A stretch of 64,000 nt of DNA from an uncultured Flavobacteriaceae bacterium (lineage in GTDB: Bacteria; Bacteroidota; Bacteroidia; Flavobacteriales; Flavobacteriaceae). Below are positions 1 through 64,000 of the stretch, piece by piece. Both the position numbers and the translations under genes were made by a program. Every line of letters starts with the position of its first letter. Within the stretch, counting starts at the first letter, position 1. The stretch lies in assembly GCA_913020295.1 (NCBI GenBank), contig CAJWAA010000014.1, positions 1-64,000 of the forward strand. Reading direction: 5' to 3'. The notes below the pieces were generated by a model, which was not told the DNA's origin, made no database searches, and saw only the letters and a list, made by a program, of their open reading frames with translations.

Positions 1-138
1 TTAAATGATACAGTAGTATCCTCATCTTTTTTGCAGTTCAAGAACTGTAAAATGAGTAGGAGCGATAATAGAAATTTGATCGAAGAATTCATCAACAATT
101 TTACCACTTATTTTATGAAACCCAAAGAAGGTTATTGA
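1..138 (+). CDS. possible 3' end of a gene cut by the window edge
   Basis: Frame 1 is open from the first base to a TGA at 136-138 (45 codons), ending in a plausible charged and aromatic C-terminus (…NFTTYFMKPKEGY). The start lies outside the window, so the product cannot be named. In such AT-rich DNA a 45-codon open frame can arise by chance. It lies outside the putative att-bounded segment (201-1868), so it could belong to whatever follows on the far side of the mnmE attachment site. Confidence 0.3.
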   Translation, partial: LNDTVVSSSFLQFKNCKMSRSDNRNLIEEFINNFTTYFMKPKEGY

Positions 139-180
139 AAGTTATTAGCTCAAGTATAATATGAGTTATACAAGCATATG

Positions 181-223
181 AAAATCCCTGAAACCTATAT
201 TTATTTCCCGATACAGAACTTAC
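181..223 (-). repeat. second copy of the mnmE 3' end (att-like, distal)
   Basis: On the minus strand positions 218-201 read TTCTGTATCGGGAAATAA, i.e. the codons Phe-Cys-Ile-Gly-Lys-stop that end MnmE. The copy matches 1831-1873 (the true mnmE end plus its downstream flank) at 38 of 43 positions by my count, in the same orientation. Identity falls away on both sides. The 3' end of mnmE (trmE/thdF) is the known integration site of SGI1-type genomic islands, where the core repeat is about 18 bp and lies over these same codons. I read it as an attachment-site duplicate; no recombinase gene is visible in the window. Confidence 0.65.
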
Positions 224-572
224 AATTTATGTTTTATAATATTGATAATCAATAGATTAAATGTCTGTGATTAGCCCATTTACCATTAATAAACCATTAA
301 ACATTCGCAAAAACTCACTTATTTTTAAGTTAATTCTTTTCATTTTCAAATAAAGGTATCTATATATCTGGTTAAAAAAAAACTAAAACTTTGCAGACGA
401 TTCTTGCAAGATTACAGGTGGGTGGGTTTTAGGAGGGTGTTGTTAGGGGGTTTTTGGATGCGCGTTGAAAATAATCCATGATCTTCTTTTAATTTTTTCA
501 TTAGATGTATTTTTAATCACAACCCATTAACTTAGGCTATATTAAAAACATTTATCATTTAAACCAATATCA
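219..572. other. non-coding leader of the islet gene
   Basis: There is no ORF of note here. The stretch is very AT-rich except for a G-rich patch at 417-450. No clear TAnnTTTG promoter box was found; the nearest candidate at about 386-393 (AAACTTTG) misses one consensus base. The DUF418 gene starts at 573. Confidence 0.5.
417..450 (+). other. G-tract cluster, possible G-quadruplex
   Basis: Four G runs occur at 420-422, 424-426, 435-437 and 446-450, separated by 1, 8 and 8 bases, with extra GG pairs at 417-418 and 432-433. This is exceptional in such AT-rich DNA. The tracts are on the coding strand about 120 bases before the DUF418 start, so they would lie in its upstream region or 5' UTR. 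Two loops are slightly longer than the strict G3N1-7 rule allows. Confidence 0.4.
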
Positions 573-1649
573 ATGAATTCAAGGATAATCGGAATTGACG
601 TAGCTAGAGCTTTGGCTATTATAGGAATGGTGATAGTCAATTTTAAAGTGGTATTAGGAGAAGAGGGGAAGAACTGGATAAAATTGCTTGCTAGTGTTTT
701 TGATGGTAAAGCATCAGCTACATTTGTTGTCCTAGCTGGAGTCGGAATTGCTCTGGGCACAAACTCTGCCATACGAAACAATGATCTAAGCAAGCTGAGG
801 ATGGCTCAAATTAAAATTACCAAACGTGCTTTACTTCTATTTATCATCGGACTTTCTTACATGGTAATTTGGCAAGCGGATATACTTCATTTTTATGGTA
901 TTTATATGCTCTTCACACTTCTTCTGATCAGGAGTGCACCCCAGCATATTTTGATATGGGCGGCAGCCGTAATACTAACCTATCCATTTTTACTTTATTG
1001 GTTTGATTATGAAACGGGATGGAATTTAGATACGCTAGAGTATCTCGATTTTTGGGAATTCGATGGGTTTCTTCGTAATCTATTCATTAACGGATTTCAC
1101 CCTGTGCTGCCATGGGTGTCGTTTATGCTTATTGGATTTTGGTACGGCAAGCAAGATTTAAAAAGCGATCAGTTTTTAAAGAAAGTAATATGGGTTAGTT
1201 CCGCAGTTTTTATTGGCATTCAATTTTTGTCCTATATCTCTTTACTTTTTCTTTCTTATGGTAATGAGGAGATCCAATCTGATTTATCAGAAATTATCGG
1301 TACAAACCCAATGCCTCCTTTACCGATTTATATGCTTAACGGTATAGCAATTGCTATTCTTGTGATCTCATTATGTATACTCCTTGGAAAGAGATATGCG
1401 ACGAATAAAGTGGTTGTTGCGTTAAAGAATACAGGTCAATTAGCCTTAACCTTTTATGTTGCCCATGTAGTACTTGGAATGGGTGTTGTTGAGGCGATAA
1501 GTCCTTCCAAGATGGGAACATATAGTATTGAATTTTCAGTTGGTTATGCCTTAATATTTAGTCTGTTATGTATTGTGTTTGCCAACCTTTGGTTGAAATT
1601 TAAACATTATGGTCCGTTGGAATGGATTATGAAAATGATCGTCAAATAA
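573..1649 (+). CDS. DUF418 / heparan-glucosaminide acetyltransferase-like membrane protein
   Basis: A 358-residue polytopic inner-membrane protein with about ten hydrophobic segments. The N-terminus (IGIDVARALAIIGMVIVNF, residues 6-24) carries the D-x-A-R-A-(L/F)-A-(I/L)-x-G-M pattern of the DUF418/DUF1624 superfamily, and the last third (LALTFYVAHVVLGMG) has the DUF418 signature. Relatives are thought to move acyl groups across the membrane, but the substrate is unknown. The gene stands alone, convergent with mnmE, and is the only gene between the two copies of the mnmE 3' end, so it may be cargo of a site-specific insertion. The family is secure; the function is not. Confidence 0.8.
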   Translation: MNSRIIGIDVARALAIIGMVIVNFKVVLGEEGKNWIKLLASVFDGKASATFVVLAGVGIALGTNSAIRNNDLSKLRMAQIKITKRALLLFIIGLSYMVIWQADILHFYGIYMLFTLLLIRSAPQHILIWAAAVILTYPFLLYWFDYETGWNLDTLEYLDFWEFDGFLRNLFINGFHPVLPWVSFMLIGFWYGKQDLKSDQFLKKVIWVSSAVFIGIQFLSYISLLFLSYGNEEIQSDLSEIIGTNPMPPLPIYMLNGIAIAILVISLCILLGKRYATNKVVVALKNTGQLALTFYVAHVVLGMGVVEAISPSKMGTYSIEFSVGYALIFSLLCIVFANLWLKFKHYGPLEWIMKMIVK

Positions 1650-1830
1650 AAAAACCGCTACACAATAACAATATAACGGTTATATCACTATAAGTTGCTC
1701 CCACTATTACTCAAAGTTGGAGTTCAACTCAATCTACTTGTGGATTAGGTTTCTTTAAAAGACCCGCACAATTGCATACAAAAGCATTTCCTTACAATAA
1801 CCTAAATGATAGGGGATTAGAAGCTTTTTG

Positions 1831-1873
1831 AAACTCTCTGAAATCTATATTTATTTTCCGATACAGAATTTAC
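1831..1873 (-). repeat. mnmE 3' end and flank, att-like proximal copy
   Basis: The minus strand at 1868-1851 reads TTCTGTATCGGAAAATAA, the last codons and stop of mnmE. The same sequence, 38/43 identical over the longer block, recurs at 181-223 in direct orientation. Recombination between the copies would excise 1650 bp carrying the DUF418 gene and leave mnmE with an unchanged C-terminus. Confidence 0.65.
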
Positions 1874-3251
1874 TAAAGATATTACCCAACATTTCGTCAT
1901 TAGTAATTTCTCCAGAAATCTCACCAAGGAAATGTATAGCCTCATTGATGTGAACACTTATCAAATCTCCACTCAATTCATTTTTTAATCCCTCTTTGAT
2001 GTTTATAATGGCTCCCAATGCATTTTTTAGTGCCTGATAATGTCTTGCATTAGAAATGACTATATCACCCTGAACAGCATCCTTCTTGATTTGGTTGTAT
2101 ATTATTATTTTAAGTTGCTCGATTGAATTAGGTTCAAAAGTAGAAATACTACAAAATGCATCAAACGGTATTTTAGCTGAATCTTCTTTAAGTGCTTTTT
2201 TCAATGAAAACTTCTTAGGTCTATGAATGAGGTCAGTTTTATTTTCTACCAATATCATTTTCATACCCTCTCTTTTAAATCCATCCAGTGCTGCTTTTAT
2301 TTCATGAAAGGTTGCGTCATTGGTGTCAAAAAGATAAATCATTACTTTGGCTAAATCTACTTTCTCTTTCGCTTTGGCGACTCCTAAGGCCTCTATTTGA
2401 TCTTTTGTCTCACGTAAACCTGCAGTATCAATAAACCTAAATTCTATACCCGATATGGTCACGGTATCTTCTATGGTGTCCCTTGTTGTACCAGGAATTT
2501 CAGATACTATCGCACGATCCTCTTTTAGAAGGGCATTGAGTAAAGAGGATTTACCAGCATTGGGTTTACCTACTATGGCTACAGGAACCCCTTTTTTGAT
2601 CACACTGCCATATTGAAAAGAATCGAGAAGCGATTTAATTTTTGATTGTAGGGAATCAATTAAATCCTTAAGCGCGACCCGATCCGCAAAAGCAACGTCT
2701 TCTTCAGCAAAATCCAATTCCAAGGTAATCAATGAGGCAAAATCCAATAGTTTTTGCCTTAGCTGGCAAATTTCATCAGCATATCCCCCTCGCATTTGAT
2801 TAATGGCTATCTCGTGAGCTGCTTTGGATTCGGATGCAATCAAGTCAGCTACTGCCTCTGCCTGACTTAAATCCATCTTTTTATTCAAAAAAGCCCTTAA
2901 AGTAAATTCTCCTGGCTTTGCATGCTGCGCTCCTTTCGCTATAAAAAGGCGTAAAATCTCCTCTTGTATGAAGTTTGAGCCGTGGCAGGAAATTTCAACT
3001 ATATTTTCTCCTGTATAAGAGTGGGGGGCTTTAAAAACGGTTACAAGAACTTCGTCTAATGTTCTTTCATCTAAATGCAGTGTTCCCAAATGTACCGTAT
3101 TACCTTTTTGGTCGTTAAGTTTTTTTTTGGATTTTGCTTTAAAGCACATGGAAACCATTTTAATTGAATCACTACCAGAGAGTCTGAATAAACAAATGGC
3201 TGAACTTCCAGCTGCGGAAGCTTTGGCAATAATGGTTCCTTGATTGTACAT
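1851..3251 (-). CDS. mnmE: tRNA uridine-5-carboxymethylaminomethyl modification GTPase MnmE
   Basis: Cytosolic GTPase which, with MnmG, builds the 5-carboxymethylaminomethyl group on wobble U34 of several tRNAs. It has 466 residues, normal for the family. The N-terminal tetrahydrofolate-binding domain (1 to about 118) is followed by the helical domain and an inserted G domain: G1 GKPNAGKSS at 229-236, the G2 stretch GTTRD at 254-258, G3 DTAGLRE at 275-281 and G4 NKTD at 337-340. The C-terminus FCIGK carries the invariant cysteine. The start MYNQGTIIAKASAAGSSAI fits the family N-terminus. The gene is separated by about 80 bases from the upstream acetyltransferase-like gene. Its 3' end is duplicated at 181-223. 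Confidence 0.97.
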   Translation of the reverse strand: MYNQGTIIAKASAAGSSAICLFRLSGSDSIKMVSMCFKAKSKKKLNDQKGNTVHLGTLHLDERTLDEVLVTVFKAPHSYTGENIVEISCHGSNFIQEEILRLFIAKGAQHAKPGEFTLRAFLNKKMDLSQAEAVADLIASESKAAHEIAINQMRGGYADEICQLRQKLLDFASLITLELDFAEEDVAFADRVALKDLIDSLQSKIKSLLDSFQYGSVIKKGVPVAIVGKPNAGKSSLLNALLKEDRAIVSEIPGTTRDTIEDTVTISGIEFRFIDTAGLRETKDQIEALGVAKAKEKVDLAKVMIYLFDTNDATFHEIKAALDGFKREGMKMILVENKTDLIHRPKKFSLKKALKEDSAKIPFDAFCSISTFEPNSIEQLKIIIYNQIKKDAVQGDIVISNARHYQALKNALGAIINIKEGLKNELSGDLISVHINEAIHFLGEISGEITNDEMLGNIFSKFCIGK

Positions 3252-3332
3252 TATTTAAAATTAATTTTCATGCTGGGTTTAAAATAATTTATTTATGAAC
3301 TAGATATAAAATTTACTTGGGAGTTTTCGAAA

Positions 3333-4487
3333 TTATGTCGAATCTTCTTTTTTTACTTTTTGTGTTACCGTTACTCTTTTTTTATGCTTACGATGTTCGT
3401 AATTTTTCCACAAATTCTGGATTGAGTTATTTTCCTCAAGCTCTGGATTGGTCTCCACAATGTTGTATCCACGTTTGTTAAATGTTTTTTGCATTTCATT
3501 GAAGATGATAGCTGTAACCCCTTTGTTTTGATATTTTGGATCTACCCCAATAAGATAAAAAGAAGCCCTAGAGTTAAAATACAAAGCCTTAAATAAATGG
3601 AGAAAACCGAATGGTAACATTTTGCCATTTACTTTTTTTAAAGCTCTAGTAAAAGAGGGCATGGTAATACAAAAAGCAACCAGTTCATCATTCTTATCTG
3701 CTATACATTTGATAAATTCAGGATGTATATAACGAAAATATTTTTTCTTGTAATGTTTTATTTGTTCTGGTTGGATTGGTACAAAAGTTTGGAGTTTACC
3801 ATAAGTTTTTTCCAATAAAAAAAACATTTTTTCAATATATGGAATGATCTGCTTTTTCGATTTAAAATCCACGTTTTTTAATTCATACCGTTTGAGCATT
3901 AAATCTGAAAACTTTTTAATTTTTTCAGGTGATTTATCAAATGAGCTTAAGGTAATTTCATATTCTACCCAAACTGCAAGATTCTTATATCCTAATTGTT
4001 TAAAGTGTTCATAGTAATAAGGTGCATTGTACCAAGTGATCATGGTATTGCTTTCTTCAAAACCTTCAACAAGCATTCCAGCCTTGTCCATATTGGAAAA
4101 TCCAACAGGTCCTTCAATGAATTCCATTCCATTTTCAATTCCAATAAGATGTACTTTTTGCATTAATGCACTAGTCACTTTTATATCATCTATAGCATCA
4201 AACCATCCAAATCGAACTTTTTTCTTTTTGAGTTTTTTTACTTCAATCCAGTTTATAATTACTGCAATCCTTCCTGCAATTTTGCCATTTTTATAGGCCA
4301 AAAAATAATTAGCTTTTGCATTTCTGAATACAGGATTTTTTGATTGATCTAAAACATCAATTTCCTCCCCAATAATAGGAGGAGTCCAATAAGGGTTTTG
4401 ATTATAAAGCTTGAATGGAAAATTAACAAAACTCTTTAAATCTTTCCTATTTATGATTTCAACAACATTTATTACTTCCTTATTCAT
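3333..4487 (-). CDS. GNAT-like N-acetyltransferase (YghO-like)
   Basis: A soluble 384-residue protein. The N-terminal half (…YWTPPIIGEE…, RNAKANYFLAYKNGKIAGRIAVIIN, GWFDAIDD) and the C-terminal half (FYLIGVDPKYQNKGVTAIIFNEM…, about 310-335) resemble the two GNAT folds of YghO-like proteins common in Bacteroidota; VDPKYQNKGV corresponds to the acetyl-CoA-binding motif A. No substrate is known. It starts 4 bases downstream of the outer-membrane barrel gene on the same strand, so the two are probably co-transcribed. The C-terminus is lysine-rich (HRKHKKRVTVTQKVKKEDS). Confidence 0.65.
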   Translation of the reverse strand: MNKEVINVVEIINRKDLKSFVNFPFKLYNQNPYWTPPIIGEEIDVLDQSKNPVFRNAKANYFLAYKNGKIAGRIAVIINWIEVKKLKKKKVRFGWFDAIDDIKVTSALMQKVHLIGIENGMEFIEGPVGFSNMDKAGMLVEGFEESNTMITWYNAPYYYEHFKQLGYKNLAVWVEYEITLSSFDKSPEKIKKFSDLMLKRYELKNVDFKSKKQIIPYIEKMFFLLEKTYGKLQTFVPIQPEQIKHYKKKYFRYIHPEFIKCIADKNDELVAFCITMPSFTRALKKVNGKMLPFGFLHLFKALYFNSRASFYLIGVDPKYQNKGVTAIIFNEMQKTFNKRGYNIVETNPELEENNSIQNLWKNYEHRKHKKRVTVTQKVKKEDST

Positions 4488-4491
4488 GACA

Positions 4492-5535
4492 TTATATTCT
4501 TTTGGCCTTCCGGGCTCTTTTTCGCTCAGCTTTACTGTTTTTCTTCATAGTTTTTTTCAGTTCCTTTTCCTCCTTTTTTAATTCTTTGTATTCTATCTCT
4601 TCTGCACTAATAAAATCTTTGTGAAAATTTAATCGATATGAAACCCCTAAATTAATAAAAAGACTACCTGGGCGGGTGTTGGTATTTACTCCCACTGAAC
4701 TTTCTATCTGTATATTGTCAGAAAAAAGATAAGCGGCTCCAGTTCTAAATATTTGATTATTGTAACGCATGCTAAAAAACCCCTCATTTTCAAGATAAAC
4801 AGACCATAACGGATGGAATGTGTGGGTAAGGGTAAGGATATAACTTTTAACAGTTTGTTCGGTCAGATATCGATCGTAGATTAAGTTGGTTACAAAAACC
4901 CAACTTCCCAAAAAATGGGATTGAGTCGCCAAGACCCCCCTAAGGGAAAAAAAAGGCTCTTGATCTGTTGGTATACTTAAATTTTGAAAGAAAATTGGAC
5001 GATAAAGTGCATCAAAAACATCTCCAAAATTATAGGGGTGGTTTTTTCCAAAAATAAAATTACCTCCTGTAGTCAGTGATACTGCCGGGATCAAATGTTT
5101 TAATTTAAACCCGTTGTTTGCTTTCCAACTGTAAAAATCTACTTTTTTTTCCTTTTTAAAAGGATCATAAATTAAATACTTAAACCCCAAAAAATTCTGA
5201 AGGAATCCTTTCCTTTTGTATGATACATATTGATCTGGTATTTTGTTGGTCAACCGGTCAAACATGAAAGAACCTTGGTAGGTTAACTCCAATCGCTCTG
5301 ACAGAAAACCCCATCTAACAGAAAGAAATAGAATGGTTCCATCAACAGTGGAGTAATTATAGCCTTCATGTTTGTGTTTTCTGTGTTCAAAACCTCCTTC
5401 AAACTGAACAATACCCTTCCCAACGGCAAAAGCACCTATCGAGGCGCCTGGTCGGTTAGAATTGATCTGGTCGGTGTATTGTGCATGAATCATAGCCATT
5501 GAAAAAACATACAAGAGCGAAAATCGATTCAGCAT
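4492..5535 (-). CDS. outer-membrane beta-barrel (MetA/phenol-degradation transporter-like) with a charged tail
   Basis: The N-terminus MLNRFSLLYVFSMAMIHAQ is a signal peptide with a cleavable A-Q junction, and mature protein opens YTDQINSNRPGASIGAFAVGKG, a pattern typical of the small Bacteroidota proteins annotated as transporters of the MetA/phenol-degradation barrel family. Alternating hydrophobic and polar strands run to about residue 311. The last 36 residues are almost entirely Lys, Arg and Glu (KELKKEEKELKKTMKK…, AERKRARKAKRI), which is odd for a barrel whose C-terminal strand normally ends the protein. Substrate unknown. It is followed by the acetyltransferase-like gene after 4 bases. 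Confidence 0.65.
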   Translation of the reverse strand: MLNRFSLLYVFSMAMIHAQYTDQINSNRPGASIGAFAVGKGIVQFEGGFEHRKHKHEGYNYSTVDGTILFLSVRWGFLSERLELTYQGSFMFDRLTNKIPDQYVSYKRKGFLQNFLGFKYLIYDPFKKEKKVDFYSWKANNGFKLKHLIPAVSLTTGGNFIFGKNHPYNFGDVFDALYRPIFFQNLSIPTDQEPFFSLRGVLATQSHFLGSWVFVTNLIYDRYLTEQTVKSYILTLTHTFHPLWSVYLENEGFFSMRYNNQIFRTGAAYLFSDNIQIESSVGVNTNTRPGSLFINLGVSYRLNFHKDFISAEEIEYKELKKEEKELKKTMKKNSKAERKRARKAKRI

Positions 5536-5619
5536 TTATTTTTTTTTGCAAGATAAATCTAATTTTAGTTCTGAGGCTTGGGCCCTTTTAAAAACATCAG
5601 AATAGTCATAAGATTTAAT

Positions 5620-5627
5620 TACTTTTG
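5620..5627 (+). promoter_or_regulatory. probable -7 box for the DUF4834-yfhO-flippase operon
   Basis: TACTTTTG matches the Bacteroidota -7 consensus TAnnTTTG at all fixed positions and lies 23 bases before the TTG start at 5651. No convincing TTTG -33 element was seen at the expected distance. Confidence 0.4.
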
Positions 5628-5650
5628 ACACATAAACGTATCTTAATATT

Positions 5651-5863
5651 TTGATTAGTCTGCTAAAGTTCTTCTTAACCTTGACGTTAATCGCCTACTT
5701 TTTTAGACTGATTTTTCCATTTGCTCTCAAATATTTAATCAATCGACTCTCCAAAAAAATGCAGTACTTTGATAATGATTATTTTTCATCTGCTTCCAAA
5801 AAAGAGTCCAAAAAACCCAAAAATGAAATGGGAGAATATATAGATTATGAGGAAATTGATTGA
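5651..5863 (+). CDS. DUF4834 family small membrane protein
   Basis: A 70-residue protein with one N-terminal transmembrane helix (LLKFFLTLTLIAYFFRLIFP) followed by a basic segment (NRLSKKMQ) and a serine/lysine/acid tail ending EMGEYIDYEEID. This layout matches the short DUF4834 proteins found before yfhO in flavobacteria. The only usable start is TTG at 5651; no ATG lies upstream in frame near it. It overlaps yfhO by 17 bases, so translational coupling is likely. Function unknown. Confidence 0.65.
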   Translation: MISLLKFFLTLTLIAYFFRLIFPFALKYLINRLSKKMQYFDNDYFSSASKKESKKPKNEMGEYIDYEEID

Positions 5864-8276
5864 TCAAGTTTTGAGTAAACAAAACCTTAAGCATCTTTCC
5901 ATCATATTTGGTTTTGGTTTGTTTTCTATATTATTCTTTTATCCGGTTTTATCTAATAAAAAGTTGATCCAATCAGATATCAGACAATATACCGGTATGT
6001 CAAGACAAATTAAGGAATACCGAGAAAGTTACAATGAAGAGATTTACTGGATTGACAATGCATTTGGCGGTATGCCTACTTATCAATTGGGAGCCCGATA
6101 TCCCTATGATTTTTTAACTCCCATTCACCGGATATTTCAGTTCATCCCTCAACCCGCTGAAATTTTATTTCTATATCTTCTGACGGCTTACCTCTTTTTA
6201 ATAATTATTAAGATGCCAATTCCCGTTGCGATTTTTGGTGCGTTTGCTTATGGTTTGTCAACTTATTTGTTAATTATATTGCAAGTTGGTCACAATACTA
6301 AAGCTCAGGCATTGGCCTATATGCCATTAGTAATTGGTGGAATGTATATGATTCTTCACGATCGCCGTGCAAGAGGTTTTCTCCTAACAGTTTTTGGATT
6401 ATCAATGCAAATCCGGGCCAATCATTACCAAATGACCTATTATATGCTTCTATTGATGATGGTCATTGGAATTGTTTATGGAATCCGTGCAATTAAAATC
6501 GGTAAACATAAAAACTTTTTACGTCAATCTTTAATACTTTTTGTGGCGGGTCTGATGTCTTTAGGACTCAATGCACCCCCTCTTTTGGCTACTGCAGAGT
6601 ATTCGCAATTTAGCACGCGTGGAAAAAGTGAGTTAAATCAAAACCCCGACGGTAGTATTAAAGAAAAGACTGGTGGGCTAAGTACTGATTATATTACGCA
6701 GTTCAGTTATGGTATTTTTGAAAGTCTTAATCTCTTAGCTCCTAGAATTCAGGGAGGAGGTTCCTCAGAAAATTTAGGTGAAGACTCAAAACTCTATGAC
6801 TTTTTAATCGAAAATGGACTGCCTAGGTCTCAAGCTAAACGTTTTGTTTCCAATGTACCAACCTACTGGGGAAGCCAGCCCATACTCGAAGCCCCTGCCT
6901 ATGTTGGGGTTACCGTAATTTTTATGGCTTTTTTAGCTTTGTTCATCGTTAAAGGTCCGCTTCGAAATGGGTTGCTGGCAGGGATAATCTTATCCATAAT
7001 GCTCTCGTGGGGCAAAAATTTCCCCATGCTGACAGAACTTTTTATTGACTATTTCCCATTTTATAATAAATTCAGGGCTGTCAGTTCTATTCAGGTAATT
7101 TTAGAGTTTTGCTTCCCTGTCTTGGCTTGTCTGGGTCTTTATGGTTTGTTTCAAAAACCAAATGTAGAGAAGCTCAGAAAAATATTAAAACCGGCAATCG
7201 GATTTATTCTTGTCCTTTTACTAATTCTTATTTCTAAAGGCCTATTTGACTTTTCCGGAGTATTGGATTCCTTTTTAAGAGATGCTTATGGTCCAGATTT
7301 AATGAATCAAATCATCGATGCTCGTAAGTCAATTTTTGATTACGATTTGATCAGAGCAATTGTCTATTGTTTAGTAATATGCACTATTATATATTTTTTT
7401 AAAAAGGAAAAGCTTTCCAAAAATATTGCTATTATCATTTTAGTAGGGTTAATGCTAAGTGATTTGATTGGAGTTTCACGACGTTACATAGACAGAGATC
7501 TATTTGTTAGCACCAGGCAAATAAAGAATCTTTTTATTTCCCAAAAAGGAGACCATCTCATACAAAAAGATACCGGCCGTTTTAGGGTATATGAACCAGG
7601 ACTCAAACTATCTGGAGCCAGAACCTCATTTTTTCATAATGCTATAGGAGGATATCATGGAGCCAAACCAAGAAGGTTTGAGGAGCTCTATGACTACTTC
7701 AGTACCCATCAGATTAGTGGTGTAATGGACATACTCAATGTCAAGTACCTCATAATTCAAGAAAATAATGAACAAAAAATTATTGAAAATCCAAACGTGA
7801 TGGGAATTGCATGGGCAGTAGATTCATTAATGATAGCAGATACGGCAGATGAGGTCTTAGAATCAATGAAAAGCATTGATTTTAAAAAATCAGCCGTTGT
7901 TTTAAAATCTGAGTTACCTGACGATATAGGAATTAAATTCGATGCAGCGCAGTTAAATAAAATTGAATTAGTAAAAAATCATCCTACCCACCTTCTATAT
8001 AATTTTGAAGCTAATGAAGACCAGCTGTTGGTTTTTTCTGAAATGTACTATCCACAAGGTTGGTCTGTTACAATTGATGATCAAAAAGCAAAAATTTTTC
8101 CTGTTAACTATGTACTGAGAGGTTTGAAAGTACCTTATGGAAAACACACCATCGAATTTACTTTTGATCCTCCCGTTGTCAGATTGGGGGCATCTATCAG
8201 ACTTTTGAGCCTGTTGATATTTATTTTAGTGGTATCCTTTTTTGGATATCAAAGGTTTAAAAAAAAAATTAATTAA
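5847..8276 (+). CDS. YfhO family membrane protein
   Basis: An 809-residue polytopic membrane protein. About a dozen hydrophobic segments fill residues 17 to 560, then a soluble domain (about 575-780; …GGYHGAKPRRFEELYDYF…, VKYLIIQ, and a C-terminal β-rich part with SEMYYPQGWSVTID) precedes a last transmembrane helix near 785. This is the standard layout of YfhO proteins, which resemble GT-C glycosyltransferases and in Firmicutes take part in glycosylation of cell-surface polymers. Here it lies in an operon with a polysaccharide flippase, which fits a role in envelope glycan assembly; the exact acceptor is unknown. Confidence 0.88.
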   Translation: MRKLIDQVLSKQNLKHLSIIFGFGLFSILFFYPVLSNKKLIQSDIRQYTGMSRQIKEYRESYNEEIYWIDNAFGGMPTYQLGARYPYDFLTPIHRIFQFIPQPAEILFLYLLTAYLFLIIIKMPIPVAIFGAFAYGLSTYLLIILQVGHNTKAQALAYMPLVIGGMYMILHDRRARGFLLTVFGLSMQIRANHYQMTYYMLLLMMVIGIVYGIRAIKIGKHKNFLRQSLILFVAGLMSLGLNAPPLLATAEYSQFSTRGKSELNQNPDGSIKEKTGGLSTDYITQFSYGIFESLNLLAPRIQGGGSSENLGEDSKLYDFLIENGLPRSQAKRFVSNVPTYWGSQPILEAPAYVGVTVIFMAFLALFIVKGPLRNGLLAGIILSIMLSWGKNFPMLTELFIDYFPFYNKFRAVSSIQVILEFCFPVLACLGLYGLFQKPNVEKLRKILKPAIGFILVLLLILISKGLFDFSGVLDSFLRDAYGPDLMNQIIDARKSIFDYDLIRAIVYCLVICTIIYFFKKEKLSKNIAIIILVGLMLSDLIGVSRRYIDRDLFVSTRQIKNLFISQKGDHLIQKDTGRFRVYEPGLKLSGARTSFFHNAIGGYHGAKPRRFEELYDYFSTHQISGVMDILNVKYLIIQENNEQKIIENPNVMGIAWAVDSLMIADTADEVLESMKSIDFKKSAVVLKSELPDDIGIKFDAAQLNKIELVKNHPTHLLYNFEANEDQLLVFSEMYYPQGWSVTIDDQKAKIFPVNYVLRGLKVPYGKHTIEFTFDPPVVRLGASIRLLSLLIFILVVSFFGYQRFKKKIN

Positions 8277-8287
8277 TTCATGTTGCG

Positions 8288-9757
8288 ATGGGGATCATAG
8301 CTAAACAATCATTCTACAACAGTATTAGTATAGGACTCGCATTTCTTATTGGGGCGATAAACACAGTTTATCTTTATCCTACCCATATGGGAAGTGCACT
8401 TCAGGGGTTGGTCGTAGCTCTTTTGGCTTTATCTAATTTGGTTCAGCCTTTTATCTCTTTTGGTGTTCAACATGCTGTTATCAAATTTTACAGTAGTTGT
8501 AATACCAAAGAGGAAAGAGATAAACTCTTAAGCCTCTCTTTTTTTCTCCCTCTTCTTATTTTTCTTTTTCTATTGATTCTAAGCTTTCTTTTTTATCAAC
8601 AGATTATTGATTTTATAGCTTCCGAGAATGAAGAAATCGGTAAGTATGCATACTTGATTTTGGCCATTGCCTTTTCTACAGCTTTATTTGAGGTATTTTA
8701 TAATTGGCTCAGGATTCATTTGTATTCAGTTTTCGGTAACTTTTTAAAGGAGTTCTATCCTAGGGCTTTAATTTTTACCCTCTTGTTGATTTATGCCTTT
8801 AAAATTATAGACTTTGATGGATTTATAACGGCTCTAATTGTTGGATATTATCTCAGATTGTCCTTGGTAGTTATCTATTGTTTGGTCAAATACACTCCTA
8901 AATTTTCTTTTTCACTTCCTCACCAATATAGATCTATCTTGCGATACAGCCTTTTGATTTTTATGTCGGGCTCTGCTGCAAGTTTGATACTGGACATTGA
9001 CAAGTCAATGATCTCCAACATTTTAACCGTAGAAAATGTAGCTTATTACAGTGTTGCTATTTTTATTGCAGCCGTTATTGAATTCCCTGGTAGGGCCATG
9101 TTTCAAATCATAAGTCCTTTGGTGGCCAAAGCCATAAATGAAAATGATGATGCGACTTTACTTAATTTATTAAAAAAAAGTGCAAACAATCTTTTGTTGA
9201 TCTCAGGGTTACTCTTTTTACTGATCAACTTGAATTTGAATGATTTTTACGCCTGGGTCAACTTGGGCGATTATACTTTGGCACTTGAAGTTGTACTAAT
9301 AGTATCTCTGGGTAAATTATTCACCATGTCCATGGGCTGTTTGAATCATATCATTACCAATTCGAAGTATTACGTCTATGTTTTTTGGTTTTCATTAATC
9401 TCTGCTTTATTGGCCGTTGCTCTCAACCTATTTCTAATCAAGTATTATGGGATCATTGGAGCGGCATATGCAACACTTATGGTAATGATATTGATTAATA
9501 TTTTAAAAATTCTATTGGTGCAAAAAAGATTTAGGATGAATCCATTTAGTAAAAAAACTTTTCTTACACTAATTGTTGTTTTTTTTCTTTACTGGATCAT
9601 TTCCATGATTTCTTTTGATTACGAACCTTTTTTATCTCTATTGTTACGGTCAACCCTCATTATTATTGCTTTTTCATTTTTGTCATATTTACTCAAGCTT
9701 ACGGAGGATGTCCAAAAGTTTATTAATAAAGTTGTGCCTACTGTAAATAAAAGTTAA
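8288..9757 (+). CDS. oligosaccharide flippase family protein (Wzx/MATE-like)
   Basis: A 489-residue protein with about 14 hydrophobic segments. The opening (IAKQSFYNSISIGLAFLIGAINTVYLYP) and the second-half motif ASLILDIDKSMISNILTVENVAYYSVA are typical of polysaccharide-exporting flippases of the MOP superfamily, which turn lipid-linked glycans across the inner membrane. It starts 11 bases after yfhO. Its stop codon overlaps that of uvrA by four bases (TTAA). Confidence 0.85.
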   Translation: MGIIAKQSFYNSISIGLAFLIGAINTVYLYPTHMGSALQGLVVALLALSNLVQPFISFGVQHAVIKFYSSCNTKEERDKLLSLSFFLPLLIFLFLLILSFLFYQQIIDFIASENEEIGKYAYLILAIAFSTALFEVFYNWLRIHLYSVFGNFLKEFYPRALIFTLLLIYAFKIIDFDGFITALIVGYYLRLSLVVIYCLVKYTPKFSFSLPHQYRSILRYSLLIFMSGSAASLILDIDKSMISNILTVENVAYYSVAIFIAAVIEFPGRAMFQIISPLVAKAINENDDATLLNLLKKSANNLLLISGLLFLLINLNLNDFYAWVNLGDYTLALEVVLIVSLGKLFTMSMGCLNHIITNSKYYVYVFWFSLISALLAVALNLFLIKYYGIIGAAYATLMVMILINILKILLVQKRFRMNPFSKKTFLTLIVVFFLYWIISMISFDYEPFLSLLLRSTLIIIAFSFLSYLLKLTEDVQKFINKVVPTVNKS

Positions 9758-12540
9758 AGTCCTAGCTTTTGAGAAAGGTATCGACCGGTAAATGAGGCTT
9801 TTACTCCGGCGACATCTTCGGGAGTACCCATTGCAACCAGTGATCCACCATTTTTTCCACCCTCAGGGCCCAAATCAATTAAGTGGTCAGCGCATTTGAT
9901 GAGATCTAAATGGTGTTCTACCACAATGACGGTATGGCCTTGTTCAATCAAAGCATTGAAGGAGAGCATTAGTTTGTTGATGTCGTGTAAATGAAGTCCA
10001 GTAGTGGGTTCGTCAAATATGAAAATAATCTTGTCGAGAGTTGTTCCACGGCCAATAAATGAAGCCAATTTGATTCTCTGGGCTTCCCCTCCAGAGAGGG
10101 TAGTGGAGGGCTGACCCAATGCGACATATCCCAAACCTACATCCTGAAGGGGTTTAAGTTTTTGAACCGTTTTGATTTGATTTTCATTTTCAAAGAAGTA
10201 AATGGCATCATCCACACTCATTTCTAATATTTGATCCAATGATAATCCTCTAAACTCAACTTCCAAAATCTCTTTTTTAAACCGTTTTCCCTTACAATGT
10301 TCACATTGTAATACAACATCAGCCATGAATTGCATTTCTATAGTAGTATATCCATCACCTTTACAATGATCGCAACGCCCACCATCCACATTAAACGAAA
10401 AATGTTTTGCTTTATACCCTCTGTTTTTAGCCAACACTTGTTTAGCAAATAAACCTCTGATTTCGTCATAAGCTTTAATGTAAGTTACGGGATTTGATCT
10501 TGAAGATCTTCCAATGGGGTTTTGATCTATGAACTCTATACTACTTATTTTTTCAAACGGAGCTTTGATGGAGTCGAATTGTCCGGGTTTGTTATTAAAA
10601 ATACCTTTTTCTCGTTGTAAAGCTGGATAAAGTATTTTTTTAACCAAAGTTGATTTTCCGCTTCCTGATACTCCTGTTACTACAGTCATACAGCTCATAG
10701 GAAAGTATACGTCAATGTTTTTTAAGTTATTCTCTCTATTGCCAATCAAAGAAATTTTATACTTACTTTTTCTCCTGCATGTAGGCTTTGGAATAGATAT
10801 TTCGTTTCGTAGGTATTTTGCGGTAAGACTTTCGGATTGATAAATTGTTTTTAAATTACCCTCAGCAACGATCTCTCCCCCATAAGTACCTGCCTCAGGG
10901 CCCATATCAATTATTTTGTCAGCCGAATTCATGATTTCCTCATCATGTTCTACTACAATAACAGTATTGCCAATATCTCTGAGTTTTTTTAAAACCTTTA
11001 TAAGACGTTCATTGTCTCTAGAATGAAGCCCAATGGAGGGTTCGTCAAGTATGTACATCGAACCAACCAAAGCACTTCCCAGGGAAGTTGCCAAATTGAT
11101 GCGTTGAGATTCTCCCCCAGAAAGGGTATTTGCTTTTCGATTTAGGTTGAGGTATCCCAACCCTACGTCTTGAATGAATTTAATTCTTGATTTAATCTCT
11201 TCAAGGATACGATGAGACACATTGGTCTCATATTTATCTAGTTTGAGTTGATTGAAAAATACTCCCAATTCATCAATGGGAAGATGAAGTAGTTTGGCCA
11301 ATGTCATACCACCCACTTTTACATTATTGGTTTCTTTTCTGAGTCTAGAGCCATTACATTCATCACACGTTGTTTTACCCCTGTAGCGCGAGAGCAATAC
11401 TCGGTTTTGTATTTTGTAGTTTTTGGCTTCTATTTTTTTAAAAAAATTGTGTATGCCTGTAAAGTAAGAATTTCCCTCCCAAAGTATACTAATATCTTTT
11501 TCACTTAGTTGATAGTATGGTTTGTGGATTGGAAAATCAAATTTGTAAGCATTTTCGATAAGCTGTTTGTAAAACTTACGCATGCCTGCACCCCGCCAGG
11601 GAGCGATGGCCTCATCAAAAATTGAACGACTGGTATCAGGAACCACTAGTTCACTATCAATCCCAATTATGTCTCCAAATCCTTCACATTTTTTGCATGC
11701 GCCAAAAGGATTGTTAAAGCTGAAGAAATGAAGATTAGGGGAGACAAAAGTCATTCCATCTAACTCAAAACGGCTACAAAAAGCAATCCTCTTTTTCTGA
11801 TCCAATGACCAGAGAGAACAAGCCCCTTTCCCTTCATAAAAGGCAATTTCTACCGCATCGGCCATCCGTTGATAGAAATCCTCTTCTTTCCTTACGATGA
11901 TCCGATCTACCACAAGATCATAATTTTTTTGAGGAGCCTCAGTGAGCCCCTCAATACGCAATACTTCCCCCTTTATAAAAACTCTGGCAAAACCTTGCTG
12001 TTTAAATATGCTCAAACGATCTTTTTTGATCTCTGGATCATGATCTACAGGGGATAGAAGGAGTAACTTATCTCCCTCATTAAAATATTTTTTAATATGT
12101 TCTAAAACATCTTTAACACTTTCGCTTTTCACCTCTTTTCCTGAAATGGGGGAAAAGGTCTTTCCGATTCTGGTATAGAGTAGTTTTAAATAATCATAGA
12201 TCTCTGTTTTAGTACCTACCGTAGAACGTGGATTGGTAGAGGAAACTTTTTGTTCAACAGCAATGGCAGGGGCAATGCCTCTGATTTCTTCAACTTTTGG
12301 TTTATTGAGTTTCCCCATGAACTGTCTGGCATAAGAGGAAAGGCTTTCTACATATCGACGCTGTCCTTCTGCATAAAGGGTATCAAAGACTAAAGAGGAC
12401 TTTCCCGACCCTGACAGTCCTGTAACCACCGTCATTTGATTTCTAGGGAATACCGCATCAATTTTTTTAAGATTGTGTAGCTGAGCTCCCTTAATGATTA
12501 TATGTTTTTTGGTGTCTAAATCAAAAATTTTTTTCATCAA
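9754..12540 (-). CDS. uvrA: excinuclease ABC subunit UvrA
   Basis: DNA damage sensor of nucleotide excision repair; a dimer that loads UvrB. It has 928 residues, normal for the family. It shows two ABC modules: Walker A GLSGSGKSS (41-49) and GVSGSGKST in the second half, and the signatures TLSGGESQRINLA and TLSGGEAQRIKLA. Zinc-module cysteine pairs are visible as CKKC, CDEC, CDHC and CEHC. The start could be either of the first two Met codons. Convergent with the flippase gene, overlapping it by four bases. Confidence 0.98.
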   Translation of the reverse strand: MMKKIFDLDTKKHIIIKGAQLHNLKKIDAVFPRNQMTVVTGLSGSGKSSLVFDTLYAEGQRRYVESLSSYARQFMGKLNKPKVEEIRGIAPAIAVEQKVSSTNPRSTVGTKTEIYDYLKLLYTRIGKTFSPISGKEVKSESVKDVLEHIKKYFNEGDKLLLLSPVDHDPEIKKDRLSIFKQQGFARVFIKGEVLRIEGLTEAPQKNYDLVVDRIIVRKEEDFYQRMADAVEIAFYEGKGACSLWSLDQKKRIAFCSRFELDGMTFVSPNLHFFSFNNPFGACKKCEGFGDIIGIDSELVVPDTSRSIFDEAIAPWRGAGMRKFYKQLIENAYKFDFPIHKPYYQLSEKDISILWEGNSYFTGIHNFFKKIEAKNYKIQNRVLLSRYRGKTTCDECNGSRLRKETNNVKVGGMTLAKLLHLPIDELGVFFNQLKLDKYETNVSHRILEEIKSRIKFIQDVGLGYLNLNRKANTLSGGESQRINLATSLGSALVGSMYILDEPSIGLHSRDNERLIKVLKKLRDIGNTVIVVEHDEEIMNSADKIIDMGPEAGTYGGEIVAEGNLKTIYQSESLTAKYLRNEISIPKPTCRRKSKYKISLIGNRENNLKNIDVYFPMSCMTVVTGVSGSGKSTLVKKILYPALQREKGIFNNKPGQFDSIKAPFEKISSIEFIDQNPIGRSSRSNPVTYIKAYDEIRGLFAKQVLAKNRGYKAKHFSFNVDGGRCDHCKGDGYTTIEMQFMADVVLQCEHCKGKRFKKEILEVEFRGLSLDQILEMSVDDAIYFFENENQIKTVQKLKPLQDVGLGYVALGQPSTTLSGGEAQRIKLASFIGRGTTLDKIIFIFDEPTTGLHLHDINKLMLSFNALIEQGHTVIVVEHHLDLIKCADHLIDLGPEGGKNGGSLVAMGTPEDVAGVKASFTGRYLSQKLGL

Positions 12541-12765
12541 AAAAATAAAAATTTAAAATTACAACTATTCTGTGCTCCTCCCCAAAAACCATTAATTAAA
12601 AACAAAGCTTTATGAATATTTTGATGCCAAACATTTTAGAAATTAAATAAAAATTTAAGAATTTGAACAGAGTCCAAGGATCAGTTAAAGCCAAATTTAA
12701 ATTTTTCAGAGCTATGCTTTATGTTATAGAAATAATCAATCATTTGATTTTATTCCAAATTTGAC
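12541..12765. other. AT-rich intergenic DNA between uvrA and the sigma-factor gene
   Basis: No ORF, repeat or RNA gene was recognised in this divergent region. It must hold the uvrA promoter on the minus strand, but no CAAAnnTA box (reverse of TAnnTTTG) was found close to the start. The sigma-factor promoter begins at its right end. Confidence 0.5.
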
Positions 12766-12773
12766 TATATTTG
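12743..12773 (+). promoter_or_regulatory. consensus Bacteroidota promoter of the ECF sigma gene
   Basis: TTTG at 12743-12746, a 19-base spacer and TATATTTG at 12766-12773 match the -33/-7 consensus exactly. Transcription should start near 12780, giving a 5' UTR of about 73 bases that contains the predicted three-way junction at 12800-12852. Confidence 0.65.
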
Positions 12774-12799
12774 TAAAAATAACAACTGCCTATAGCAAA

Positions 12800-12852
12800 A
12801 AACTACTTTTAAATTTAATTGTTTAAATCAGCTTCGCTGAAAAAAGTAGTTT
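12800..12852 (+). ncRNA. predicted three-way-junction RNA in the sigma-factor 5' UTR
   Basis: An outer stem of 11 perfect pairs joins AAACTACTTTT (12800-12810) to AAAAGTAGTTT (12842-12852). It encloses two hairpins: ATTTAA/TTAAAT (12813-12818 with 12823-12828, loop TTGT) and TCAGC/GCTGA (12828-12832 with 12836-12840, loop TTC); they compete for base 12828. The outer 3' arm ends at the base before the ATG at 12853. Bacteroidota lack strong Shine-Dalgarno sites and favour unpaired AT-rich leaders, so this fold should hinder initiation. A role in regulating the sigma factor is inferred. Confidence 0.55.
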
Positions 12853-13446
12853 ATGCAGACAACCAATTCATTCAATTATACCGACGCTCATTTAGTGAGC
12901 TGTTATCTAAACGGGGACGAGAAATGTTTAGAGAAATTGATTAATAATCATAAATCAAAGATATATAACTTTATTTTTTCAAAAGTTATGGACCGGGATA
13001 TCGCTGAAGATATATTCCAGGAAACCTTTATCAAAGTTATTAAAACCTTAAAAAACGGTGTTTACAATGAAGAAGGAAAGTTTCTTTCCTGGGTAATGCG
13101 TATATCGCACAACCTGATTATCGATCATTTCAGAAAATCCAATCGTATGCCCAAATTTGAGGCCAGTGATGATTATGATGTTTTTCAATTCATCACAGAC
13201 AGTTCTCCTAATGTAGAAAGTAATTTGATCAAAGATCAAGTAGTAAACGATTTACAAAACCTTATCACCGAACTTCCCGAAGATCAAAAAGAAGTTTTAA
13301 ACATGCGTCTATACAAAGATATGAGTTTTAAAGAAATTGCTGAAATCACGGGAGTTAGTATAAATACTGCTTTGGGGAGAATGAGATATGCCATTATAAA
13401 CTTGAGAAAAATGATTGAGGATAATCAAATTCTTCTTACCCACTAA
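12853..13446 (+). CDS. RNA polymerase sigma-70 factor, ECF type
   Basis: A 197-residue ECF sigma factor. Region 2 lies at about 25-97 (DIAEDIFQETFIKVIKTL…, GKFLSWVMRISHNLIIDHFRK) and region 4 at about 140-186 (LPEDQKEVLNMRLYKDMSFKEIAEITGVSINTALGRMRYA). The linker is acidic. No anti-sigma gene follows; instead a 44-residue ORF begins 45 bases downstream. The gene lies between uvrA and nth. Expression may be controlled by the structured leader that ends at its start codon. Confidence 0.93.
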   Translation: MQTTNSFNYTDAHLVSCYLNGDEKCLEKLINNHKSKIYNFIFSKVMDRDIAEDIFQETFIKVIKTLKNGVYNEEGKFLSWVMRISHNLIIDHFRKSNRMPKFEASDDYDVFQFITDSSPNVESNLIKDQVVNDLQNLITELPEDQKEVLNMRLYKDMSFKEIAEITGVSINTALGRMRYAIINLRKMIEDNQILLTH

Positions 13447-13491
13447 ACAATTTTTTTTACTTTTTTTCGTTATAAGGGTAAACGCAATTTT

Positions 13492-13626
13492 ATGAAGCAA
13501 AATTACCCTAAGAAAAAAAATATCGTTAACGGACCTCGCCAATTAGTTATCCAACGAATTTTGGCTTTTTCCAAATACTACAAGCTGAATAAAAAAGAAA
13601 GTAAAGGTATTGAAAGAAAATATTAA
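13492..13626 (+). CDS. short basic protein downstream of the sigma factor
   Basis: ATG at 13492 opens a 44-codon frame ending TAA at 13624-13626. The product starts MKQNYPKKKNIVNGPRQ and continues LVIQRILAFSKYYKLNKKES to a lysine-rich end, with a short amphipathic middle and no membrane helix. It lies 45 bases after the sigma gene with no promoter or terminator in between, so they are probably co-transcribed. Small ORFs in this position occur in related bacteria as far as I recall. The function is unknown. Confidence 0.55.
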   Translation: MKQNYPKKKNIVNGPRQLVIQRILAFSKYYKLNKKESKGIERKY

Positions 13627-13834
13627 CGACCAATTTTTCTCCTCTTTAAATCGATGTTAATTTACCGATAGAAAATAATTTCTGTTTGCCAATGACAATT
13701 TACTTTTATGTAATTTGTTTGTTCTTAGCGTCTATCAATGTTAATTTATCACAAACTTCACAAAGTTTAGCAATTAGTTCAGAAATTAAGTTTTATCATT
13801 CCTCAAATTATTTTTTAATTGCGTTTAAATGACT

Positions 13835-14485
13835 TCACGAGGGTTTCATTTTTTTGAGTATTAATTTTCGACCAATAGCACTCGTTATTCTATCCTTTTC
13901 AATATTCCATCCCCTTGCTGGGCAATATTCCCTTCCGTACCATATGATTTGGAGATGTAGGTCATTCCATCTGTTTTTTGGAAAAAGGCGTTTGGCATCA
14001 CGCTCTGTCTGAACGACATTTTTTCCGTTCGAGAGGCCCCATCTGAACATCAACCTATGAATATGAGTGTCTACAGGAAAAGCGGGGACATTAAAAGCTT
14101 GTGACATTACCACACTGGCTGTTTTATGCCCAACTGCAGGAAGTTCCTCCAAAGCCTCAAAACTCATTGGAACTTGACCCCCGTGTTTATCAATCAGTAT
14201 CTGGGACAATCCATGGATCCCTTTAGATTTCATAGGAGACAGACCTACTGGTTTTATAATTTCTCTTATTTCATCAACACTTAGTTTGATCATTTGCTGC
14301 GGAGTATCTGCTTTTTTAAACAATAGCGGTGTGATTTGATTGACTCTTACATCAGTACTTTGAGCTGATAATAAGACCGCTATTAGCAAGGTGTAGGGAT
14401 CTTTGTGATCCAATGGAATTGGTATTTTGGGATACAACTTATCCAATTCTTTCATTATAAACGAAACCTTTTCCTTTTTAGTCAT
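13835..14485 (-). CDS. nth: endonuclease III without iron-sulfur cluster
   Basis: DNA glycosylase/AP lyase of base excision repair that removes oxidised pyrimidines. It has 216 residues. The helix-hairpin-helix ELPAVGHKTASVV (113-126) contains the catalytic Lys121, and VDTHIHR gives the catalytic Asp139. The usual C-x6-C-x2-C-x5-C cluster loop is absent: the C-terminal part (YGREYCPARGWNIEKD) has only Cys188. I believe this is general in flavobacterial homologues. It is divergent from bcp, whose ATG is 41 bases away. Confidence 0.93.
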   Translation of the reverse strand: MTKKEKVSFIMKELDKLYPKIPIPLDHKDPYTLLIAVLLSAQSTDVRVNQITPLLFKKADTPQQMIKLSVDEIREIIKPVGLSPMKSKGIHGLSQILIDKHGGQVPMSFEALEELPAVGHKTASVVMSQAFNVPAFPVDTHIHRLMFRWGLSNGKNVVQTERDAKRLFPKNRWNDLHLQIIWYGREYCPARGWNIEKDRITSAIGRKLILKKMKPS

Positions 14486-14526
14486 TTAGATTTTTTGTTA
14501 TTTAGATTTGAAAATAAAAAATTAAT

Positions 14527-14985
14527 ATGAAAACACTACAACCTGGAGACACTGTTCCCTCATTTACCACTGTTGACCAAGATGAAAATATTGTCAGTTC
14601 ATCTGATCTGACCGGAAAAAAAAGTATCATATTTTTTTATCCAAGGGCTAATACACCTGGTTGTACAGTTGAGGCCTGTAATCTTAGGGATAATTATAAA
14701 GTTCTGCGTGACAAGGGCTATAAATTATTCGGTGTGAGTGCTGACGCACCTAAAAAACAAAAAAAATTCGCTCTAAAGTATGATTTACCTTTTACTTTAC
14801 TTGCAGATGAGGACAAATCGGTAATTCATGCCTTTGGAGTCTGGGGTCCCAAAAAGTTTCAAGGTAAAGAATATGATGGTATTCACAGAACAACTTTTTT
14901 GATCGATGATAGTGGCAATATAGAAAGAGTTATCAGCAAGGTAAAAACCAAAGACCACGCAGCGCAAATATTGGAAGAAATTTAG
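14527..14985 (+). CDS. bcp: thioredoxin-dependent thiol peroxidase (BCP/PrxQ)
   Basis: A 152-residue peroxiredoxin reducing hydroperoxides with thioredoxin. The active-site stretch ANTPGCTVEAC has the peroxidatic Cys46 and the resolving Cys51, the atypical two-cysteine pattern of the BCP/PrxQ class. Cytosolic, with no signal peptide. TAGATTTG at 14503-14510, 17 bases before the ATG, is a possible -7 box. The stop codon overlaps that of the convergent gene by four bases (TTAG). Confidence 0.95.
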   Translation: MKTLQPGDTVPSFTTVDQDENIVSSSDLTGKKSIIFFYPRANTPGCTVEACNLRDNYKVLRDKGYKLFGVSADAPKKQKKFALKYDLPFTLLADEDKSVIHAFGVWGPKKFQGKEYDGIHRTTFLIDDSGNIERVISKVKTKDHAAQILEEI

Positions 14986-16430
14986 CCTTTGACCTTTTTT
15001 TCTTTCCACCCAAACATTTGATTCTTCATTATCATTTCTGCGATCCCTTCAGGAAGCTGGTCTTTCCAACCGTTTTTGCCTTTTTTAATTTTAGAAAGTA
15101 TTTCTCTTGAAAATATCGAAAGGTATTCACTCTCATAATCAAATATATCGACTACTTTCCCGTTATATTTGAAAAATTTATAAAAATCCTTCATTCTAGC
15201 CTGAAGCTTGAGATTGTTTGAGTTGACGATTTCGCCGGTTTCAGAATTTTTCATTGGGTAAAGGTACACCTTGAGGTTATTGTGGAACATTTTTCCAAAC
15301 GCCTCCAAAATTCCACCTTTTACATCTTTGTAGTATTGTTCATCAAAAATTTCAACAAAATTACTGACTCCCATAGTCAAACCAATTTGTTCCTTGGTAT
15401 ATTCGGAGAGATAGTCTACCATTTTGTAGTACTCTTTAAAATCTGAGATCATTACTGTGTGTCCCAATGAACATAAAAGTTTTGCACGATCCATGAAGTC
15501 TGACTCGTCTATTTCTCCTTGAGAAGTAAGATTAGAAAGGGTTATCTCAAAAATTACTTCTGTTTTTTTCTCATCAACATTTTGTTCCTTAATAAATATA
15601 TCATAAGATTTTCTAAACATGTCAATATTAACCTTTGTAACGGGTCTAAAACTTCCCCTCAAAACCAATATGTTTTTTTTATAAAGCACCCGAGCTGGAA
15701 GTATGTTGTTCCCTTCTGGATTGAACATTACAGCATCTGTCATGTCATTTTTTAGAAGTAATAAACTTAGTAAACGGTTGTCAACACCATTGAAAACTGG
15801 ACCGGAAAAATTGATGGTGTCAATTTCTATGGCTTTATTATCTATGTGATCGTATAGATGCTTGATTATTTTTTTGGGTTCATCGTGATTGTAAAATGCA
15901 CCATAAACCAAATTAACACCCATTATTCCAACGGCTTCTTGTTGAAGCCTGGCTTCAGTTTGGTGGAATCGAAGGTGGATCATTATTTCATTAAAAGGTT
16001 GCTCCGGAGCAATCTGATAGCGAATGCCCATCCAACCGTGTCCTTTATATTTTTTTGCAAAATCTATCGTAGCAACAGTATTGGCGTATGCAAAAAACAT
16101 TTTATCTGGATGATTAGCCCTTGGAATTCGGGTCTCAAGGAGCATAATTTCTCTTTCCAACATTTTATGGAGCCTTGTTTCAGTAACATACCTTCCGTCA
16201 TCTTCCTCACCATATATGGTGTCACTAAAGTTCTTATCGTAGGCACTAATGGTTTTGGCAATTGTTCCTGAAGCTCCTCCTACTCTGAAAAAATGTCTTG
16301 CCACTTCTTGACCAGCACCAATTTCGGCAAAAGTACCGTAGATGCGGTCGTTTAAATTTATTTTCAGAGCTTTTCTTTCGATGGAGGGTCGCTTCTCAAA
16401 TTCTTTATCTCCTGGAAGTGTAATTGGCAT
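14982..16430 (-). CDS. conserved protein of unknown function (about 480 aa)
   Basis: I do not recognise a domain. The protein has 482 residues, no signal peptide or membrane helix, and many hydrophobic β-strand/helix alternations. It opens MPITLPGDKEFEKRPSIERKALKINLNDRIYGTFAEIGAGQEVARHFF. Long homologues of this kind are common in flavobacterial genomes, sometimes labelled TonB-dependent receptor or nicotinate adenylyltransferase; neither name is supported, since there is no barrel, plug or nucleotidyl-transferase HxGH motif. The good length and codon pattern make it a real gene. It is convergent with bcp, with a four-base stop overlap. Confidence 0.75.
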   Translation of the reverse strand: MPITLPGDKEFEKRPSIERKALKINLNDRIYGTFAEIGAGQEVARHFFRVGGASGTIAKTISAYDKNFSDTIYGEEDDGRYVTETRLHKMLEREIMLLETRIPRANHPDKMFFAYANTVATIDFAKKYKGHGWMGIRYQIAPEQPFNEIMIHLRFHQTEARLQQEAVGIMGVNLVYGAFYNHDEPKKIIKHLYDHIDNKAIEIDTINFSGPVFNGVDNRLLSLLLLKNDMTDAVMFNPEGNNILPARVLYKKNILVLRGSFRPVTKVNIDMFRKSYDIFIKEQNVDEKKTEVIFEITLSNLTSQGEIDESDFMDRAKLLCSLGHTVMISDFKEYYKMVDYLSEYTKEQIGLTMGVSNFVEIFDEQYYKDVKGGILEAFGKMFHNNLKVYLYPMKNSETGEIVNSNNLKLQARMKDFYKFFKYNGKVVDIFDYESEYLSIFSREILSKIKKGKNGWKDQLPEGIAEMIMKNQMFGWKEKKVKG

Positions 16431-16483
16431 GCTTTTATAGTATCTTATAAAATTACAAAGTTTTTTATATCTCCTTAAATATT

Positions 16484-16491
16484 TACTTTTG
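16484..16491 (+). promoter_or_regulatory. -7 box of the MBL-hydrolase gene
   Basis: TACTTTTG fits TAnnTTTG fully and ends 11 bases before the ATG at 16503, implying a 5' UTR of only about 5-7 bases. No TTTG was found at the -33 distance. Confidence 0.4.
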
Positions 16492-16502
16492 AATATATCA
16501 TT

Positions 16503-17273
16503 ATGATTATAATAACATTTCTTGGTACAGGAACTTCACAAGGGATTCCTGTTATTGGTAGTCAACATCCTGTTTGCTTAAGTGAAAACCCGAAAGACAA
16601 AAGATTGCGCTCTTCTGTTTTGGTTCAATGGAATAACCTAAACTATGTAATCGATTGCGGACCTGATTTTCGTCAACAAATGTTAAGGGCAAGTTGTCAA
16701 AATCTGGACGGTATTTTATTTACACACGAACACGCCGACCATACTTCAGGGATTGATGATATTAGACCCTTTTTTTTCAGACAGGGCGATACGCCCATCT
16801 ACGCCTCGGATAGAGTAGTGGCAGATCTGAAACGCCGTTTCTCCTATATTTTTAAAACTGATGATAAATATCCAGGAACACCTTCCGTTGACATCCATAC
16901 CATTAGAAAAAACAATGTGTTTTTGTTAGGGGGTAAGCGGGTTGTTCCAATAGAGGTAATTCACGGTCAGCTTCCGGTGATGGGTTTTAGAATTGATAAT
17001 TTTTGTTATTTGACTGACGTTAAGACCATTGAAAAAGATGAATTAAATAAGCTAAAAGATTGCGATGTTTTGGTATTGAATGCACTCAGAATTGAGCCTC
17101 ACTACAGTCATCTAAATTTAGAGGAAGCGCTCCAAATGGTAGATCTTCTTAAACCCAAACGCACATATTTAACCCATATAAGTCATTTGTTGGGCTTTCA
17201 TGAAGAACTTTCAAAACAACTCCCTGAAAATGTTTTTTTGGCCTATGATAACCTCAAGATTCAATCAATTTAA
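16503..17273 (+). CDS. MBL-fold metallo-hydrolase (PhnP-like)
   Basis: A 256-residue cytosolic metallo-β-lactamase-fold enzyme. The opening FLGTGTSQGIPVIG and the metal motif THEHADHTSGIDD (74-86) place it with the PhnP/RNase Z-like group of phosphodiesterases; further ligands are likely in VIHGQLPVMGF and YLTHISHLLG near the C-terminus. The substrate cannot be told from sequence; cyclic phosphodiesters are plausible by family. It is followed after about 80 bases by a small membrane-anchored protein on the same strand. Confidence 0.88.
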   Translation: MIIITFLGTGTSQGIPVIGSQHPVCLSENPKDKRLRSSVLVQWNNLNYVIDCGPDFRQQMLRASCQNLDGILFTHEHADHTSGIDDIRPFFFRQGDTPIYASDRVVADLKRRFSYIFKTDDKYPGTPSVDIHTIRKNNVFLLGGKRVVPIEVIHGQLPVMGFRIDNFCYLTDVKTIEKDELNKLKDCDVLVLNALRIEPHYSHLNLEEALQMVDLLKPKRTYLTHISHLLGFHEELSKQLPENVFLAYDNLKIQSI

Positions 17274-17355
17274 ACCCTTTCAAAATATCCTAACAATAAA
17301 TATTTAAAATAAACAAGAATGAGTGATATTCAAACAATTAAACAGATCTAAATCG

Positions 17356-17850
17356 ATGAAAAAAAATATTGTACTCTATCTTTTTTTATTTACCGCACTG
17401 ATCCTTATTTTTCAATTGGTTAACTCCAAAAAAGTATTCGATGATTTAAATGGCAAATGGACAGATACAAAAGCCTTGAATGAAAAATTGGAAGAAACAA
17501 TATTTCAGCTAAAGCTCCGATTGGATGACCAAAATGATTTTAATTTGGATGGAAATGAATATGCCTTACGAAGTTTTGAAGAACTAAACATTCAAAATAT
17601 TTCTAATCATATAAAAGATCAGCTATATGAAACCAATTTGTTGCGAGAAAAAAATGACTTGATACCATATGCTGAAATGGACCGTACTTTTCTGATCAAT
17701 AAAGTTAAGGTACTTAATCATAGATGGGTTGTAGCAGATTTTTCGGACGGCAATTATTGGGGAGAAATATTTTTGACTTATCAAATTGACAAAAACGGAG
17801 GGCTAGATTTTGAATTAAAAGAACATTTTATTTACCCTAATCCAGATTAG
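17356..17850 (+). CDS. membrane-anchored hypothetical protein
   Basis: From ATG 17356 the product has 164 residues: MKKNIVLYLFLFTALILIFQ is a single N-terminal membrane anchor or uncleaved signal, followed by a soluble, charged region. A GTG at 17323 would add 11 unlikely residues, so the ATG is preferred. The second half (LINKVKVLNHRWVVADFSDGNYWGEIFLTYQI…) suggests a small β-fold facing the periplasm. I do not recognise the family. It overlaps the convergent hydrolase gene by 14 bases. Confidence 0.65.
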   Translation: MKKNIVLYLFLFTALILIFQLVNSKKVFDDLNGKWTDTKALNEKLEETIFQLKLRLDDQNDFNLDGNEYALRSFEELNIQNISNHIKDQLYETNLLREKNDLIPYAEMDRTFLINKVKVLNHRWVVADFSDGNYWGEIFLTYQIDKNGGLDFELKEHFIYPNPD

Positions 17851-18481
17851 TTTTTGATAGCCATTCCAGTAAATCTCTAAAATTTTCGGGTGATACGTTG
17901 TGACCATCGGGATAGGTGTTAAAGGTCAGCTGAGGGTTTTTTTTATGAAGTTTGTTAATACTTGACACTGCCCAGTCATACGGAACTGTGGGGTCACTAG
18001 TACCATGAGAGGCATAAGCCAATATATTTTTATATTCTTCCAAGGGTTTTTCCAAAAGTTGAGTGTTGATGTAACCACTCATACAGACGGCTCTTCTATA
18101 TAGATCAGGTTTATCCATCAAAAGAGACCAACTAAGTATTGCCCCTTGACTAAAACCCATCAAGCCAATGTCTTTGCGGTTTAAATTGTATTGATTGATA
18201 AAATATCCTACCTGCTTAGTGATGGCCGCCAGGGATTTTTTGGCTTCTTTGATATCAGACCATTTGTCTTGTTCCGAATCGAAATGAATTGAATACCATG
18301 CCTTTCCTCCAAAAGGGGTATCCAGAGGGGCCTCGAGAGATATAACATTAAGATGATCCGGTAAATAGTCTGCGAAGGAAAAAAGGTCATCGGCATTACT
18401 TCCATATCCGTGAAGGAGGATGATACTAGGATTTGGAGTAATTCCTAAAGATGCTTTTCTGATCTTATAAGATAACATCAA
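17837..18481 (-). CDS. alpha/beta hydrolase (phospholipase/carboxylesterase type)
   Basis: A 214-residue cytosolic α/β hydrolase. LLHGYGSNADDLFSF (22-36) forms the oxyanion region, and the triad is Ser111 in GFSQG, Asp163 in GTSDPTVP and His194 in DGHNVSP. These motifs place it with the acyl-protein thioesterase/carboxylesterase group (YpfH-like). The substrate is unknown. It starts 2 bases after the dihydroorotase-like gene ends, so they form a transcription unit. Confidence 0.88.
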   Translation of the reverse strand: MMLSYKIRKASLGITPNPSIILLHGYGSNADDLFSFADYLPDHLNVISLEAPLDTPFGGKAWYSIHFDSEQDKWSDIKEAKKSLAAITKQVGYFINQYNLNRKDIGLMGFSQGAILSWSLLMDKPDLYRRAVCMSGYINTQLLEKPLEEYKNILAYASHGTSDPTVPYDWAVSSINKLHKKNPQLTFNTYPDGHNVSPENFRDLLEWLSKTNLD

Positions 18482-18483
18482 TA

Positions 18484-19740
18484 TTAATTGTTTAACGTAA
18501 GTATGCCATTGTTAAAACTACCCAAAACTTTTCCTTGCAGTTCTAAGCCCAAATAAGGGCTGTTTTTTGAGGTTGATTTTAAATCTTCCTCTTTATATCT
18601 ATATGATTTTTCGGGATTGAATAGGGTTAAATCTGCTGTTGCTCCTATAGTTATGGAAGTTTTAGGAATTCCAAAACACTCAACCCCACGAGTCAAAAAA
18701 CTGATTACTTGATCCAGAGGGAAAACTTTGCAAAGTATGCCAAAACAACTTTCAAGCCCTATACTACCGGATAGTGCATTTTCAAATTCCAGTTTTTTGT
18801 ATTCGATGTTAATCGGCTCATGCATGCTAGTGACCATGTCAATACTGCCATCCAACAACCCTTCCCTAAGTGCTTGCTTATCTTTTTTGGATCGAATTGG
18901 AGGATATACCTTTAAATTAGTATCAAAATTCACCAATTCATTATCTTCAAAGATCAATTGAGGTAAACCTACACTGCAACTTATTTGAAGCCCTTGTTTT
19001 TTTGATTTTCTTATTAAATCCAACCCTGCCTCCGTACTTATATTAGCTAGATGGAGTTTTCCTCCCGAATATTTTAAAATTTCAAGATCTCTTGCGATTT
19101 GAATCGTCTCCGCCATTGAAGGAATGCCTTTCAATCCTATTTGGGTGCTGGTGATACCCTCATGCATAACTCCTTTACCTGCCAGTTCATTGACAACAGG
19201 ATGTGAGATTACCATTCCACCAAAACTTTGACAATACTGTAGAGCTATTTTAAGCAAGTTTACATTGTTTATTGAGATTTTATGATCCCCAAAAGCAATA
19301 GCTCCCTCGCAGTGCATATCATATAGAGAGGCCATTTGATCTCCTTCGGATTTAACTGATAGTGCCCCTATAGGATAAAGTGTGGTGGTTGATCCACGTG
19401 TCATTTTGATTAGATGGCCTACAATAGATCTAGAATCGGGAATGGGATAAGTATTGGAATTCAGAAATATTTTGGTAAAACCTGACCTTGCCGCTACTTC
19501 CAAACCATTAGAAAGCGTTTCCCTTTCTTCATATCCAGGCTCGCCAAAAGAAACACCACTATCGAACCAACCACAGGAAACATGAAGGTTTTCAGAGGTA
19601 AATACTTGAGTATCTTTGTCTGATTTGATTTTATTGGCAATTTGGGTAATGACCCCCGAATTTATAAGAATGTCTTGATGATTAGAATGAAAAGGACTGG
19701 ATGGGTCTAGGACTGTAGCATTTTTTAGAAGTATCTTCAT
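18484..19740 (-). CDS. dihydroorotase-like amidohydrolase lacking metal ligands (probable pseudoenzyme)
   Basis: A 418-residue amidohydrolase-fold protein from the preferred ATG at 19740 (an upstream ATG at 19761 would add 7 residues). It aligns well with dihydroorotases (AFGDHKISIN…, HLANISTEAG, ending SITIGATADLTLFNPEK) but the metal site is lost. The usual DxHxHxREPG reads D60-S-G-V-S-F-G-E-P-G, so both histidines are replaced, and the usual TDHAPH reads T-S-M-H-E-P, so the catalytic aspartate is gone. Inactive homologues (PyrC' of Pseudomonas) serve as partners of aspartate carbamoyltransferase; a similar structural role is possible. It lies in an operon with the α/β hydrolase. Confidence 0.85.
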   Translation of the reverse strand: MKILLKNATVLDPSSPFHSNHQDILINSGVITQIANKIKSDKDTQVFTSENLHVSCGWFDSGVSFGEPGYEERETLSNGLEVAARSGFTKIFLNSNTYPIPDSRSIVGHLIKMTRGSTTTLYPIGALSVKSEGDQMASLYDMHCEGAIAFGDHKISINNVNLLKIALQYCQSFGGMVISHPVVNELAGKGVMHEGITSTQIGLKGIPSMAETIQIARDLEILKYSGGKLHLANISTEAGLDLIRKSKKQGLQISCSVGLPQLIFEDNELVNFDTNLKVYPPIRSKKDKQALREGLLDGSIDMVTSMHEPINIEYKKLEFENALSGSIGLESCFGILCKVFPLDQVISFLTRGVECFGIPKTSITIGATADLTLFNPEKSYRYKEEDLKSTSKNSPYLGLELQGKVLGSFNNGILTLNN

Positions 19741-19810
19741 CAATAAACCGCTATAATACAAAAGTATAAAATAGAACTTAAAAAAAGCTTTTTAAATCAT
19801 CTATATTGTA

Positions 19811-20569
19811 CTAGAACTTTTCAAATATCCCCAATCCAAACAGGGCAAAGTCATATTTCACAGGGTCGTTTGGATCAAATTTTCTGAGCTTAATATCCAG
19901 TTCTCTCAAGGCCTTACTATCATTCTGCACTCGATCTAAAAGGCCTAGTTTTCGTGCTACGTTACCGGTATGTACGTCTAAAGGAACCGACAAAGATGAA
20001 GCTGATATATTTTTCCATATTCCAAAATCAACTCCTCTTTCATTTGACCTCACCATCCATCGCAAAAACATGTTGATTCTTTTGGCCGCAGACCCCTTTA
20101 GCGGATCGGAAATGTGTTTTTTTGTTCTTGCAGGGTGATCGAGTTCAAAAAAAATTTTTTTAAACTGGTGGATGCGTTTTTGAAGGTCAATTTCACCTGT
20201 CGAAAATTGCTTTTCCAACCCACCATGTTTTGTATATATATTTTTCAATGAACTAATAAAATAAATTAAGTCCCTTTCGTTGAACGTTCTATGAACAAAA
20301 CCCTTGAATTTTTTTAAATCTTTTTCTTGATGATTTAGAATAAACTCATGTGGCGATTCCTCCATCATATTCATCATTCTTTTAGCACTTTTTAGGATAC
20401 TCATACGGTTTCCCCAAGCGATAATGGCACTTAGAAAAGCAGAGATTTCTATGTCTTCCTTTTTTGAAAATTGATGAGGAATTTGAATGGGATCAAGAGT
20501 TATAAATACTTTGGATTCATATTGTTTAGCTTTATAATCAAGAAATGACTGCAGTTGTTCTATATTCAT
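19811..20569 (-). CDS. TIGR02757 family protein
   Basis: A 252-residue soluble protein matching the TIGR02757 (DUF2400) family of Bacteroidota and a few other phyla: SAIIAWGNRMSILKSAKRMMNMM, FKGFVHRTFNERDLIYF, PLDVHTGNVARKLGLL and a C-terminal KYDFALFGLGIFEKF. The helical repeats resemble HhH-type base-excision proteins in places (LDVHTGNVARKLGL), but no function is established. Its ATG overlaps the end of the LolD-like ATPase gene by four bases, so the two are translationally coupled. Confidence 0.88.
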   Translation of the reverse strand: MNIEQLQSFLDYKAKQYESKVFITLDPIQIPHQFSKKEDIEISAFLSAIIAWGNRMSILKSAKRMMNMMEESPHEFILNHQEKDLKKFKGFVHRTFNERDLIYFISSLKNIYTKHGGLEKQFSTGEIDLQKRIHQFKKIFFELDHPARTKKHISDPLKGSAAKRINMFLRWMVRSNERGVDFGIWKNISASSLSVPLDVHTGNVARKLGLLDRVQNDSKALRELDIKLRKFDPNDPVKYDFALFGLGIFEKF

Positions 20570-21237
20570 GAATTGATCTTACCATCCCTGAGGAGAATCT
20601 TTCGATCAGCCATATTGGCCAATTCATCATTGTGTGTTACAATAACAAAAGTACAACCCGTTTGATCTCTAAGTTTGAAGAAAATCTCGTGAAGAGAGGC
20701 AGCGCTATTTGAGTCGAGATTACCACTAGGTTCGTCTGCAAAAATAACCTTTGGATCATTGATTAGAGCGCGGGCAACAGCAACTCGCTGTTGTTCTCCT
20801 CCAGATAATTCTTGTGGTTTGTGATGTATTCGGTCAGAGAGTCCCATTTGATTTAGTAACTCTTTGGCTTTTTTCTCTACTTTCTTTGAGTTATTATTTC
20901 CAATCCAGCCAGGCATACATACATTTTCCAGGGCTGTAAATTCGGGTAGTAATTCGTGAAATTGAAATATAAAACCTAAATGATTGTTTCTGAATAAAGC
21001 CATGTTAGCAGCATTCATATTTAGTGTAGATATCCCGTCGATTTCTAGATTACTTTTCTCATTTGGATCAACATAATCAAGGGTTCCTAATATTTGTAAT
21101 AAAGTTGTTTTGCCCGCACCGGAGGGTCCTACTATAGCGACAATCTCTCCCGAAGAAATATTTAGATCAATTCCTTTAAGTACAGTTAAATCACCGTAAC
21201 TTTTAAATATATTGGTACATGAGATTCCATTATTCAT
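20566..21237 (-). CDS. ABC transporter ATP-binding protein, LolD/MacB type
   Basis: A 223-residue ABC ATPase. Walker [10 protein letters not shown] (37-45), signature LSGGEQQR, Walker [14 protein letters not shown] and the H-loop VTHNDE are intact. The Q-loop part ([22 protein letters not shown]) is typical of LolD, which powers release of lipoproteins from the inner membrane. The matching permease (LolC/E) is not beside it; the next gene is the coupled TIGR02757 protein, so assignment to lipoprotein export rests on family resemblance only. Confidence 0.9.
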
Positions 21238-21292
21238 GCTCTAAAATTACTTTTTCTAAATTAAACTTATCCATATCAACCGTTATAATTTT

Positions 21293-21323
21293 TTTTGTTT
21301 AATGTCCTTACCTTTTGTTTAAT
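21293..21323 (+). repeat. 20-bp-spaced direct repeat before msrA
   Basis: TTTTGTTTAAT occurs at 21293-21303 and again at 21313-21323, exactly 20 bases apart (two helical turns), just before the -7 box at 21331. The TTTG inside each copy resembles the -33 element, though neither has the usual spacing to TATATTTG. It could be an operator or tandem -33 sites, or chance in T-rich DNA. Confidence 0.35.
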
Positions 21324-21330
21324 AAAATAC

Positions 21331-21338
21331 TATATTTG
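21331..21338 (+). promoter_or_regulatory. -7 box of the msrA-folE unit
   Basis: TATATTTG is a perfect TAnnTTTG and lies 18 bases before the msrA ATG. TTTG at 21314-21317 is only 13 bases upstream, shorter than the usual 19-20. Confidence 0.5.
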
Positions 21339-21356
21339 ATAAACAAAATCTAATAA

Positions 21357-21887
21357 ATGATAAAAAAAGCATATTTTGCTGGCGGATGTTTTTGGTGTAC
21401 TGAATCAATTTTTCAGAGAATAAGAGGGGTGCTTGAGGTAATCCCTGGATACATGGGAGGACATATAAAAAACCCAGGGTACAGGGAAGTTTGTAATGGT
21501 AATACTGGACACACAGAGACCGTTAAGATTATTTATGATCAGGATTTGGTCAACTATGGTGATCTTCTTGAAATCTTTTTTTTAACCCACGACCCAACAA
21601 CAATCAACCGACAAGGTAATGATGTTGGTACTCAATATCGCTCTGCTATTTTTTACAATAATCTAGAAGAAAAAAATCAAGTTGAACAATACATTCAACA
21701 ACTTCAAATTGAAGGTGTTTTTGAAAACCCTATAGTTACCGAAATCAACTCAGAGTGCCCATTTTATGAGGCAGAAATTGAACACCACGATTATTACAAT
21801 CAAAATAAAGATCAGCCTTACTGTCAATTTGTAATTAGTCCTAAGATTCAAAAACTCAAATTAATTTTAAACCAATATACTGTATAA
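21357..21887 (+). CDS. msrA: peptide-methionine (S)-S-oxide reductase MsrA
   Basis: A 176-residue cytosolic enzyme repairing the S-diastereomer of methionine sulfoxide. The N-terminal [18 protein letters not shown] holds the catalytic GCFWC cysteine, followed by the family blocks [24 protein letters not shown] and [27 protein letters not shown]. No MsrB domain is fused. It precedes folE by 2 bases, so the two genes share a transcript. Confidence 0.96.
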
Positions 21888-21889
21888 TA

Positions 21890-22483
21890 ATGAACGACAA
21901 TTTTAACCTTGATACCTTACCCATTACAGATGAAATAAAATCTAATTTTTTCAAAATAATTCAACTTTTGGGTGAAGATATTGAAAGAGAAGGTCTTGAG
22001 AAAACCCCTATGCGGGCAGCCAAAGCCATAAAATTTCTTACTGCGGGTTACGAAGAAGACCCTAAACAAATTTTACAAAGTGCCATGTTTAGCGAAAATT
22101 ACAATGAAATGGTCATTGTCAAAGACATTGAACTCTATTCACTTTGTGAACACCATATGTTACCTTTTTTTGGCAAAGCACATATTGCGTATATTCCTAA
22201 CGGCAAAATTGTCGGCCTGAGTAAAATCCCCAGAGTAGTGGATGTGTTTTCCAGAAGATTACAAGTTCAAGAGCGTCTAACAGAGCAGGTATTGGATTGT
22301 ATCAACGAAACTCTAGAGCCTGTTGGTGTAGGAGTAGTTATTGAGGCCTCTCACATGTGTATGATGATGAGAGGAGTTCAAAAACAGAATTCTACCACAA
22401 CTACTTCTGGTTTTAGAGGCTCTTTTAAGGAAACCGACACCCGCAACGAGTTTTTAAAATTGATTACCTCTAAATTAGGCTAA
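21890..22483 (+). CDS. folE: GTP cyclohydrolase I
   Basis: Makes 7,8-dihydroneopterin triphosphate from GTP, the first step of folate (and queuosine) synthesis. It has 197 residues, within the family range. Zinc and active-site blocks are intact: [20 protein letters not shown] and [23 protein letters not shown], then [20 protein letters not shown]. Its stop codon overlaps that of the convergent DUF6787-like gene (CTAA). Confidence 0.97.
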
Positions 22484-22815
22484 TTCTTATTTTTTTTTTT
22501 TAAAAAGAATTTTAACCCCATTCTTTTTAAAAATTTTTTTTCAAATTCCCAAAAGAATTTGAATTGAAAAAAGACAGTTGCCACTAGTATAAGTATAATT
22601 TGGTAGATTGGAAAGACAATAAATATCCTTAGCAGCGTATAGATTGCTTTTCCAAATGGAACTTCAACAAAATCTATAGGTTCGACACCCAAAAAATTTA
22701 GTAAAGGAGTAGCTAATTTTGCGCTGACTGAGCCGGTAATTGCAAAAACGATGAAGATTACAACTAGCTGAGCATTTGAGCTGATCCCCCATTTTTCTTT
22801 TAAACGCTTAATCAT
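22480..22815 (-). CDS. DUF6787-like small membrane protein
   Basis: A 111-residue protein with two hydrophobic segments ([18 protein letters not shown] and [26 protein letters not shown]) and a very basic C-terminus ([19 protein letters not shown]). The pattern fits the DUF6787 family of flavobacteria, found beside serA/serC there. Function unknown. It starts 6 bases after serA ends. Its last codons double as an inverted repeat that can form a terminator for folE on the other strand. Confidence 0.65.
22497..22541 (+). terminator. probable folE terminator inside the DUF6787-like gene
   Basis: A 14-bp perfect inverted repeat pairs TTTTTAAAAAGAAT (22497-22510) with ATTCTTTTTAAAAA (22520-22533), loop of nine bases, followed by eight T on the plus strand. 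The stem is almost purely A:T, so it is weak despite its length. It overlaps the coding sequence of the opposite-strand gene. Confidence 0.45.
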
Positions 22816-22821
22816 AGGATT

Positions 22822-23772
22822 TTATCCCAAAATTGATATTATTTGCTGACCTAATTCAACACCAATTCTGTCTTGCGCTTCTAAAGTGGCTGCTCCAATG
22901 TGTGGAGTCAAAGATATTTTGGGATGCATTAACAATTTGATCTCAGGCTTAGGCTCGTTCTCAAAAGTATCCAGACATGCAAAAGCCAGTTTATTACTGT
23001 CTAGCGCACTTACTAAGGCTGCCTCGTCAATGACACCTCCACGAGCAGCATTAATTATCGCTGAGTTATCTTTCATCATACTTAACTCTTTCGATCCTAT
23101 GACATAGTCTTTTTGAGCGGGAACATGCAAGCTGATGAAATCAGACACCTCTAAAACTTTATCAATAGATAAGGTTTCTATAGAAGCCTTTAACGATGTT
23201 TCATTAAATAAGGAAACTTCTATTTCAGCAACATCTATATATTTATCTGTTGCAATGACATTCATACCCAATCCAAGTCCTATTTTGGCTACTTCCTGTC
23301 CAATTCTTCCAAAACCAATTATACCTAGTGTTTTACCTCTTAATTCAATTCCTCTGGCATAAGCTTTTTTTAAGCCTTTAAAGTTTGATTCCCCCTCCAA
23401 AGGCATATTTCGGTTAGAATCATAAAGAAACCTTACACCTCCAAAAAGGTGAGCAAATACTAACTCTGCTACAGAGGAGGATGAGGCAGCGGGTGTATTA
23501 ATTACGCTAAGTCCTTTTTCACGTGCATATTCCACATCGATATTGTCCATACCTACACCACCTCGGCCAATAATTTTGAGACCGGGACAGGAGTCGATCA
23601 AATCTTTTCTTGCTGTAGTAGCACTTCTTACCAAAAGAACCACAATTTTATTATCATTAATAAAATTGACAAGTTGTTCTTGAGCGACATTGGTGTTAAT
23701 AACTTCAAAACCAGCTTCAGTTAGCATGTCAATACCTGATTGAGATATTCCGTCGTTAGCTAATATTTTCAT
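22822..23772 (-). CDS. serA: D-3-phosphoglycerate dehydrogenase, short form
   Basis: NAD-dependent D-2-hydroxyacid dehydrogenase of 316 residues. The nucleotide motif GIIGFGRIGQEVAKIG, catalytic arginine in NAARGGVIDE, and PHIGAAT with the catalytic histidine are present. There is no ACT or ASB domain, as in short-form SerA, so allosteric control by serine as in E. coli is not expected. It lies 15 bases after serC, which supports a role in serine synthesis rather than another hydroxyacid. Confidence 0.92.
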   Translation of the reverse strand: MKILANDGISQSGIDMLTEAGFEVINTNVAQEQLVNFINDNKIVVLLVRSATTARKDLIDSCPGLKIIGRGGVGMDNIDVEYAREKGLSVINTPAASSSSVAELVFAHLFGGVRFLYDSNRNMPLEGESNFKGLKKAYARGIELRGKTLGIIGFGRIGQEVAKIGLGLGMNVIATDKYIDVAEIEVSLFNETSLKASIETLSIDKVLEVSDFISLHVPAQKDYVIGSKELSMMKDNSAIINAARGGVIDEAALVSALDSNKLAFACLDTFENEPKPEIKLLMHPKISLTPHIGAATLEAQDRIGVELGQQIISILG

Positions 23773-23787
23773 TTATAGATTTATTGG

Positions 23788-24852
23788 TTAGGCTTTTCTT
23801 TCAAATTCTTGCATGCAGTCTACCAGAACTTGTATGCTCTCAATAGGCATTGCGTTGTAGATGGAGGCACGATACCCCCCTACAGATCGATGTCCTTTTA
23901 ATCCACTGATATTCGCTTCATTCCATAGAGTATCAAAGACAACAGCATGCTGGTTGTCCTTAAGGTTATAGGTGGCATTCATATTACTTCGATCATCGGC
24001 ATGAGCAAAGCCTTCAAAAAGAGGGTTTCGATCGATCTCATTATATATAAGGGCTGCTTTTTTTTCATTTTCTAATCCTACACCTTCCAAACCTCCATTT
24101 TTGACAATCCAACGGAGATTCAATAAAACAGTATATACTGGAAATACTGGTGGTGTGTTGAACATACTTCCTGCATCGGACTGAACCTGATAGTTTAACA
24201 TTGAGGGAATGACTCTACTGACTTTATTAAATGAGGACTCTTTGATCACCACCAATGTGACTCCTGAAGGACCCAAGTTTTTCTGAGCTCCTGCATAAAA
24301 CAGATCAAATTTTGAATAATCAAAAGATCTCGAAAAAATATCAGAACTCATGTCTGCTACTAAAGGGACTTCGGTATCAGGAAGTGATTTGTATTGGGTT
24401 CCAAAAATGGTATTGTTGGTAGTAAGGTGGATATAATCCAAGTCATTGGAAATTTTAAATCCTTTTGGTATGTGATTGAAGTTACCATCCTTGGAAGATG
24501 CAATCTCAACGACTTCTCCCAATAATTTTGCTTCTTTGATAGCTTTGGTGGACCATGTTCCCGAATTGATATAGCCCGCTTTTTTTTCTAACAAATTGTA
24601 GGCACTCATCAAAAACTGTAAACTGGCACCTCCCTGAAGAAACATTGCCCTGTATCCTTTGCCCTCCAAACCCAGAAGTTGAAGAGAGAGGGAACAGGCT
24701 TCTTCCATAATGGCTTTAAACTCATTACTTCGGTGAGAAATTTCTATCAATGATAAACCTATGTTATCAAGCTCTAAAACGGCTTTTGCAGCTCCTTGAA
24801 TCACCTCTTGAGGTAGAATAGCGGGGCCAGCACTGAAATTGTGTTTTCTCAT
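23788..24852 (-). CDS. serC: phosphoserine aminotransferase
   Basis: Class V PLP aminotransferase, 354 residues, converting 3-phosphohydroxypyruvate to phosphoserine. The N-terminus KHNFSAGPAILP and IEISHRSNEF are diagnostic, and the PLP lysine is in FYAGAQKNLGPSGVTLV. SerC and SerA follow each other in one operon; no serB lies in the window. On the minus strand GATATTTG (one mismatch to TAnnTTTG) lies about 20 bases before the start and could be the promoter. Confidence 0.97.
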   Translation of the reverse strand: MRKHNFSAGPAILPQEVIQGAAKAVLELDNIGLSLIEISHRSNEFKAIMEEACSLSLQLLGLEGKGYRAMFLQGGASLQFLMSAYNLLEKKAGYINSGTWSTKAIKEAKLLGEVVEIASSKDGNFNHIPKGFKISNDLDYIHLTTNNTIFGTQYKSLPDTEVPLVADMSSDIFSRSFDYSKFDLFYAGAQKNLGPSGVTLVVIKESSFNKVSRVIPSMLNYQVQSDAGSMFNTPPVFPVYTVLLNLRWIVKNGGLEGVGLENEKKAALIYNEIDRNPLFEGFAHADDRSNMNATYNLKDNQHAVVFDTLWNEANISGLKGHRSVGGYRASIYNAMPIESIQVLVDCMQEFERKA

Positions 24853-24960
24853 ATCGATTTAAAAGTGCAAATATCAAAAGTTCAGTCCAAATATCAATTG
24901 AATATAGATTAATTTTTTACCAATTTTTTTAAAAACTCCTGATCTTAAAGAAAATTCTAA

Positions 24961-25983
24961 TCATTTTAGGGATTGAATAAATTTTAGTGTATCCACTCCA
25001 TCTGCATAATCCCAAAGTTGTGGATATTGAGCCTGACCAAAAGCAATGGATCCCTCAATATCTGTTTTGGAAACAATACACTGTATGTTTTCTTTCTGTT
25101 CCTTCAAGTGGTTTTTCAATAGGTCGAGGGTATCATAAAATTCATAATGGCACGAAGCAATAGGAGAGGAGATGGCTTTGTCTTTTCTGAGCATGAAAAA
25201 ACCATTATCCAAAAAATCGAAATCACTCATCAAACAAATAGCTTTATTGTAGTCATAGTTATTAGCATATTTATTCATCTCAATGACATTGGCATGGGGA
25301 TACAAACCTCCAAAAATCAAATTTAAATCAAAACCTTTGGGGAGATAAAGTTTAGATACATTTCGGCATCCCAAGCCATAATATTGCAAAATATCTTTAC
25401 CTAGTCCCTCTAATTCCTTTTGTGTTTCATTTCCATCCAATACGGCAATACCATTTTTATTTTTTCGAATGATATGTGGATATTTTGAAAAATAATAATC
25501 AAAATAGCGTGCAGCATTGTTACTCCCTGTAGCAATTACTGCATCAAACCCTTTCAATTGCCCATCGACAAGTGATGTAAGAGACTGAAAAAGTGGGTCA
25601 GTTCTCACAATAAAAGGAATCAAAACATTGTCTTTAGTAGAGCATTTAACCAAGGCCTTGTTTCCAGAAATCCAAATAGTAATAAGATCGTGTAAGCCCA
25701 CCAAAGGAATATTTCCAGCTGTAACAAGGGCGATCGTTTTGTTAGTGTAATTTTCCCTCAGATTATATTGGCTTATCCATTTTTCTATTTTTTTGGAACG
25801 AAGAGCTTCTCCCCATGAATGAAAGGCTTGTAGACATGATTCCTTTTTGAACCAACCGTTTTGATGCTCGGCTAGATCAATGGCTTTAAAAAAAGAATAA
25901 TAAAGAGGATTATTTTCAGAGATATTTCTAAAAAAACGACCTAGTTTTTTTAGTGCTTTAATTCTGTCTTTAGAATCACTCAT
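24961..25983 (-). CDS. LuxC-like acyl-CoA reductase
   Basis: A 340-residue member of the acyl-CoA reductase (LuxC) family. Visible family stretches are NKTIALVTAGNIPLVGLHDL, an aldehyde-dehydrogenase-like Rossmann part (FDAVIATGSNNAARYFDYYF), and YYGLGCRNVSKLYLP, which holds the likely nucleophilic cysteine. LuxC reduces acyl-CoA or acyl groups to aldehydes. There is no luciferase, LuxD or LuxE here, so the aldehyde serves another, unknown purpose. It is divergent from a ferredoxin gene and lies upstream of serC on the same strand with a 108-base gap. Confidence 0.83.
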   Translation of the reverse strand: MSDSKDRIKALKKLGRFFRNISENNPLYYSFFKAIDLAEHQNGWFKKESCLQAFHSWGEALRSKKIEKWISQYNLRENYTNKTIALVTAGNIPLVGLHDLITIWISGNKALVKCSTKDNVLIPFIVRTDPLFQSLTSLVDGQLKGFDAVIATGSNNAARYFDYYFSKYPHIIRKNKNGIAVLDGNETQKELEGLGKDILQYYGLGCRNVSKLYLPKGFDLNLIFGGLYPHANVIEMNKYANNYDYNKAICLMSDFDFLDNGFFMLRKDKAISSPIASCHYEFYDTLDLLKNHLKEQKENIQCIVSKTDIEGSIAFGQAQYPQLWDYADGVDTLKFIQSLK

Positions 25984-25986
25984 TTA

Positions 25987-26018
25987 TTTGTAAAGATTGA
26001 TCATAGGTCTTATTTTTG
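25987..26018 (+). promoter_or_regulatory. consensus promoter of the ferredoxin gene
   Basis: TTTG at 25987-25990, a 20-base spacer and TATTTTTG at 26011-26018 match the -33/-7 consensus. Expected start near 26023-26025, giving a UTR of about 22-24 bases. Confidence 0.6.
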
Positions 26019-26046
26019 TATTCAAATTTAATTAAAGATATTTGTT

Positions 26047-26397
26047 ATGGCCATTATCATCACCGATGAATGTATTAATTGCGGCGCATGTGAACCCGAA
26101 TGTCCCAATACTGCAATCTATGAAGGTGCTGATGAATGGCGATACAAGGATGGTACCGATTTGAATGGTGATTTAGTTTTACCTAATGGTAAATCAGTAA
26201 ATGCCGAAGAGGCCCAAATCCCTGTTTCAGATGAGTTCTATTACATTGTACCTGATAAATGTACCGAATGCAAAGGATTTCACGACGAGCCACAGTGTGC
26301 CGCAGTTTGCCCAGTAGATTGTTGTGTACCAGATGAAGACAATGTAGAAACAGAAAAAGTTTTGTTGGGGAAACAACGCTTTATGCATAATAACTAA
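26047..26397 (+). CDS. 2[4Fe-4S] ferredoxin, Alvin-like
   Basis: A 116-residue soluble electron carrier. Cluster motif I is [12 protein letters not shown] (CxxCxxCxxxCP); motif II is [18 protein letters not shown], with eight residues between the second and third cysteine, the insertion typical of Allochromatium-type (Alvin) ferredoxins. The spacer between clusters is long (…[20 protein letters not shown]…). It is divergent from the LuxC-like reductase, with only 63 bases between starts, and is followed 11 bases later by ychF. Confidence 0.93.
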
Positions 26398-26408
26398 TCT
26401 TTGTAATT

Positions 26409-27503
26409 ATGAAAGCCGGAATTGTAGGCTTACCCAACGTTGGTAAATCCACTTTATTCAACTGTCTTTCCAATGCCAAAGCACAGAGTGCGAATTTTCC
26501 TTTTTGCACCATTGAACCCAATATAGGAGTAGTAAATGTTCCGGACAAACGTTTGGATATATTGGCCGATTTAGTCAAGCCTGAAAAAGTGATTCCTGCT
26601 ACAGTCGAGATTTTAGATATTGCTGGTTTGGTAAAGGGTGCCAGTAAAGGAGAGGGATTGGGCAATCAATTTTTAGGTAATATAAGAGAAACTGATGCAA
26701 TACTTCACGTTTTAAGATGTTTTGAGGACGACAATATTGTTCATGTAGATGGGTCGGTCAACCCTTTGAGAGATAAAGAAACCATCGATATCGAGCTTCA
26801 ACTTAAAGATCTTGAAAGCACTGAAAAAAGAAGAGATAAAATATTACGCTCTGCCAGAACCGGAAATAAAGAGGCTCAAAAAGAACTGCTGATTTTAGAT
26901 CAAATTATAGCCACATTGGAATCGGCACAAAATGTAAGATCGATTGCTTTTTCTGAGGAGGATCGTCTCAATTATGTAAATATGCTGCAACTTATTACTG
27001 ATAAGCCAGTAATGTATATCTGTAATGTGAGTGAAGACGGTGCGATCAGTGGTAATGATTTTGTTGATCAGATCAAACAAGTTGTGGCTCAAGAAAATGC
27101 CCAAGTATTGATTTTGGCAGTCAGTATTGAAGCAGATATCAATGAATTGGATTCCTATGATGAGAGACAATTGTTTTTAGAGGATATTGGACTGACTGAA
27201 CCTGGATCGGCAAAACTAATACGATCTGCATACAAGTTACTCTCATTGCAGACATATTTTACTGCGGGAGAAAAAGAGGTGAAGGCATGGACCTTCAAAA
27301 AAGGATCCACTGCCCCAAAGGCAGCAGGTGTTATTCATACAGATTTTGAAAAAGGATTTATCTGTGCTGAAGTAACTTCCTTTGAAGATTTCAGCCGCTT
27401 CGGAAGTGATCAAAAATTAAAAGAAGCTGGTAAAATTAGGGTAGAAGGGAAGCAGTATATTGTTCAAGATGGCGATGTTATGCACTTTCGTTTTAATGTT
27501 TGA
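26409..27503 (+). CDS. ychF: redox-regulated ATPase YchF
   Basis: Obg-family P-loop ATPase (OLA1 homologue), 364 residues. G1 is GLPNVGKST (7-15), G3 DIAGLVKGAS, and the non-canonical specificity loop (YICNVSED) replaces NKxD, consistent with ATP preference. The C-terminal TGS-like domain ends YIVQDGDVMHFRFNV. Ribosome-associated; involved in stress responses by family. Starts 11 bases after the ferredoxin gene. Confidence 0.97.
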   Translation: MKAGIVGLPNVGKSTLFNCLSNAKAQSANFPFCTIEPNIGVVNVPDKRLDILADLVKPEKVIPATVEILDIAGLVKGASKGEGLGNQFLGNIRETDAILHVLRCFEDDNIVHVDGSVNPLRDKETIDIELQLKDLESTEKRRDKILRSARTGNKEAQKELLILDQIIATLESAQNVRSIAFSEEDRLNYVNMLQLITDKPVMYICNVSEDGAISGNDFVDQIKQVVAQENAQVLILAVSIEADINELDSYDERQLFLEDIGLTEPGSAKLIRSAYKLLSLQTYFTAGEKEVKAWTFKKGSTAPKAAGVIHTDFEKGFICAEVTSFEDFSRFGSDQKLKEAGKIRVEGKQYIVQDGDVMHFRFNV

Positions 27504-27796
27504 AAGAATATATTATTAGAAATCTTTTGCTTAATTAATATCTTCTTTGGTTTTCAAATAATTAACTGACAACAAATCAAATTTTTATTTTTTGTATAAT
27601 TTTTTTACTACATAAAATTATTGATTTAATACTATTTTTTTGAATGACCTAGCATCTAAAAATAATTGATCTGGAGGAATGAAAAACTAAGCGTACTATT
27701 GAAACTTCTCAACAATTAGATATTGTAATTTGTTAATTTCTTTGGTTGTAATCCATTCAAAAATTGTGCTTCAAATCATAATTTAGTGTTGACTTT
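27504..27796. other. intergenic region before parE
   Basis: There are 293 bases without a supported gene, very AT-rich. No full TAnnTTTG box or strong hairpin was found close to the parE start, so its promoter is not assigned. Confidence 0.5.
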
Positions 27797-29656
27797 ATGG
27801 CCAAAGAAACCCAATATACCGAAGAAAATATACGTTCACTCGATTGGAAAGAACATATCCGCATGCGTCCTGGTATGTATATTGGAAAATTAGGAGATGG
27901 ATCTTCACCGGACGATGGCATATATATTCTTTTAAAAGAGGTCTTAGACAATTGTATTGATGAATTTGTAATGGGTGCAGGAAAAACCATAGATATTACC
28001 ATCAAAGATAATGTTGTCAGTGTAAGAGACTATGGCCGAGGAATCCCCCTTGGTAAAATCGTTGATGTAGTTTCCAAAATGAATACGGGAGGTAAATATG
28101 ATTCGAGAGCATTCAAAAAATCTGTTGGATTGAACGGTGTAGGAACCAAAGCAGTAAACGCATTATCCTCGATGTTCAGCGTAGCCTCTTATAGAGAAAA
28201 CCAAACCACTAATGCTGTTTTTGAATTTGGAAATCTAATCCGAGAAGACCCTGTGTCATCTTGTTCTAAAAGAAGAGGGACAAAGGTGGTTTTTGAACCG
28301 GATACGCGTATTTTCAAGAACTATATATTCCGTTTGGAGTACGTAGAGCGAATGCTTAAAAACTACGTTTATCTTAATCCGGGATTGACCATTGATCTTA
28401 ATGGTGAAAAATATCACTCTGAAAATGGACTCAAAGATTTATTGGAAGATCAATCAACTGCCTCAGATCTTTTGTATCCCATCATACACCTTGAGGGGGA
28501 AGATATTGAAGTGGCTATCACCCATAGCCGATCCCAGTACAGTGAGGAATACCATTCCTTTGTTAATGGACAAAACACTACTCATGGAGGCACCCACTTG
28601 GCCGCTTTCAGAGAGGCTTTGGTAAAGACCATAAGAGAACATTTCGGTAAAAACTTTGAAGCCTCTGATATTCGAAAGTCCATTATATCTGCTATTAGTA
28701 TCAAAGTGATGGAGCCCGTTTTCGAGTCTCAAACCAAAACCAAGTTAGGCTCAACGGAAATGGGGGGAGATATGCCATCCGTTCGATCTTATATCAACGA
28801 TTTTTTAGGGACACAACTTGATAACTTTCTTCACAAAAATACGCAAACCGCAGAGGCGGTTCGCCTAAAGATTTTACAGGCAGAAAAGGAACGTAAAGAG
28901 CTTTCAGGGATCCGAAAATTAGCAAAAGAGCGTGCAAAAAAGGCCAGCCTTCACAACAAAAAACTTAGGGACTGTAGGATACATCTTGGAGACTTGAGGA
29001 AAGACCGTCGACTGGAGTCAACCATTTTTATTACCGAGGGTGATTCGGCTAGTGGATCCATTACAAAGTCTCGTGATGTCAATACTCAAGCTGTATTCAG
29101 TTTGAGAGGTAAACCCCTTAATACATATGGAATGACCAAAAAAATTGTATATGAAAATGAGGAGTTCAATCTCTTGCAAGCTGCCCTCAACATTGAGGAT
29201 AGCATGGAAGATTTACGTTACAACAACATTGTTATTGCTACAGATGCTGACGTGGACGGCATGCATATTCGCCTATTACTTATAACTTTTTTCCTCCAAT
29301 TTTTTCCTGAATTGATTAAAGAAGGGCATTTGTATATTTTACAAACCCCCTTGTTTAGGGTTAGAGATAAAAAACAAACTTTTTACTGCTACAGTGAACA
29401 AGAAAAAAAAGAGGCTGTCGAAAAACTTAAAGGAAAGCCAGAGATCACCCGTTTTAAGGGTTTAGGTGAAATCTCTCCTGATGAATTTAAATTTTTCATT
29501 GGAGAAGATATCCGCTTGGATCCAATAATGTTGGACAAGTCCACCACTACAGATGATTTATTGGAATTTTACATGGGAAAAAACACCCAAGATCGTCAAA
29601 AATTTATAATAAATAATCTTAAGGTTGAGTTGGATGTGGCCGAGGAAATTATATAA
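27797..29656 (+). CDS. parE: DNA topoisomerase IV subunit B
   Basis: ATPase subunit of a type IIA topoisomerase, 619 residues. The GHKL ATPase part shows [27 protein letters not shown] and [14 protein letters not shown]. The Toprim domain has [10 protein letters not shown] and [12 protein letters not shown], and the end carries [14 protein letters not shown]. It is immediately upstream (3 bases) of the A subunit. Pairing with an A subunit that lacks a GyrA box marks it as topoisomerase IV rather than gyrase. Confidence 0.93.
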
Positions 29657-29659
29657 TAC

Positions 29660-32245
29660 ATGGATGATTTAGAATACGACAAAACACCGGATAATAATAA
29701 TGAGGGTGAAACACTTGTCAAGGTTACTGGTATGTATAAGAGTTGGTTCCTCGACTATGCTTCTTATGTTATCTTAGAGCGTGCCGTTCCTGCTATTTAT
29801 GACGGACTGAAGCCAGTTCAGCGTCGTATACTTCATTCGATGAAAGATCTGGATGATGGTCGTTATAACAAAGTAGCTAATATCGTTGGTCATACCATGC
29901 AATACCATCCCCATGGTGATGCCAGTATCGCAGATGCGATGGTACAAATAGGTCAAAAAGAACTTTTGATAGATGCTCAAGGAAACTGGGGAAACATCCT
30001 CACCGGTGATCGTGCCGCAGCCTCTAGATACATCGAAGCACGATTGTCCAAGTTTGCACTGGAAGTAGTTTTCAGTCCCAAGGTTACGGATTGGCAACTT
30101 TCATACGATGGAAGAAAAAAAGAACCTGTACATCTACCCGTTAAATTCCCTCTTTTATTAGCTCAAGGGGCAGAGGGAATAGCAGTTGGCCTTTCCACAA
30201 AAATATTGCCGCACAATTTTGTGGAACTACTGAATGCCAGCATACAACATTTAAAAGGAAAAAAATTCAAACTATATCCTGATTTTCAAACTGGAGGTAT
30301 CATTGATGTTCAAGGATACAATGATGGAAATAGGGGGGGTAAAATCAGGGTGAGGGCCAAGATCAATCAATTGGATAAAAACACACTCGTTATTAGTGAA
30401 ATCCCCTTTGGAACAACCACTTCCGGACTGATTGATAACATCCTTAAGGCCAACGATAAGGGTAAAATTAAAATCAAAAAAATTGAGGATAATACTGCTG
30501 CAAGTGTTGAAATTATTATTCACTTACCTAATGGGATTTCGCCCGACAAGACTATTGATGCACTTTATGCCTTTACTGATTGTGAAAGTTCGATCTCTCC
30601 TTTGGGTTGTGTAATTATTGACAACAAACCTCATTTTATTGGTGTCAATGAAATGCTAAACCTGTCAACCGATCATACGGTAAATCTTCTCAAAAAAGAG
30701 TTGGAAGTACAGTTGGATGAGTTAGAAAATCAGTGGCACCACTCCACTTTAGAGCGGATTTTCATTGAAAATAGAATTTATCGGGACATCGAAGAGGAAA
30801 ATACTTGGGATGGAGTTTTGGAAGCCATTCGCAATGGGCTTCAACCCCATGTTTCGATCCTTAAAAGAGCAGTTGTGGAGGAGGATCTAATCAAATTGAC
30901 TGAAATAAGGATCAAACGTATTTCAAAATTTGACATTGATAAGGCTCAACAAAAAATAGAAATTCTCGAGGGAGATATTGCGGAAGTAAAAAATCATTTG
31001 GCTCATTTGATTGATTATGCTATTAGTTATTTTAGGCATTTGATCAAAACTTATGGAAAAGGAAGAGAGCGAAAATCTGAAATAAGGATTTTTGATGATG
31101 TCGATGCCAAAAAAGTGGTGGTAAGAAACCAGAGGCTGTATCTTAATCGTGAAGAGGGTTTTATCGGAACCTCGCTGAGAAAAGACGAATACCTTTGTGA
31201 TTGTTCGGATATTGACGATGTTATTGTATTCACTAAAGAGGGTAAAATGCAGGTTGCTCGAGTAGACAGCAAGGTTTTCGTTGGTAAAGATATCATCCAT
31301 GCGGCAATTTTTAAGAAAAACGATACCCGTACCATCTACAATATGATATACAGAGACGGTAAAAAAGGAAGCTCTTTCATCAAAAGATTTGCCGTTAAGG
31401 GGATCACTCGTGACAAAGCTTACGAAATGACACAGGGGAGACTTGATTCTAAAGTTTTGTATTTCTCCGCCAATCCCAATGGTGAGGCCGAAGTGGTGAC
31501 CATTCTACTGAGAAATACAGGAAATATCAAGAAGCTTAAATGGGAATTAGATTTTGCCGATCTACAGATTAAAGGAAGGGGAGTAAGAGGAAATACTGTA
31601 ACCAAATACAATATTCTCAGGGTAGAACTCAAAGAGAAAGGGGTTTCTACCCTTAAGCCAAGAAAAATCTGGTTTGATCCAACCATTAAAAGACTCAATA
31701 CAGATGAAAGGGGAGAATTATTGGGTGAGTTTAGAGGAGAAGATAAGATACTTTTAATTAACAAAGATGGAGATGCAAAGGTGGTAATTCCTGAACTTGC
31801 ACTTCACTTCGATGACAAATTGATTCATATTGAAAGGTGGAAGCCTAACAAACCCATTACTGCAGTGTATTATGATGGTGAAAAACAACGTTACTTTATA
31901 AAAAGATTCCTAATAGAGAGTGTAACCAAGGAAGATCGATTCATAAAACCGGGTGGAGAATTGATATTCCTTAATACCGATTGGCGTCCTATAATTAAAG
32001 TCAACTTCGTTAAGCCAAGAGATAGAGACCCAATCCCACCTTTGGAAATCGTTACTGAGGAATTCATCGCTATCAAAGGTTTTAAAGCACTTGGAAATCA
32101 GCTGTCCCAGAAAAAAATTAAAAATATAGAGCTTAAGGAATTATTACCTTATGATGATGAAGAAAAATCTTTGGAGGAAATTGAAGTGAACGATCAAGAG
32201 GAGCTGACTTCAGAAGACGATTCACAAATAAAACTGAATCTATGA
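29660..32245 (+). CDS. parC: DNA topoisomerase IV subunit A
   Basis: An 861-residue A subunit. The winged-helix core has KPVQRRILHSM (51-61), HPHGDASIAD (83-92) and the catalytic Tyr124 in AASRYIEARLS. The C-terminal propeller (about 500-800) has no QRRGGKG-type GyrA box, which argues for ParC. The residue equivalent to GyrA Ser83 is Ala88, as I recall for Bacteroidota ParC. The tail beyond 830 is acidic. Expected role: decatenation of sister chromosomes. Confidence 0.93.
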   Translation: MDDLEYDKTPDNNNEGETLVKVTGMYKSWFLDYASYVILERAVPAIYDGLKPVQRRILHSMKDLDDGRYNKVANIVGHTMQYHPHGDASIADAMVQIGQKELLIDAQGNWGNILTGDRAAASRYIEARLSKFALEVVFSPKVTDWQLSYDGRKKEPVHLPVKFPLLLAQGAEGIAVGLSTKILPHNFVELLNASIQHLKGKKFKLYPDFQTGGIIDVQGYNDGNRGGKIRVRAKINQLDKNTLVISEIPFGTTTSGLIDNILKANDKGKIKIKKIEDNTAASVEIIIHLPNGISPDKTIDALYAFTDCESSISPLGCVIIDNKPHFIGVNEMLNLSTDHTVNLLKKELEVQLDELENQWHHSTLERIFIENRIYRDIEEENTWDGVLEAIRNGLQPHVSILKRAVVEEDLIKLTEIRIKRISKFDIDKAQQKIEILEGDIAEVKNHLAHLIDYAISYFRHLIKTYGKGRERKSEIRIFDDVDAKKVVVRNQRLYLNREEGFIGTSLRKDEYLCDCSDIDDVIVFTKEGKMQVARVDSKVFVGKDIIHAAIFKKNDTRTIYNMIYRDGKKGSSFIKRFAVKGITRDKAYEMTQGRLDSKVLYFSANPNGEAEVVTILLRNTGNIKKLKWELDFADLQIKGRGVRGNTVTKYNILRVELKEKGVSTLKPRKIWFDPTIKRLNTDERGELLGEFRGEDKILLINKDGDAKVVIPELALHFDDKLIHIERWKPNKPITAVYYDGEKQRYFIKRFLIESVTKEDRFIKPGGELIFLNTDWRPIIKVNFVKPRDRDPIPPLEIVTEEFIAIKGFKALGNQLSQKKIKNIELKELLPYDDEEKSLEEIEVNDQEELTSEDDSQIKLNL

Positions 32246-32474
32246 TGTTTTCGGTTTTCCTAACATTTTCTAATAAATCAAACCATCAAGAAAAAAGCAA
32301 CAAAGGTAAAATAGATATCCCCCATTGGTATTTAGCTATACTTTGATCCAATGTTTGATAAGTTATTTACCCGCTGAAATATAATTAAAAAAAGTTTTGT
32401 CAATTTCTTAAATGATTTATTAAAATTAAGTTTAATCAAGGTGTATAATATTTAGTAGTAAAACAATCCATAAT

Positions 32475-32888
32475 TCATTTAATTTTCTTGATGGTACCCC
32501 TTTGCTTATTTTCCGATTTACCTACCAAGGAATACTCAAATGTGTAAGAATTTCCTTCAGTCGTGAGAATTTTTATTTGTACCGGACGTTTGTCTTGGTT
32601 TGACTTGGGGTTGAGTTTGGTTAAAATACATTCACAATCGTTAACCCATCTAATACGAGCAGAGTCTATCTTTCCTTCGTAGTTTTCAATTTCCAAATCT
32701 TTTGTTCTTAGGAAAATAGAGGTTTTGATCTCACCATTTATCAGTGAAGTAAATTCGAAGGTTCCAGTGTGAAAATTTTTACAATCTCTACTTACTTTAT
32801 AACATGAATAAATAAATAATATCCCAATACACAATAACAAAAGCAAATTATTTTTTGGCAGTAAACCTTTCAAAACTTCCATCTTCAT
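32475..32888 (-). CDS. small lipoprotein downstream of parC
   Basis: A 137-residue protein with a hydrophobic N-terminus (NNLLLLLCIGILFIYSC) and a lipobox-like IYSC at Cys29, so probably a lipoprotein. The mature part (CYKVSRDCKNFHTGTFEFTS…, IRWVNDCECIL, KILTTEGNSYTFEYSLVG) matches a small flavobacterial family often mislabelled DNA topoisomerase IV because it sits beside parC; it has no topoisomerase feature. The 5' end overlaps the XRE regulator gene by 41 bases. Function unknown. Confidence 0.75.
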   Translation of the reverse strand: MKMEVLKGLLPKNNLLLLLCIGILFIYSCYKVSRDCKNFHTGTFEFTSLINGEIKTSIFLRTKDLEIENYEGKIDSARIRWVNDCECILTKLNPKSNQDKRPVQIKILTTEGNSYTFEYSLVGKSENKQRGTIKKIK

Positions 32889-33288
32889 AAAGGTAAATTA
32901 TTTCTTTGGGAGATACACTTTCTGTGGATGAAATTGATTGCTCATTTTGATCAAGTTCAACAATTTTATCAGAAGTATGGTAATCAAAACTAGGGGTTTG
33001 TGATTTAACACCACCTACTTGCTGGGAGTTGAATGGATCGCTTTTATTTGTGGATGAAGTAGGAGTTTGAATACCCATAATCAGCCATTCCAATGCTACT
33101 TCATCAAATGCTTCATAAATTTTCACCAAAAATTCTAAACTGGGTTTATTTCGTCCTGAAAGAATGTGGGACATTGCAGAACGCTGTACACCAATTTTCG
33201 ATGCAAAACCAGCTGATGAAAGCTGATGATTGTTTCTTATTGATTCTATTCGTTGAACAATTTCGACTACGTTTAACATTGTAAACAT
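32848..33288 (-). CDS. XRE-family helix-turn-helix regulator
   Basis: A 146-residue DNA-binding protein. The HTH (about 20-58) reads SSAGFASKIGVQRSAMSHILSGRNKPS, a typical Cro/C1-type fold, followed by LEFLVKIYEAFDEVALEWLIMG. The C-terminal half is polar, rich in Ser, Gln and Asp, and ends IYLYEDGSFERFTAKK. Its ATG (33286-33288) lies in a TGTAAACAT half-site that recurs up to the divergent peptidase gene, which suggests autoregulation. A second in-frame Met is residue 4. It overlaps the downstream lipoprotein gene. Confidence 0.87.
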   Translation of the reverse strand: MFTMLNVVEIVQRIESIRNNHQLSSAGFASKIGVQRSAMSHILSGRNKPSLEFLVKIYEAFDEVALEWLIMGIQTPTSSTNKSDPFNSQQVGGVKSQTPSFDYHTSDKIVELDQNEQSISSTESVSPKEIIYLYEDGSFERFTAKK

Positions 33289-33534
33289 TTTAATTTTAAA
33301 TATAACATATTAAAATTATTTAATAAAATTAACTTGAAATTAATTATTATATTTTTTCAAATTTTACTTTAATAATTCTATATAAAATACTGATAATAAA
33401 TAATATAAAATTTTTGCATCTAATTATGTATACAATTGTTTACATATCTAAATAATTTTAACACTGTTGTGTATAAAATTGTAAATTACTTTTGTATAAA
33501 GATGTAAACTTTGACTTGTTTACATTTGTAAAAC
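33280..33534. promoter_or_regulatory. array of TGTAAAC-type half-sites (putative operator)
   Basis: Related motifs recur at 33280-33288 (TGTAAACAT), 33427-33445 (TGTATACAATTGTTTACAT), 33470-33486 (TGTATAAAATTGTAAAT), 33493-33509 (TGTATAAAGATGTAAAC) and 33518-33534 (GTTTACATTTGTAAAAC). The third and fourth are 23 bases apart and match at 14 of 17 positions. The last overlaps the -7-like box TACATTTG (33521-33528) of the peptidase gene, and the first overlaps the start codon of the XRE gene. TACTTTTG at 33487-33494, with TTG 17 bases upstream, is another possible promoter. Repressor binding is inferred. Confidence 0.45.
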
Positions 33535-33544
33535 ATTTATTAAT

Positions 33545-34612
33545 ATGATTTCAAAAAATCGTTTTTTGTCCCCCAAAAAATGGGATTTACAAATAAAGGG
33601 TTTGTCATTTAGACTCCCTACTACCATAATAGGGCACTCAGTTCTAAACTTACCTATTTATGCACATCATATAGGAAAAGGCTCTATTAAAGTCCTTTTG
33701 TGGTCTCAAATGCATGGTAACGAATCAACAACGACACGTGCTTTGTTAGATTTATTTATCTATTTAAACACATTAGACGGATCTAAACTTATGGATGGTT
33801 TATCTCTTATGATTATTCCTCAGCTTAACCCTGATGGGGCATCAAACTATACTCGATTAAATGCCAATGAGGTTGACCTAAATCGGGATGTCATTGATTT
33901 ATCTCAACCTGAATCAATGGCATTAGTAAAAGTATTTAATTCATTTTCACCCGACTATTGTTTTAATCTTCACGGGCAACGAACCATTTTTGCTGCTGGA
34001 AAAATGGGTAAACCCGCTACATTATCCTTTTTATCGCCAGCTACTGATTCATCAAAAACAATTACCTCAGCTAGAAATCAAGCCATGCAATTGATTGCAC
34101 TTTTAAATGAAAAATTACAAAATCAAATTCCAAATCAGATAGGTCGGTATGACGACACTTACAATCCAAATTGTGTGGGAGATCATTTTACTTCATTGGG
34201 GATACCTACTCTCTTAATTGAGGCCGGACATAATAATTTAGATTATGATCGCAATTTCACAAAAAAAATGATTTTTAATGCCCTTTTAATTGCATTGAAT
34301 GCTATCAAAAATGGTGATTTTTTAAGATACTCTCCGTCTGCATACCAACAAATCCCCGAGAATGAAAAAGATTATGTGGATTTAATTATTAAAAATATTG
34401 ACATAAGAACAGAATCTGGTTTTTTTAAAAATCAAGAATTAGCGCTATTATATAAGGAAGAAAAAATTGACGAAAGCGTTTTATTCAGCCCCTTTTGTCA
34501 CAGTTTTTCTAACAAAATAAATTTTTTGTCGCATAAGGTTTTAGATGCTAGAGAAATTCTTAAAACCTATGAGATTAAATTTGTTAGAGGGAAAACTATT
34601 GATATCTTTTAA
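33545..34612 (+). CDS. M14-family zinc carboxypeptidase-like protein
   Basis: A 355-residue protein without a signal peptide. Zinc ligands are His57 and Glu60 in MHGNES, and a later His in CFNLHGQ (about 142). IPQLNPDGASNYTRLNANEVDLNRD is the substrate-side M14 block, and TLLIEAGH supplies the probable catalytic glutamate. The C-terminal 110 residues form an extra domain. A cytosolic location suggests peptide or murein-peptide turnover, not secretion. It is divergent from the XRE regulator, whose putative operators overlap its promoter. Confidence 0.83.
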   Translation: MISKNRFLSPKKWDLQIKGLSFRLPTTIIGHSVLNLPIYAHHIGKGSIKVLLWSQMHGNESTTTRALLDLFIYLNTLDGSKLMDGLSLMIIPQLNPDGASNYTRLNANEVDLNRDVIDLSQPESMALVKVFNSFSPDYCFNLHGQRTIFAAGKMGKPATLSFLSPATDSSKTITSARNQAMQLIALLNEKLQNQIPNQIGRYDDTYNPNCVGDHFTSLGIPTLLIEAGHNNLDYDRNFTKKMIFNALLIALNAIKNGDFLRYSPSAYQQIPENEKDYVDLIIKNIDIRTESGFFKNQELALLYKEEKIDESVLFSPFCHSFSNKINFLSHKVLDAREILKTYEIKFVRGKTIDIF

Positions 34613-34706
34613 AAAAGTCGTTTTTGTTAAAAAAATAGTAGTCAAATTCAATTTTTTTTAAACATTTTTAAATTTTTTATTTATTTTTACCTAAAAACTA
34701 ACAATT

Positions 34707-35186
34707 ATGAATAAGGTAAAATTAGATGAGGTCGATCATCAGATCTTGGATATTCTCATAGACAATACTCGAGTCCCTTTTACTGATATTTCCAAACGAT
34801 TGTTTATATCTGCAGGTACTGTTCATGTAAGAGTAAAAAAAATGGAAGAAGCTGGTATTATTAAAGGTTCGTCTCTGAATCTTGATTATGTTAAATTGGG
34901 TTATTCTTTTATAGCTTACATTGGTATCTTTTTGGAGAAAACTAAAATCATAGGTGAGGTAATAAAAAGCTTGAATGATATCCCTTTTGTCACGGTTGCT
35001 CACATTACAACTGGAAAGTTCAATATTTTTTGTAAAGTAAGAGCACATGATACTAAGCACGCCAAAGAAATCATTTTTATGATTGATGATATTGATGGTG
35101 TTTCCAGAACGGAGACTATGATTTCCCTCGAAGAAAGTATCAATGACAAAAAAAGGTTAATGCACAGAATTTTTAATGAATTATAA
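34707..35186 (+). CDS. Lrp/AsnC family transcriptional regulator
   Basis: A 159-residue regulator. The N-terminal HTH (KLDEVDHQILDILIDNTRVP…, LFISAGTVHVRVKKMEEAGII) is followed by a RAM ligand-binding domain (SLNLDYVKLGYSFIAYIGIFLE…, VTVAHITTGKFNIFCKVRAHD…, VSRTETMISLEE). It lies 25 bases before ppc on the same strand, so it may be co-transcribed with it and may control it. The effector is unknown. Confidence 0.93.
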   Translation: MNKVKLDEVDHQILDILIDNTRVPFTDISKRLFISAGTVHVRVKKMEEAGIIKGSSLNLDYVKLGYSFIAYIGIFLEKTKIIGEVIKSLNDIPFVTVAHITTGKFNIFCKVRAHDTKHAKEIIFMIDDIDGVSRTETMISLEESINDKKRLMHRIFNEL

Positions 35187-35211
35187 ATCATTTTTATACT
35201 GATAACACCTG

Positions 35212-37800
35212 ATGGCCCGAAAACCGAAAATCGAAAGATTTAATGAGAGCGTACTCTCAAAATTTCAAATTTATAATAGCCTTTTTCTTACTCTCCCTTT
35301 TGATACAATAAGAAATACCTCAGTGCTTATATCGCTTTTCACAGATCACTGTAAAAATGGGTATGGTCAAAAATTAGATCCTCGTGAAATCACCTCAACT
35401 TTTTTTAGTAGATACCTTCCTGAATATGATGAAAAAGAACAAATAGACCTGCTTTTTCGTTTTATACAATATATAGAACGTCAGGTAGTTCTATTCGATG
35501 CCATTGAAGATGCTGCCTTTGGGTATGTAAATAATATGAATGGTAGGGGTACCATTCGCCATATTAAAGAGGAAGCATCTGAAAACCTTAAAATTGACCA
35601 ACTTAAAGATTACCTCAATCGATACAAAGTCAGAATTGTACTGACCGCCCACCCAACACAATTTTATCCTGGTAGTGTTTTGGGTATAATAAACGACCTT
35701 TCCAAAGCTATTGAGGGAGGTGAGCTTGAAACGGTCAAGTTATTACTCACCCAACTAGGAAAAACTAAATTTTACAAAAAAATAAAACCAACTCCATTCG
35801 ATGAGGCTATAAGTTTGATTTGGTACCTGGAGAACGTATTTTACCATTCCGCTAGTACCATTTACACTTATATTAAAACGCATATTTTTGAAAAAGCAGC
35901 TATAGAAAATTCCATTTTTGATTTTGGATTTTGGCCTGGAGGGGACCGCGACGGAAATCCCTATGTTACTCCAGAAATTACTCTTAAAACTGCCGAAAGC
36001 TTAAAGTTTTCAATTCTCAGAAATTATTTCAGAGAGGTTAGAAAAATGAAGCGAAGTTTAACCTTTAATGGTATTGACGAAAAACTTGATGCACTTGAGA
36101 GTGATCTATATGCAACTTTGTTTTCTAAGAATCAGCCTGATTATTTCAATATAGATTATTTCAAAAAGGCTTTGGATGAAATACATCAAATCATAATCAA
36201 TCAAACTGATGGTCTTTACGAGTCTTTGATTTTGGATTTAAAACATAAGTTGAAAATATTTGGTTTTCATTTTGCAAGCCTTGATATCAGACAGGACTCC
36301 AGAATTCACAAACAAGTTTTTGATGAAATTTTTTCTCATTCGGATATAAGGAAATATGTCGATGGGTTGCCTAAAAACTTTGATGGATTGGATATTACTG
36401 AAAGACATCAAGTCCTCACATCATTAAAAGGTGACGTGCCTTCTGAAATTTTCGAGACTACAATCACTAGGGAAACTTTGGAAAGTATTCGTGCTATGCG
36501 GATCATTCAACAGCGCAATGGTGAAAGAGGATGTAACCGATATATCATAAGTAATTGTCAGTCGATTGATAATATTTTAGAATTGTTTGCATTACACAAA
36601 ATATGTAATTGGGACCAACCAACAGTCGATATCATTCCACTTTTTGAGACCATTCCTGATTTAAAGGTTTGTGAGAAAATTATGCAAACCCTCTACGAAA
36701 ATGAGCAATACAGAAAATATTTGGTTTCTCGCGGGGATAAACAGACCGTTATGCTAGGTTTTTCTGATGGGACAAAAGACGGAGGATATTTTATGGCCAA
36801 TTGGTCTATTTATAAAGCAAAAGAGGATTTAACTGCTTTGTCCAATCGATATGGTATTAGTATTGCTTTTTTCGATGGAAGAGGTGGACCTCCTGCACGA
36901 GGGGGAGGTAACACACACGAATTTTATGCTTCAATGGGCAAAAAAATTCAAGCGGATGAAATTCAACTTACCATTCAGGGGCAAACCATCAGTTCCAATT
37001 TTGGTACCAATGACTCTTGTCAATATAATCTTGAACAATTACTTAGTTCTGGCATTCAAAATCAGGTATTCAATTCAGAAAGAAATGTTCTTTCCGAGGA
37101 AGACAGGGGAACTATGAACCAGCTGGCAGAAAAAAGCCACAGAGCTTATCAAGATTTTAAATCACATCCGGAGTTTATTTCTTATCTAGAGGAGATGACT
37201 ACCTTAAAATATTATGCCAAAGCCAATATTGGAAGCAGACCTTCAAAGAGGGGGAGCTCAAAAAAGCTTGAATTTTCTGATTTGAGAGCCATCCCATTTG
37301 TAGGTAGTTGGAGTCAATCCAAGCAAAATGTCCCAGGATTCTACGGTGTTGGGACCGCGCTTAAATACTTTGATGATAAAAACCAATTTGACAAGGTAAC
37401 CCAACTATATCAGCGATCTTCTTTCTTTAGAACTTTAATTGCTAACAGTATGATGAGTTTGACTAAATCTTTTTTTGGTCTTACCGCTTATATGCAGAAC
37501 GATAAGCTATTTGGAGATTTTTGGAATTTGATTTACAGTGAATTTGTGTTGACAAAAGAAATGATTTTAAAGTTGACAGGATTCGATGAGCTAATGGAAA
37601 ATGAGCCTGCAGGAAAAGCCTCAATCAAAGTTAGAGAGGAGATTGTTCAGCCTCTACTTACAATTCAGCAGTCTGCCTTAATGACCATACAAGACGCCAA
37701 GAAATCAGGAGACATGAATGATGAAACATTTGAGTTGTTCGAAAAAATGGTTACACGCTCATTGTTTGGAAACATCAATGCTAGTAGAAACTCTGCTTAA
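35212..37800 (+). CDS. ppc: phosphoenolpyruvate carboxylase
   Basis: Anaplerotic enzyme forming oxaloacetate from PEP and bicarbonate. It has 862 residues. Key blocks are LTAHPTQ with His147 (usually TAHPTE), FGFWPGGDRDGNPYVTPE, LDIRQDS, and the glycine loop DGRGGPPARGGGNTHEFYASMG, in which the usual TVGRGGGPTH is changed. The C-terminus reads INASRNSA instead of the usual (A)GMRNTG. The changes are conservative at the catalytic His and Arg positions, so it is probably active, as in other Bacteroidota. The stop overlaps the aroB stop by four bases. Confidence 0.92.
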   Translation: MARKPKIERFNESVLSKFQIYNSLFLTLPFDTIRNTSVLISLFTDHCKNGYGQKLDPREITSTFFSRYLPEYDEKEQIDLLFRFIQYIERQVVLFDAIEDAAFGYVNNMNGRGTIRHIKEEASENLKIDQLKDYLNRYKVRIVLTAHPTQFYPGSVLGIINDLSKAIEGGELETVKLLLTQLGKTKFYKKIKPTPFDEAISLIWYLENVFYHSASTIYTYIKTHIFEKAAIENSIFDFGFWPGGDRDGNPYVTPEITLKTAESLKFSILRNYFREVRKMKRSLTFNGIDEKLDALESDLYATLFSKNQPDYFNIDYFKKALDEIHQIIINQTDGLYESLILDLKHKLKIFGFHFASLDIRQDSRIHKQVFDEIFSHSDIRKYVDGLPKNFDGLDITERHQVLTSLKGDVPSEIFETTITRETLESIRAMRIIQQRNGERGCNRYIISNCQSIDNILELFALHKICNWDQPTVDIIPLFETIPDLKVCEKIMQTLYENEQYRKYLVSRGDKQTVMLGFSDGTKDGGYFMANWSIYKAKEDLTALSNRYGISIAFFDGRGGPPARGGGNTHEFYASMGKKIQADEIQLTIQGQTISSNFGTNDSCQYNLEQLLSSGIQNQVFNSERNVLSEEDRGTMNQLAEKSHRAYQDFKSHPEFISYLEEMTTLKYYAKANIGSRPSKRGSSKKLEFSDLRAIPFVGSWSQSKQNVPGFYGVGTALKYFDDKNQFDKVTQLYQRSSFFRTLIANSMMSLTKSFFGLTAYMQNDKLFGDFWNLIYSEFVLTKEMILKLTGFDELMENEPAGKASIKVREEIVQPLLTIQQSALMTIQDAKKSGDMNDETFELFEKMVTRSLFGNINASRNSA

Positions 37801-38879
37801 TCTTGTTGGTAGAATTTGAATGCATCTAATAGATTATCAGATGGAACATCAACATCTATTAATGGTTTTCCCAGTTCTTGAATTAATACGAATTTCACTT
37901 TACCATGACTGTTTTTCTTGTCATAAATCAATAAATCTGAAATGGAATTTAAATCATTTTTGGAAAAATTTACTTTTTCAAAAATTCCTAGAAATGCATT
38001 TTTGATCTTATGAGCGACCTCAGGGTTTAGACCACAAAGTTTAGTTGCCAAATATGCTTCGGTAATCATTCCTATGGCTATGGCCTCCCCATGTAGAAGA
38101 GTTGTTTTATGCTGATTGTTTAAACAATGGGTTTCAATGGCATGACCCAGCGTATGACCAAAATTGAGTATTTTCCTTAGATTTGATTCATAAAGGTCTT
38201 GAGTAACGACTGCATTTTTAATTGAAACTGAATGATGAATGTACTCTTCAATATAGTTTTTATTCAAGGGTTTGTATTTCGAAAGTTCTTCAAAATAGTT
38301 TTTATCTCTAATTATACCATGTTTAAGCATCTCTGCATAACCACTTCTGTACTCTTTTTCTGGCAAGGTATTCAAATACTGAACATCGATGACAACCATC
38401 TTGGGATGGGTAATGACGCCGATTTGGTTTTTTAATCCTCCCAAATCTACTCCTGTTTTTCCCCCGACCGAAGCATCAACCATAGACAACAGTGTGGTAG
38501 GGACGTTTACAAAATCGATCCCTCTTTTGAAAGCTGCGGCTACAAACCCCCCTAAATCAGTAATTACACCACCTCCTAAATTGATCAAAAGACTTTTACG
38601 GTCAGCACCCAAATCAGAAAGTTGTTGCCAAACCTTTTGACATGTTCTGAGGTGTTTGTTTTTTTCTCCCGCTTTAATTTTTATAACACCACTATCCTCT
38701 AATTCAAGAAAATGTTTCAAAAATAGAGGAAGGCAGTCTACTTCAGTATTTGTGTCTACCAGAAAAAAAATGGAGGAGTAGGACTTTGTTCTTATTAAGG
38801 AGAGAAGAGCCGAATAGGCCTCATCAGAAAATAAAACCTTGTACCCCTGTCCAGTAATTACCCTTTTTGTCTTTTTCAT
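37797..38879 (-). CDS. aroB: 3-dehydroquinate synthase
   Basis: NAD-dependent second enzyme of the shikimate pathway, 360 residues. GGGVITDLGGFVAAAFKRG and VPTTLLSMVDASVGGKTGVD form the NAD and substrate site, and metal ligands lie in RSGYAEMLKHG, NFGHTLGHAIE and LLHGEAIAIGM. Convergent with ppc, with a four-base overlap at the stop codons. aroC, a later step of the pathway, is at 62825-63889. Confidence 0.97.
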   Translation of the reverse strand: MKKTKRVITGQGYKVLFSDEAYSALLSLIRTKSYSSIFFLVDTNTEVDCLPLFLKHFLELEDSGVIKIKAGEKNKHLRTCQKVWQQLSDLGADRKSLLINLGGGVITDLGGFVAAAFKRGIDFVNVPTTLLSMVDASVGGKTGVDLGGLKNQIGVITHPKMVVIDVQYLNTLPEKEYRSGYAEMLKHGIIRDKNYFEELSKYKPLNKNYIEEYIHHSVSIKNAVVTQDLYESNLRKILNFGHTLGHAIETHCLNNQHKTTLLHGEAIAIGMITEAYLATKLCGLNPEVAHKIKNAFLGIFEKVNFSKNDLNSISDLLIYDKKNSHGKVKFVLIQELGKPLIDVDVPSDNLLDAFKFYQQD

Positions 38880-39018
38880 CTATTTATATCAAGTAAGTTG
38901 ATCTTATCGAAGGTCTAATCATATTGCTAAATATGGGTATTAACCACTTTAAAAACCTAGGATACGTTTTGATGCTTACAAAATTAAAACATTAGATTGA
39001 ATTGGGGGAGCTCTTTGC

Positions 39019-39384
39019 TCATTTGCTGCGTTTATTGAGTCGAAGAATTTCAACGGTCTTCTCACAATTCATTACCTCCAAAGAAATGGGCTTTTCATTC
39101 CAATAACCATTGATGAAATACTTTTTACAACTATCTTTTCGGGTATTGCTTTTTCCAAAATCAATATTTGCTTTACCAAGGAAACTTTGAAAAGCCAATG
39201 AATCAAAGTCAGTGGGTACTTTATTTTGAGATTTCCAAGCCTTTTTAGAAAGGTTGCTTATAACCCTGTCGTTTGGACCATAATTACAACTCGTTTTTTT
39301 GCCTTTTAGAATTACCGCCAAAAAAATCATTCCAATAGAAAAGCCCATCATATAGAAACCCAATCGATATAATAACTTCTTCAT
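39019..39384 (-). CDS. DUF4258-like small membrane-anchored protein
   Basis: A 121-residue protein with one N-terminal membrane helix (LGFYMMGFSIGMIFLAVILKG) and a soluble part (TSCNYGPNDRVISNLSKKAW…, CEKTVEILRLNKRSK). It matches short flavobacterial proteins annotated DUF4258 that sit beside tsaE. It overlaps tsaE by 4 bases. Function unknown. Confidence 0.6.
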   Translation of the reverse strand: MKKLLYRLGFYMMGFSIGMIFLAVILKGKKTSCNYGPNDRVISNLSKKAWKSQNKVPTDFDSLAFQSFLGKANIDFGKSNTRKDSCKKYFINGYWNEKPISLEVMNCEKTVEILRLNKRSK

Positions 39385-39791
39385 ATGCTAACGACATTTA
39401 AAGTTCTTGATTCGTCATTATTGACCTTAATAGAGATTTTGGCGTGATGGGGTAATAATGTAATAATCCTTTCTCCCCATTCAATCAGGCATAGATTTCC
39501 AGAATCCAAATATTCCTCTGTGCCAATATCCAAAGCCTCTTCAATGTTTTTCAGTCGGTAGAAATCAAAGTGAAAAATTTTTCCTTTTCTTGGACTTATG
39601 TAATGGTTGACAATAGAAAATGTAGGGCTTGAAATAGGGTCAGCAACCTCCCACTTTTCACACAGTTTAGAAATTAGTGTTGTTTTTCCAGACCCCATAG
39701 CCCCTTCAAAACAAATTACTGGGCTCTGTAGATGGTCATCCAAATAATTGACTGCTTGATCAATTTGTTTCAAATTAAACCGAAAAGACAT
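39381..39791 (-). CDS. tsaE: tRNA threonylcarbamoyladenosine biosynthesis ATPase TsaE
   Basis: A 136-residue ATPase that drives cycling of the TsaBD complex making t6A37 in ANN-decoding tRNAs. The Walker A loop GAMGSGKTTLI (31-41), SPTFSIVNHY and FHFDFYRLKNIEEALDIG are typical. It lies 16 bases downstream of porX and overlaps the following DUF4258-like gene. Confidence 0.94.
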   Translation of the reverse strand: MSFRFNLKQIDQAVNYLDDHLQSPVICFEGAMGSGKTTLISKLCEKWEVADPISSPTFSIVNHYISPRKGKIFHFDFYRLKNIEEALDIGTEEYLDSGNLCLIEWGERIITLLPHHAKISIKVNNDESRTLNVVSI

Positions 39792-39806
39792 ATTACAAAT
39801 TTAACA

Positions 39807-41360
39807 CTATCGAGGACGCATTACAACAAAAGGGATGATCATTTCCTCCATTGATATTCCACCGTGTTGAAAGGTGTTTCTGAAAAAATTGGCAAAATGA
39901 TTGAAATTGTTTTGATAGACAAAATACTGTTGTTCTCTTGCAAAAATAAACTTACTATTAAGATTTGAGGCTGGTAATTGAATTGTCTTTGGGTCATTGA
40001 CCTCCATAACTGATTTAGGTGGATAACTCAAGCTTTGGCCAGTTTTGTACCTAAGATTCGTACTGAGTTCACGATTGCCTTTGATTTCTACAGGCTGATC
40101 TACATTAATGGTTCCATGGTCGGTGGTTATAATCAGATTGAAGCCCAAACCTCGTGCTTGCTGAATGATTTCCAATAGTGGAGAATTGTTAAACCAAGAT
40201 CTTGTAAGAGACCTGAAAGCCTTATTGTCTGACGCCAATTCTTTGATTATCTCCATTTCTGTTTTAGCATGTGATATCATGTCTACGAAATTATAAACTA
40301 CAACCACCAAATCGTCTTTTTGGTGATTGCTCAGAGATTTAGTTAATTCCCTTCCTGCTTTGATATTTGTTATTTTGTAATAGCTGTACTTGGAATCAAT
40401 TCTGTTTTTGAGTAATTGTGCTTTAAGAAATTCCGACTCCTTAAGATTTTTACCTCCATTTTCATTTTCATTGACCCATAGCTGAGGATATTTTTTTTGC
40501 ATTTCAAGTGGCATCATTCCAGAGAATATAGCATTTCGTGCATAATGGGTAGCTGTAGGTAGAATACTGAAATAGCTTGCTTCATCCTGCTTTTGATAAT
40601 AGTTTTCAATGATGGGTGCAATCATTTTCCATTGATCAAATCGAAGGTTGTCGATCACCAACATAAGTGTGGTTTTTCCAGATTTATCTTTTAGAATGGG
40701 GAAGAGCTTTTCACTAAGAATTCTATGGGACATAATGGGTCCTGAGTTATTTATGATCCAGTCTTCATAGTTTTTTTCTACAAATTTGGTAAAAAGGCGA
40801 TTGGCCTCTTTCATCTGACTTTGAAAAATTTCCAACATTGCTAAATCATCTAAAACCTCCAACTCCATTTCCCAGTATAACATTTTTATATAAAATTTGG
40901 ACCAGTCTTGGTGGGTTTCTAATTCATTTAGAGATAAGGATATTCTTTGGAAGGCTTGTTGGTAATTGTTGATAGTTTTCTCGGCAATCAAATTTTTGTG
41001 TTCAAATAACTTCTTGAGGGCAAGTAAAATTTGATTAGGATTAACTGGTTTAATTAAATAATCAGCAATTTTTGCACCTATGGCCTCCTCCATAATCTTT
41101 TCTTCCTCATTTTTGGTGATCATAATTACAGGAATGGAAGGAAAACGTAATTTGATCTCATTCAGCGTTTCCAGACCACCCAGCCCTGGCATGTTCTCAT
41201 CTAATAATACCACATCAAAGATTTGATTTTGCAGTAAAAGCAGGGCGTCTTGGCCACTTTTGCTGGCAGTGGTTTGGTAACCTTTATCCTCCAGGAATAA
41301 AAAATGGGGTTTGAGTAATTCAATTTCATCATCTACCCACAAGATTTTTATTGAATTCAT
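39807..41360 (-). CDS. porX: PorX: response regulator with PglZ/alkaline-phosphatase domain
   Basis: A 517-residue two-domain protein. A CheY-like receiver (1-120: ILWVDDE, phospho-acceptor Asp54 in VVLLDENMPG, Thr/Lys in VIMITKN and LIKPVNP) is joined through a helical linker to a PglZ domain (about 205-515: LMLVIDNLRFDQWK, TATHYARNAIFSGMMP, VVVYNFVDMISHAK, ITTDHGTINVD). PorX controls type IX secretion with the PorY kinase in Porphyromonas and relatives, so a T9SS is expected in this genome, though no Por/Spr structural gene is in the window. First gene of a unit with tsaE. Confidence 0.93.
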   Translation of the reverse strand: MNSIKILWVDDEIELLKPHFLFLEDKGYQTTASKSGQDALLLLQNQIFDVVLLDENMPGLGGLETLNEIKLRFPSIPVIMITKNEEEKIMEEAIGAKIADYLIKPVNPNQILLALKKLFEHKNLIAEKTINNYQQAFQRISLSLNELETHQDWSKFYIKMLYWEMELEVLDDLAMLEIFQSQMKEANRLFTKFVEKNYEDWIINNSGPIMSHRILSEKLFPILKDKSGKTTLMLVIDNLRFDQWKMIAPIIENYYQKQDEASYFSILPTATHYARNAIFSGMMPLEMQKKYPQLWVNENENGGKNLKESEFLKAQLLKNRIDSKYSYYKITNIKAGRELTKSLSNHQKDDLVVVVYNFVDMISHAKTEMEIIKELASDNKAFRSLTRSWFNNSPLLEIIQQARGLGFNLIITTDHGTINVDQPVEIKGNRELSTNLRYKTGQSLSYPPKSVMEVNDPKTIQLPASNLNSKFIFAREQQYFVYQNNFNHFANFFRNTFQHGGISMEEMIIPFVVMRPR

Positions 41361-41687
41361 TTTGCGTATCCTCGAACTAAGATTAACAATTTTGTAAATA
41401 CGAAAGTTAACTCTTTTAAATGAGCCAATTTACGGATTTATAGGTATTCGTTCCCCATTAATATTTGAGGTAATTTCCTACCAATTGTTTCAGCCTTTAA
41501 GAATTTTACAAATTCGATTTTCCTACTGTATCTTTCTGGAGAAAAATCGCACAGGATTAAGCACCGTATGGTAGTAATGCACTTAATGATTTTTTTAATT
41601 CTAAATAATCTTTACGTATTCATCAGAAGTATCATATATGTTTCCCAAGAAATTTACATCTAACTTAAATTTCATACTTTTGCAGAA
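41361..41687. other. divergent intergenic region porX/lpxD
   Basis: There are 327 bases without a supported gene. It contains the lpxD -7 box at 41675-41682 and a bulged hairpin at 41556-41587 (ATTAAG…CTTAAT with an inner ACC/GGT) followed by seven T at 41590-41596. That would act as a terminator on the plus strand or as structure in a long porX leader on the minus strand. Nothing else was recognised. Confidence 0.45.
41675..41682 (+). promoter_or_regulatory. -7 box of the lpx operon
   Basis: TACTTTTG fits TAnnTTTG fully and ends only 5 bases before the lpxD ATG (41688). Transcription would start at or next to the start codon, so the mRNA may be leaderless. No TTTG -33 element was seen at the expected distance. 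Confidence 0.5.
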
Positions 41688-42710
41688 ATGAAATTCACAG
41701 CTAAACAAATCGCTGCTCAACTTGAAGGAACTGTTGATGGTGACCCAAACGCCGAGGTTTTTCAACTTTCAAAAATTGAGGAGGCTCAAAAAGGTTCCCT
41801 AACTTTTTTATCCAATCCCAAATACACCCAATTTATTTACAAAACCCAAGCCTCTGTAACCATAGTCAATGAAGATTTTATTCCAGAGGACGATTTATCC
41901 ACTACTTTAGTTAGGGTCAACAATGCCTATGACTCATTTTCAATTCTATTGGATTATTACAATAAAGCTAAAATCAACAAGTTAGGTATTTCCAAATCTG
42001 CTGTTATTGACCCTTCAGTGAAAATGGGAAAAAATTGTTTTATTGGTGATATGACCTGTATGATGGAAGATGTCGATATTGCAGATAATGTAAAAATTTA
42101 TCCGCAGGTTTATATAGGAAGTAATGTTAGCATTGGAGCTGGTACAATCATTTTTACCGGGGCAAAAATACTGGAGGACACTATCGTTGGAGAAAATTGT
42201 ATTATTCATAGTGGGGCTGTAATTGGATCTGACGGTTTTGGATTTGCTCCACAGAAAAATGGCGATTACAAAAAAATACCACAAACGGGAATAGTGGTTT
42301 TGGGAGATCGAGTTGAAGTGGGATCTAACTCTACCATAGATCGAGCTACTTTAGGGGTCACCTCAATTGCGAATGGTGTTAAACTCGATAATCAAATTCA
42401 GATTGCTCACAATGTAGAAATTGGGGAAAATACCGTAATAGCTGCACAGACTGGAATAGCTGGATCATCAAAGATCGGTAAAAATTGCGTTATTGGTGGA
42501 CAGGTAGGTATTGCTGGACATATTAAAATTGGTGATAATGTTAAAATTCAGGGACAATCAGGGGTAATAAGTAATGTAAAGGAAAACTCAACTATTCAGG
42601 GCACCCCAGCATTCTCATATAATGATTACAACAAATCTTACGTCTATTTCAAAAATTTTCCAAATCTCGTCAAAGAAATCAACCGAGTTGTCAAGAAACT
42701 TAACCTATGA
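41688..42710 (+). CDS. lpxD: UDP-3-O-acylglucosamine N-acyltransferase LpxD
   Basis: Third step of lipid A synthesis, adding the second 3-hydroxyacyl chain. It has 340 residues. The N-terminal uridine-binding domain (AKQIAAQLEGTVDGDP…, LTFLSNPKY) is followed by a left-handed parallel β-helix of hexapeptide repeats (about 105-310), with the catalytic His likely in QIAHNVEIGEN. First gene of an operon with lpxC-fabZ and lpxA; it overlaps the next gene by 4 bases. Confidence 0.96.
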   Translation: MKFTAKQIAAQLEGTVDGDPNAEVFQLSKIEEAQKGSLTFLSNPKYTQFIYKTQASVTIVNEDFIPEDDLSTTLVRVNNAYDSFSILLDYYNKAKINKLGISKSAVIDPSVKMGKNCFIGDMTCMMEDVDIADNVKIYPQVYIGSNVSIGAGTIIFTGAKILEDTIVGENCIIHSGAVIGSDGFGFAPQKNGDYKKIPQTGIVVLGDRVEVGSNSTIDRATLGVTSIANGVKLDNQIQIAHNVEIGENTVIAAQTGIAGSSKIGKNCVIGGQVGIAGHIKIGDNVKIQGQSGVISNVKENSTIQGTPAFSYNDYNKSYVYFKNFPNLVKEINRVVKKLNL

Positions 42711-44113
42711 CAAAAAAAAAATCTAATCAAATAACACTAGGAGATAAAGTTACCCTAGATGGTGTAGGTCTTCACACAGGTAAAAATGTTAGACTTACCT
42801 TTAGACCTGCTCCTGTGGATACCGGATATGTTTTTATAAGGACAGACTTAAAGCCAGTGGTAGAGATTCCTGCTGACATCATTTATGTGACCAATACGGA
42901 TCGGGGTACCAACCTTGAGAAAGACGGTGCAAAAATTCAGACCTCAGAACATGTTCTTGCTGCTTTAGTTGGGATGGGTATTGATAATTGTTTTATTGAA
43001 CTTGATTCTGCTGAATCGCCTATCATGGACGGTTCATCAAAATTTTTTGTTGAAGCCATTGAATCCGTCGGAATACGTGAGCAAGATAAATTGAGAGAGG
43101 AGTTTATTGTGACTGATCTTATCTCTTATAAAGATGAAGAAACAGGAAGCGAAATCACTTTAATTCCTGCAGATGAGTATCAAGTTACCACCATGGTAGA
43201 CTTTGAAACTAAAGTTTTAGGTACACAAAATGCTTCATTGGATTCCATTACTGATTTTAAGGAAACCATCGCTCCCTCAAGAACGTTTAGTTTTTTGCAT
43301 GAACTCGAAATGCTTCTGGAAAACGGATTAATCAAGGGTGGAGATTTGAACAACGCTATTGTTTATGTAGACAAACCATTATCAGAAAGTAATATGGAGC
43401 GGTTAAAAGAAGCTTTTGGAAAAGATAATATAGCTGTTCAGCCGAATGGGATATTAGATAACTTAAGTCTTCATTTTTCAAACGAAGCTGCACGACACAA
43501 ACTTCTCGACGTTATTGGTGATTTAGCTTTGGTAGGTGTTCCCATCAGGGGAAAGGTTTTTGCTCATAAACCCGGTCATAAGATAAATGCATGTTTTTCA
43601 AAAAAGCTCTCTCAGATTATCAAGCAAGAAAGGCGTCAGAATGCTCCTAAAATTGATCTAAATACAGATCCAATTATGGATGTCAATGATATCATCAAAA
43701 TGTTGCCTCACCGTCCCCCGTTTCTCTTGGTAGATAAAATTTTTGAGCTTTCAAATACTCATGTAATAGGACTGAAAAATGTTACCATGAATGAACCATT
43801 TTTTGCAGGGCATTTTCCTGGTGCTCCAGTCATGCCAGGTGTTTTACAAATTGAAGCCATGGCTCAAGCAGGTGGTGTTCTTTTGCTCAATACTGTCCCT
43901 GATCCTGAAAACTATATTACTTTGTTTATGAAAATGGATAACGTTAAATTCAAAAGACCCGTAAAACCAGGAGACACCCTTATTTTCAAATTAGAACTCA
44001 TTTCTCCCATAAGAAGAGGCATCTGTCATATGAAAGGAATGATTTTTGCAAATGGTAACTTAATGACAGAGGGTGAACTTATGGCGCAAATAATTAAACG
44101 TAATGAATCATAA
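42707..44113 (+). CDS. lpxC-fabZ: bifunctional LpxC deacetylase / FabZ dehydratase
   Basis: A 468-residue fusion. Residues 1 to about 310 are the zinc deacetylase LpxC (LDGVGLHTGKNVRLTF, TSEHVLAALVGMGIDNC, SPIMDGSSKFFVEAI, RGKVFAHKPGHKINACF), the committed step of lipid A synthesis. Residues about 325-468 are FabZ, 3-hydroxyacyl-ACP dehydratase (MLPHRPPFLLVDKI, FFAGHFPGAPVMPGVLQIEAMAQAG). The fusion is typical of Bacteroidota and couples two enzymes that compete for 3-hydroxyacyl-ACP. Its last base overlaps the lpxA start. Confidence 0.97.
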   Translation: MTKKKSNQITLGDKVTLDGVGLHTGKNVRLTFRPAPVDTGYVFIRTDLKPVVEIPADIIYVTNTDRGTNLEKDGAKIQTSEHVLAALVGMGIDNCFIELDSAESPIMDGSSKFFVEAIESVGIREQDKLREEFIVTDLISYKDEETGSEITLIPADEYQVTTMVDFETKVLGTQNASLDSITDFKETIAPSRTFSFLHELEMLLENGLIKGGDLNNAIVYVDKPLSESNMERLKEAFGKDNIAVQPNGILDNLSLHFSNEAARHKLLDVIGDLALVGVPIRGKVFAHKPGHKINACFSKKLSQIIKQERRQNAPKIDLNTDPIMDVNDIIKMLPHRPPFLLVDKIFELSNTHVIGLKNVTMNEPFFAGHFPGAPVMPGVLQIEAMAQAGGVLLLNTVPDPENYITLFMKMDNVKFKRPVKPGDTLIFKLELISPIRRGICHMKGMIFANGNLMTEGELMAQIIKRNES

Positions 44114-44898
44114 TGAAACAACCTTTAGCATACATACATCCCGAAGCTAAAGTAGCTAAAAATGTAGTTATTGAACCGTTTACCTCGATTGATAAAAACG
44201 TAGAGATTGGAGAAGGAACTTGGATAGGTTCAAATGTAATAATTATGGAAGGGGCTAGGATTGGAAAAAACTGTAGTATTTTTCCAGGAGCTGTAATTGC
44301 AGCAGTTCCACAGGATTTAAAATTTAAAGGTGAGGACACCTTGGCCGTAATAGGAGACAAAACAACGATCAGAGAGTGTGTGACCATTAATAGGGGAACC
44401 TCTGACCGTCAACTTACTAAAATAGGAAACAATTGCCTAATAATGGCCTATTGTCATGTAGCGCACGATTGTTTTGTAGGTGACAATTGTATTTTTTCAA
44501 ACAACAGCACCCTCGCAGGACATATAACAATTGGTGATCATGTAATCTTAGCAGGTTTGGTAGCAGTTCATCAGTTTTCGACCATTGGAGACCACGCCTT
44601 TATTGCAGGTGGATCGCTGGTGAGAAAAGATGTCCCTCCATATGTTAAAGCGGCTCGTGAGCCATTGTCATATGTTGGCATCAACTCTGTTGGATTGAGA
44701 AGAAGAGGATTTACATCCGAAAAAATTACGGAAATTCAGAATATTTACAGGACTCTATATCAAAAGAAAATGAACAATAGTCAGGCTGTTGACATCATTG
44801 AGGCTGAAATGATTGCCTCTCCTGAAAGAGATGAAATATTGCAATTCATCAGAAACTCTCAAAGAGGAATTATGAAAGGTTATTTTCAAAAAAGTTAA
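44113..44898 (+). CDS. lpxA: UDP-N-acetylglucosamine O-acyltransferase LpxA
   Basis: First enzyme of lipid A synthesis, 261 residues. Hexapeptide repeats form the β-helix up to about residue 185, the catalytic His is in CHVAHDCFVGDN, and the C-terminal helical part (VGLRRRGFTSEKITEIQNIYRTLY) is typical. It follows lpxC-fabZ with a one-base overlap (TAATG) and precedes efp by 9 bases. Confidence 0.96.
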   Translation: MKQPLAYIHPEAKVAKNVVIEPFTSIDKNVEIGEGTWIGSNVIIMEGARIGKNCSIFPGAVIAAVPQDLKFKGEDTLAVIGDKTTIRECVTINRGTSDRQLTKIGNNCLIMAYCHVAHDCFVGDNCIFSNNSTLAGHITIGDHVILAGLVAVHQFSTIGDHAFIAGGSLVRKDVPPYVKAAREPLSYVGINSVGLRRRGFTSEKITEIQNIYRTLYQKKMNNSQAVDIIEAEMIASPERDEILQFIRNSQRGIMKGYFQKS

Positions 44899-44907
44899 AC
44901 AAACCTT

Positions 44908-45474
44908 ATGGCATCAACATCTGACATCAGAAAAGGTTTGTGTATCAAATTCAATAACGATATTTATAAAATTATCGAGTTTCTTCATGTGAAACCTGGA
45001 AAGGGACCCGCATTCGTCAGAACAAAACTCAAGAGTGTTACCTCTGGAAAAGTGGTTGACAATACTTTTTCTGCTGGACACAAAATAGATGACATTCGCG
45101 TTGAAACAAGTAAATTTCAGTACTTATATGGAGAAGGAGAGGATTATAATTTTATGAATATAGATGATTATAATCAAATTGTAGTTAGCAAAAATTCTAT
45201 TGATAATCACGAACTGATGAAAGAGGGTGAGATTGTCAGCATTTCTATCAATACCGAAGATGGTTTACCGCTTTCTGTCGATATGCCTGCCAGTGTCATA
45301 TTGGAAGTAACCCACACTGAGCCTGGTGTAAAAGGAAATACTGCTACCAATGCTACCAAGCCAGCTATTGTTGAAACGGGGGCTAAAATCAATGTGCCAC
45401 TTTTTATCAACGAAGGAGATAAAATCAAAGTTGATACAGTAAAGGGAAATTATCAAGAGCGAATTAAAGAATAG
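44908..45474 (+). CDS. efp: elongation factor P
   Basis: Relieves ribosome stalling at polyproline. It has 188 residues in three β-barrel domains. The loop HVKPGKGPAFVRTKLKS carries a lysine at the tip, the residue that some bacteria modify; no epmA, epmB or earP gene lies nearby. The C-terminal signature GLPLSVDMPASVILEV and GDKIKVDTVKGNYQERIKE are intact. Placement after lpxA is common in the phylum. Confidence 0.97.
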   Translation: MASTSDIRKGLCIKFNNDIYKIIEFLHVKPGKGPAFVRTKLKSVTSGKVVDNTFSAGHKIDDIRVETSKFQYLYGEGEDYNFMNIDDYNQIVVSKNSIDNHELMKEGEIVSISINTEDGLPLSVDMPASVILEVTHTEPGVKGNTATNATKPAIVETGAKINVPLFINEGDKIKVDTVKGNYQERIKE

Positions 45475-45494
45475 CCTATTTTCAACTTACTTAT

Positions 45495-45502
45495 TAATTT
45501 TG
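45495..45502 (+). promoter_or_regulatory. possible -7 box of sucD
   Basis: TAATTTTG fits TAnnTTTG and lies 27 bases before the sucD ATG. No -33 element was identified, and read-through from efp is also possible. Confidence 0.3.
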
Positions 45503-45529
45503 TAGAGTATTTAAAAAATATATTAAGCG

Positions 45530-46402
45530 ATGAGTGTATTAGTTAATAAGAATTCCAAAATTATAGTTCAGGGTTTTACTGGTAGCGAAGGAACTTTCCA
45601 TGCGGAACAAATGATTGCCTACGGGACAAATTTAGTCGGTGGAGTAACTCCTGGGAAAGGTGGGCAAACTCATTTAAACAAACCTGTTTTTAATTCTGTT
45701 GTACAAGCTGTAAAAGAAGCTCAGGCTGATACGTCGATTATTTTCGTACCACCTGCATTTGCAGCAGATGCCATTATGGAAGCTGCCGAAGCTGGAATCA
45801 AAGTCATTATTGCTATCACTGAGGGGATTCCTGTGGCAGACATGATTAGAGTTTCAGAATTTATTAAAAAAAGAAATTGTACTTTGATAGGCCCCAATTG
45901 TCCAGGTGTCATTACACCCGAGGAGGCAAAAGTAGGAATCATGCCAGGTTTTGTTTTCAAAAAAGGAAATGTGGGTATTGTCTCTAAATCTGGAACTTTG
46001 ACCTATGAAGCAGCTGATCAAGTAGTCAGAGAAGGGTTGGGAATTACCACAGCCATAGGAATTGGAGGAGACCCAATAATTGGTACTACCACAAGAGATG
46101 CTGTAGAATTATTTATGAATGACCCAGAAACAGAAGCCATAGTGGTCATTGGTGAAATCGGAGGGCAACTAGAATCAGATGCTGCTCAATGGATAAAAGA
46201 AAATGGCAACTTAAAACCTGTTATTGGTTTTATTGCAGGTGAAACTGCCCCCAAAGGAAGAACCATGGGTCATGCAGGAGCTATAGTTGGTGGAAAATAT
46301 GATACCGCTGAAGCCAAAAAAAGTATCATGAGGTCCTGTGGAATTCATGTTGTCGATTCTCCTGCAGATATTGGTAAAAGAGTTGCAGAAGTTTTAACAT
46401 AA
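45530..46402 (+). CDS. sucD: succinate-CoA ligase subunit alpha
   Basis: TCA-cycle enzyme interconverting succinyl-CoA and succinate, 290 residues. CoA-binding Rossmann part [16 protein letters not shown] (15-30), [20 protein letters not shown], and the phosphohistidine loop [12 protein letters not shown] are present. The β subunit (sucC) is not in the window, as often in flavobacteria where the two genes are apart. Confidence 0.96.
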
Positions 46403-46409
46403 GTTTTTT

Positions 46410-47159
46410 ATGAGTAAATTACTGGAAAACAAAACAGCAATTATTACCGGTGCCACACGTGGTATAGGTAAAGGCATTGCACGAGTTTTTGCCCTGAATG
46501 GGTGCAACGTGGCTTTTACTTACAGTAGTTCGGTTGAAGCTGCTCAATCACTCGAAAAGGAATTACTCGAAATGGGGGTAAAAGCCAAGTCCTATCAAAG
46601 TAACGCTGCCGATTATGATCACGCTCAAGCATTGGTAGATCAGGTTTTAGAGGAGTTTAAGATCGTTGACATACTTGTCAATAACGCTGGGATTACCATA
46701 GATAACCTATTGATGCGTCTGGGAGAAGCTGATTTTGATCAAGTCATCCAAGTTAATCTCAAATCTGTTTTCAACATGTCGAAAGCCATTCAGCGTACCT
46801 TTTTAAAACAAAGATCAGGTTCAATGATTCACATGAGTTCAGTAGTTGGAATCAAAGGAAATGCCGGTCAATCCAATTATGCTGCGTCTAAAGCAGGGAT
46901 TATAGGTTTTTCCAAAGCAGTTGCGCTCGAATTGGGTTCTAGAAATATCAGAAGTAATGTAGTCGCACCTGGATTTATTGAGACCGAAATGACAGAAAAG
47001 CTTTCGGAGGATATGGTTCAAAAGTGGCGTGAAGGAATACCCCTAAAAAGAGGGGGATCTCCCGCAGATGTTGCCAACGCATGTCTTTTCTTGGCATCAG
47101 ATTTATCAAATTATATAACCGGTCAAGTCCTCCAAGTCGATGGAGGAATGCTAACTTAA
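46410..47159 (+). CDS. fabG: 3-oxoacyl-[ACP] reductase FabG
   Basis: NADPH-dependent short-chain dehydrogenase of fatty acid elongation, 249 residues. Nucleotide motif TGATRGIGKGIA (10-21), NNAGIT, catalytic Ser-Tyr-Lys in MSSVVGIKGNAGQSNYAASKAG, and the C-terminal YITGQVLQVDGGM typical of FabG. It starts 7 bases after sucD and 12 bases before the prohibitin-like gene, so it is part of the same run of genes. Confidence 0.93.
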   Translation: MSKLLENKTAIITGATRGIGKGIARVFALNGCNVAFTYSSSVEAAQSLEKELLEMGVKAKSYQSNAADYDHAQALVDQVLEEFKIVDILVNNAGITIDNLLMRLGEADFDQVIQVNLKSVFNMSKAIQRTFLKQRSGSMIHMSSVVGIKGNAGQSNYAASKAGIIGFSKAVALELGSRNIRSNVVAPGFIETEMTEKLSEDMVQKWREGIPLKRGGSPADVANACLFLASDLSNYITGQVLQVDGGMLT

Positions 47160-47171
47160 AAAACGTTTATT

Positions 47172-47990
47172 ATGCAAAAATTACCTAAAATTGGATTACC
47201 TATTATTCTATTGGCCTTTGTGCTAATCATTTTTGTCTCTAAATCTTCTATTAATATTGGTTATGGAGAGGCAGGTGTATTATTTAAAACCTTTGGAGGG
47301 GGGGTTGTTACTGATAAAGCCCCACTTTCAGAAGGGTTTCACATTATTGCACCTTGGAACAAAGTTTATATTTACAATGTTAAACAACAAGAGTTTTTTG
47401 AGGGTAATATGCAGGTATTATCCTCCAATGGTTTGGAAATTTCTTTGGATGTATCTGTATTATATCAACCTGTTTACAACGAATTGGGGTTGTTACATAA
47501 AACCAAAGGTGAAAATTATGTCAATATTGTTTTAATACCGCAGATTAGGGCTGTTGCCAGAAGTGTGGTGGGACGTTACACTCCGGAGCAATTGTACTCT
47601 ACCAAAAGAGATGCAATTCAAAATGAAATCTTCATAGAAACCAAAAAAAATGTAGAATCCCAACACATTCAACTTAACGCAGTTTTAGTAAGGGACGTAT
47701 CTCTTCCATTGGCTATAAAGGAGGGTATTGAAAGAAAACTAATACAGGAGCAAGAAGCTTTGGAATATGAGTTCCGTTTGGAAAAAGCAAAGCAAGAAGC
47801 CGAAAAACAAAGAGTTGAAGCAGAGGGTAAAGCCGCTGCAAATAGGATTCTAAGTGCTTCTATTACCAAAATGATTCTCAAAGAAAAAGGCATAGAGGCA
47901 ACCAAAGCTCTTTCTACCTCACCGAATTCAAAGGTGATCGTAATTGGTAGTGGTGAGGACGGAATGCCAATCATTCTGGGAGGTCAATAA
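47172..47990 (+). CDS. prohibitin-family (SPFH) membrane protein
   Basis: A 272-residue protein with an N-terminal membrane anchor (IGLPIILLAFVLIIFV) followed by an SPFH domain (INIGYGEAGVLFKTFGGGV…, ARSVVGRYTPEQLYSTKRDAI) and a charged coiled coil (LIQEQEALEYEFRLEKAKQEAEKQ…). Prohibitins form large membrane rings that organise membrane domains and proteases such as FtsH. Last gene of the run before the histidine leader. Confidence 0.92.
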   Translation: MQKLPKIGLPIILLAFVLIIFVSKSSINIGYGEAGVLFKTFGGGVVTDKAPLSEGFHIIAPWNKVYIYNVKQQEFFEGNMQVLSSNGLEISLDVSVLYQPVYNELGLLHKTKGENYVNIVLIPQIRAVARSVVGRYTPEQLYSTKRDAIQNEIFIETKKNVESQHIQLNAVLVRDVSLPLAIKEGIERKLIQEQEALEYEFRLEKAKQEAEKQRVEAEGKAAANRILSASITKMILKEKGIEATKALSTSPNSKVIVIGSGEDGMPIILGGQ

Positions 47991-48022
47991 AATTTGTTTT
48001 TTTAATTTGATTAAAAAATTAT

Positions 48023-48030
48023 TATATTTG
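48023..48030 (+). promoter_or_regulatory. -7 box of the histidine operon
   Basis: TATATTTG matches TAnnTTTG at every fixed position. TTTG occurs 13 and 26 bases upstream, neither at the usual spacing. The box ends 4 bases before the ATG of the leader peptide (48035), so the transcript would begin at or beside that codon. Confidence 0.55.
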
Positions 48031-48034
48031 CAAA

Positions 48035-48082
48035 ATGAAAATATTTAATCATAATATACATTTTTTTCAACCGATCAAATGA
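48035..48082 (+). CDS. putative his-operon leader peptide
   Basis: A 15-codon ORF, MKIFNHNIHFFQPIK, ends TGA at 48080-48082, just before the attenuator hairpin and 75 bases before hisG. It has two His codons (positions 6 and 9), fewer than the His runs of enterobacterial HisL but still enriched for so short a peptide. Ribosome stalling at these codons when charged His-tRNA is scarce would change the folding downstream. It has no room for a ribosome-binding site if transcription starts at the predicted point, so translation may be leaderless. Confidence 0.5.
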   Translation: MKIFNHNIHFFQPIK

Positions 48083-48140
48083 GGTAAAGGAAGTGTATTG
48101 ACCATACTTAAGACCCGTTTGATTTCAAACGGGTTTTTTT
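48081..48140 (+). terminator. his attenuator: intrinsic terminator with alternative pairings
   Basis: A perfect 10-bp inverted repeat (ACCCGTTTGA at 48113-48122, TCAAACGGGT at 48125-48134; the innermost pairs open for the loop) is followed by a T run to 48140. An upstream hairpin AAGTGT/ATACTT (48091-48096, 48103-48108) and a possible antiterminator (TCAAATGAGGT at 48074-48084 pairing with ACC and TTTGA of the terminator's 5' arm) give the alternative folds expected of attenuation. The antiterminator overlaps the leader stop codon. Confidence 0.7.
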
Positions 48141-48156
48141 ATAAAAGTTATTTACA

Positions 48157-49008
48157 ATGATAAAAATTGCGATTCAAAAATCAGGGAGGCTTAATGAGGA
48201 GTCTTTGGGTATACTAAAGAAATGTGGTATTTCTATAGACAATGGCAAAGACCAACTCAAAGCTCCTGCCAGAAATTTCCCGATGGAAGTGCTTTACTTG
48301 AGAAATGGCGACATCCCGCAGTACCTTAGAGATGGGGTAGTAGACTTGGCTATCATAGGTGAAAACCTGATCCATGAAAAAGGAAAGGACTTGACCATTA
48401 TTGAAAACTTGGGTTTTTCCAAATGTCGTGTCTCTATTGCTGTTCCCAAAGAAGTTGATTTTAATGATTTAAAAGATCTCAACGGGAAGCGCATCGCTAC
48501 TTCTTATCCCAAAACCGTCAATCAATTTCTGGCGGAAAATGGAATTTTGGCAGATTTACATATCATTAACGGCTCTGTTGAAATTGCCCCCAATATAGGT
48601 TTGGCAGATGCCATTTGCGATATCGTTTCCAGTGGAAGTACCTTATTTAAGAATAATCTCAAGGAAGTTGCCAAAATTCTGGAATCTCAAGCGGTGTTGG
48701 TTCAATCACCAAATTTGTCTGCAGAAAAGCTTGAAATTGTTGAGAAATTACTTTTTCGTTTGGGTACGGTGATCCACGCAAAAAAATCAAAATACATTCT
48801 TTTGAATGCGCCCAATGACAAAATTGATTTGATCAGCGATATTTTACCGGTACTAAAAAGCCCTACCGTATTACCTTTGGCCCAAGAGGGCTGGTCCTCT
48901 TTGCACTCTGTGATTGACGAGACCTCTTTTTGGGAAGTCATCGATGAGTTGAAAGCCGCAGGAGCCGAAGACATCCTGGTTTGTCCCATCGAAAAAATAG
49001 TGTTGTAA
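48157..49008 (+). CDS. hisG: ATP phosphoribosyltransferase HisG, long form
   Basis: First and feedback-regulated step of histidine synthesis. It has 283 residues, the long form with a C-terminal ACT-like domain (about 210-283, LFRLGTVIHAKKSKYILLNAP…, AGAEDILVCPIEKIVL) that binds histidine; no hisZ is needed. The catalytic part has KIAIQKSGRLNEES, YLRDGVVDLAIIGEN and IVSSGSTLFKNNL. Its TAA overlaps the hisD ATG. Confidence 0.97.
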   Translation: MIKIAIQKSGRLNEESLGILKKCGISIDNGKDQLKAPARNFPMEVLYLRNGDIPQYLRDGVVDLAIIGENLIHEKGKDLTIIENLGFSKCRVSIAVPKEVDFNDLKDLNGKRIATSYPKTVNQFLAENGILADLHIINGSVEIAPNIGLADAICDIVSSGSTLFKNNLKEVAKILESQAVLVQSPNLSAEKLEIVEKLLFRLGTVIHAKKSKYILLNAPNDKIDLISDILPVLKSPTVLPLAQEGWSSLHSVIDETSFWEVIDELKAAGAEDILVCPIEKIVL

Positions 49009-50297
49009 TGCAGCGTTATATCAATCCCTCCCCTGAACAATGGAAAGTGTTAACACAAAGGGGGTCTGCCTCTTATTCTTCACTGGAGCCTTTGGCCAAG
49101 GAAGTTTTTAATAATGTCGCTCAATATGGGGATCAAGCTTTGACGACCTACACCCAAAAATTTGATAACGTTAAATTGGAGAATTTTTCTGTCGTTGCTG
49201 AAGAAATAGAGTTGGCCAAATCCCGTGTTCCGAAAAGATTAAAGTTGGCTATCCAAAAAGCTAAAGATAACATTCATCATTTTCACACGGCTCAAAAAAC
49301 TGAAGAAGTCAAAGTTGAGATCCAAAAAGGGGTTAATTGTTGGCAAAAAAAACTACCCATTGAAAAAGTGGGTTTATACATTCCCGGGGGATCAGCACCG
49401 CTATTTTCAACCATTTTAATGCTTGCTGTTCCCGCTAAAGTAGCAGGCTGTAGTAAAGTTGTATTATGTTCACCACCAGATTGTAAGGGAAAATTACCTG
49501 ATGTAATACTTTATACTGCTGATTTGTGTGGTATTGATACCATATTTAAGGTTGGAGGGATGCAAGCCATCGCTGGTATGACTTTGGGAACAGCGACCAT
49601 CCCCAAAGTGGACAAACTTTTTGGTCCAGGAAACCAATACGTAACTGTAGCCAAGCAATTGGCTACTCAATATCAAGTTTCAATTGATATGCCCGCGGGG
49701 CCTAGCGAATTGATGGTTGTAGCTGATGCCACTGCAAATGCGGCTTTTGTCGCTTCGGATCTATTATCTCAAGCCGAGCACGGGCCCGACAGTCAGGTAT
49801 TGTTGGTTGCTACAGACCGGGACATGATCAAAAGAGTAGATGCACAACTAGAAGCACAAATTTCTGTTTTAGAACGTAAGGAAACTGCCCTAAAAGCTCT
49901 TGGTAACTCCAAAATCATCTATTTCGATAAGGAGGCCGATGCGTTGGCATTTACTAATTTATATGGAGCTGAGCATCTGATTGTATGCCTTAAAAATGAA
50001 GACGAATTCGTTAATCAAATCAAACATGCCGGTTCTGTATTCATTGGGAACTACACCCCCGAAAGTGCTGGCGATTACGCCTCCGGTACTAACCATACGT
50101 TGCCTACCAATGGCTATGTGAGACAATACAGTGGAGTGAATTTAGACAGTTTTTTAAAGGCCATCACCTATCAAAAAATAACCGCTCAAGGATTACAAGA
50201 TCTCGGACCTGTAATTGAGGAAATGGCTACCGCAGAGGGATTGCAGGCTCATAAAAATGCTGTTTCTTTAAGGCTAAAAATGTTTGACGATGAATAA
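49008..50297 (+). CDS. hisD: histidinol dehydrogenase
   Basis: Zinc enzyme that oxidises histidinol to histidine in two steps, 429 residues from the ATG at 49008, which shares its A with the hisG stop. GLYIPGGSAPLFSTILM, FGPGNQYVTVAKQLA and DMPAGPSELMVVAD mark the family; zinc and catalytic residues are in LLSQAEHGPDSQV and GTNHTLPTNGYVRQYSGV. Confidence 0.97.
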   Translation: MQRYINPSPEQWKVLTQRGSASYSSLEPLAKEVFNNVAQYGDQALTTYTQKFDNVKLENFSVVAEEIELAKSRVPKRLKLAIQKAKDNIHHFHTAQKTEEVKVEIQKGVNCWQKKLPIEKVGLYIPGGSAPLFSTILMLAVPAKVAGCSKVVLCSPPDCKGKLPDVILYTADLCGIDTIFKVGGMQAIAGMTLGTATIPKVDKLFGPGNQYVTVAKQLATQYQVSIDMPAGPSELMVVADATANAAFVASDLLSQAEHGPDSQVLLVATDRDMIKRVDAQLEAQISVLERKETALKALGNSKIIYFDKEADALAFTNLYGAEHLIVCLKNEDEFVNQIKHAGSVFIGNYTPESAGDYASGTNHTLPTNGYVRQYSGVNLDSFLKAITYQKITAQGLQDLGPVIEEMATAEGLQAHKNAVSLRLKMFDDE

Positions 50298-51339
50298 TTT
50301 AGAGATAACAAGACTTGTTCGGCCCATGGTAAGGGATATCGCCCCCTACCGATCGGCTCGTGATGAATTTGAGGATTTTGAGGCCCAAAAGATTTTTCTT
50401 GATGCCAATGAAAATCCTTACAATACAGATGCCAATCGTTATCCAGATCCTTTACAACGCCAATTAAAAAGAGTGTTGGCAAAGGTGAAAGGGGTTTCAG
50501 ATAATCAAATACTGTTGGGCAACGGCAGTGATGAGGTGTTGGATTTGATCTTTCGTACCTTTTGTGAGCCCGGACATGACGAAGTTATCTTATTGCCTCC
50601 TACCTATGGAATGTACGGTGTATTGGCACAGCTCAATAACGTTAAAGCGGTTGATGTTCCACTTGATGAAAATTTTCAATTGGATGTAGCTGCAATCATG
50701 TCATCGGTTAATGAAAAAACCAAACTGATCTTTGTTTGCTCTCCCAACAATCCCAGTGGAAATGCAATTCCATTGTCTCAAATTCAAAGTCTCCTTGAAC
50801 AATTTTCGGGTTTGGTGGTGGTAGATGAGGCCTATATTGACTTTTCAGAAGGAGGTACAGCCATCCATTTTTTAGATGAGTATCCAAGACTGATTATTTG
50901 TCAAACCTTTTCCAAAGCTTATGGATTGGCGGGAATACGTTTGGGTATTGGTTTTGCACACTCTGCAATTATTCAATTTTTTAATAAAATCAAACCGCCT
51001 TACAATATCAACGTACTCACCCAAAAAAAGGCCTTAGCCGCTTTGAATGTAACTGATATTGTAGAAAGACAGGTTCGAGCGTTGATTGGAGAACGTCAAA
51101 AAATGGAAGAGGAATTATTGTCCATCAGGTTTGTAAAAAAGATTTACCCTAGCGATGCTAATTTTCTTTTGGTTTTGGTTGACGACGCCCAAAAAAGGTA
51201 TAATCAGTTTCTGGAACAAGGCATAGTAGTTCGAAGCCGTTCCTCACTTTTGGGATGCGAACATACACTACGTATCACTGTGGGGACTCCCCAAGAAAAC
51301 ATTACATTTATTAATGCTTGTAAAACCATAGATCAATGA
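50290..51339 (+). CDS. hisC: histidinol-phosphate aminotransferase
   Basis: Fold-type I PLP aminotransferase, 349 residues from the ATG at 50290, which overlaps hisD by 8 bases (a TTG at 50284 would add two residues). [44 protein letters not shown] and the PLP lysine in [14 protein letters not shown] are present. Operon member. Confidence 0.96.
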
Positions 51340-52466
51340 AAAAAGTACTCTTCATCGACCGAGACGGTACACTGACCTTGGAGCCAGGGGACTACCAAGT
51401 AGATGCCTTTGAAAAACTAGTTTTTTACCCCGAAGTTTTTCGCTACTTGAGCAGTATAGCTCGAGAATTGGACTATGAATTGGTTATGGTGACCAATCAA
51501 GATGGTTTGGGAAGCGATCGTTTTCCGGAAGAAGAATTTTGGCCTTATCAGAACCATTTGGTCAAATCTTTTGAAAATGAAGGTGTTATTTTTTCCAAAA
51601 TATTTATTGACAGGACCTTTCCACATGATAAAGCCGATACGCGAAAGCCAGGCACAGGAATGCTGACGGGATATCTGGACAACCCCGACTATGATCTATC
51701 GGCCTCCTATGTCATTGGAGACCGGTTGACAGACATGCAATTGGCCAAGAACTTGGGTGCTAAAGGCATATTTATAGACAATAATGTTGATTTAGGGGCC
51801 AATGAGGTAACGGATTCGGCTTTGGAGGCGACCATAGCACTTACCACCAAGAGTTGGGAGGCCATTTATCACACACTCTTGTTAAAGGAAAGAGCCGTAC
51901 GATTGGAACGAAATACCAATGAAACAAAAATATCAATTGATTTAAATCTGGATGGAGCCGGAAAAAGCCAAATCGATACTGGAATTGCTTTTTTTGATCA
52001 TATGTTGGATCAGCTGGCCCGTCACGGTGGGGTGGATTTGAAAATTAAAACAGAGGGTGACCTGGAAGTTGACGAACACCATACTATTGAAGATACTGCC
52101 ATTGCACTGGGAGAAAGTTTTGCTAGGGCATTGGGAGATAAAAAAGGGATAGAACGCTATGGGTTTATACTGCCCATGGACGAATCTTTGGCTCAAGTGG
52201 CTCTGGATTTTGGAGGGAGAAGTTGGTTGGTTTGGGAAGCAGAATTCAAAAGAGAAATGGTAGGGCAGATGCCAACAGAAATGTTTTATCACTTTTTTAA
52301 ATCCTTTGCAGATGGAGCGAAGGCCAATCTCAATATCAAAGCAGAGGGAATGAATGAGCATCACAAAATTGAATCTATTTTTAAGGGATTTGCTAAGGCC
52401 ATTAAAATGGCGATTAAAAGAGATGCTGATAAAATGATTTTACCTTCCACCAAAGGAACCCTGTAG
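51336..52466 (+). CDS. hisB: bifunctional histidinol-phosphatase / imidazoleglycerol-phosphate dehydratase
   Basis: A 376-residue fusion. Residues 1 to about 165 are a HAD phosphatase ([17 protein letters not shown] with both catalytic aspartates, [30 protein letters not shown]); its zinc loop is reduced. The dehydratase follows, with manganese ligands in [43 protein letters not shown] and [18 protein letters not shown]. It overlaps hisC by four bases. Confidence 0.97.
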
Positions 52467-52467
52467 C

Positions 52468-53049
52468 ATGAAAACGGTTATTGTTGATTATGATGCAGGA
52501 AATGTAAAAAGCTTACAGTTTGCACTGGAACGCCTGGGTGTCGTAGGACAAATTACCAACAACAGTGAACTTATTTCTTCTGCAGATAAAGTTATTTTTC
52601 CTGGGCAAGGAGAGGCTGCAAGTGCGATAGAAAAGTTAAGGTCTAAAGGTTTGGATACCCTGATTCCTCAACTTAAGCAACCTGTATTGGGCATATGTTT
52701 GGGGATGCAATTGTTGTGTAAACAAACTGAGGAGGGCAATACCCAAGGTTTGGGGATTCTGCCTGCAAAGGTTGTGCGTTTTCCCAATACAGTCAAAGTT
52801 CCTCAAATGGGTTGGAACACAGTCAATCACAAAGCAGAGGGATTGTTTGAGGGCATTGCTCAAGATTGTTACATGTACCTTGTTCATAGCTATTTTATTC
52901 CTTTGACTGATGCTACCATTGCCCAAAGTCAATATGCCGGAGCTTATAGTGTAGCGGTTCAAAAAGATAATTTTTGCGGAGTGCAATTTCATCCCGAAAA
53001 AAGCAGTAAAAATGGTTTGCGATTATTGGAAAATTTTTTAAAATTTTGA
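52468..53049 (+). CDS. hisH: imidazole glycerol phosphate synthase subunit HisH
   Basis: Glutaminase partner of HisF, 193 residues. Class I triad: Cys in [10 protein letters not shown], His and Glu in [20 protein letters not shown] and [10 protein letters not shown] are typical. It begins 1 base after hisB. Confidence 0.96.
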
Positions 53050-53050
53050 A

Positions 53051-53779
53051 ATGAGAATCATACCAGCTATAGACATCATAGAGGGCAAGTGTGTTCGATT
53101 AACCAAAGGAGATTACACCACCCAAAAAATCTATAACGAAGATCCATTGGAGGTGGCCAAAGCCTTTGAAGACATCGGGGTTACTTCCTTGCATTTGGTG
53201 GATTTGGACGGTGCAAAAGCCAAGAGCATTGTCAATCATAGGGTATTAGAAAAATTGGCCACTCATACCGGACTCAAGATCGATTTCGGTGGAGGGTTAA
53301 AGTCTGATGCAGATTTAAAAATTGCTTTTGAATGTGGTGCTCAACAGATAACAGGTGGAAGTGTGGCAGTAAAAAATCCTGAGATATTTAAAAGATGGTT
53401 GGTTGAATACGGAAGCGATAAAATCATTTTGGGAGCCGATGTAAAAAGAGATCGTATTGCTGTGAGTGGATGGATGGAAACCTCAGAGGAAAGTATCATC
53501 CCTTTTGTCAAAAAATACCAGGAGGCAGGGGTGGAATATGTGGTCTGTACCGACATCAGTAAGGATGGAATGTTGGAGGGCCCTGCTTTTGCGCTCTACG
53601 AATCATTATTGTCAGCATGTCCCGAGATCAAATTGATTGCTTCCGGTGGGGTGTCTGACATTTCCGAATTGCCACTTTTAGCTGATTTGGGTTGTAATGG
53701 TGTTATCATTGGAAAAGCGATTTATGAAAAAAAGATTAGTTTGAAACGGTTAGAAAGCTATATTTTAGAAAATACTTGA
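53051..53779 (+). CDS. hisA: phosphoribosyl-ProFAR isomerase HisA
   Basis: (βα)8-barrel isomerase of 242 residues. The catalytic Asp is in [15 protein letters not shown], the second acid in [14 protein letters not shown], and phosphate sites in FGGGLKS and IASGGVSD. Starts 1 base after hisH. Confidence 0.96.
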
Positions 53780-53782
53780 CTC

Positions 53783-54541
53783 ATGTTGACAAAAAGAATT
53801 ATACCTTGTTTGGACATTAAAGACGGACGAACTGTCAAGGGAGTGAATTTTGTAGACCTACGTGATGCTGGTGATCCGATAGAACTGGCTTGCCGCTACA
53901 ATAGAGTGGGTGCTGACGAGTTAGTTTTTTTGGATATTTCGGCAACGGAGCAAAAGAGAAAAACACTTGCAGATCTGGTATTAAAAGTAGCGGCAGCACT
54001 TGACATTCCCTTTACGGTTGGTGGAGGAATTAGCAGTGTTGAAGATGCCAAAAAATTGTTGCGAAATGGGGCTGACAAAGTATCAATTAATTCAGCTGCA
54101 GTTCGACGTCCAGAACTGATCAATGAGTTGGCGGATGCCTTTGGCAATCAATGTGTGGTGGTGGCTATTGATGCCAAAAAAGTTAATGATAGTTGGCTTG
54201 TACATTTAGTGGGAGGTAAGGTCCCTACTTTAATAGACTTGAATGAATGGGCTCGAGAAGCAGAGTTTCGTGGTGCAGGAGAAATTCTTTTTACATCTAT
54301 GGATCATGACGGAACTAAAAACGGATTTGCCAATACTGCATTGGCTGAACTGACGGAAAAGGTGAACATTCCAATCATAGCATCGGGTGGAGCTGGAAAT
54401 ACTCAGCATTTTGTGGATACTTTTAAAAAAGGAAAAGTTGATGCCGCCTTAGCAGCCAGTGTTTTTCACTTTGGTGAAATCCACATACCTGAACTCAAAC
54501 AGATTTTAAAGAAAGAAAACATTCCAACAAGAATCATCTGA
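53783..54541 (+). CDS. hisF: imidazole glycerol phosphate synthase subunit HisF
   Basis: Cyclase barrel paired with HisH, 252 residues. Asp in [47 protein letters not shown] and [11 protein letters not shown] are diagnostic. The last base is shared with the hisIE start codon (TGATG). Confidence 0.97.
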
Positions 54542-55140
54542 TGAAAACAGCCAATTTCAATAAAAATAAAGATGGCCTTTTACCGGCCATAGTTCAAGAT
54601 GCGCAAACCCTAAAAGTTTTAATGTTAGGGTATATGAATCACGAAGCTTTTGAAAAGACCCAGTCCTCTGGAAAGGTCACTTTTTTTAGCAGAAGCAAAA
54701 AAAGATTATGGACTAAAGGAGAGGAAAGTGGGAATTTTTTAAAATTAGTTTCCGTCAAGGTAGATTGTGATAAAGACACTCTTTTGATAACAGCTTCTCC
54801 TCTTGGACCAACTTGTCACCAAGGAACGGATACCTGTTGGGGAGAAGATAACAAATCGGATTTGAGTTTTGTCAGAAAATTGGAGGCTGTTATCGAAGAT
54901 CGTCAAAATAAACCTTCAAAGGATAGCTATGTCAGCAGTTTGTTTGATAAAGGTATCCATAAAATTGCTCAAAAAGTGGGAGAGGAGAGTATCGAAACTG
55001 TTATAGAAGCCATTGCTGACAATGACCCGTTTTTTATGGAGGAGGCTGCAGATTTATTTTTTCACTACCTGATTTTGTTAAAATCGAAAGGAAAATGTCT
55101 TAAGGATGTTCTTACAATTTTAGAGGAACGAGAGCGCTAA
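54541..55140 (+). CDS. hisI: bifunctional phosphoribosyl-AMP cyclohydrolase / phosphoribosyl-ATP pyrophosphatase
   Basis: HisIE fusion of 199 residues. The HisI part (1 to about 110) has the zinc and magnesium residues of VKVDCDKDTLL and PTCHQGTDTCW; the HisE part (about 115-199) has GIHKIAQKVGEESIETVIEA and MEEAADLFFHYLILL. Last gene of the operon, so all enzymes after PRPP are encoded in one unit (order GDCBHAFI/E). Confidence 0.96.
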   Translation: MKTANFNKNKDGLLPAIVQDAQTLKVLMLGYMNHEAFEKTQSSGKVTFFSRSKKRLWTKGEESGNFLKLVSVKVDCDKDTLLITASPLGPTCHQGTDTCWGEDNKSDLSFVRKLEAVIEDRQNKPSKDSYVSSLFDKGIHKIAQKVGEESIETVIEAIADNDPFFMEEAADLFFHYLILLKSKGKCLKDVLTILEERER

Positions 55141-55197
55141 GCTCTTTATTATGATAATGTATAAAATTTTGTAATTTTCTAAAGGTCAAAATATCAT

Positions 55198-56961
55198 ATG
55201 ATGAAAAAAGCGCCTCTAATTATTGGCTTATGTTTTTTGTTAGCCTGTAATTTTTTCAATCAAGAAAAAAGATCTCAAAATAATTTTGATAACTTTTTGG
55301 AGGACTACTTCCAAGAATCACTAAAGTTATACCGTATCAATGCAACTTTTTTAGGGGATAATCGCTACAACGACAGTCTGCCAGATTTTTTATCTTCAGA
55401 GTTTCTGGCTAAAGAAAAACATTTTTTTACTCTTTTTAAAGAACGTCTCTCTCAATTTGAGGATCCGTATTTGACATCAGACCAGTTAATGAGTAAAGAT
55501 ATTCTTCTTCGCGATCTGAAATTGAAGTTAAAAGAGAGCAGTTTTAACAAAGATTTGATGCCCATTGATCAAATGTGGACTTTCCAACTTACCATAGGTC
55601 AATTAGCCTCAGGAAAGGGAGCTCAACCTTTTGTTACCCCAAATGATTACCGAAACTGGCTTATTCGCTTAGAGGGTTATATGAGATGGATGTCCAGCGC
55701 AGAAGAAAAAATGAAAGAGGGTATCGAAAAGGGATATGTTTTACCAAAATCCCTAATCAAAAAAGTAATTCCACAATTGGCTGTGATGACAAGTCCAGAA
55801 GTAACGTCTCATTTATTCTATAATCCCATCAAAAACATGCCCGATAGATTTACACAGGAAGAAAAAGCCGAATTAATTGGTGCATATAAGCAAATGATCA
55901 CCGATAAAATCATTCCTGCCTATCAAACTCTTCATGATTTTATGGCTGGGCCCTATTTTGAAGCGGGTAGAGAGAGTAGTGGTTATGGTGTATTTCCAGA
56001 TGGTGAGGATTATTATAAGTATGCTATACAAGTTTACACCACTACAGATATGTCTGCCGATGAAATTCATAATTTGGGGCTAAAGGAAGTGGCGCGTATC
56101 CGTAGTGAAATGAAAAAGGTCATGCAAGAGGTTGGGTTTAAAGGCACTCTACTGGAATTTTTTGAACATGTACGAACATCTAGAGACTTAATGCCATTCG
56201 ATACTGCGGAACAAGTGATTGATAACTTCAATTTAATGTATAAAAGGATAAAACCTTTTGTGGATGAACAATTTGATCTTCAACCCAAAACCCCGTTTGA
56301 AATAAGACGAGTAGAGACTTTTAGAGAAAAATCAGCTGCAGCTCATTACAACAGAGGTTCTTTAGACGGCTCAAGACCAGGAATTTTTTATGTACCCATT
56401 CCGGATGTAGGAAAATACAATGTCTTTGACAATGAAGCCCTGTTTTTGCACGAGGCCATACCCGGTCATCATTTTCAAATTTCCATTCAACAGGAGAATC
56501 AAAAGCTACCCAATTTTCGAAAGAACTCTTTTTATAGTGCTTTTTCTGAGGGCTGGGCACTATACACTGAATCTTTGGGGAAAGAAATGGGATTATATGA
56601 CGATCCTTATCAATATTTCGGTATGCTCAATATGGAAATGCACCGCGCTATTCGTTTGGTGGTGGACACAGGTCTACATTCAAAAGGCTGGTCAAGAGAA
56701 CAAGCGATTGCTTACTCTTTAGAAAACGAAGGAGACTCAAAAGCTAAACTTACTTCAGAAATAGAACGTTATATGGCTAATCCCGCTCAAGCTCTTTCCT
56801 ATAAAATTGGACAGCTTAAGATTCAAGAACTACGGAGCTTGGCTGAAAAAGAAATGGGGGATCGTTTTGATATCAAAACCTTCCACAGAAAGGTTTTGGA
56901 GGATGGTGCAATTCCTCTTAGTATTTTAGAGAAAAAAATAAATTCTTGGATCGCTGAATAA
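55198..56961 (+). CDS. DUF885 family lipoprotein (putative metallopeptidase)
   Basis: A 587-residue protein with a lipoprotein signal (MMKKAPLIIGLCFLLAC, lipobox cysteine at 17). The DUF885 zinc motif FLHEAIPGHHFQIS and the later ENEGDSKAKLTSEIERYMANPAQALSY block are intact, together with SFYSAFSEGWALYTESLG. DUF885 proteins are predicted peptidases of unknown substrate. A cell-surface or periplasmic role is likely. It follows hisIE by 57 bases. Confidence 0.88.
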   Translation: MMKKAPLIIGLCFLLACNFFNQEKRSQNNFDNFLEDYFQESLKLYRINATFLGDNRYNDSLPDFLSSEFLAKEKHFFTLFKERLSQFEDPYLTSDQLMSKDILLRDLKLKLKESSFNKDLMPIDQMWTFQLTIGQLASGKGAQPFVTPNDYRNWLIRLEGYMRWMSSAEEKMKEGIEKGYVLPKSLIKKVIPQLAVMTSPEVTSHLFYNPIKNMPDRFTQEEKAELIGAYKQMITDKIIPAYQTLHDFMAGPYFEAGRESSGYGVFPDGEDYYKYAIQVYTTTDMSADEIHNLGLKEVARIRSEMKKVMQEVGFKGTLLEFFEHVRTSRDLMPFDTAEQVIDNFNLMYKRIKPFVDEQFDLQPKTPFEIRRVETFREKSAAAHYNRGSLDGSRPGIFYVPIPDVGKYNVFDNEALFLHEAIPGHHFQISIQQENQKLPNFRKNSFYSAFSEGWALYTESLGKEMGLYDDPYQYFGMLNMEMHRAIRLVVDTGLHSKGWSREQAIAYSLENEGDSKAKLTSEIERYMANPAQALSYKIGQLKIQELRSLAEKEMGDRFDIKTFHRKVLEDGAIPLSILEKKINSWIAE

Positions 56962-56971
56962 AATCAATCCT

Positions 56972-57649
56972 ATGCAAATTATAAATCCGGATCTATTTTC
57001 ATTTTTTTCCAAACTTAAGGAAAACAATAATCGTGATTGGTTTCAATCCAACAAAGCCAAATTCAAACTATTGGAGGGTCAGGTAAAGTTGTTTATGAAA
57101 CAGATTGAAGAAAATCTTCAAATTCATGATAAGATCGAAAAAGCCAAAATGTTTCGTATATACAGAGATGTTCGTTTTTCAAAAAACAAAACACCTTATA
57201 AAAACCATTTTGGAATTGCTTTTCACCGAGAAAAGCCTGCACTTAGGGGAGGTTACTACCTTCATTTGGAGCCCGATAATAGTTTCTTGGGGGTTGGTTT
57301 TTGGGCACCCAATCCGAAGGATTTGTTTCGCATTCGTAAAGAACTAGAGTTTGATGCAGATGAGTTAAAAACCCTTATGGCCGATACCACTTTTAAAAAA
57401 TATTGGGGTAAACTATCTGGGGATGAGGTTAAGACTGCTCCAAAAAGCTTCTCTAAAGAACACCCTAATATTGATTTAATCAAAAAGAAACAGTACGTTT
57501 TTGTCAAAAACTTCTCAGATAAAGAAGTCCTTTCTACCGTATTTATTGAGGAGATTGATACTCATTTTCAAAAGATACGTCCCTTTTTTGATTACATGAG
57601 CAATATCTTAACAACCGATCTTAACGGGGTAAGCCTTTTGGAAGATTAA
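56972..57649 (+). CDS. DUF2461 (TIGR02453) family protein
   Basis: A 225-residue cytosolic protein. FFSKLKENNNRDWFQSNK, MFRIYRDVRFSKNKTPYKNHFG and GGYYLHLEPDNSFLGVGFWAP are the conserved blocks of DUF2461. Function unknown. It starts 10 bases after the DUF885 gene, so both probably share a transcript. Confidence 0.9.
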   Translation: MQIINPDLFSFFSKLKENNNRDWFQSNKAKFKLLEGQVKLFMKQIEENLQIHDKIEKAKMFRIYRDVRFSKNKTPYKNHFGIAFHREKPALRGGYYLHLEPDNSFLGVGFWAPNPKDLFRIRKELEFDADELKTLMADTTFKKYWGKLSGDEVKTAPKSFSKEHPNIDLIKKKQYVFVKNFSDKEVLSTVFIEEIDTHFQKIRPFFDYMSNILTTDLNGVSLLED

Positions 57650-57880
57650 TTATATTATACTTTAACAATGAATCAATTTTGATTATCACTTTAATTTTCT
57701 ATGTATTAGTAATGAATTGATTAGCAAGAATAAATTCTAAAATGTTTTTCTATAATTAATATTATGTCAAATAGAAAAATAAAGAATCTATTATCCACTC
57801 TTCGATTAAAATTCGGTTAAAAAAATTTCAAAGTGATATGAGTATTTATTATTTTTTAAAATATTGATTTAGATAGTTCT

Positions 57881-58222
57881 ATGAATAAAAAATTAAACAG
57901 CTTATCTGATTTAGCTAAAATAAAATTCGAAGGGTTGGTTCCTGATCAAGAGGAGACCATTGATCCTGATCCTGATTTCATTCCACAGAACTTAGAAGCC
58001 CATTTCAGTAAAAAAGGCAGAGCTGGAAAGGTCGTCACCCTCATCAAAGGATTTGAAGGAGACCATGAAGCACTAAAATCCTTAGCCAAAACACTTAAAC
58101 AAACCGTAAACACTGGTGGAACAGTAAAAAACGCTGAAATTCTTATTCAAGGTAACTACCGGGATCAAATCATTGATAAACTTAAGGAAATGGGTCATAA
58201 AGTCAAACGCATAGGAGGTTGA
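57881..58222 (+). CDS. SUI1/eIF1-like translation initiation factor (YciH type)
   Basis: A 113-residue protein. The C-terminal SUI1 domain (about 45-113: KAGKVVTLIKGFEG-like RAGKVVTLIKGFEGDHEALKSLAKT…, AEILIQGNYRDQIIDKLKEMGHKVKRIGG) is complete, with the usual GNYR block. Bacterial YciH can influence start-site fidelity in vitro, but its in vivo role is uncertain. It ends 1 base before the end of convergent ung. The 231 bases upstream hold no recognised gene. Confidence 0.9.
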   Translation: MNKKLNSLSDLAKIKFEGLVPDQEETIDPDPDFIPQNLEAHFSKKGRAGKVVTLIKGFEGDHEALKSLAKTLKQTVNTGGTVKNAEILIQGNYRDQIIDKLKEMGHKVKRIGG

Positions 58223-58223
58223 C

Positions 58224-58859
58224 CTACAAGCCCCAATTGATGGGTTCTTTTCCTTTTGCTGCCAAATAATCATTTGTTTTAGAAAAATGACCATTGCCGA
58301 ACCAATACCCCCTATTGGCACTCAAGGGAGAAGGGTGTCCTGAGGTCAAAACACAATGTTTTTCTCTATCGATCAGTTTTAATTTTTGTTTTGCATAGCC
58401 TCCCCACAATAAAAACACAATATTTTCATATTGATCAGAGAGGAGTTCGATCACTTGATCGGTAAATTTTTCCCAGCCTTTACCCTGATGGCTGCCTGCC
58501 CTGTGGGCCTCTACGGTCAGGGTGGCGTTAAGCAGCAACACCCCTTGCTCGGCCCAAGGACTTAAATCACCACTTTTGGGATATGGGGTTTGAACATCTT
58601 TTTCCAATTCCTTAAAAATATTGATCAATGATGGCGGATGAGGAATCCCTGCGGGTACAGAGAAACACAGGCCATGCGCTTGCCCAGGTCCGTGATAAGG
58701 ATCTTGGCCCAGAATCACTACTTTTGTTTTTTCAGGTGCACAAAGGTCAAAGGCATTAAAAATGAACTTTCCGGGAGGAAAACATTTGGCAGATCCGTAG
58801 GCTGATTTTACAAAATCAATCAGTCCTTTAAAATAAACCGATTCGAAAGTGTTCTGCAA
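58224..58859 (-). CDS. ung: uracil-DNA glycosylase, family 1
   Basis: A 211-residue enzyme that removes uracil from DNA. The water-activating loop is VVILGQDPYHGPGQAHGLCFSVP (Asp53), followed by LLLNATLTVEAHRAGSH and the DNA-intercalation loop TSGHPSPLSANRG. Divergent from mutS2, 73 bases apart. Confidence 0.97.
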   Translation of the reverse strand: MQNTFESVYFKGLIDFVKSAYGSAKCFPPGKFIFNAFDLCAPEKTKVVILGQDPYHGPGQAHGLCFSVPAGIPHPPSLINIFKELEKDVQTPYPKSGDLSPWAEQGVLLLNATLTVEAHRAGSHQGKGWEKFTDQVIELLSDQYENIVFLLWGGYAKQKLKLIDREKHCVLTSGHPSPLSANRGYWFGNGHFSKTNDYLAAKGKEPINWGL

Positions 58860-58902
58860 TATATTTTCCCAATGCGGATGTATGCTTACTGCGATGATTT
58901 CT

Positions 58903-58910
58903 TAATTTTG
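58903..58910 (+). promoter_or_regulatory. -7 box of mutS2
   Basis: TAATTTTG fits TAnnTTTG and lies 22 bases before the ATG at 58933. No -33 TTTG was found at the expected distance. Confidence 0.4.
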
Positions 58911-58932
58911 TATGGCTAATTTAGAAAAATAG

Positions 58933-61092
58933 ATGGGTTACCTCCCAAAAAAAACACTTGAGGATCTCGAATTTTTTGAGGTTACGGAACAGATCGCTGA
59001 TTTTGCCATTACTCCTATGGGCAAGGCATCATGTATTGCTTTAGGGCCTATGGCTGACCGAGACACCATGCTCAAAGAACTTCATTCGGTTTCCGAGTAC
59101 TTGGCTTCTTTTGATAATGAAAACAGGATCCCCAATCACGGATTTGAGGACCTCTCCCCGGCCTTTAAATTGCTGAAGATAGAGAATAGCGTATTGGAAA
59201 TTACGGCTTTTAGAAACATCGCCGCGGCATCACATACGGTCAACACACTTTTAGTATTCCTAAACAAATTCAAGACCTACTACCCCTCCCTACTTTCCTT
59301 GGGAAGCGAAATAGAGATTAATAAAGAAATCAAAAAAGAAGTCGACAGTGTCATTGATCGATTTGGAGAAGTCCGAGACAACGCCTCGGAAAATCTCTAC
59401 AACCTAAGAAAACAAATTCAAGCCCTAAAAGGTAAAATATCCCAAAGTTTTAACAAAGCCTTGTCACATTACCAAAACTTGGACTATCTGGATGATATCC
59501 GAGAATCGGTGGTCGAAAACAAGCGGGTATTGGCTGTAAAAGCCATGTATCGTAGAAAAGTAAAAGGAGGCATTATGGGCAGTTCCAAAACTGGAAGTAT
59601 TGTTTTTATTGAACCCGAAGCTACACTTAATTTTTCGAGAGAACTTCAAAATCTTTTTTTTGAGGAATCCGAAGAAATCAAAAAAATACTGAGTCAGCTC
59701 ACGGAATATTTGCGTCCGCAATTGGACTTGATCAAATATTACCAAAGTTATTTGATCGATATCGACACGATTTTTGCCCGTGCGCGCTATGCCCAAGCCA
59801 TCAATGGCTTGCTTCCAATTTTCTCGGACCAACAAGAATTGGAGCTAAAAAACGCCTACCACCCCCTACTCTTTCGTACCCATCAGTTGGAAAACAAAAA
59901 AACCTTTCCTCAAGACATTCATTTGCATACCCAAAGCAGGGTCGTTGTTATATCGGGCCCCAATGCTGGAGGAAAGAGTATTACCTTAAAAACCGTGGGC
60001 TTGCTTCAGTTGATGTTGCAAAGCGGCATACTAATACCCGTACACGAAAAAAGCAGGGTATGTTGGTTTGATCGTATCCTTACAGACATTGGAGACAATC
60101 AATCAATTGAAAACCACCTGAGTACCTATTCCTATCGCCTTAAAAACATGAAAGGTTTTTTGAAAAAATGCGATGACAAAACCCTCTTTTTGATCGATGA
60201 ATTCGGTACAGGTTCCGATCCCGAATTGGGAGGTGCGCTGGCCGAGGTCATTCTGGAAGATTTATACGAGCGACAATCTTTTGGACTCATTACTACCCAC
60301 TATGCTAACCTTAAACTACTGGCTGATGAGCAGCCGGCTATGATGAATGCCAATATGCAGTTTGACGACAAAACCTTGGAACCCGTATTCAAACTTATTT
60401 TAGGAGAAGCCGGAAGTTCTTTTACTTTTGAAGTAGCCCAAAAAAATGGCATTCCCTTTAGTTTGATCAACCGCGCCAAAAAGAAAATTGAACGTGGAAA
60501 AGTACGCTTTGATGCGACTATCGCCAAAATGCAAAAAGAACGTTACCAGATGGCTCAAACCGGAAAGTCGCTGAAGGAGAAAGAGAATAAGTTCGAAAAT
60601 GAGTCGGATCGACTAGAGAAACTGAATGAAAAATTAAAATCAAAATTGGTTAACTATCAGGAATTATTCGATCACAACCAACGGATGATTGTCCTTGGAA
60701 ACAAACTCAATGACTTGGCGGAACGATTCTTCCAAAACAATAAAAAAAGGCCTTTGATCGCAGACTTATTGCGCCTGATAGAAGCAGAAAATGCCAAGAG
60801 AAAACGTAAGACAGCCGCCCAAGCCAAAAAAGACCGTGAGTTGAAAAAAGAAGTTGCCAAAGAAGTGAATCATAAACTTGTGAGTATTCGTAAGGAAAAA
60901 AAGAAAAATAAAACAATAACACCCCCTCCCGTATCTAAACCTGTAATTGATCTTAAAGTGGGAGATAAAGTAAGGATGGTGGATGGAAAATCTGTGGGAA
61001 GTATTGATGCCATAGAGAAGCAAAAAGCAATTGTCAACTACGGTTTGTTTACCACTCAAGTGAGTTTAGACCAATTGGAAATCGCTAATTGA
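58933..61092 (+). CDS. mutS2: MutS2-type ATPase lacking the Smr nuclease domain
   Basis: A 719-residue MutS-family protein. Order: core and lever helices (1-300), ATPase with Walker A SGPNAGGKS (341-349), LFLIDEFGTGSDPELGG and TTHYANLKLL, a long basic coiled coil (about 515-655), and a KOW-like end (LKVGDKVRMVDGKSVGSIDAIEK). It stops there: the C-terminal Smr endonuclease domain of full MutS2 (about 780 residues in Bacillus) is missing and no Smr remnant follows. Ribosome rescue or suppression of recombination are family roles; without Smr any nuclease step would need another protein. Confidence 0.92.
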   Translation: MGYLPKKTLEDLEFFEVTEQIADFAITPMGKASCIALGPMADRDTMLKELHSVSEYLASFDNENRIPNHGFEDLSPAFKLLKIENSVLEITAFRNIAAASHTVNTLLVFLNKFKTYYPSLLSLGSEIEINKEIKKEVDSVIDRFGEVRDNASENLYNLRKQIQALKGKISQSFNKALSHYQNLDYLDDIRESVVENKRVLAVKAMYRRKVKGGIMGSSKTGSIVFIEPEATLNFSRELQNLFFEESEEIKKILSQLTEYLRPQLDLIKYYQSYLIDIDTIFARARYAQAINGLLPIFSDQQELELKNAYHPLLFRTHQLENKKTFPQDIHLHTQSRVVVISGPNAGGKSITLKTVGLLQLMLQSGILIPVHEKSRVCWFDRILTDIGDNQSIENHLSTYSYRLKNMKGFLKKCDDKTLFLIDEFGTGSDPELGGALAEVILEDLYERQSFGLITTHYANLKLLADEQPAMMNANMQFDDKTLEPVFKLILGEAGSSFTFEVAQKNGIPFSLINRAKKKIERGKVRFDATIAKMQKERYQMAQTGKSLKEKENKFENESDRLEKLNEKLKSKLVNYQELFDHNQRMIVLGNKLNDLAERFFQNNKKRPLIADLLRLIEAENAKRKRKTAAQAKKDRELKKEVAKEVNHKLVSIRKEKKKNKTITPPPVSKPVIDLKVGDKVRMVDGKSVGSIDAIEKQKAIVNYGLFTTQVSLDQLEIAN

Positions 61093-61436
61093 TGTCTCCC
61101 GTATAGATATAACTTCCATTGCCATTTCTGTCATTTTTGGTTCAGAATGCACCTCAAATAGGAAAAAAAGAGATTTTCCATTTTGCTCATCTGACCGGGG
61201 TAAGTGCCACTTTTTTTTGAAAAGCGAGGCATTGAAGTAATCGAAATAATTGTATTGGTCATAAGCGAAAAAATAGCCGAAAAAATATTACTTGGCCACG
61301 CAAGCGATTTTTGGAATTCTAAAAATATTGGGTAGGCCTTTTCGTTTGGTTTTTCTCGTTTAGTTTTTATCCCTCCACTTTACCAATTTATTGCATATAA
61401 TGCCTTTGCCAAAAATAGATTTCTTTTAGGCTAAGC
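61093..61436. other. non-coding gap between mutS2 and the symporter gene
   Basis: There are 344 bases between convergent genes, with stop codons in all frames. A small hairpin AAGT/ACTT followed by eight T occurs near 61200-61220 and TAGGC/GCCTA at 61427-61439, but neither is a strong terminator. No recognisable protein remnant (in particular no Smr domain) was found. Confidence 0.5.
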
Positions 61437-62723
61437 CTATGACCATTTTTTTTTGGGATACTCACTAAGTTTATCTACAGATTTGGCCACTAGCATAGAG
61501 ACGGATGCATCTCCGGTAATGTTTACAACGGTTCTACACATGTCCAAAGGACGGTCTATGGCAAAGATTAGTGCCAATCCTGCTTCGGGGATTCCAGCTT
61601 GTCCAAGCACAATGACAAGCATGACCATCCCTGCCCCTGGAACTGCTGCAGCTCCTATAGAAGCCAAAGTTGCGGTCATAATGATGCCCAATTGAGTTCC
61701 CACGCTCAGATCCATTCCAAAAGCTTGAGCGATAAAAACTGCTGCAACTGCCTGATAAAGACTGGTGCCGTCCATATTTATGGTAGCACCTATGGGCAGT
61801 ACAAAACTGGCCACTTCTTCATCGACCCCCAAATACTCCTCCACCCTATCCATTGTTACGGGTAGTGTTGCTGCACTTGAACTGGAAGAAAAGGCCAATA
61901 ATTGGGCGGGAGCAATGCCTTCAATAAATTTTTTTGGATTAAATTTTACAAAGATTCGAACCATTAAAAGGTAAAACAATCCCATTAAAAACAAACCTAT
62001 CACCAAAGTAAGTGCGTACATACCCAAGGCACTGAACAATTCCAAACTGGGGGATTCGACCACCAATGCTGCCAATAGGGCAAATACACCATAGGGTGCG
62101 ACCAACATGATCAAATCGATTAGTTTGAGAATCACCTCATTGAAGGCATCGAAAAAATCTTTTACGGGCTTTGATTTTTCGGCGGGAATAAGAATCAACC
62201 CGATCCCGAAAAACAAAGCAAAAAAGATGACTTGAAGCATATTACCATTTTCTGTCGTGGCCTTAAAAATATTATCGGGAACCAAATCCACCAATGCCTG
62301 AAGGGGGCCGGCATCTTTTTGTTTTTGAGCAACGGCTTGTTTTTCTTCAGCATCCGATTGATAGGCTATAACCAGTTCTTGGCGGGTTTCTTCGCTAATA
62401 CTCTTCCCCGGCTTTATGGTGTTGACCATGATCAGCCCTATAATTACGGCAACCACCGTTGTCATTATGTAAATGCCAATGGTACGTCCACCCATTCGGG
62501 AGAGCCTGGAAATATCTTTAAGATCGGAAACCCCCTTGATCAAAGAACCCAGTATAAGGGGCATGGCGATGAGTTTGAGGGCATTAATAAAAATGGTGCC
62601 AAAGGGTTTTACCCAATGGGAAATCATTTGGGGACCTGACTCAAATGTGGTAAAAATCACTCCCACCAAAACTCCAAGGGTCATACCCAGTAAAATACTC
62701 CAGTGTAATGGTATTTTTTTCAT
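61437..62723 (-). CDS. dicarboxylate/amino acid:cation symporter (DAACS family)
   Basis: A 428-residue transporter with about eight membrane helices and two hairpins. The serine-rich hairpin LAFSSSSSAATLPVT, the NMDGT motif in GATINMDGTSLYQAV and the final AIDRPLDMCRTVVNITGDAS are diagnostic of the GltP/DctA/glutamate transporter fold. A charged 30-residue insert (EETRQELVIAYQSDAEEKQA…) lies between the early helices. Glutamate, aspartate or C4-dicarboxylates are likely substrates. Two inverted repeats lie just upstream: ATTGGG/CCCAAT (62733-62748) and GATCAAT/ATTGATC (62752-62778), possible leader structure or operator. Confidence 0.92.
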   Translation of the reverse strand: MKKIPLHWSILLGMTLGVLVGVIFTTFESGPQMISHWVKPFGTIFINALKLIAMPLILGSLIKGVSDLKDISRLSRMGGRTIGIYIMTTVVAVIIGLIMVNTIKPGKSISEETRQELVIAYQSDAEEKQAVAQKQKDAGPLQALVDLVPDNIFKATTENGNMLQVIFFALFFGIGLILIPAEKSKPVKDFFDAFNEVILKLIDLIMLVAPYGVFALLAALVVESPSLELFSALGMYALTLVIGLFLMGLFYLLMVRIFVKFNPKKFIEGIAPAQLLAFSSSSSAATLPVTMDRVEEYLGVDEEVASFVLPIGATINMDGTSLYQAVAAVFIAQAFGMDLSVGTQLGIIMTATLASIGAAAVPGAGMVMLVIVLGQAGIPEAGLALIFAIDRPLDMCRTVVNITGDASVSMLVAKSVDKLSEYPKKKWS

Positions 62724-62824
62724 GCGTTTAAAATTGGGTTAGCCCAATGAAGATCAATTTGATATCCAAGTATTGATCTCAAGCTTAAAATACCTGTCTG
62801 CTAATAGGCAAATTAAGTTTTATT

Positions 62825-63889
62825 TTATTTTTTGACAGTTCTGTTCAATAAAGTTAAATCTGCCAAAACCAAAGCGGCCATTGCCTCTACAATAGGAACA
62901 GCCCTTGGTACCACACAGGGGTCGTGTCTTCCTTTGCCCTGCATTTCTACGGTTTCTCCTTTGTTGTTGATGGTTTGCTGTGACTGCATAATGGTGGCCA
63001 CGGGTTTGAAAGCAACATTAAAGTAAATGTCCATTCCGTTAGAAATCCCTCCTTGGATTCCACCGGATTGGTTGGTTTGGGTAGTGCCATCATTATTGTA
63101 TAGATCATTGTGATTACTGCCCCTGTCTGTGGCGCCTGCAAAGCCACTTCCATATTCGAAACCCTTTACGGCATTGATAGAAAGCATGGCCTTTCCCAAT
63201 TCTGCATGTAGTTTGTTGAAAACAGGTTCTCCCAATCCCACGGGAACGTTTTGGATCACGCAACTGATTATACCTCCTACTGTATCACCCTCTTTGCGGA
63301 TTTGCTTAATATATTCCTCCATTTCGAATGCCTTCTGAGGGTCTGGGCAACGAACCGGGTTTTGCTCTATGGTATCAAAATCTACTTCTTGATAGGTTTT
63401 GTTCATTTGAATTTCACCAACTGAAGAAACATAGGCTGTAAATTTGATGTCATTGAGGAACTGTTTGGCGATGGCACCTGCCACTACTCTAGAGGCGGTC
63501 TCTCGGGCTGAACTTCTTCCCCCTCCACGATAATCCCTTACACCGTATTTATCATCGTAGACCTTATCGGCATGGGAAGGACGGTATTGATTCTTGATGT
63601 GGTCGTAATCCCTTGATTTCTGGTTGGTATTAAAAATAGCAAACCCAATGGGGACTCCGGTGGTTTTACCTTCAAAGATCCCGGAAAAAAATTCAACTTC
63701 ATCAGCTTCCTTTCTTTGGGTCACTATGGCCGATTGACCGGGTTTTCTGCGATTGAGATCCCTTTGGATGGCTTCTATATCCAAGTTAATTCCGGAGGGA
63801 CAACCGTCGATTACTCCACCGATTGCAGGCCCGTGGGACTCTCCAAAAGTGGTCAACTGAAACAGATTTCCAAATGTATTTCCTGACAT
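62825..63889 (-). CDS. aroC: chorismate synthase
   Basis: FMN-dependent last step of the shikimate pathway, 354 residues. [45 protein letters not shown], the RPSHAD and [18 protein letters not shown] blocks and [20 protein letters not shown] are intact. Followed, after about 100 bases on the same strand, by the symporter. Confidence 0.97.
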
Positions 63890-63903
63890 GAGTTTTTAAA
63901 ATG

Positions 63904-63911
63904 CAAATATA
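63904..63911 (-). promoter_or_regulatory. -7 box of aroC
   Basis: The plus strand CAAATATA is TATATTTG on the minus strand, a full match to TAnnTTTG, and ends 14 bases before the aroC ATG. No -33 element was found before the window edge region at the usual spacing. Confidence 0.45.
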
Positions 63912-64000
63912 ATGGGAAAGTTTTGATTAGGCTTGAGTCATGAACACCTATCCGCTACATAGATAGAAATAATTGATGGTGATCTTCAGTAGGCTTGGAT

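Follow-up and report, generated by a model that had tools for sequence, protein, structure and literature searches.

A repeat of the mnmE end encloses a single gene

The window, by which we mean the whole 64,000-nucleotide stretch analysed, starts at the first base of contig C14. The mnmE gene lies near this contig start on the minus strand, and a second copy of its 3' end is found 1.65 kb away. The region contains the following features.

6-92, minus strand: first part of a lipoprotein gene (MNSSIKFLLSLLLILQFLNCKKDED...) that is truncated where the contig ends; a relative is found in genome G020
93-178, minus strand: outer flank, resembling the leader between mnmE and the integrase gene in genome G017
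179-223, minus strand: outer repeat, with the core at 201-218 (TTCTGTATCGGGAAATAA) followed by TATAGGTTTCAGGGATTTTCA
189-336, minus strand: noncoding right end of the cassette, including the core, with blastn matches in genomes G011 and G019
406-450, plus strand: G-rich stretch, apparently a degenerate copy of a repeat of ~65 bp dispersed in the genus
573-1649, plus strand: DUF418/HGSNAT_cat-like membrane protein of 358 aa (Pfam DUF418, 5.1e-18; HGSNAT_cat, 5e-15)
1829-1873, minus strand: inner repeat, with the core at 1851-1868 (TTCTGTATCGGAAAATAA, the last 18 bp of mnmE) followed by the arm-like TATAGATTTCAGAGAGTTTCA
1851-3251, minus strand: mnmE, tRNA modification GTPase (NCBIfam TIGR00450, 2.9e-117; Pfam MnmE_helical and TrmE_N)

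The two repeats (179-223 and 1829-1873) are direct copies of 45 nt with 40 identical positions (89%) at a spacing of 1650, and they form the longest direct repeat within the first 6 kb. When the 45-mer at the mnmE end was compared with 500 dinucleotide shuffles of positions 1-1828, the best match reached 29 of 45. Both repeats include the last 18 bp of mnmE (TTCTGTATCGGRAAATAA, minus strand). MnmE ends in FCIGK-stop, and the 3' end of its gene is the attachment site. Allowing at most one mismatch to the degenerate core, the 1.97-Mb assembly (91% complete) contains this 18-bp sequence only at 201-218 and 1851-1868, both on the minus strand, with no third copy. The outer repeat is 178 bases from the contig start. 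The original prediction had proposed a direct duplication of the mnmE 3' end, with 38 of 43 bases matching at 181-223. The repeat, the shuffles and the search of the whole assembly confirm the duplication, and the count was essentially right, the fuller extent being 40 of 45.

Between the repeats, the DUF418 gene is the sole cargo gene and the only ORF of note. It is intact, and the HGSNAT_cat-like portion of its product is N-terminal. A profile of 31 integrases, run against the six-frame peptides, detected no recombinase or recombinase remnant in the interval or elsewhere in the 64 kb, which together with the ORFs bears out the earlier description of a DUF418-type gene without a recombinase. 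Within the genus this gene is confined to one species, and few genomes of the family have it. The remaining 21 genus genomes contain no homologue of the protein, and close homologues with 51-63% identity were found in only nine other genomes of a family sample of 397, none with an 18-bp core within about 1.5 kb. Foreign base composition was ruled out for the cassette, as its G+C content of 34.3% is unremarkable beside the 36.3% of the window. We found no structured RNA in positions 1-4000. The viral contigs searched contained neither the DUF418 protein nor the integrase of the mnmE island in genome G006, and the core-plus-arm and right-end patterns were likewise absent from them.

Beyond the outer core, the truncated lipoprotein has a relative directly after the mnmE core in G020 (90% identity over 29 aa). 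This order of mnmE, core and lipoprotein is the arrangement that would be expected of an empty site, in a G020 contig that ends 495 bp past mnmE and differs in the bases adjacent to the core. The flank at 93-178 aligns locally with the leader between mnmE and the integrase gene of G017 with a score of 144, against a shuffle maximum of 51. No cognate integrase lies close to a core in this assembly (91% complete), and the integrase on its contig C6 was ruled out as a partner, having neither a core nor a tRNA nearby.

An integration hot spot at the mnmE 3' end in Flavobacteriales

For the order Flavobacteriales, we surveyed the sequence following mnmE in 117 genomes, mostly one per genus. A tyrosine recombinase was the first sizeable gene after mnmE in 33 of them. 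It always reads away from mnmE and is sometimes preceded by a small HTH gene. These integrases are Phage_int_SAM_5/Phage_integrase proteins of the Bacteroidota type. With a matrix built from 122 mnmE ends (threshold 20 bits or more), we searched up to 20 kb downstream for second 18-bp cores, and found 26 on the same strand as mnmE and two inverted (binomial p 1.5e-6); controls with reversed matrices gave zero and one. The identity of the two core copies drops to background just beyond the 18 bp. Identity within the core is not independent evidence, because the matrix search selects for it. A cruder count of each genome's own 18-mer, compared with control genes, gave an excess of no more than 3- to 4-fold (6 in 1.0 Mb versus 8 in 4.9 Mb). 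Two further matches, at +4724 past mnmE in L183 (G147) and at +2665 in L156 (G133), are copies of a longer stretch of the MnmE C-terminus (IFANFCIGK), and the copy in L183 continues without a stop into other coding sequence.

Assembly breaks also cluster at this site. Eight of 16 genus assemblies have a break no more than 600 bp from the mnmE 3' end, as opposed to none within the same distance of the 5' end, which fits a site that varies within populations. Across the survey, the mnmE 3' end is a widespread integration hot spot for mobile DNA in Flavobacteriales. For a large bacterial group, this marks a place where the accessory genome docks, and the 18-bp signature can be used to scan for it. 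The original prediction had hinted that such a site would be exceptional in this phylum, which is wrong; it is common there. Its reading of the repeat as a site-specific attachment duplication agrees with the same core, the tyrosine recombinases and the empty or differently filled sites found across the order. Full-text searches returned no specific published account of mnmE/trmE integration in Bacteroidetes or Flavobacteria, which is weak evidence as they covered open-access papers only.

Related genomes have empty and differently filled sites

The region downstream of mnmE in relatives had been proposed as the place where insertion would become visible, and empty sites occur there in genomes of the family, differently filled ones in members of the genus. 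In G116 (L155), an integrase island of 16.9 kb separates mnmE from genes past the second core, and in G081, G071 and G067 a mere 60-82 bp lie between those genes and the mnmE stop codon. Empty sites were likewise recognised by comparing G117 with G130, and an integrase-less 13-kb interval in G088 with G026.

Closer to the window, two members of the genus (G006 and G019) have differently filled sites whose similarity breaks exactly at the core. Starting at the core, the first 800 bp of their right flanks show 92-96% identity. To the left of this common flank the contents are unrelated, with an integrase island in G006 and a BspA-type surface protein in G019.

About half of the core-closed intervals contain no integrase

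Eight of the core-closed intervals contained an integrase, one of them split, and about a dozen did not, of which one or two are expected as chance matches. Some of the integrase-less intervals are cassettes of 1-6 kb that recur in other genera with defence cargo. The following contents were found.

L057 (G053), 931-3831 after mnmE: CBASS pair of a CD-NTase and a TIR-STING effector between two mnmE cores, without an integrase
G168: AbiEi/AbiEii, in an integrase-less interval
G086: SoFic-like (Fic-like) protein, in an integrase-less interval
G038: NTPase-like protein of 1248 aa, in an integrase-less interval
G014: ADP-ribosylglycohydrolase, in an integrase-less interval
L047 (G039), 0-1605 after mnmE: two units in succession (0.6 and 1.0 kb), both closed by an 18-bp mnmE core; one of them contains a TonB_C lipoprotein

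The DUF418 unit of the window belongs with these short integrase-less intervals. Small units that carry only cargo, such as CBASS, AbiE, Fic-like proteins, surface proteins or DUF418, suggest a way in which individual traits may be exchanged even though they bring no recombinase along.

Conserved ends adjoin exchanged cargo

The right end of the window's cassette (189-336), which outside the core and its arm is noncoding, recurs beside other genes. By blastn, it matches G011 (contig C12, 59024-59170; 75%, E 1.4e-16), where the neighbouring gene encodes a serine hydrolase, and G019 (contig C38, 2618-2754; 72%, E 2.6e-12), where the neighbour is the BspA-type protein. With the core left out, the alignment scores were 109 for G011 (shuffle maximum 57) and 68 for G019 (shuffle maximum 53). 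In G011, there is no second core within 15 kb. G014 and G019 have some 217 bp of right end in common beside unrelated cargo. Because part of this is the dispersed repeat of ~65 bp, only the terminal ~115 bp count as an element end. In G017, this terminal stretch continues into a half core (TTACTGTATTG) and then into other DNA. A crossover at this junction would lie inside the core, suggesting insertion elsewhere.

At the opposite side of the core, the motif TATAGRTTTCA-N4/5-TTTCA is common to integrase-bearing ends (G006 and G017) and integrase-less ends. Part of it may be native flank, since G006 and G019 have similar sequence outside their outer core. The left arm of the G006 integrase island recurs in G014, on a unit with a BspA-type protein.

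The repeat of ~65 bp (about GGAAAAACCATTCTACAAAACCCACCCCACCGTCAGGTAATCAGATAGGTTAGAAAGTTTTTAGG) occurs at more than 25 sites across the genus, some of them ~1.2 kb apart on one strand, and folds no better than shuffles. Examples are the degenerate copy at 406-450 of the window, L263 (1300-1370), contig C136 of G017 (39316-41904) and contig C7 of the window's own assembly (107006-107069). The C7 copy is part of a second small integrase element near that contig's end (102400-107100; L215, 4400-9178), which also encodes a 348-aa integrase, a BspA-type protein and a small protein resembling one from the G006 mnmE island.

Origin of the DUF418 cassette

Comparison of sequences among genomes establishes the repeat, the hot spot, the empty and differently filled sites, the mnmE-adjacent integrases and the conserved ends with exchanged cargo. 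We consider it likely that the window contains an integrase-less cassette flanked by attL and attR, similar to a cis-mobilisable element (CIME), which an mnmE-specific tyrosine recombinase placed at mnmE. The recombinase would be of the type found at mnmE in G006 (Phage_int_SAM_5 and Phage_integrase) and would specifically recognise the final 18 bp of the gene. A crossover joining the mnmE core to that of a circular unit would restore the mnmE end (FCIGK-stop) and leave a second core, here 1.65 kb away. The DUF418 cassette presumably entered by this core-to-core route, and its cores may still be open to a related integrase acting in trans. The cassette probably sits in a tandem array with at least one further unit on the lipoprotein side, cut by the contig end. 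The resemblance of the outer flank to the integrase leader of G017 fits such a tandem arrangement and makes the earlier suggestion of an integrase-less cargo unit within an array plausible.

Two versions of this explanation differ in whether the cassette ever had an integrase. It has about an even chance of being a decayed remnant, in which a larger integrase-bearing island was deleted down to one cargo gene and both att sites. This would make it a CIME in the strict sense, as CIMEs by definition have lost their integration and transfer genes while keeping attL and attR, and they presumably originate through decay and are mobilised in cis together with a neighbouring element (PMC5704250). The cassette resembles them in having both att sites, in the absence of integration and transfer genes and in its probable tandem position at a gene end. 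As the contig ends beside it, no active neighbour of the kind that would move a CIME is in view. Full integrase islands are present at this site in the genus, in G006 (6.5 kb) and in G017 (from the N-terminal part of its integrase), and the split integrase in L176 looks like decay in progress. Islands at the site that carry an integrase also have ends like those of the cassette. However, the window contains no integrase remnant, its DUF418 gene is complete, and many integrase-less units have neat cargos of one or two genes. These neat units, and the small defence cassettes that recur in other genera, would be at home in the second version, in which the cassette never had an integrase and hitchhiked minimally, its ends being recognised by the recombinase of co-resident mnmE islands. 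Right ends are kept while the cargo differs, both between the window (DUF418) and G011 (serine hydrolase) and between G014 (ADP-ribosylglycohydrolase) and G019 (BspA-type protein). The left arm common to a G014 unit and the G006 island, and the right end joined to different sequence after half a core in G017, point the same way. Nevertheless, the common right end of G014 and G019 is partly a dispersed repeat, the ends of the window and G019 are weakly similar without the core, and the G011 end lacks a nearby second core. We regard movement in trans as a reasonable possibility, but lean somewhat against it. A broader model, which we find rather doubtful and offer tentatively, is that the Flavobacteriales mnmE 3' end acts as an assembly line for recombinase-less cassettes of one or a few genes, often for defence, with recombinase-recognised ends in common; the integrases of resident mnmE islands would insert, stack and swap these cassettes in trans.

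Two explanations depart from an integrase-less cassette of this kind. The outer repeat and bases 1-180 could derive from the mnmE site of another strain through chimeric assembly, considering that the contig starts 178 bases beyond the outer repeat and that genus assemblies break at this site. Yet the outer copy differs from the inner one at five bases and is preceded by sequence that is not mnmE and that matches the right end of the unit in G011, making a chimera improbable. The other explanation is a remnant of a true SGI1-family island. In SGI1 and related islands of Gammaproteobacteria, the last 18 bp of trmE (mnmE/thdF) are duplicated as imperfect direct repeats (PMC3285670), and the target and the imperfect 18-bp repeats are the same here. 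By contrast, the present element is in another phylum, measures 1.65 kb and carries one membrane-protein gene; int, xis, the mobilisation genes (mpsAB, traN, traG, traH) and resistance genes are absent from the interval, and with DUF418 as its one gene it also lacks the helper plasmid response of that family. In the relatives, as far as they were tested, the site likewise showed no homologues of SGI1 int, xis or mps. Because none of that family's genes are present, we do not file the cassette under SGI1. Gene content and the Bacteroidota type of the mnmE-adjacent integrases in the order speak against membership, leaving this origin with hardly any probability. The original label "SGI1-type" therefore holds for the attachment site but not for the family.

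Relation to other systems of tandem units

Integron cassettes are also small cargo units lined up at one site with common end sequences. Here, however, neither a foldable attC-like site nor an integron integrase was seen, and single-stranded DNA folding (z-scores -0.3, -1.9 and -0.2) did not support an integron-like folded site. The ssrA-specific islands of Dehalococcoides form tandem units bounded by short repeats of the ssrA 3' end, 15 of them without an integration module (PMC3146451). They resemble the cassettes described here in being module-less tandem units bounded by repeats of a gene's 3' end, but involve a serine recombinase and ssrA instead of tyrosine recombinases and mnmE. In Gammaproteobacteria, tandem arrays of unrelated islands occur at trmE (PMC9035990). 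In two phyla, tyrosine recombinases target the mnmE gene end, and the near invariance of FCIGK-stop in MnmE is the presumed reason.
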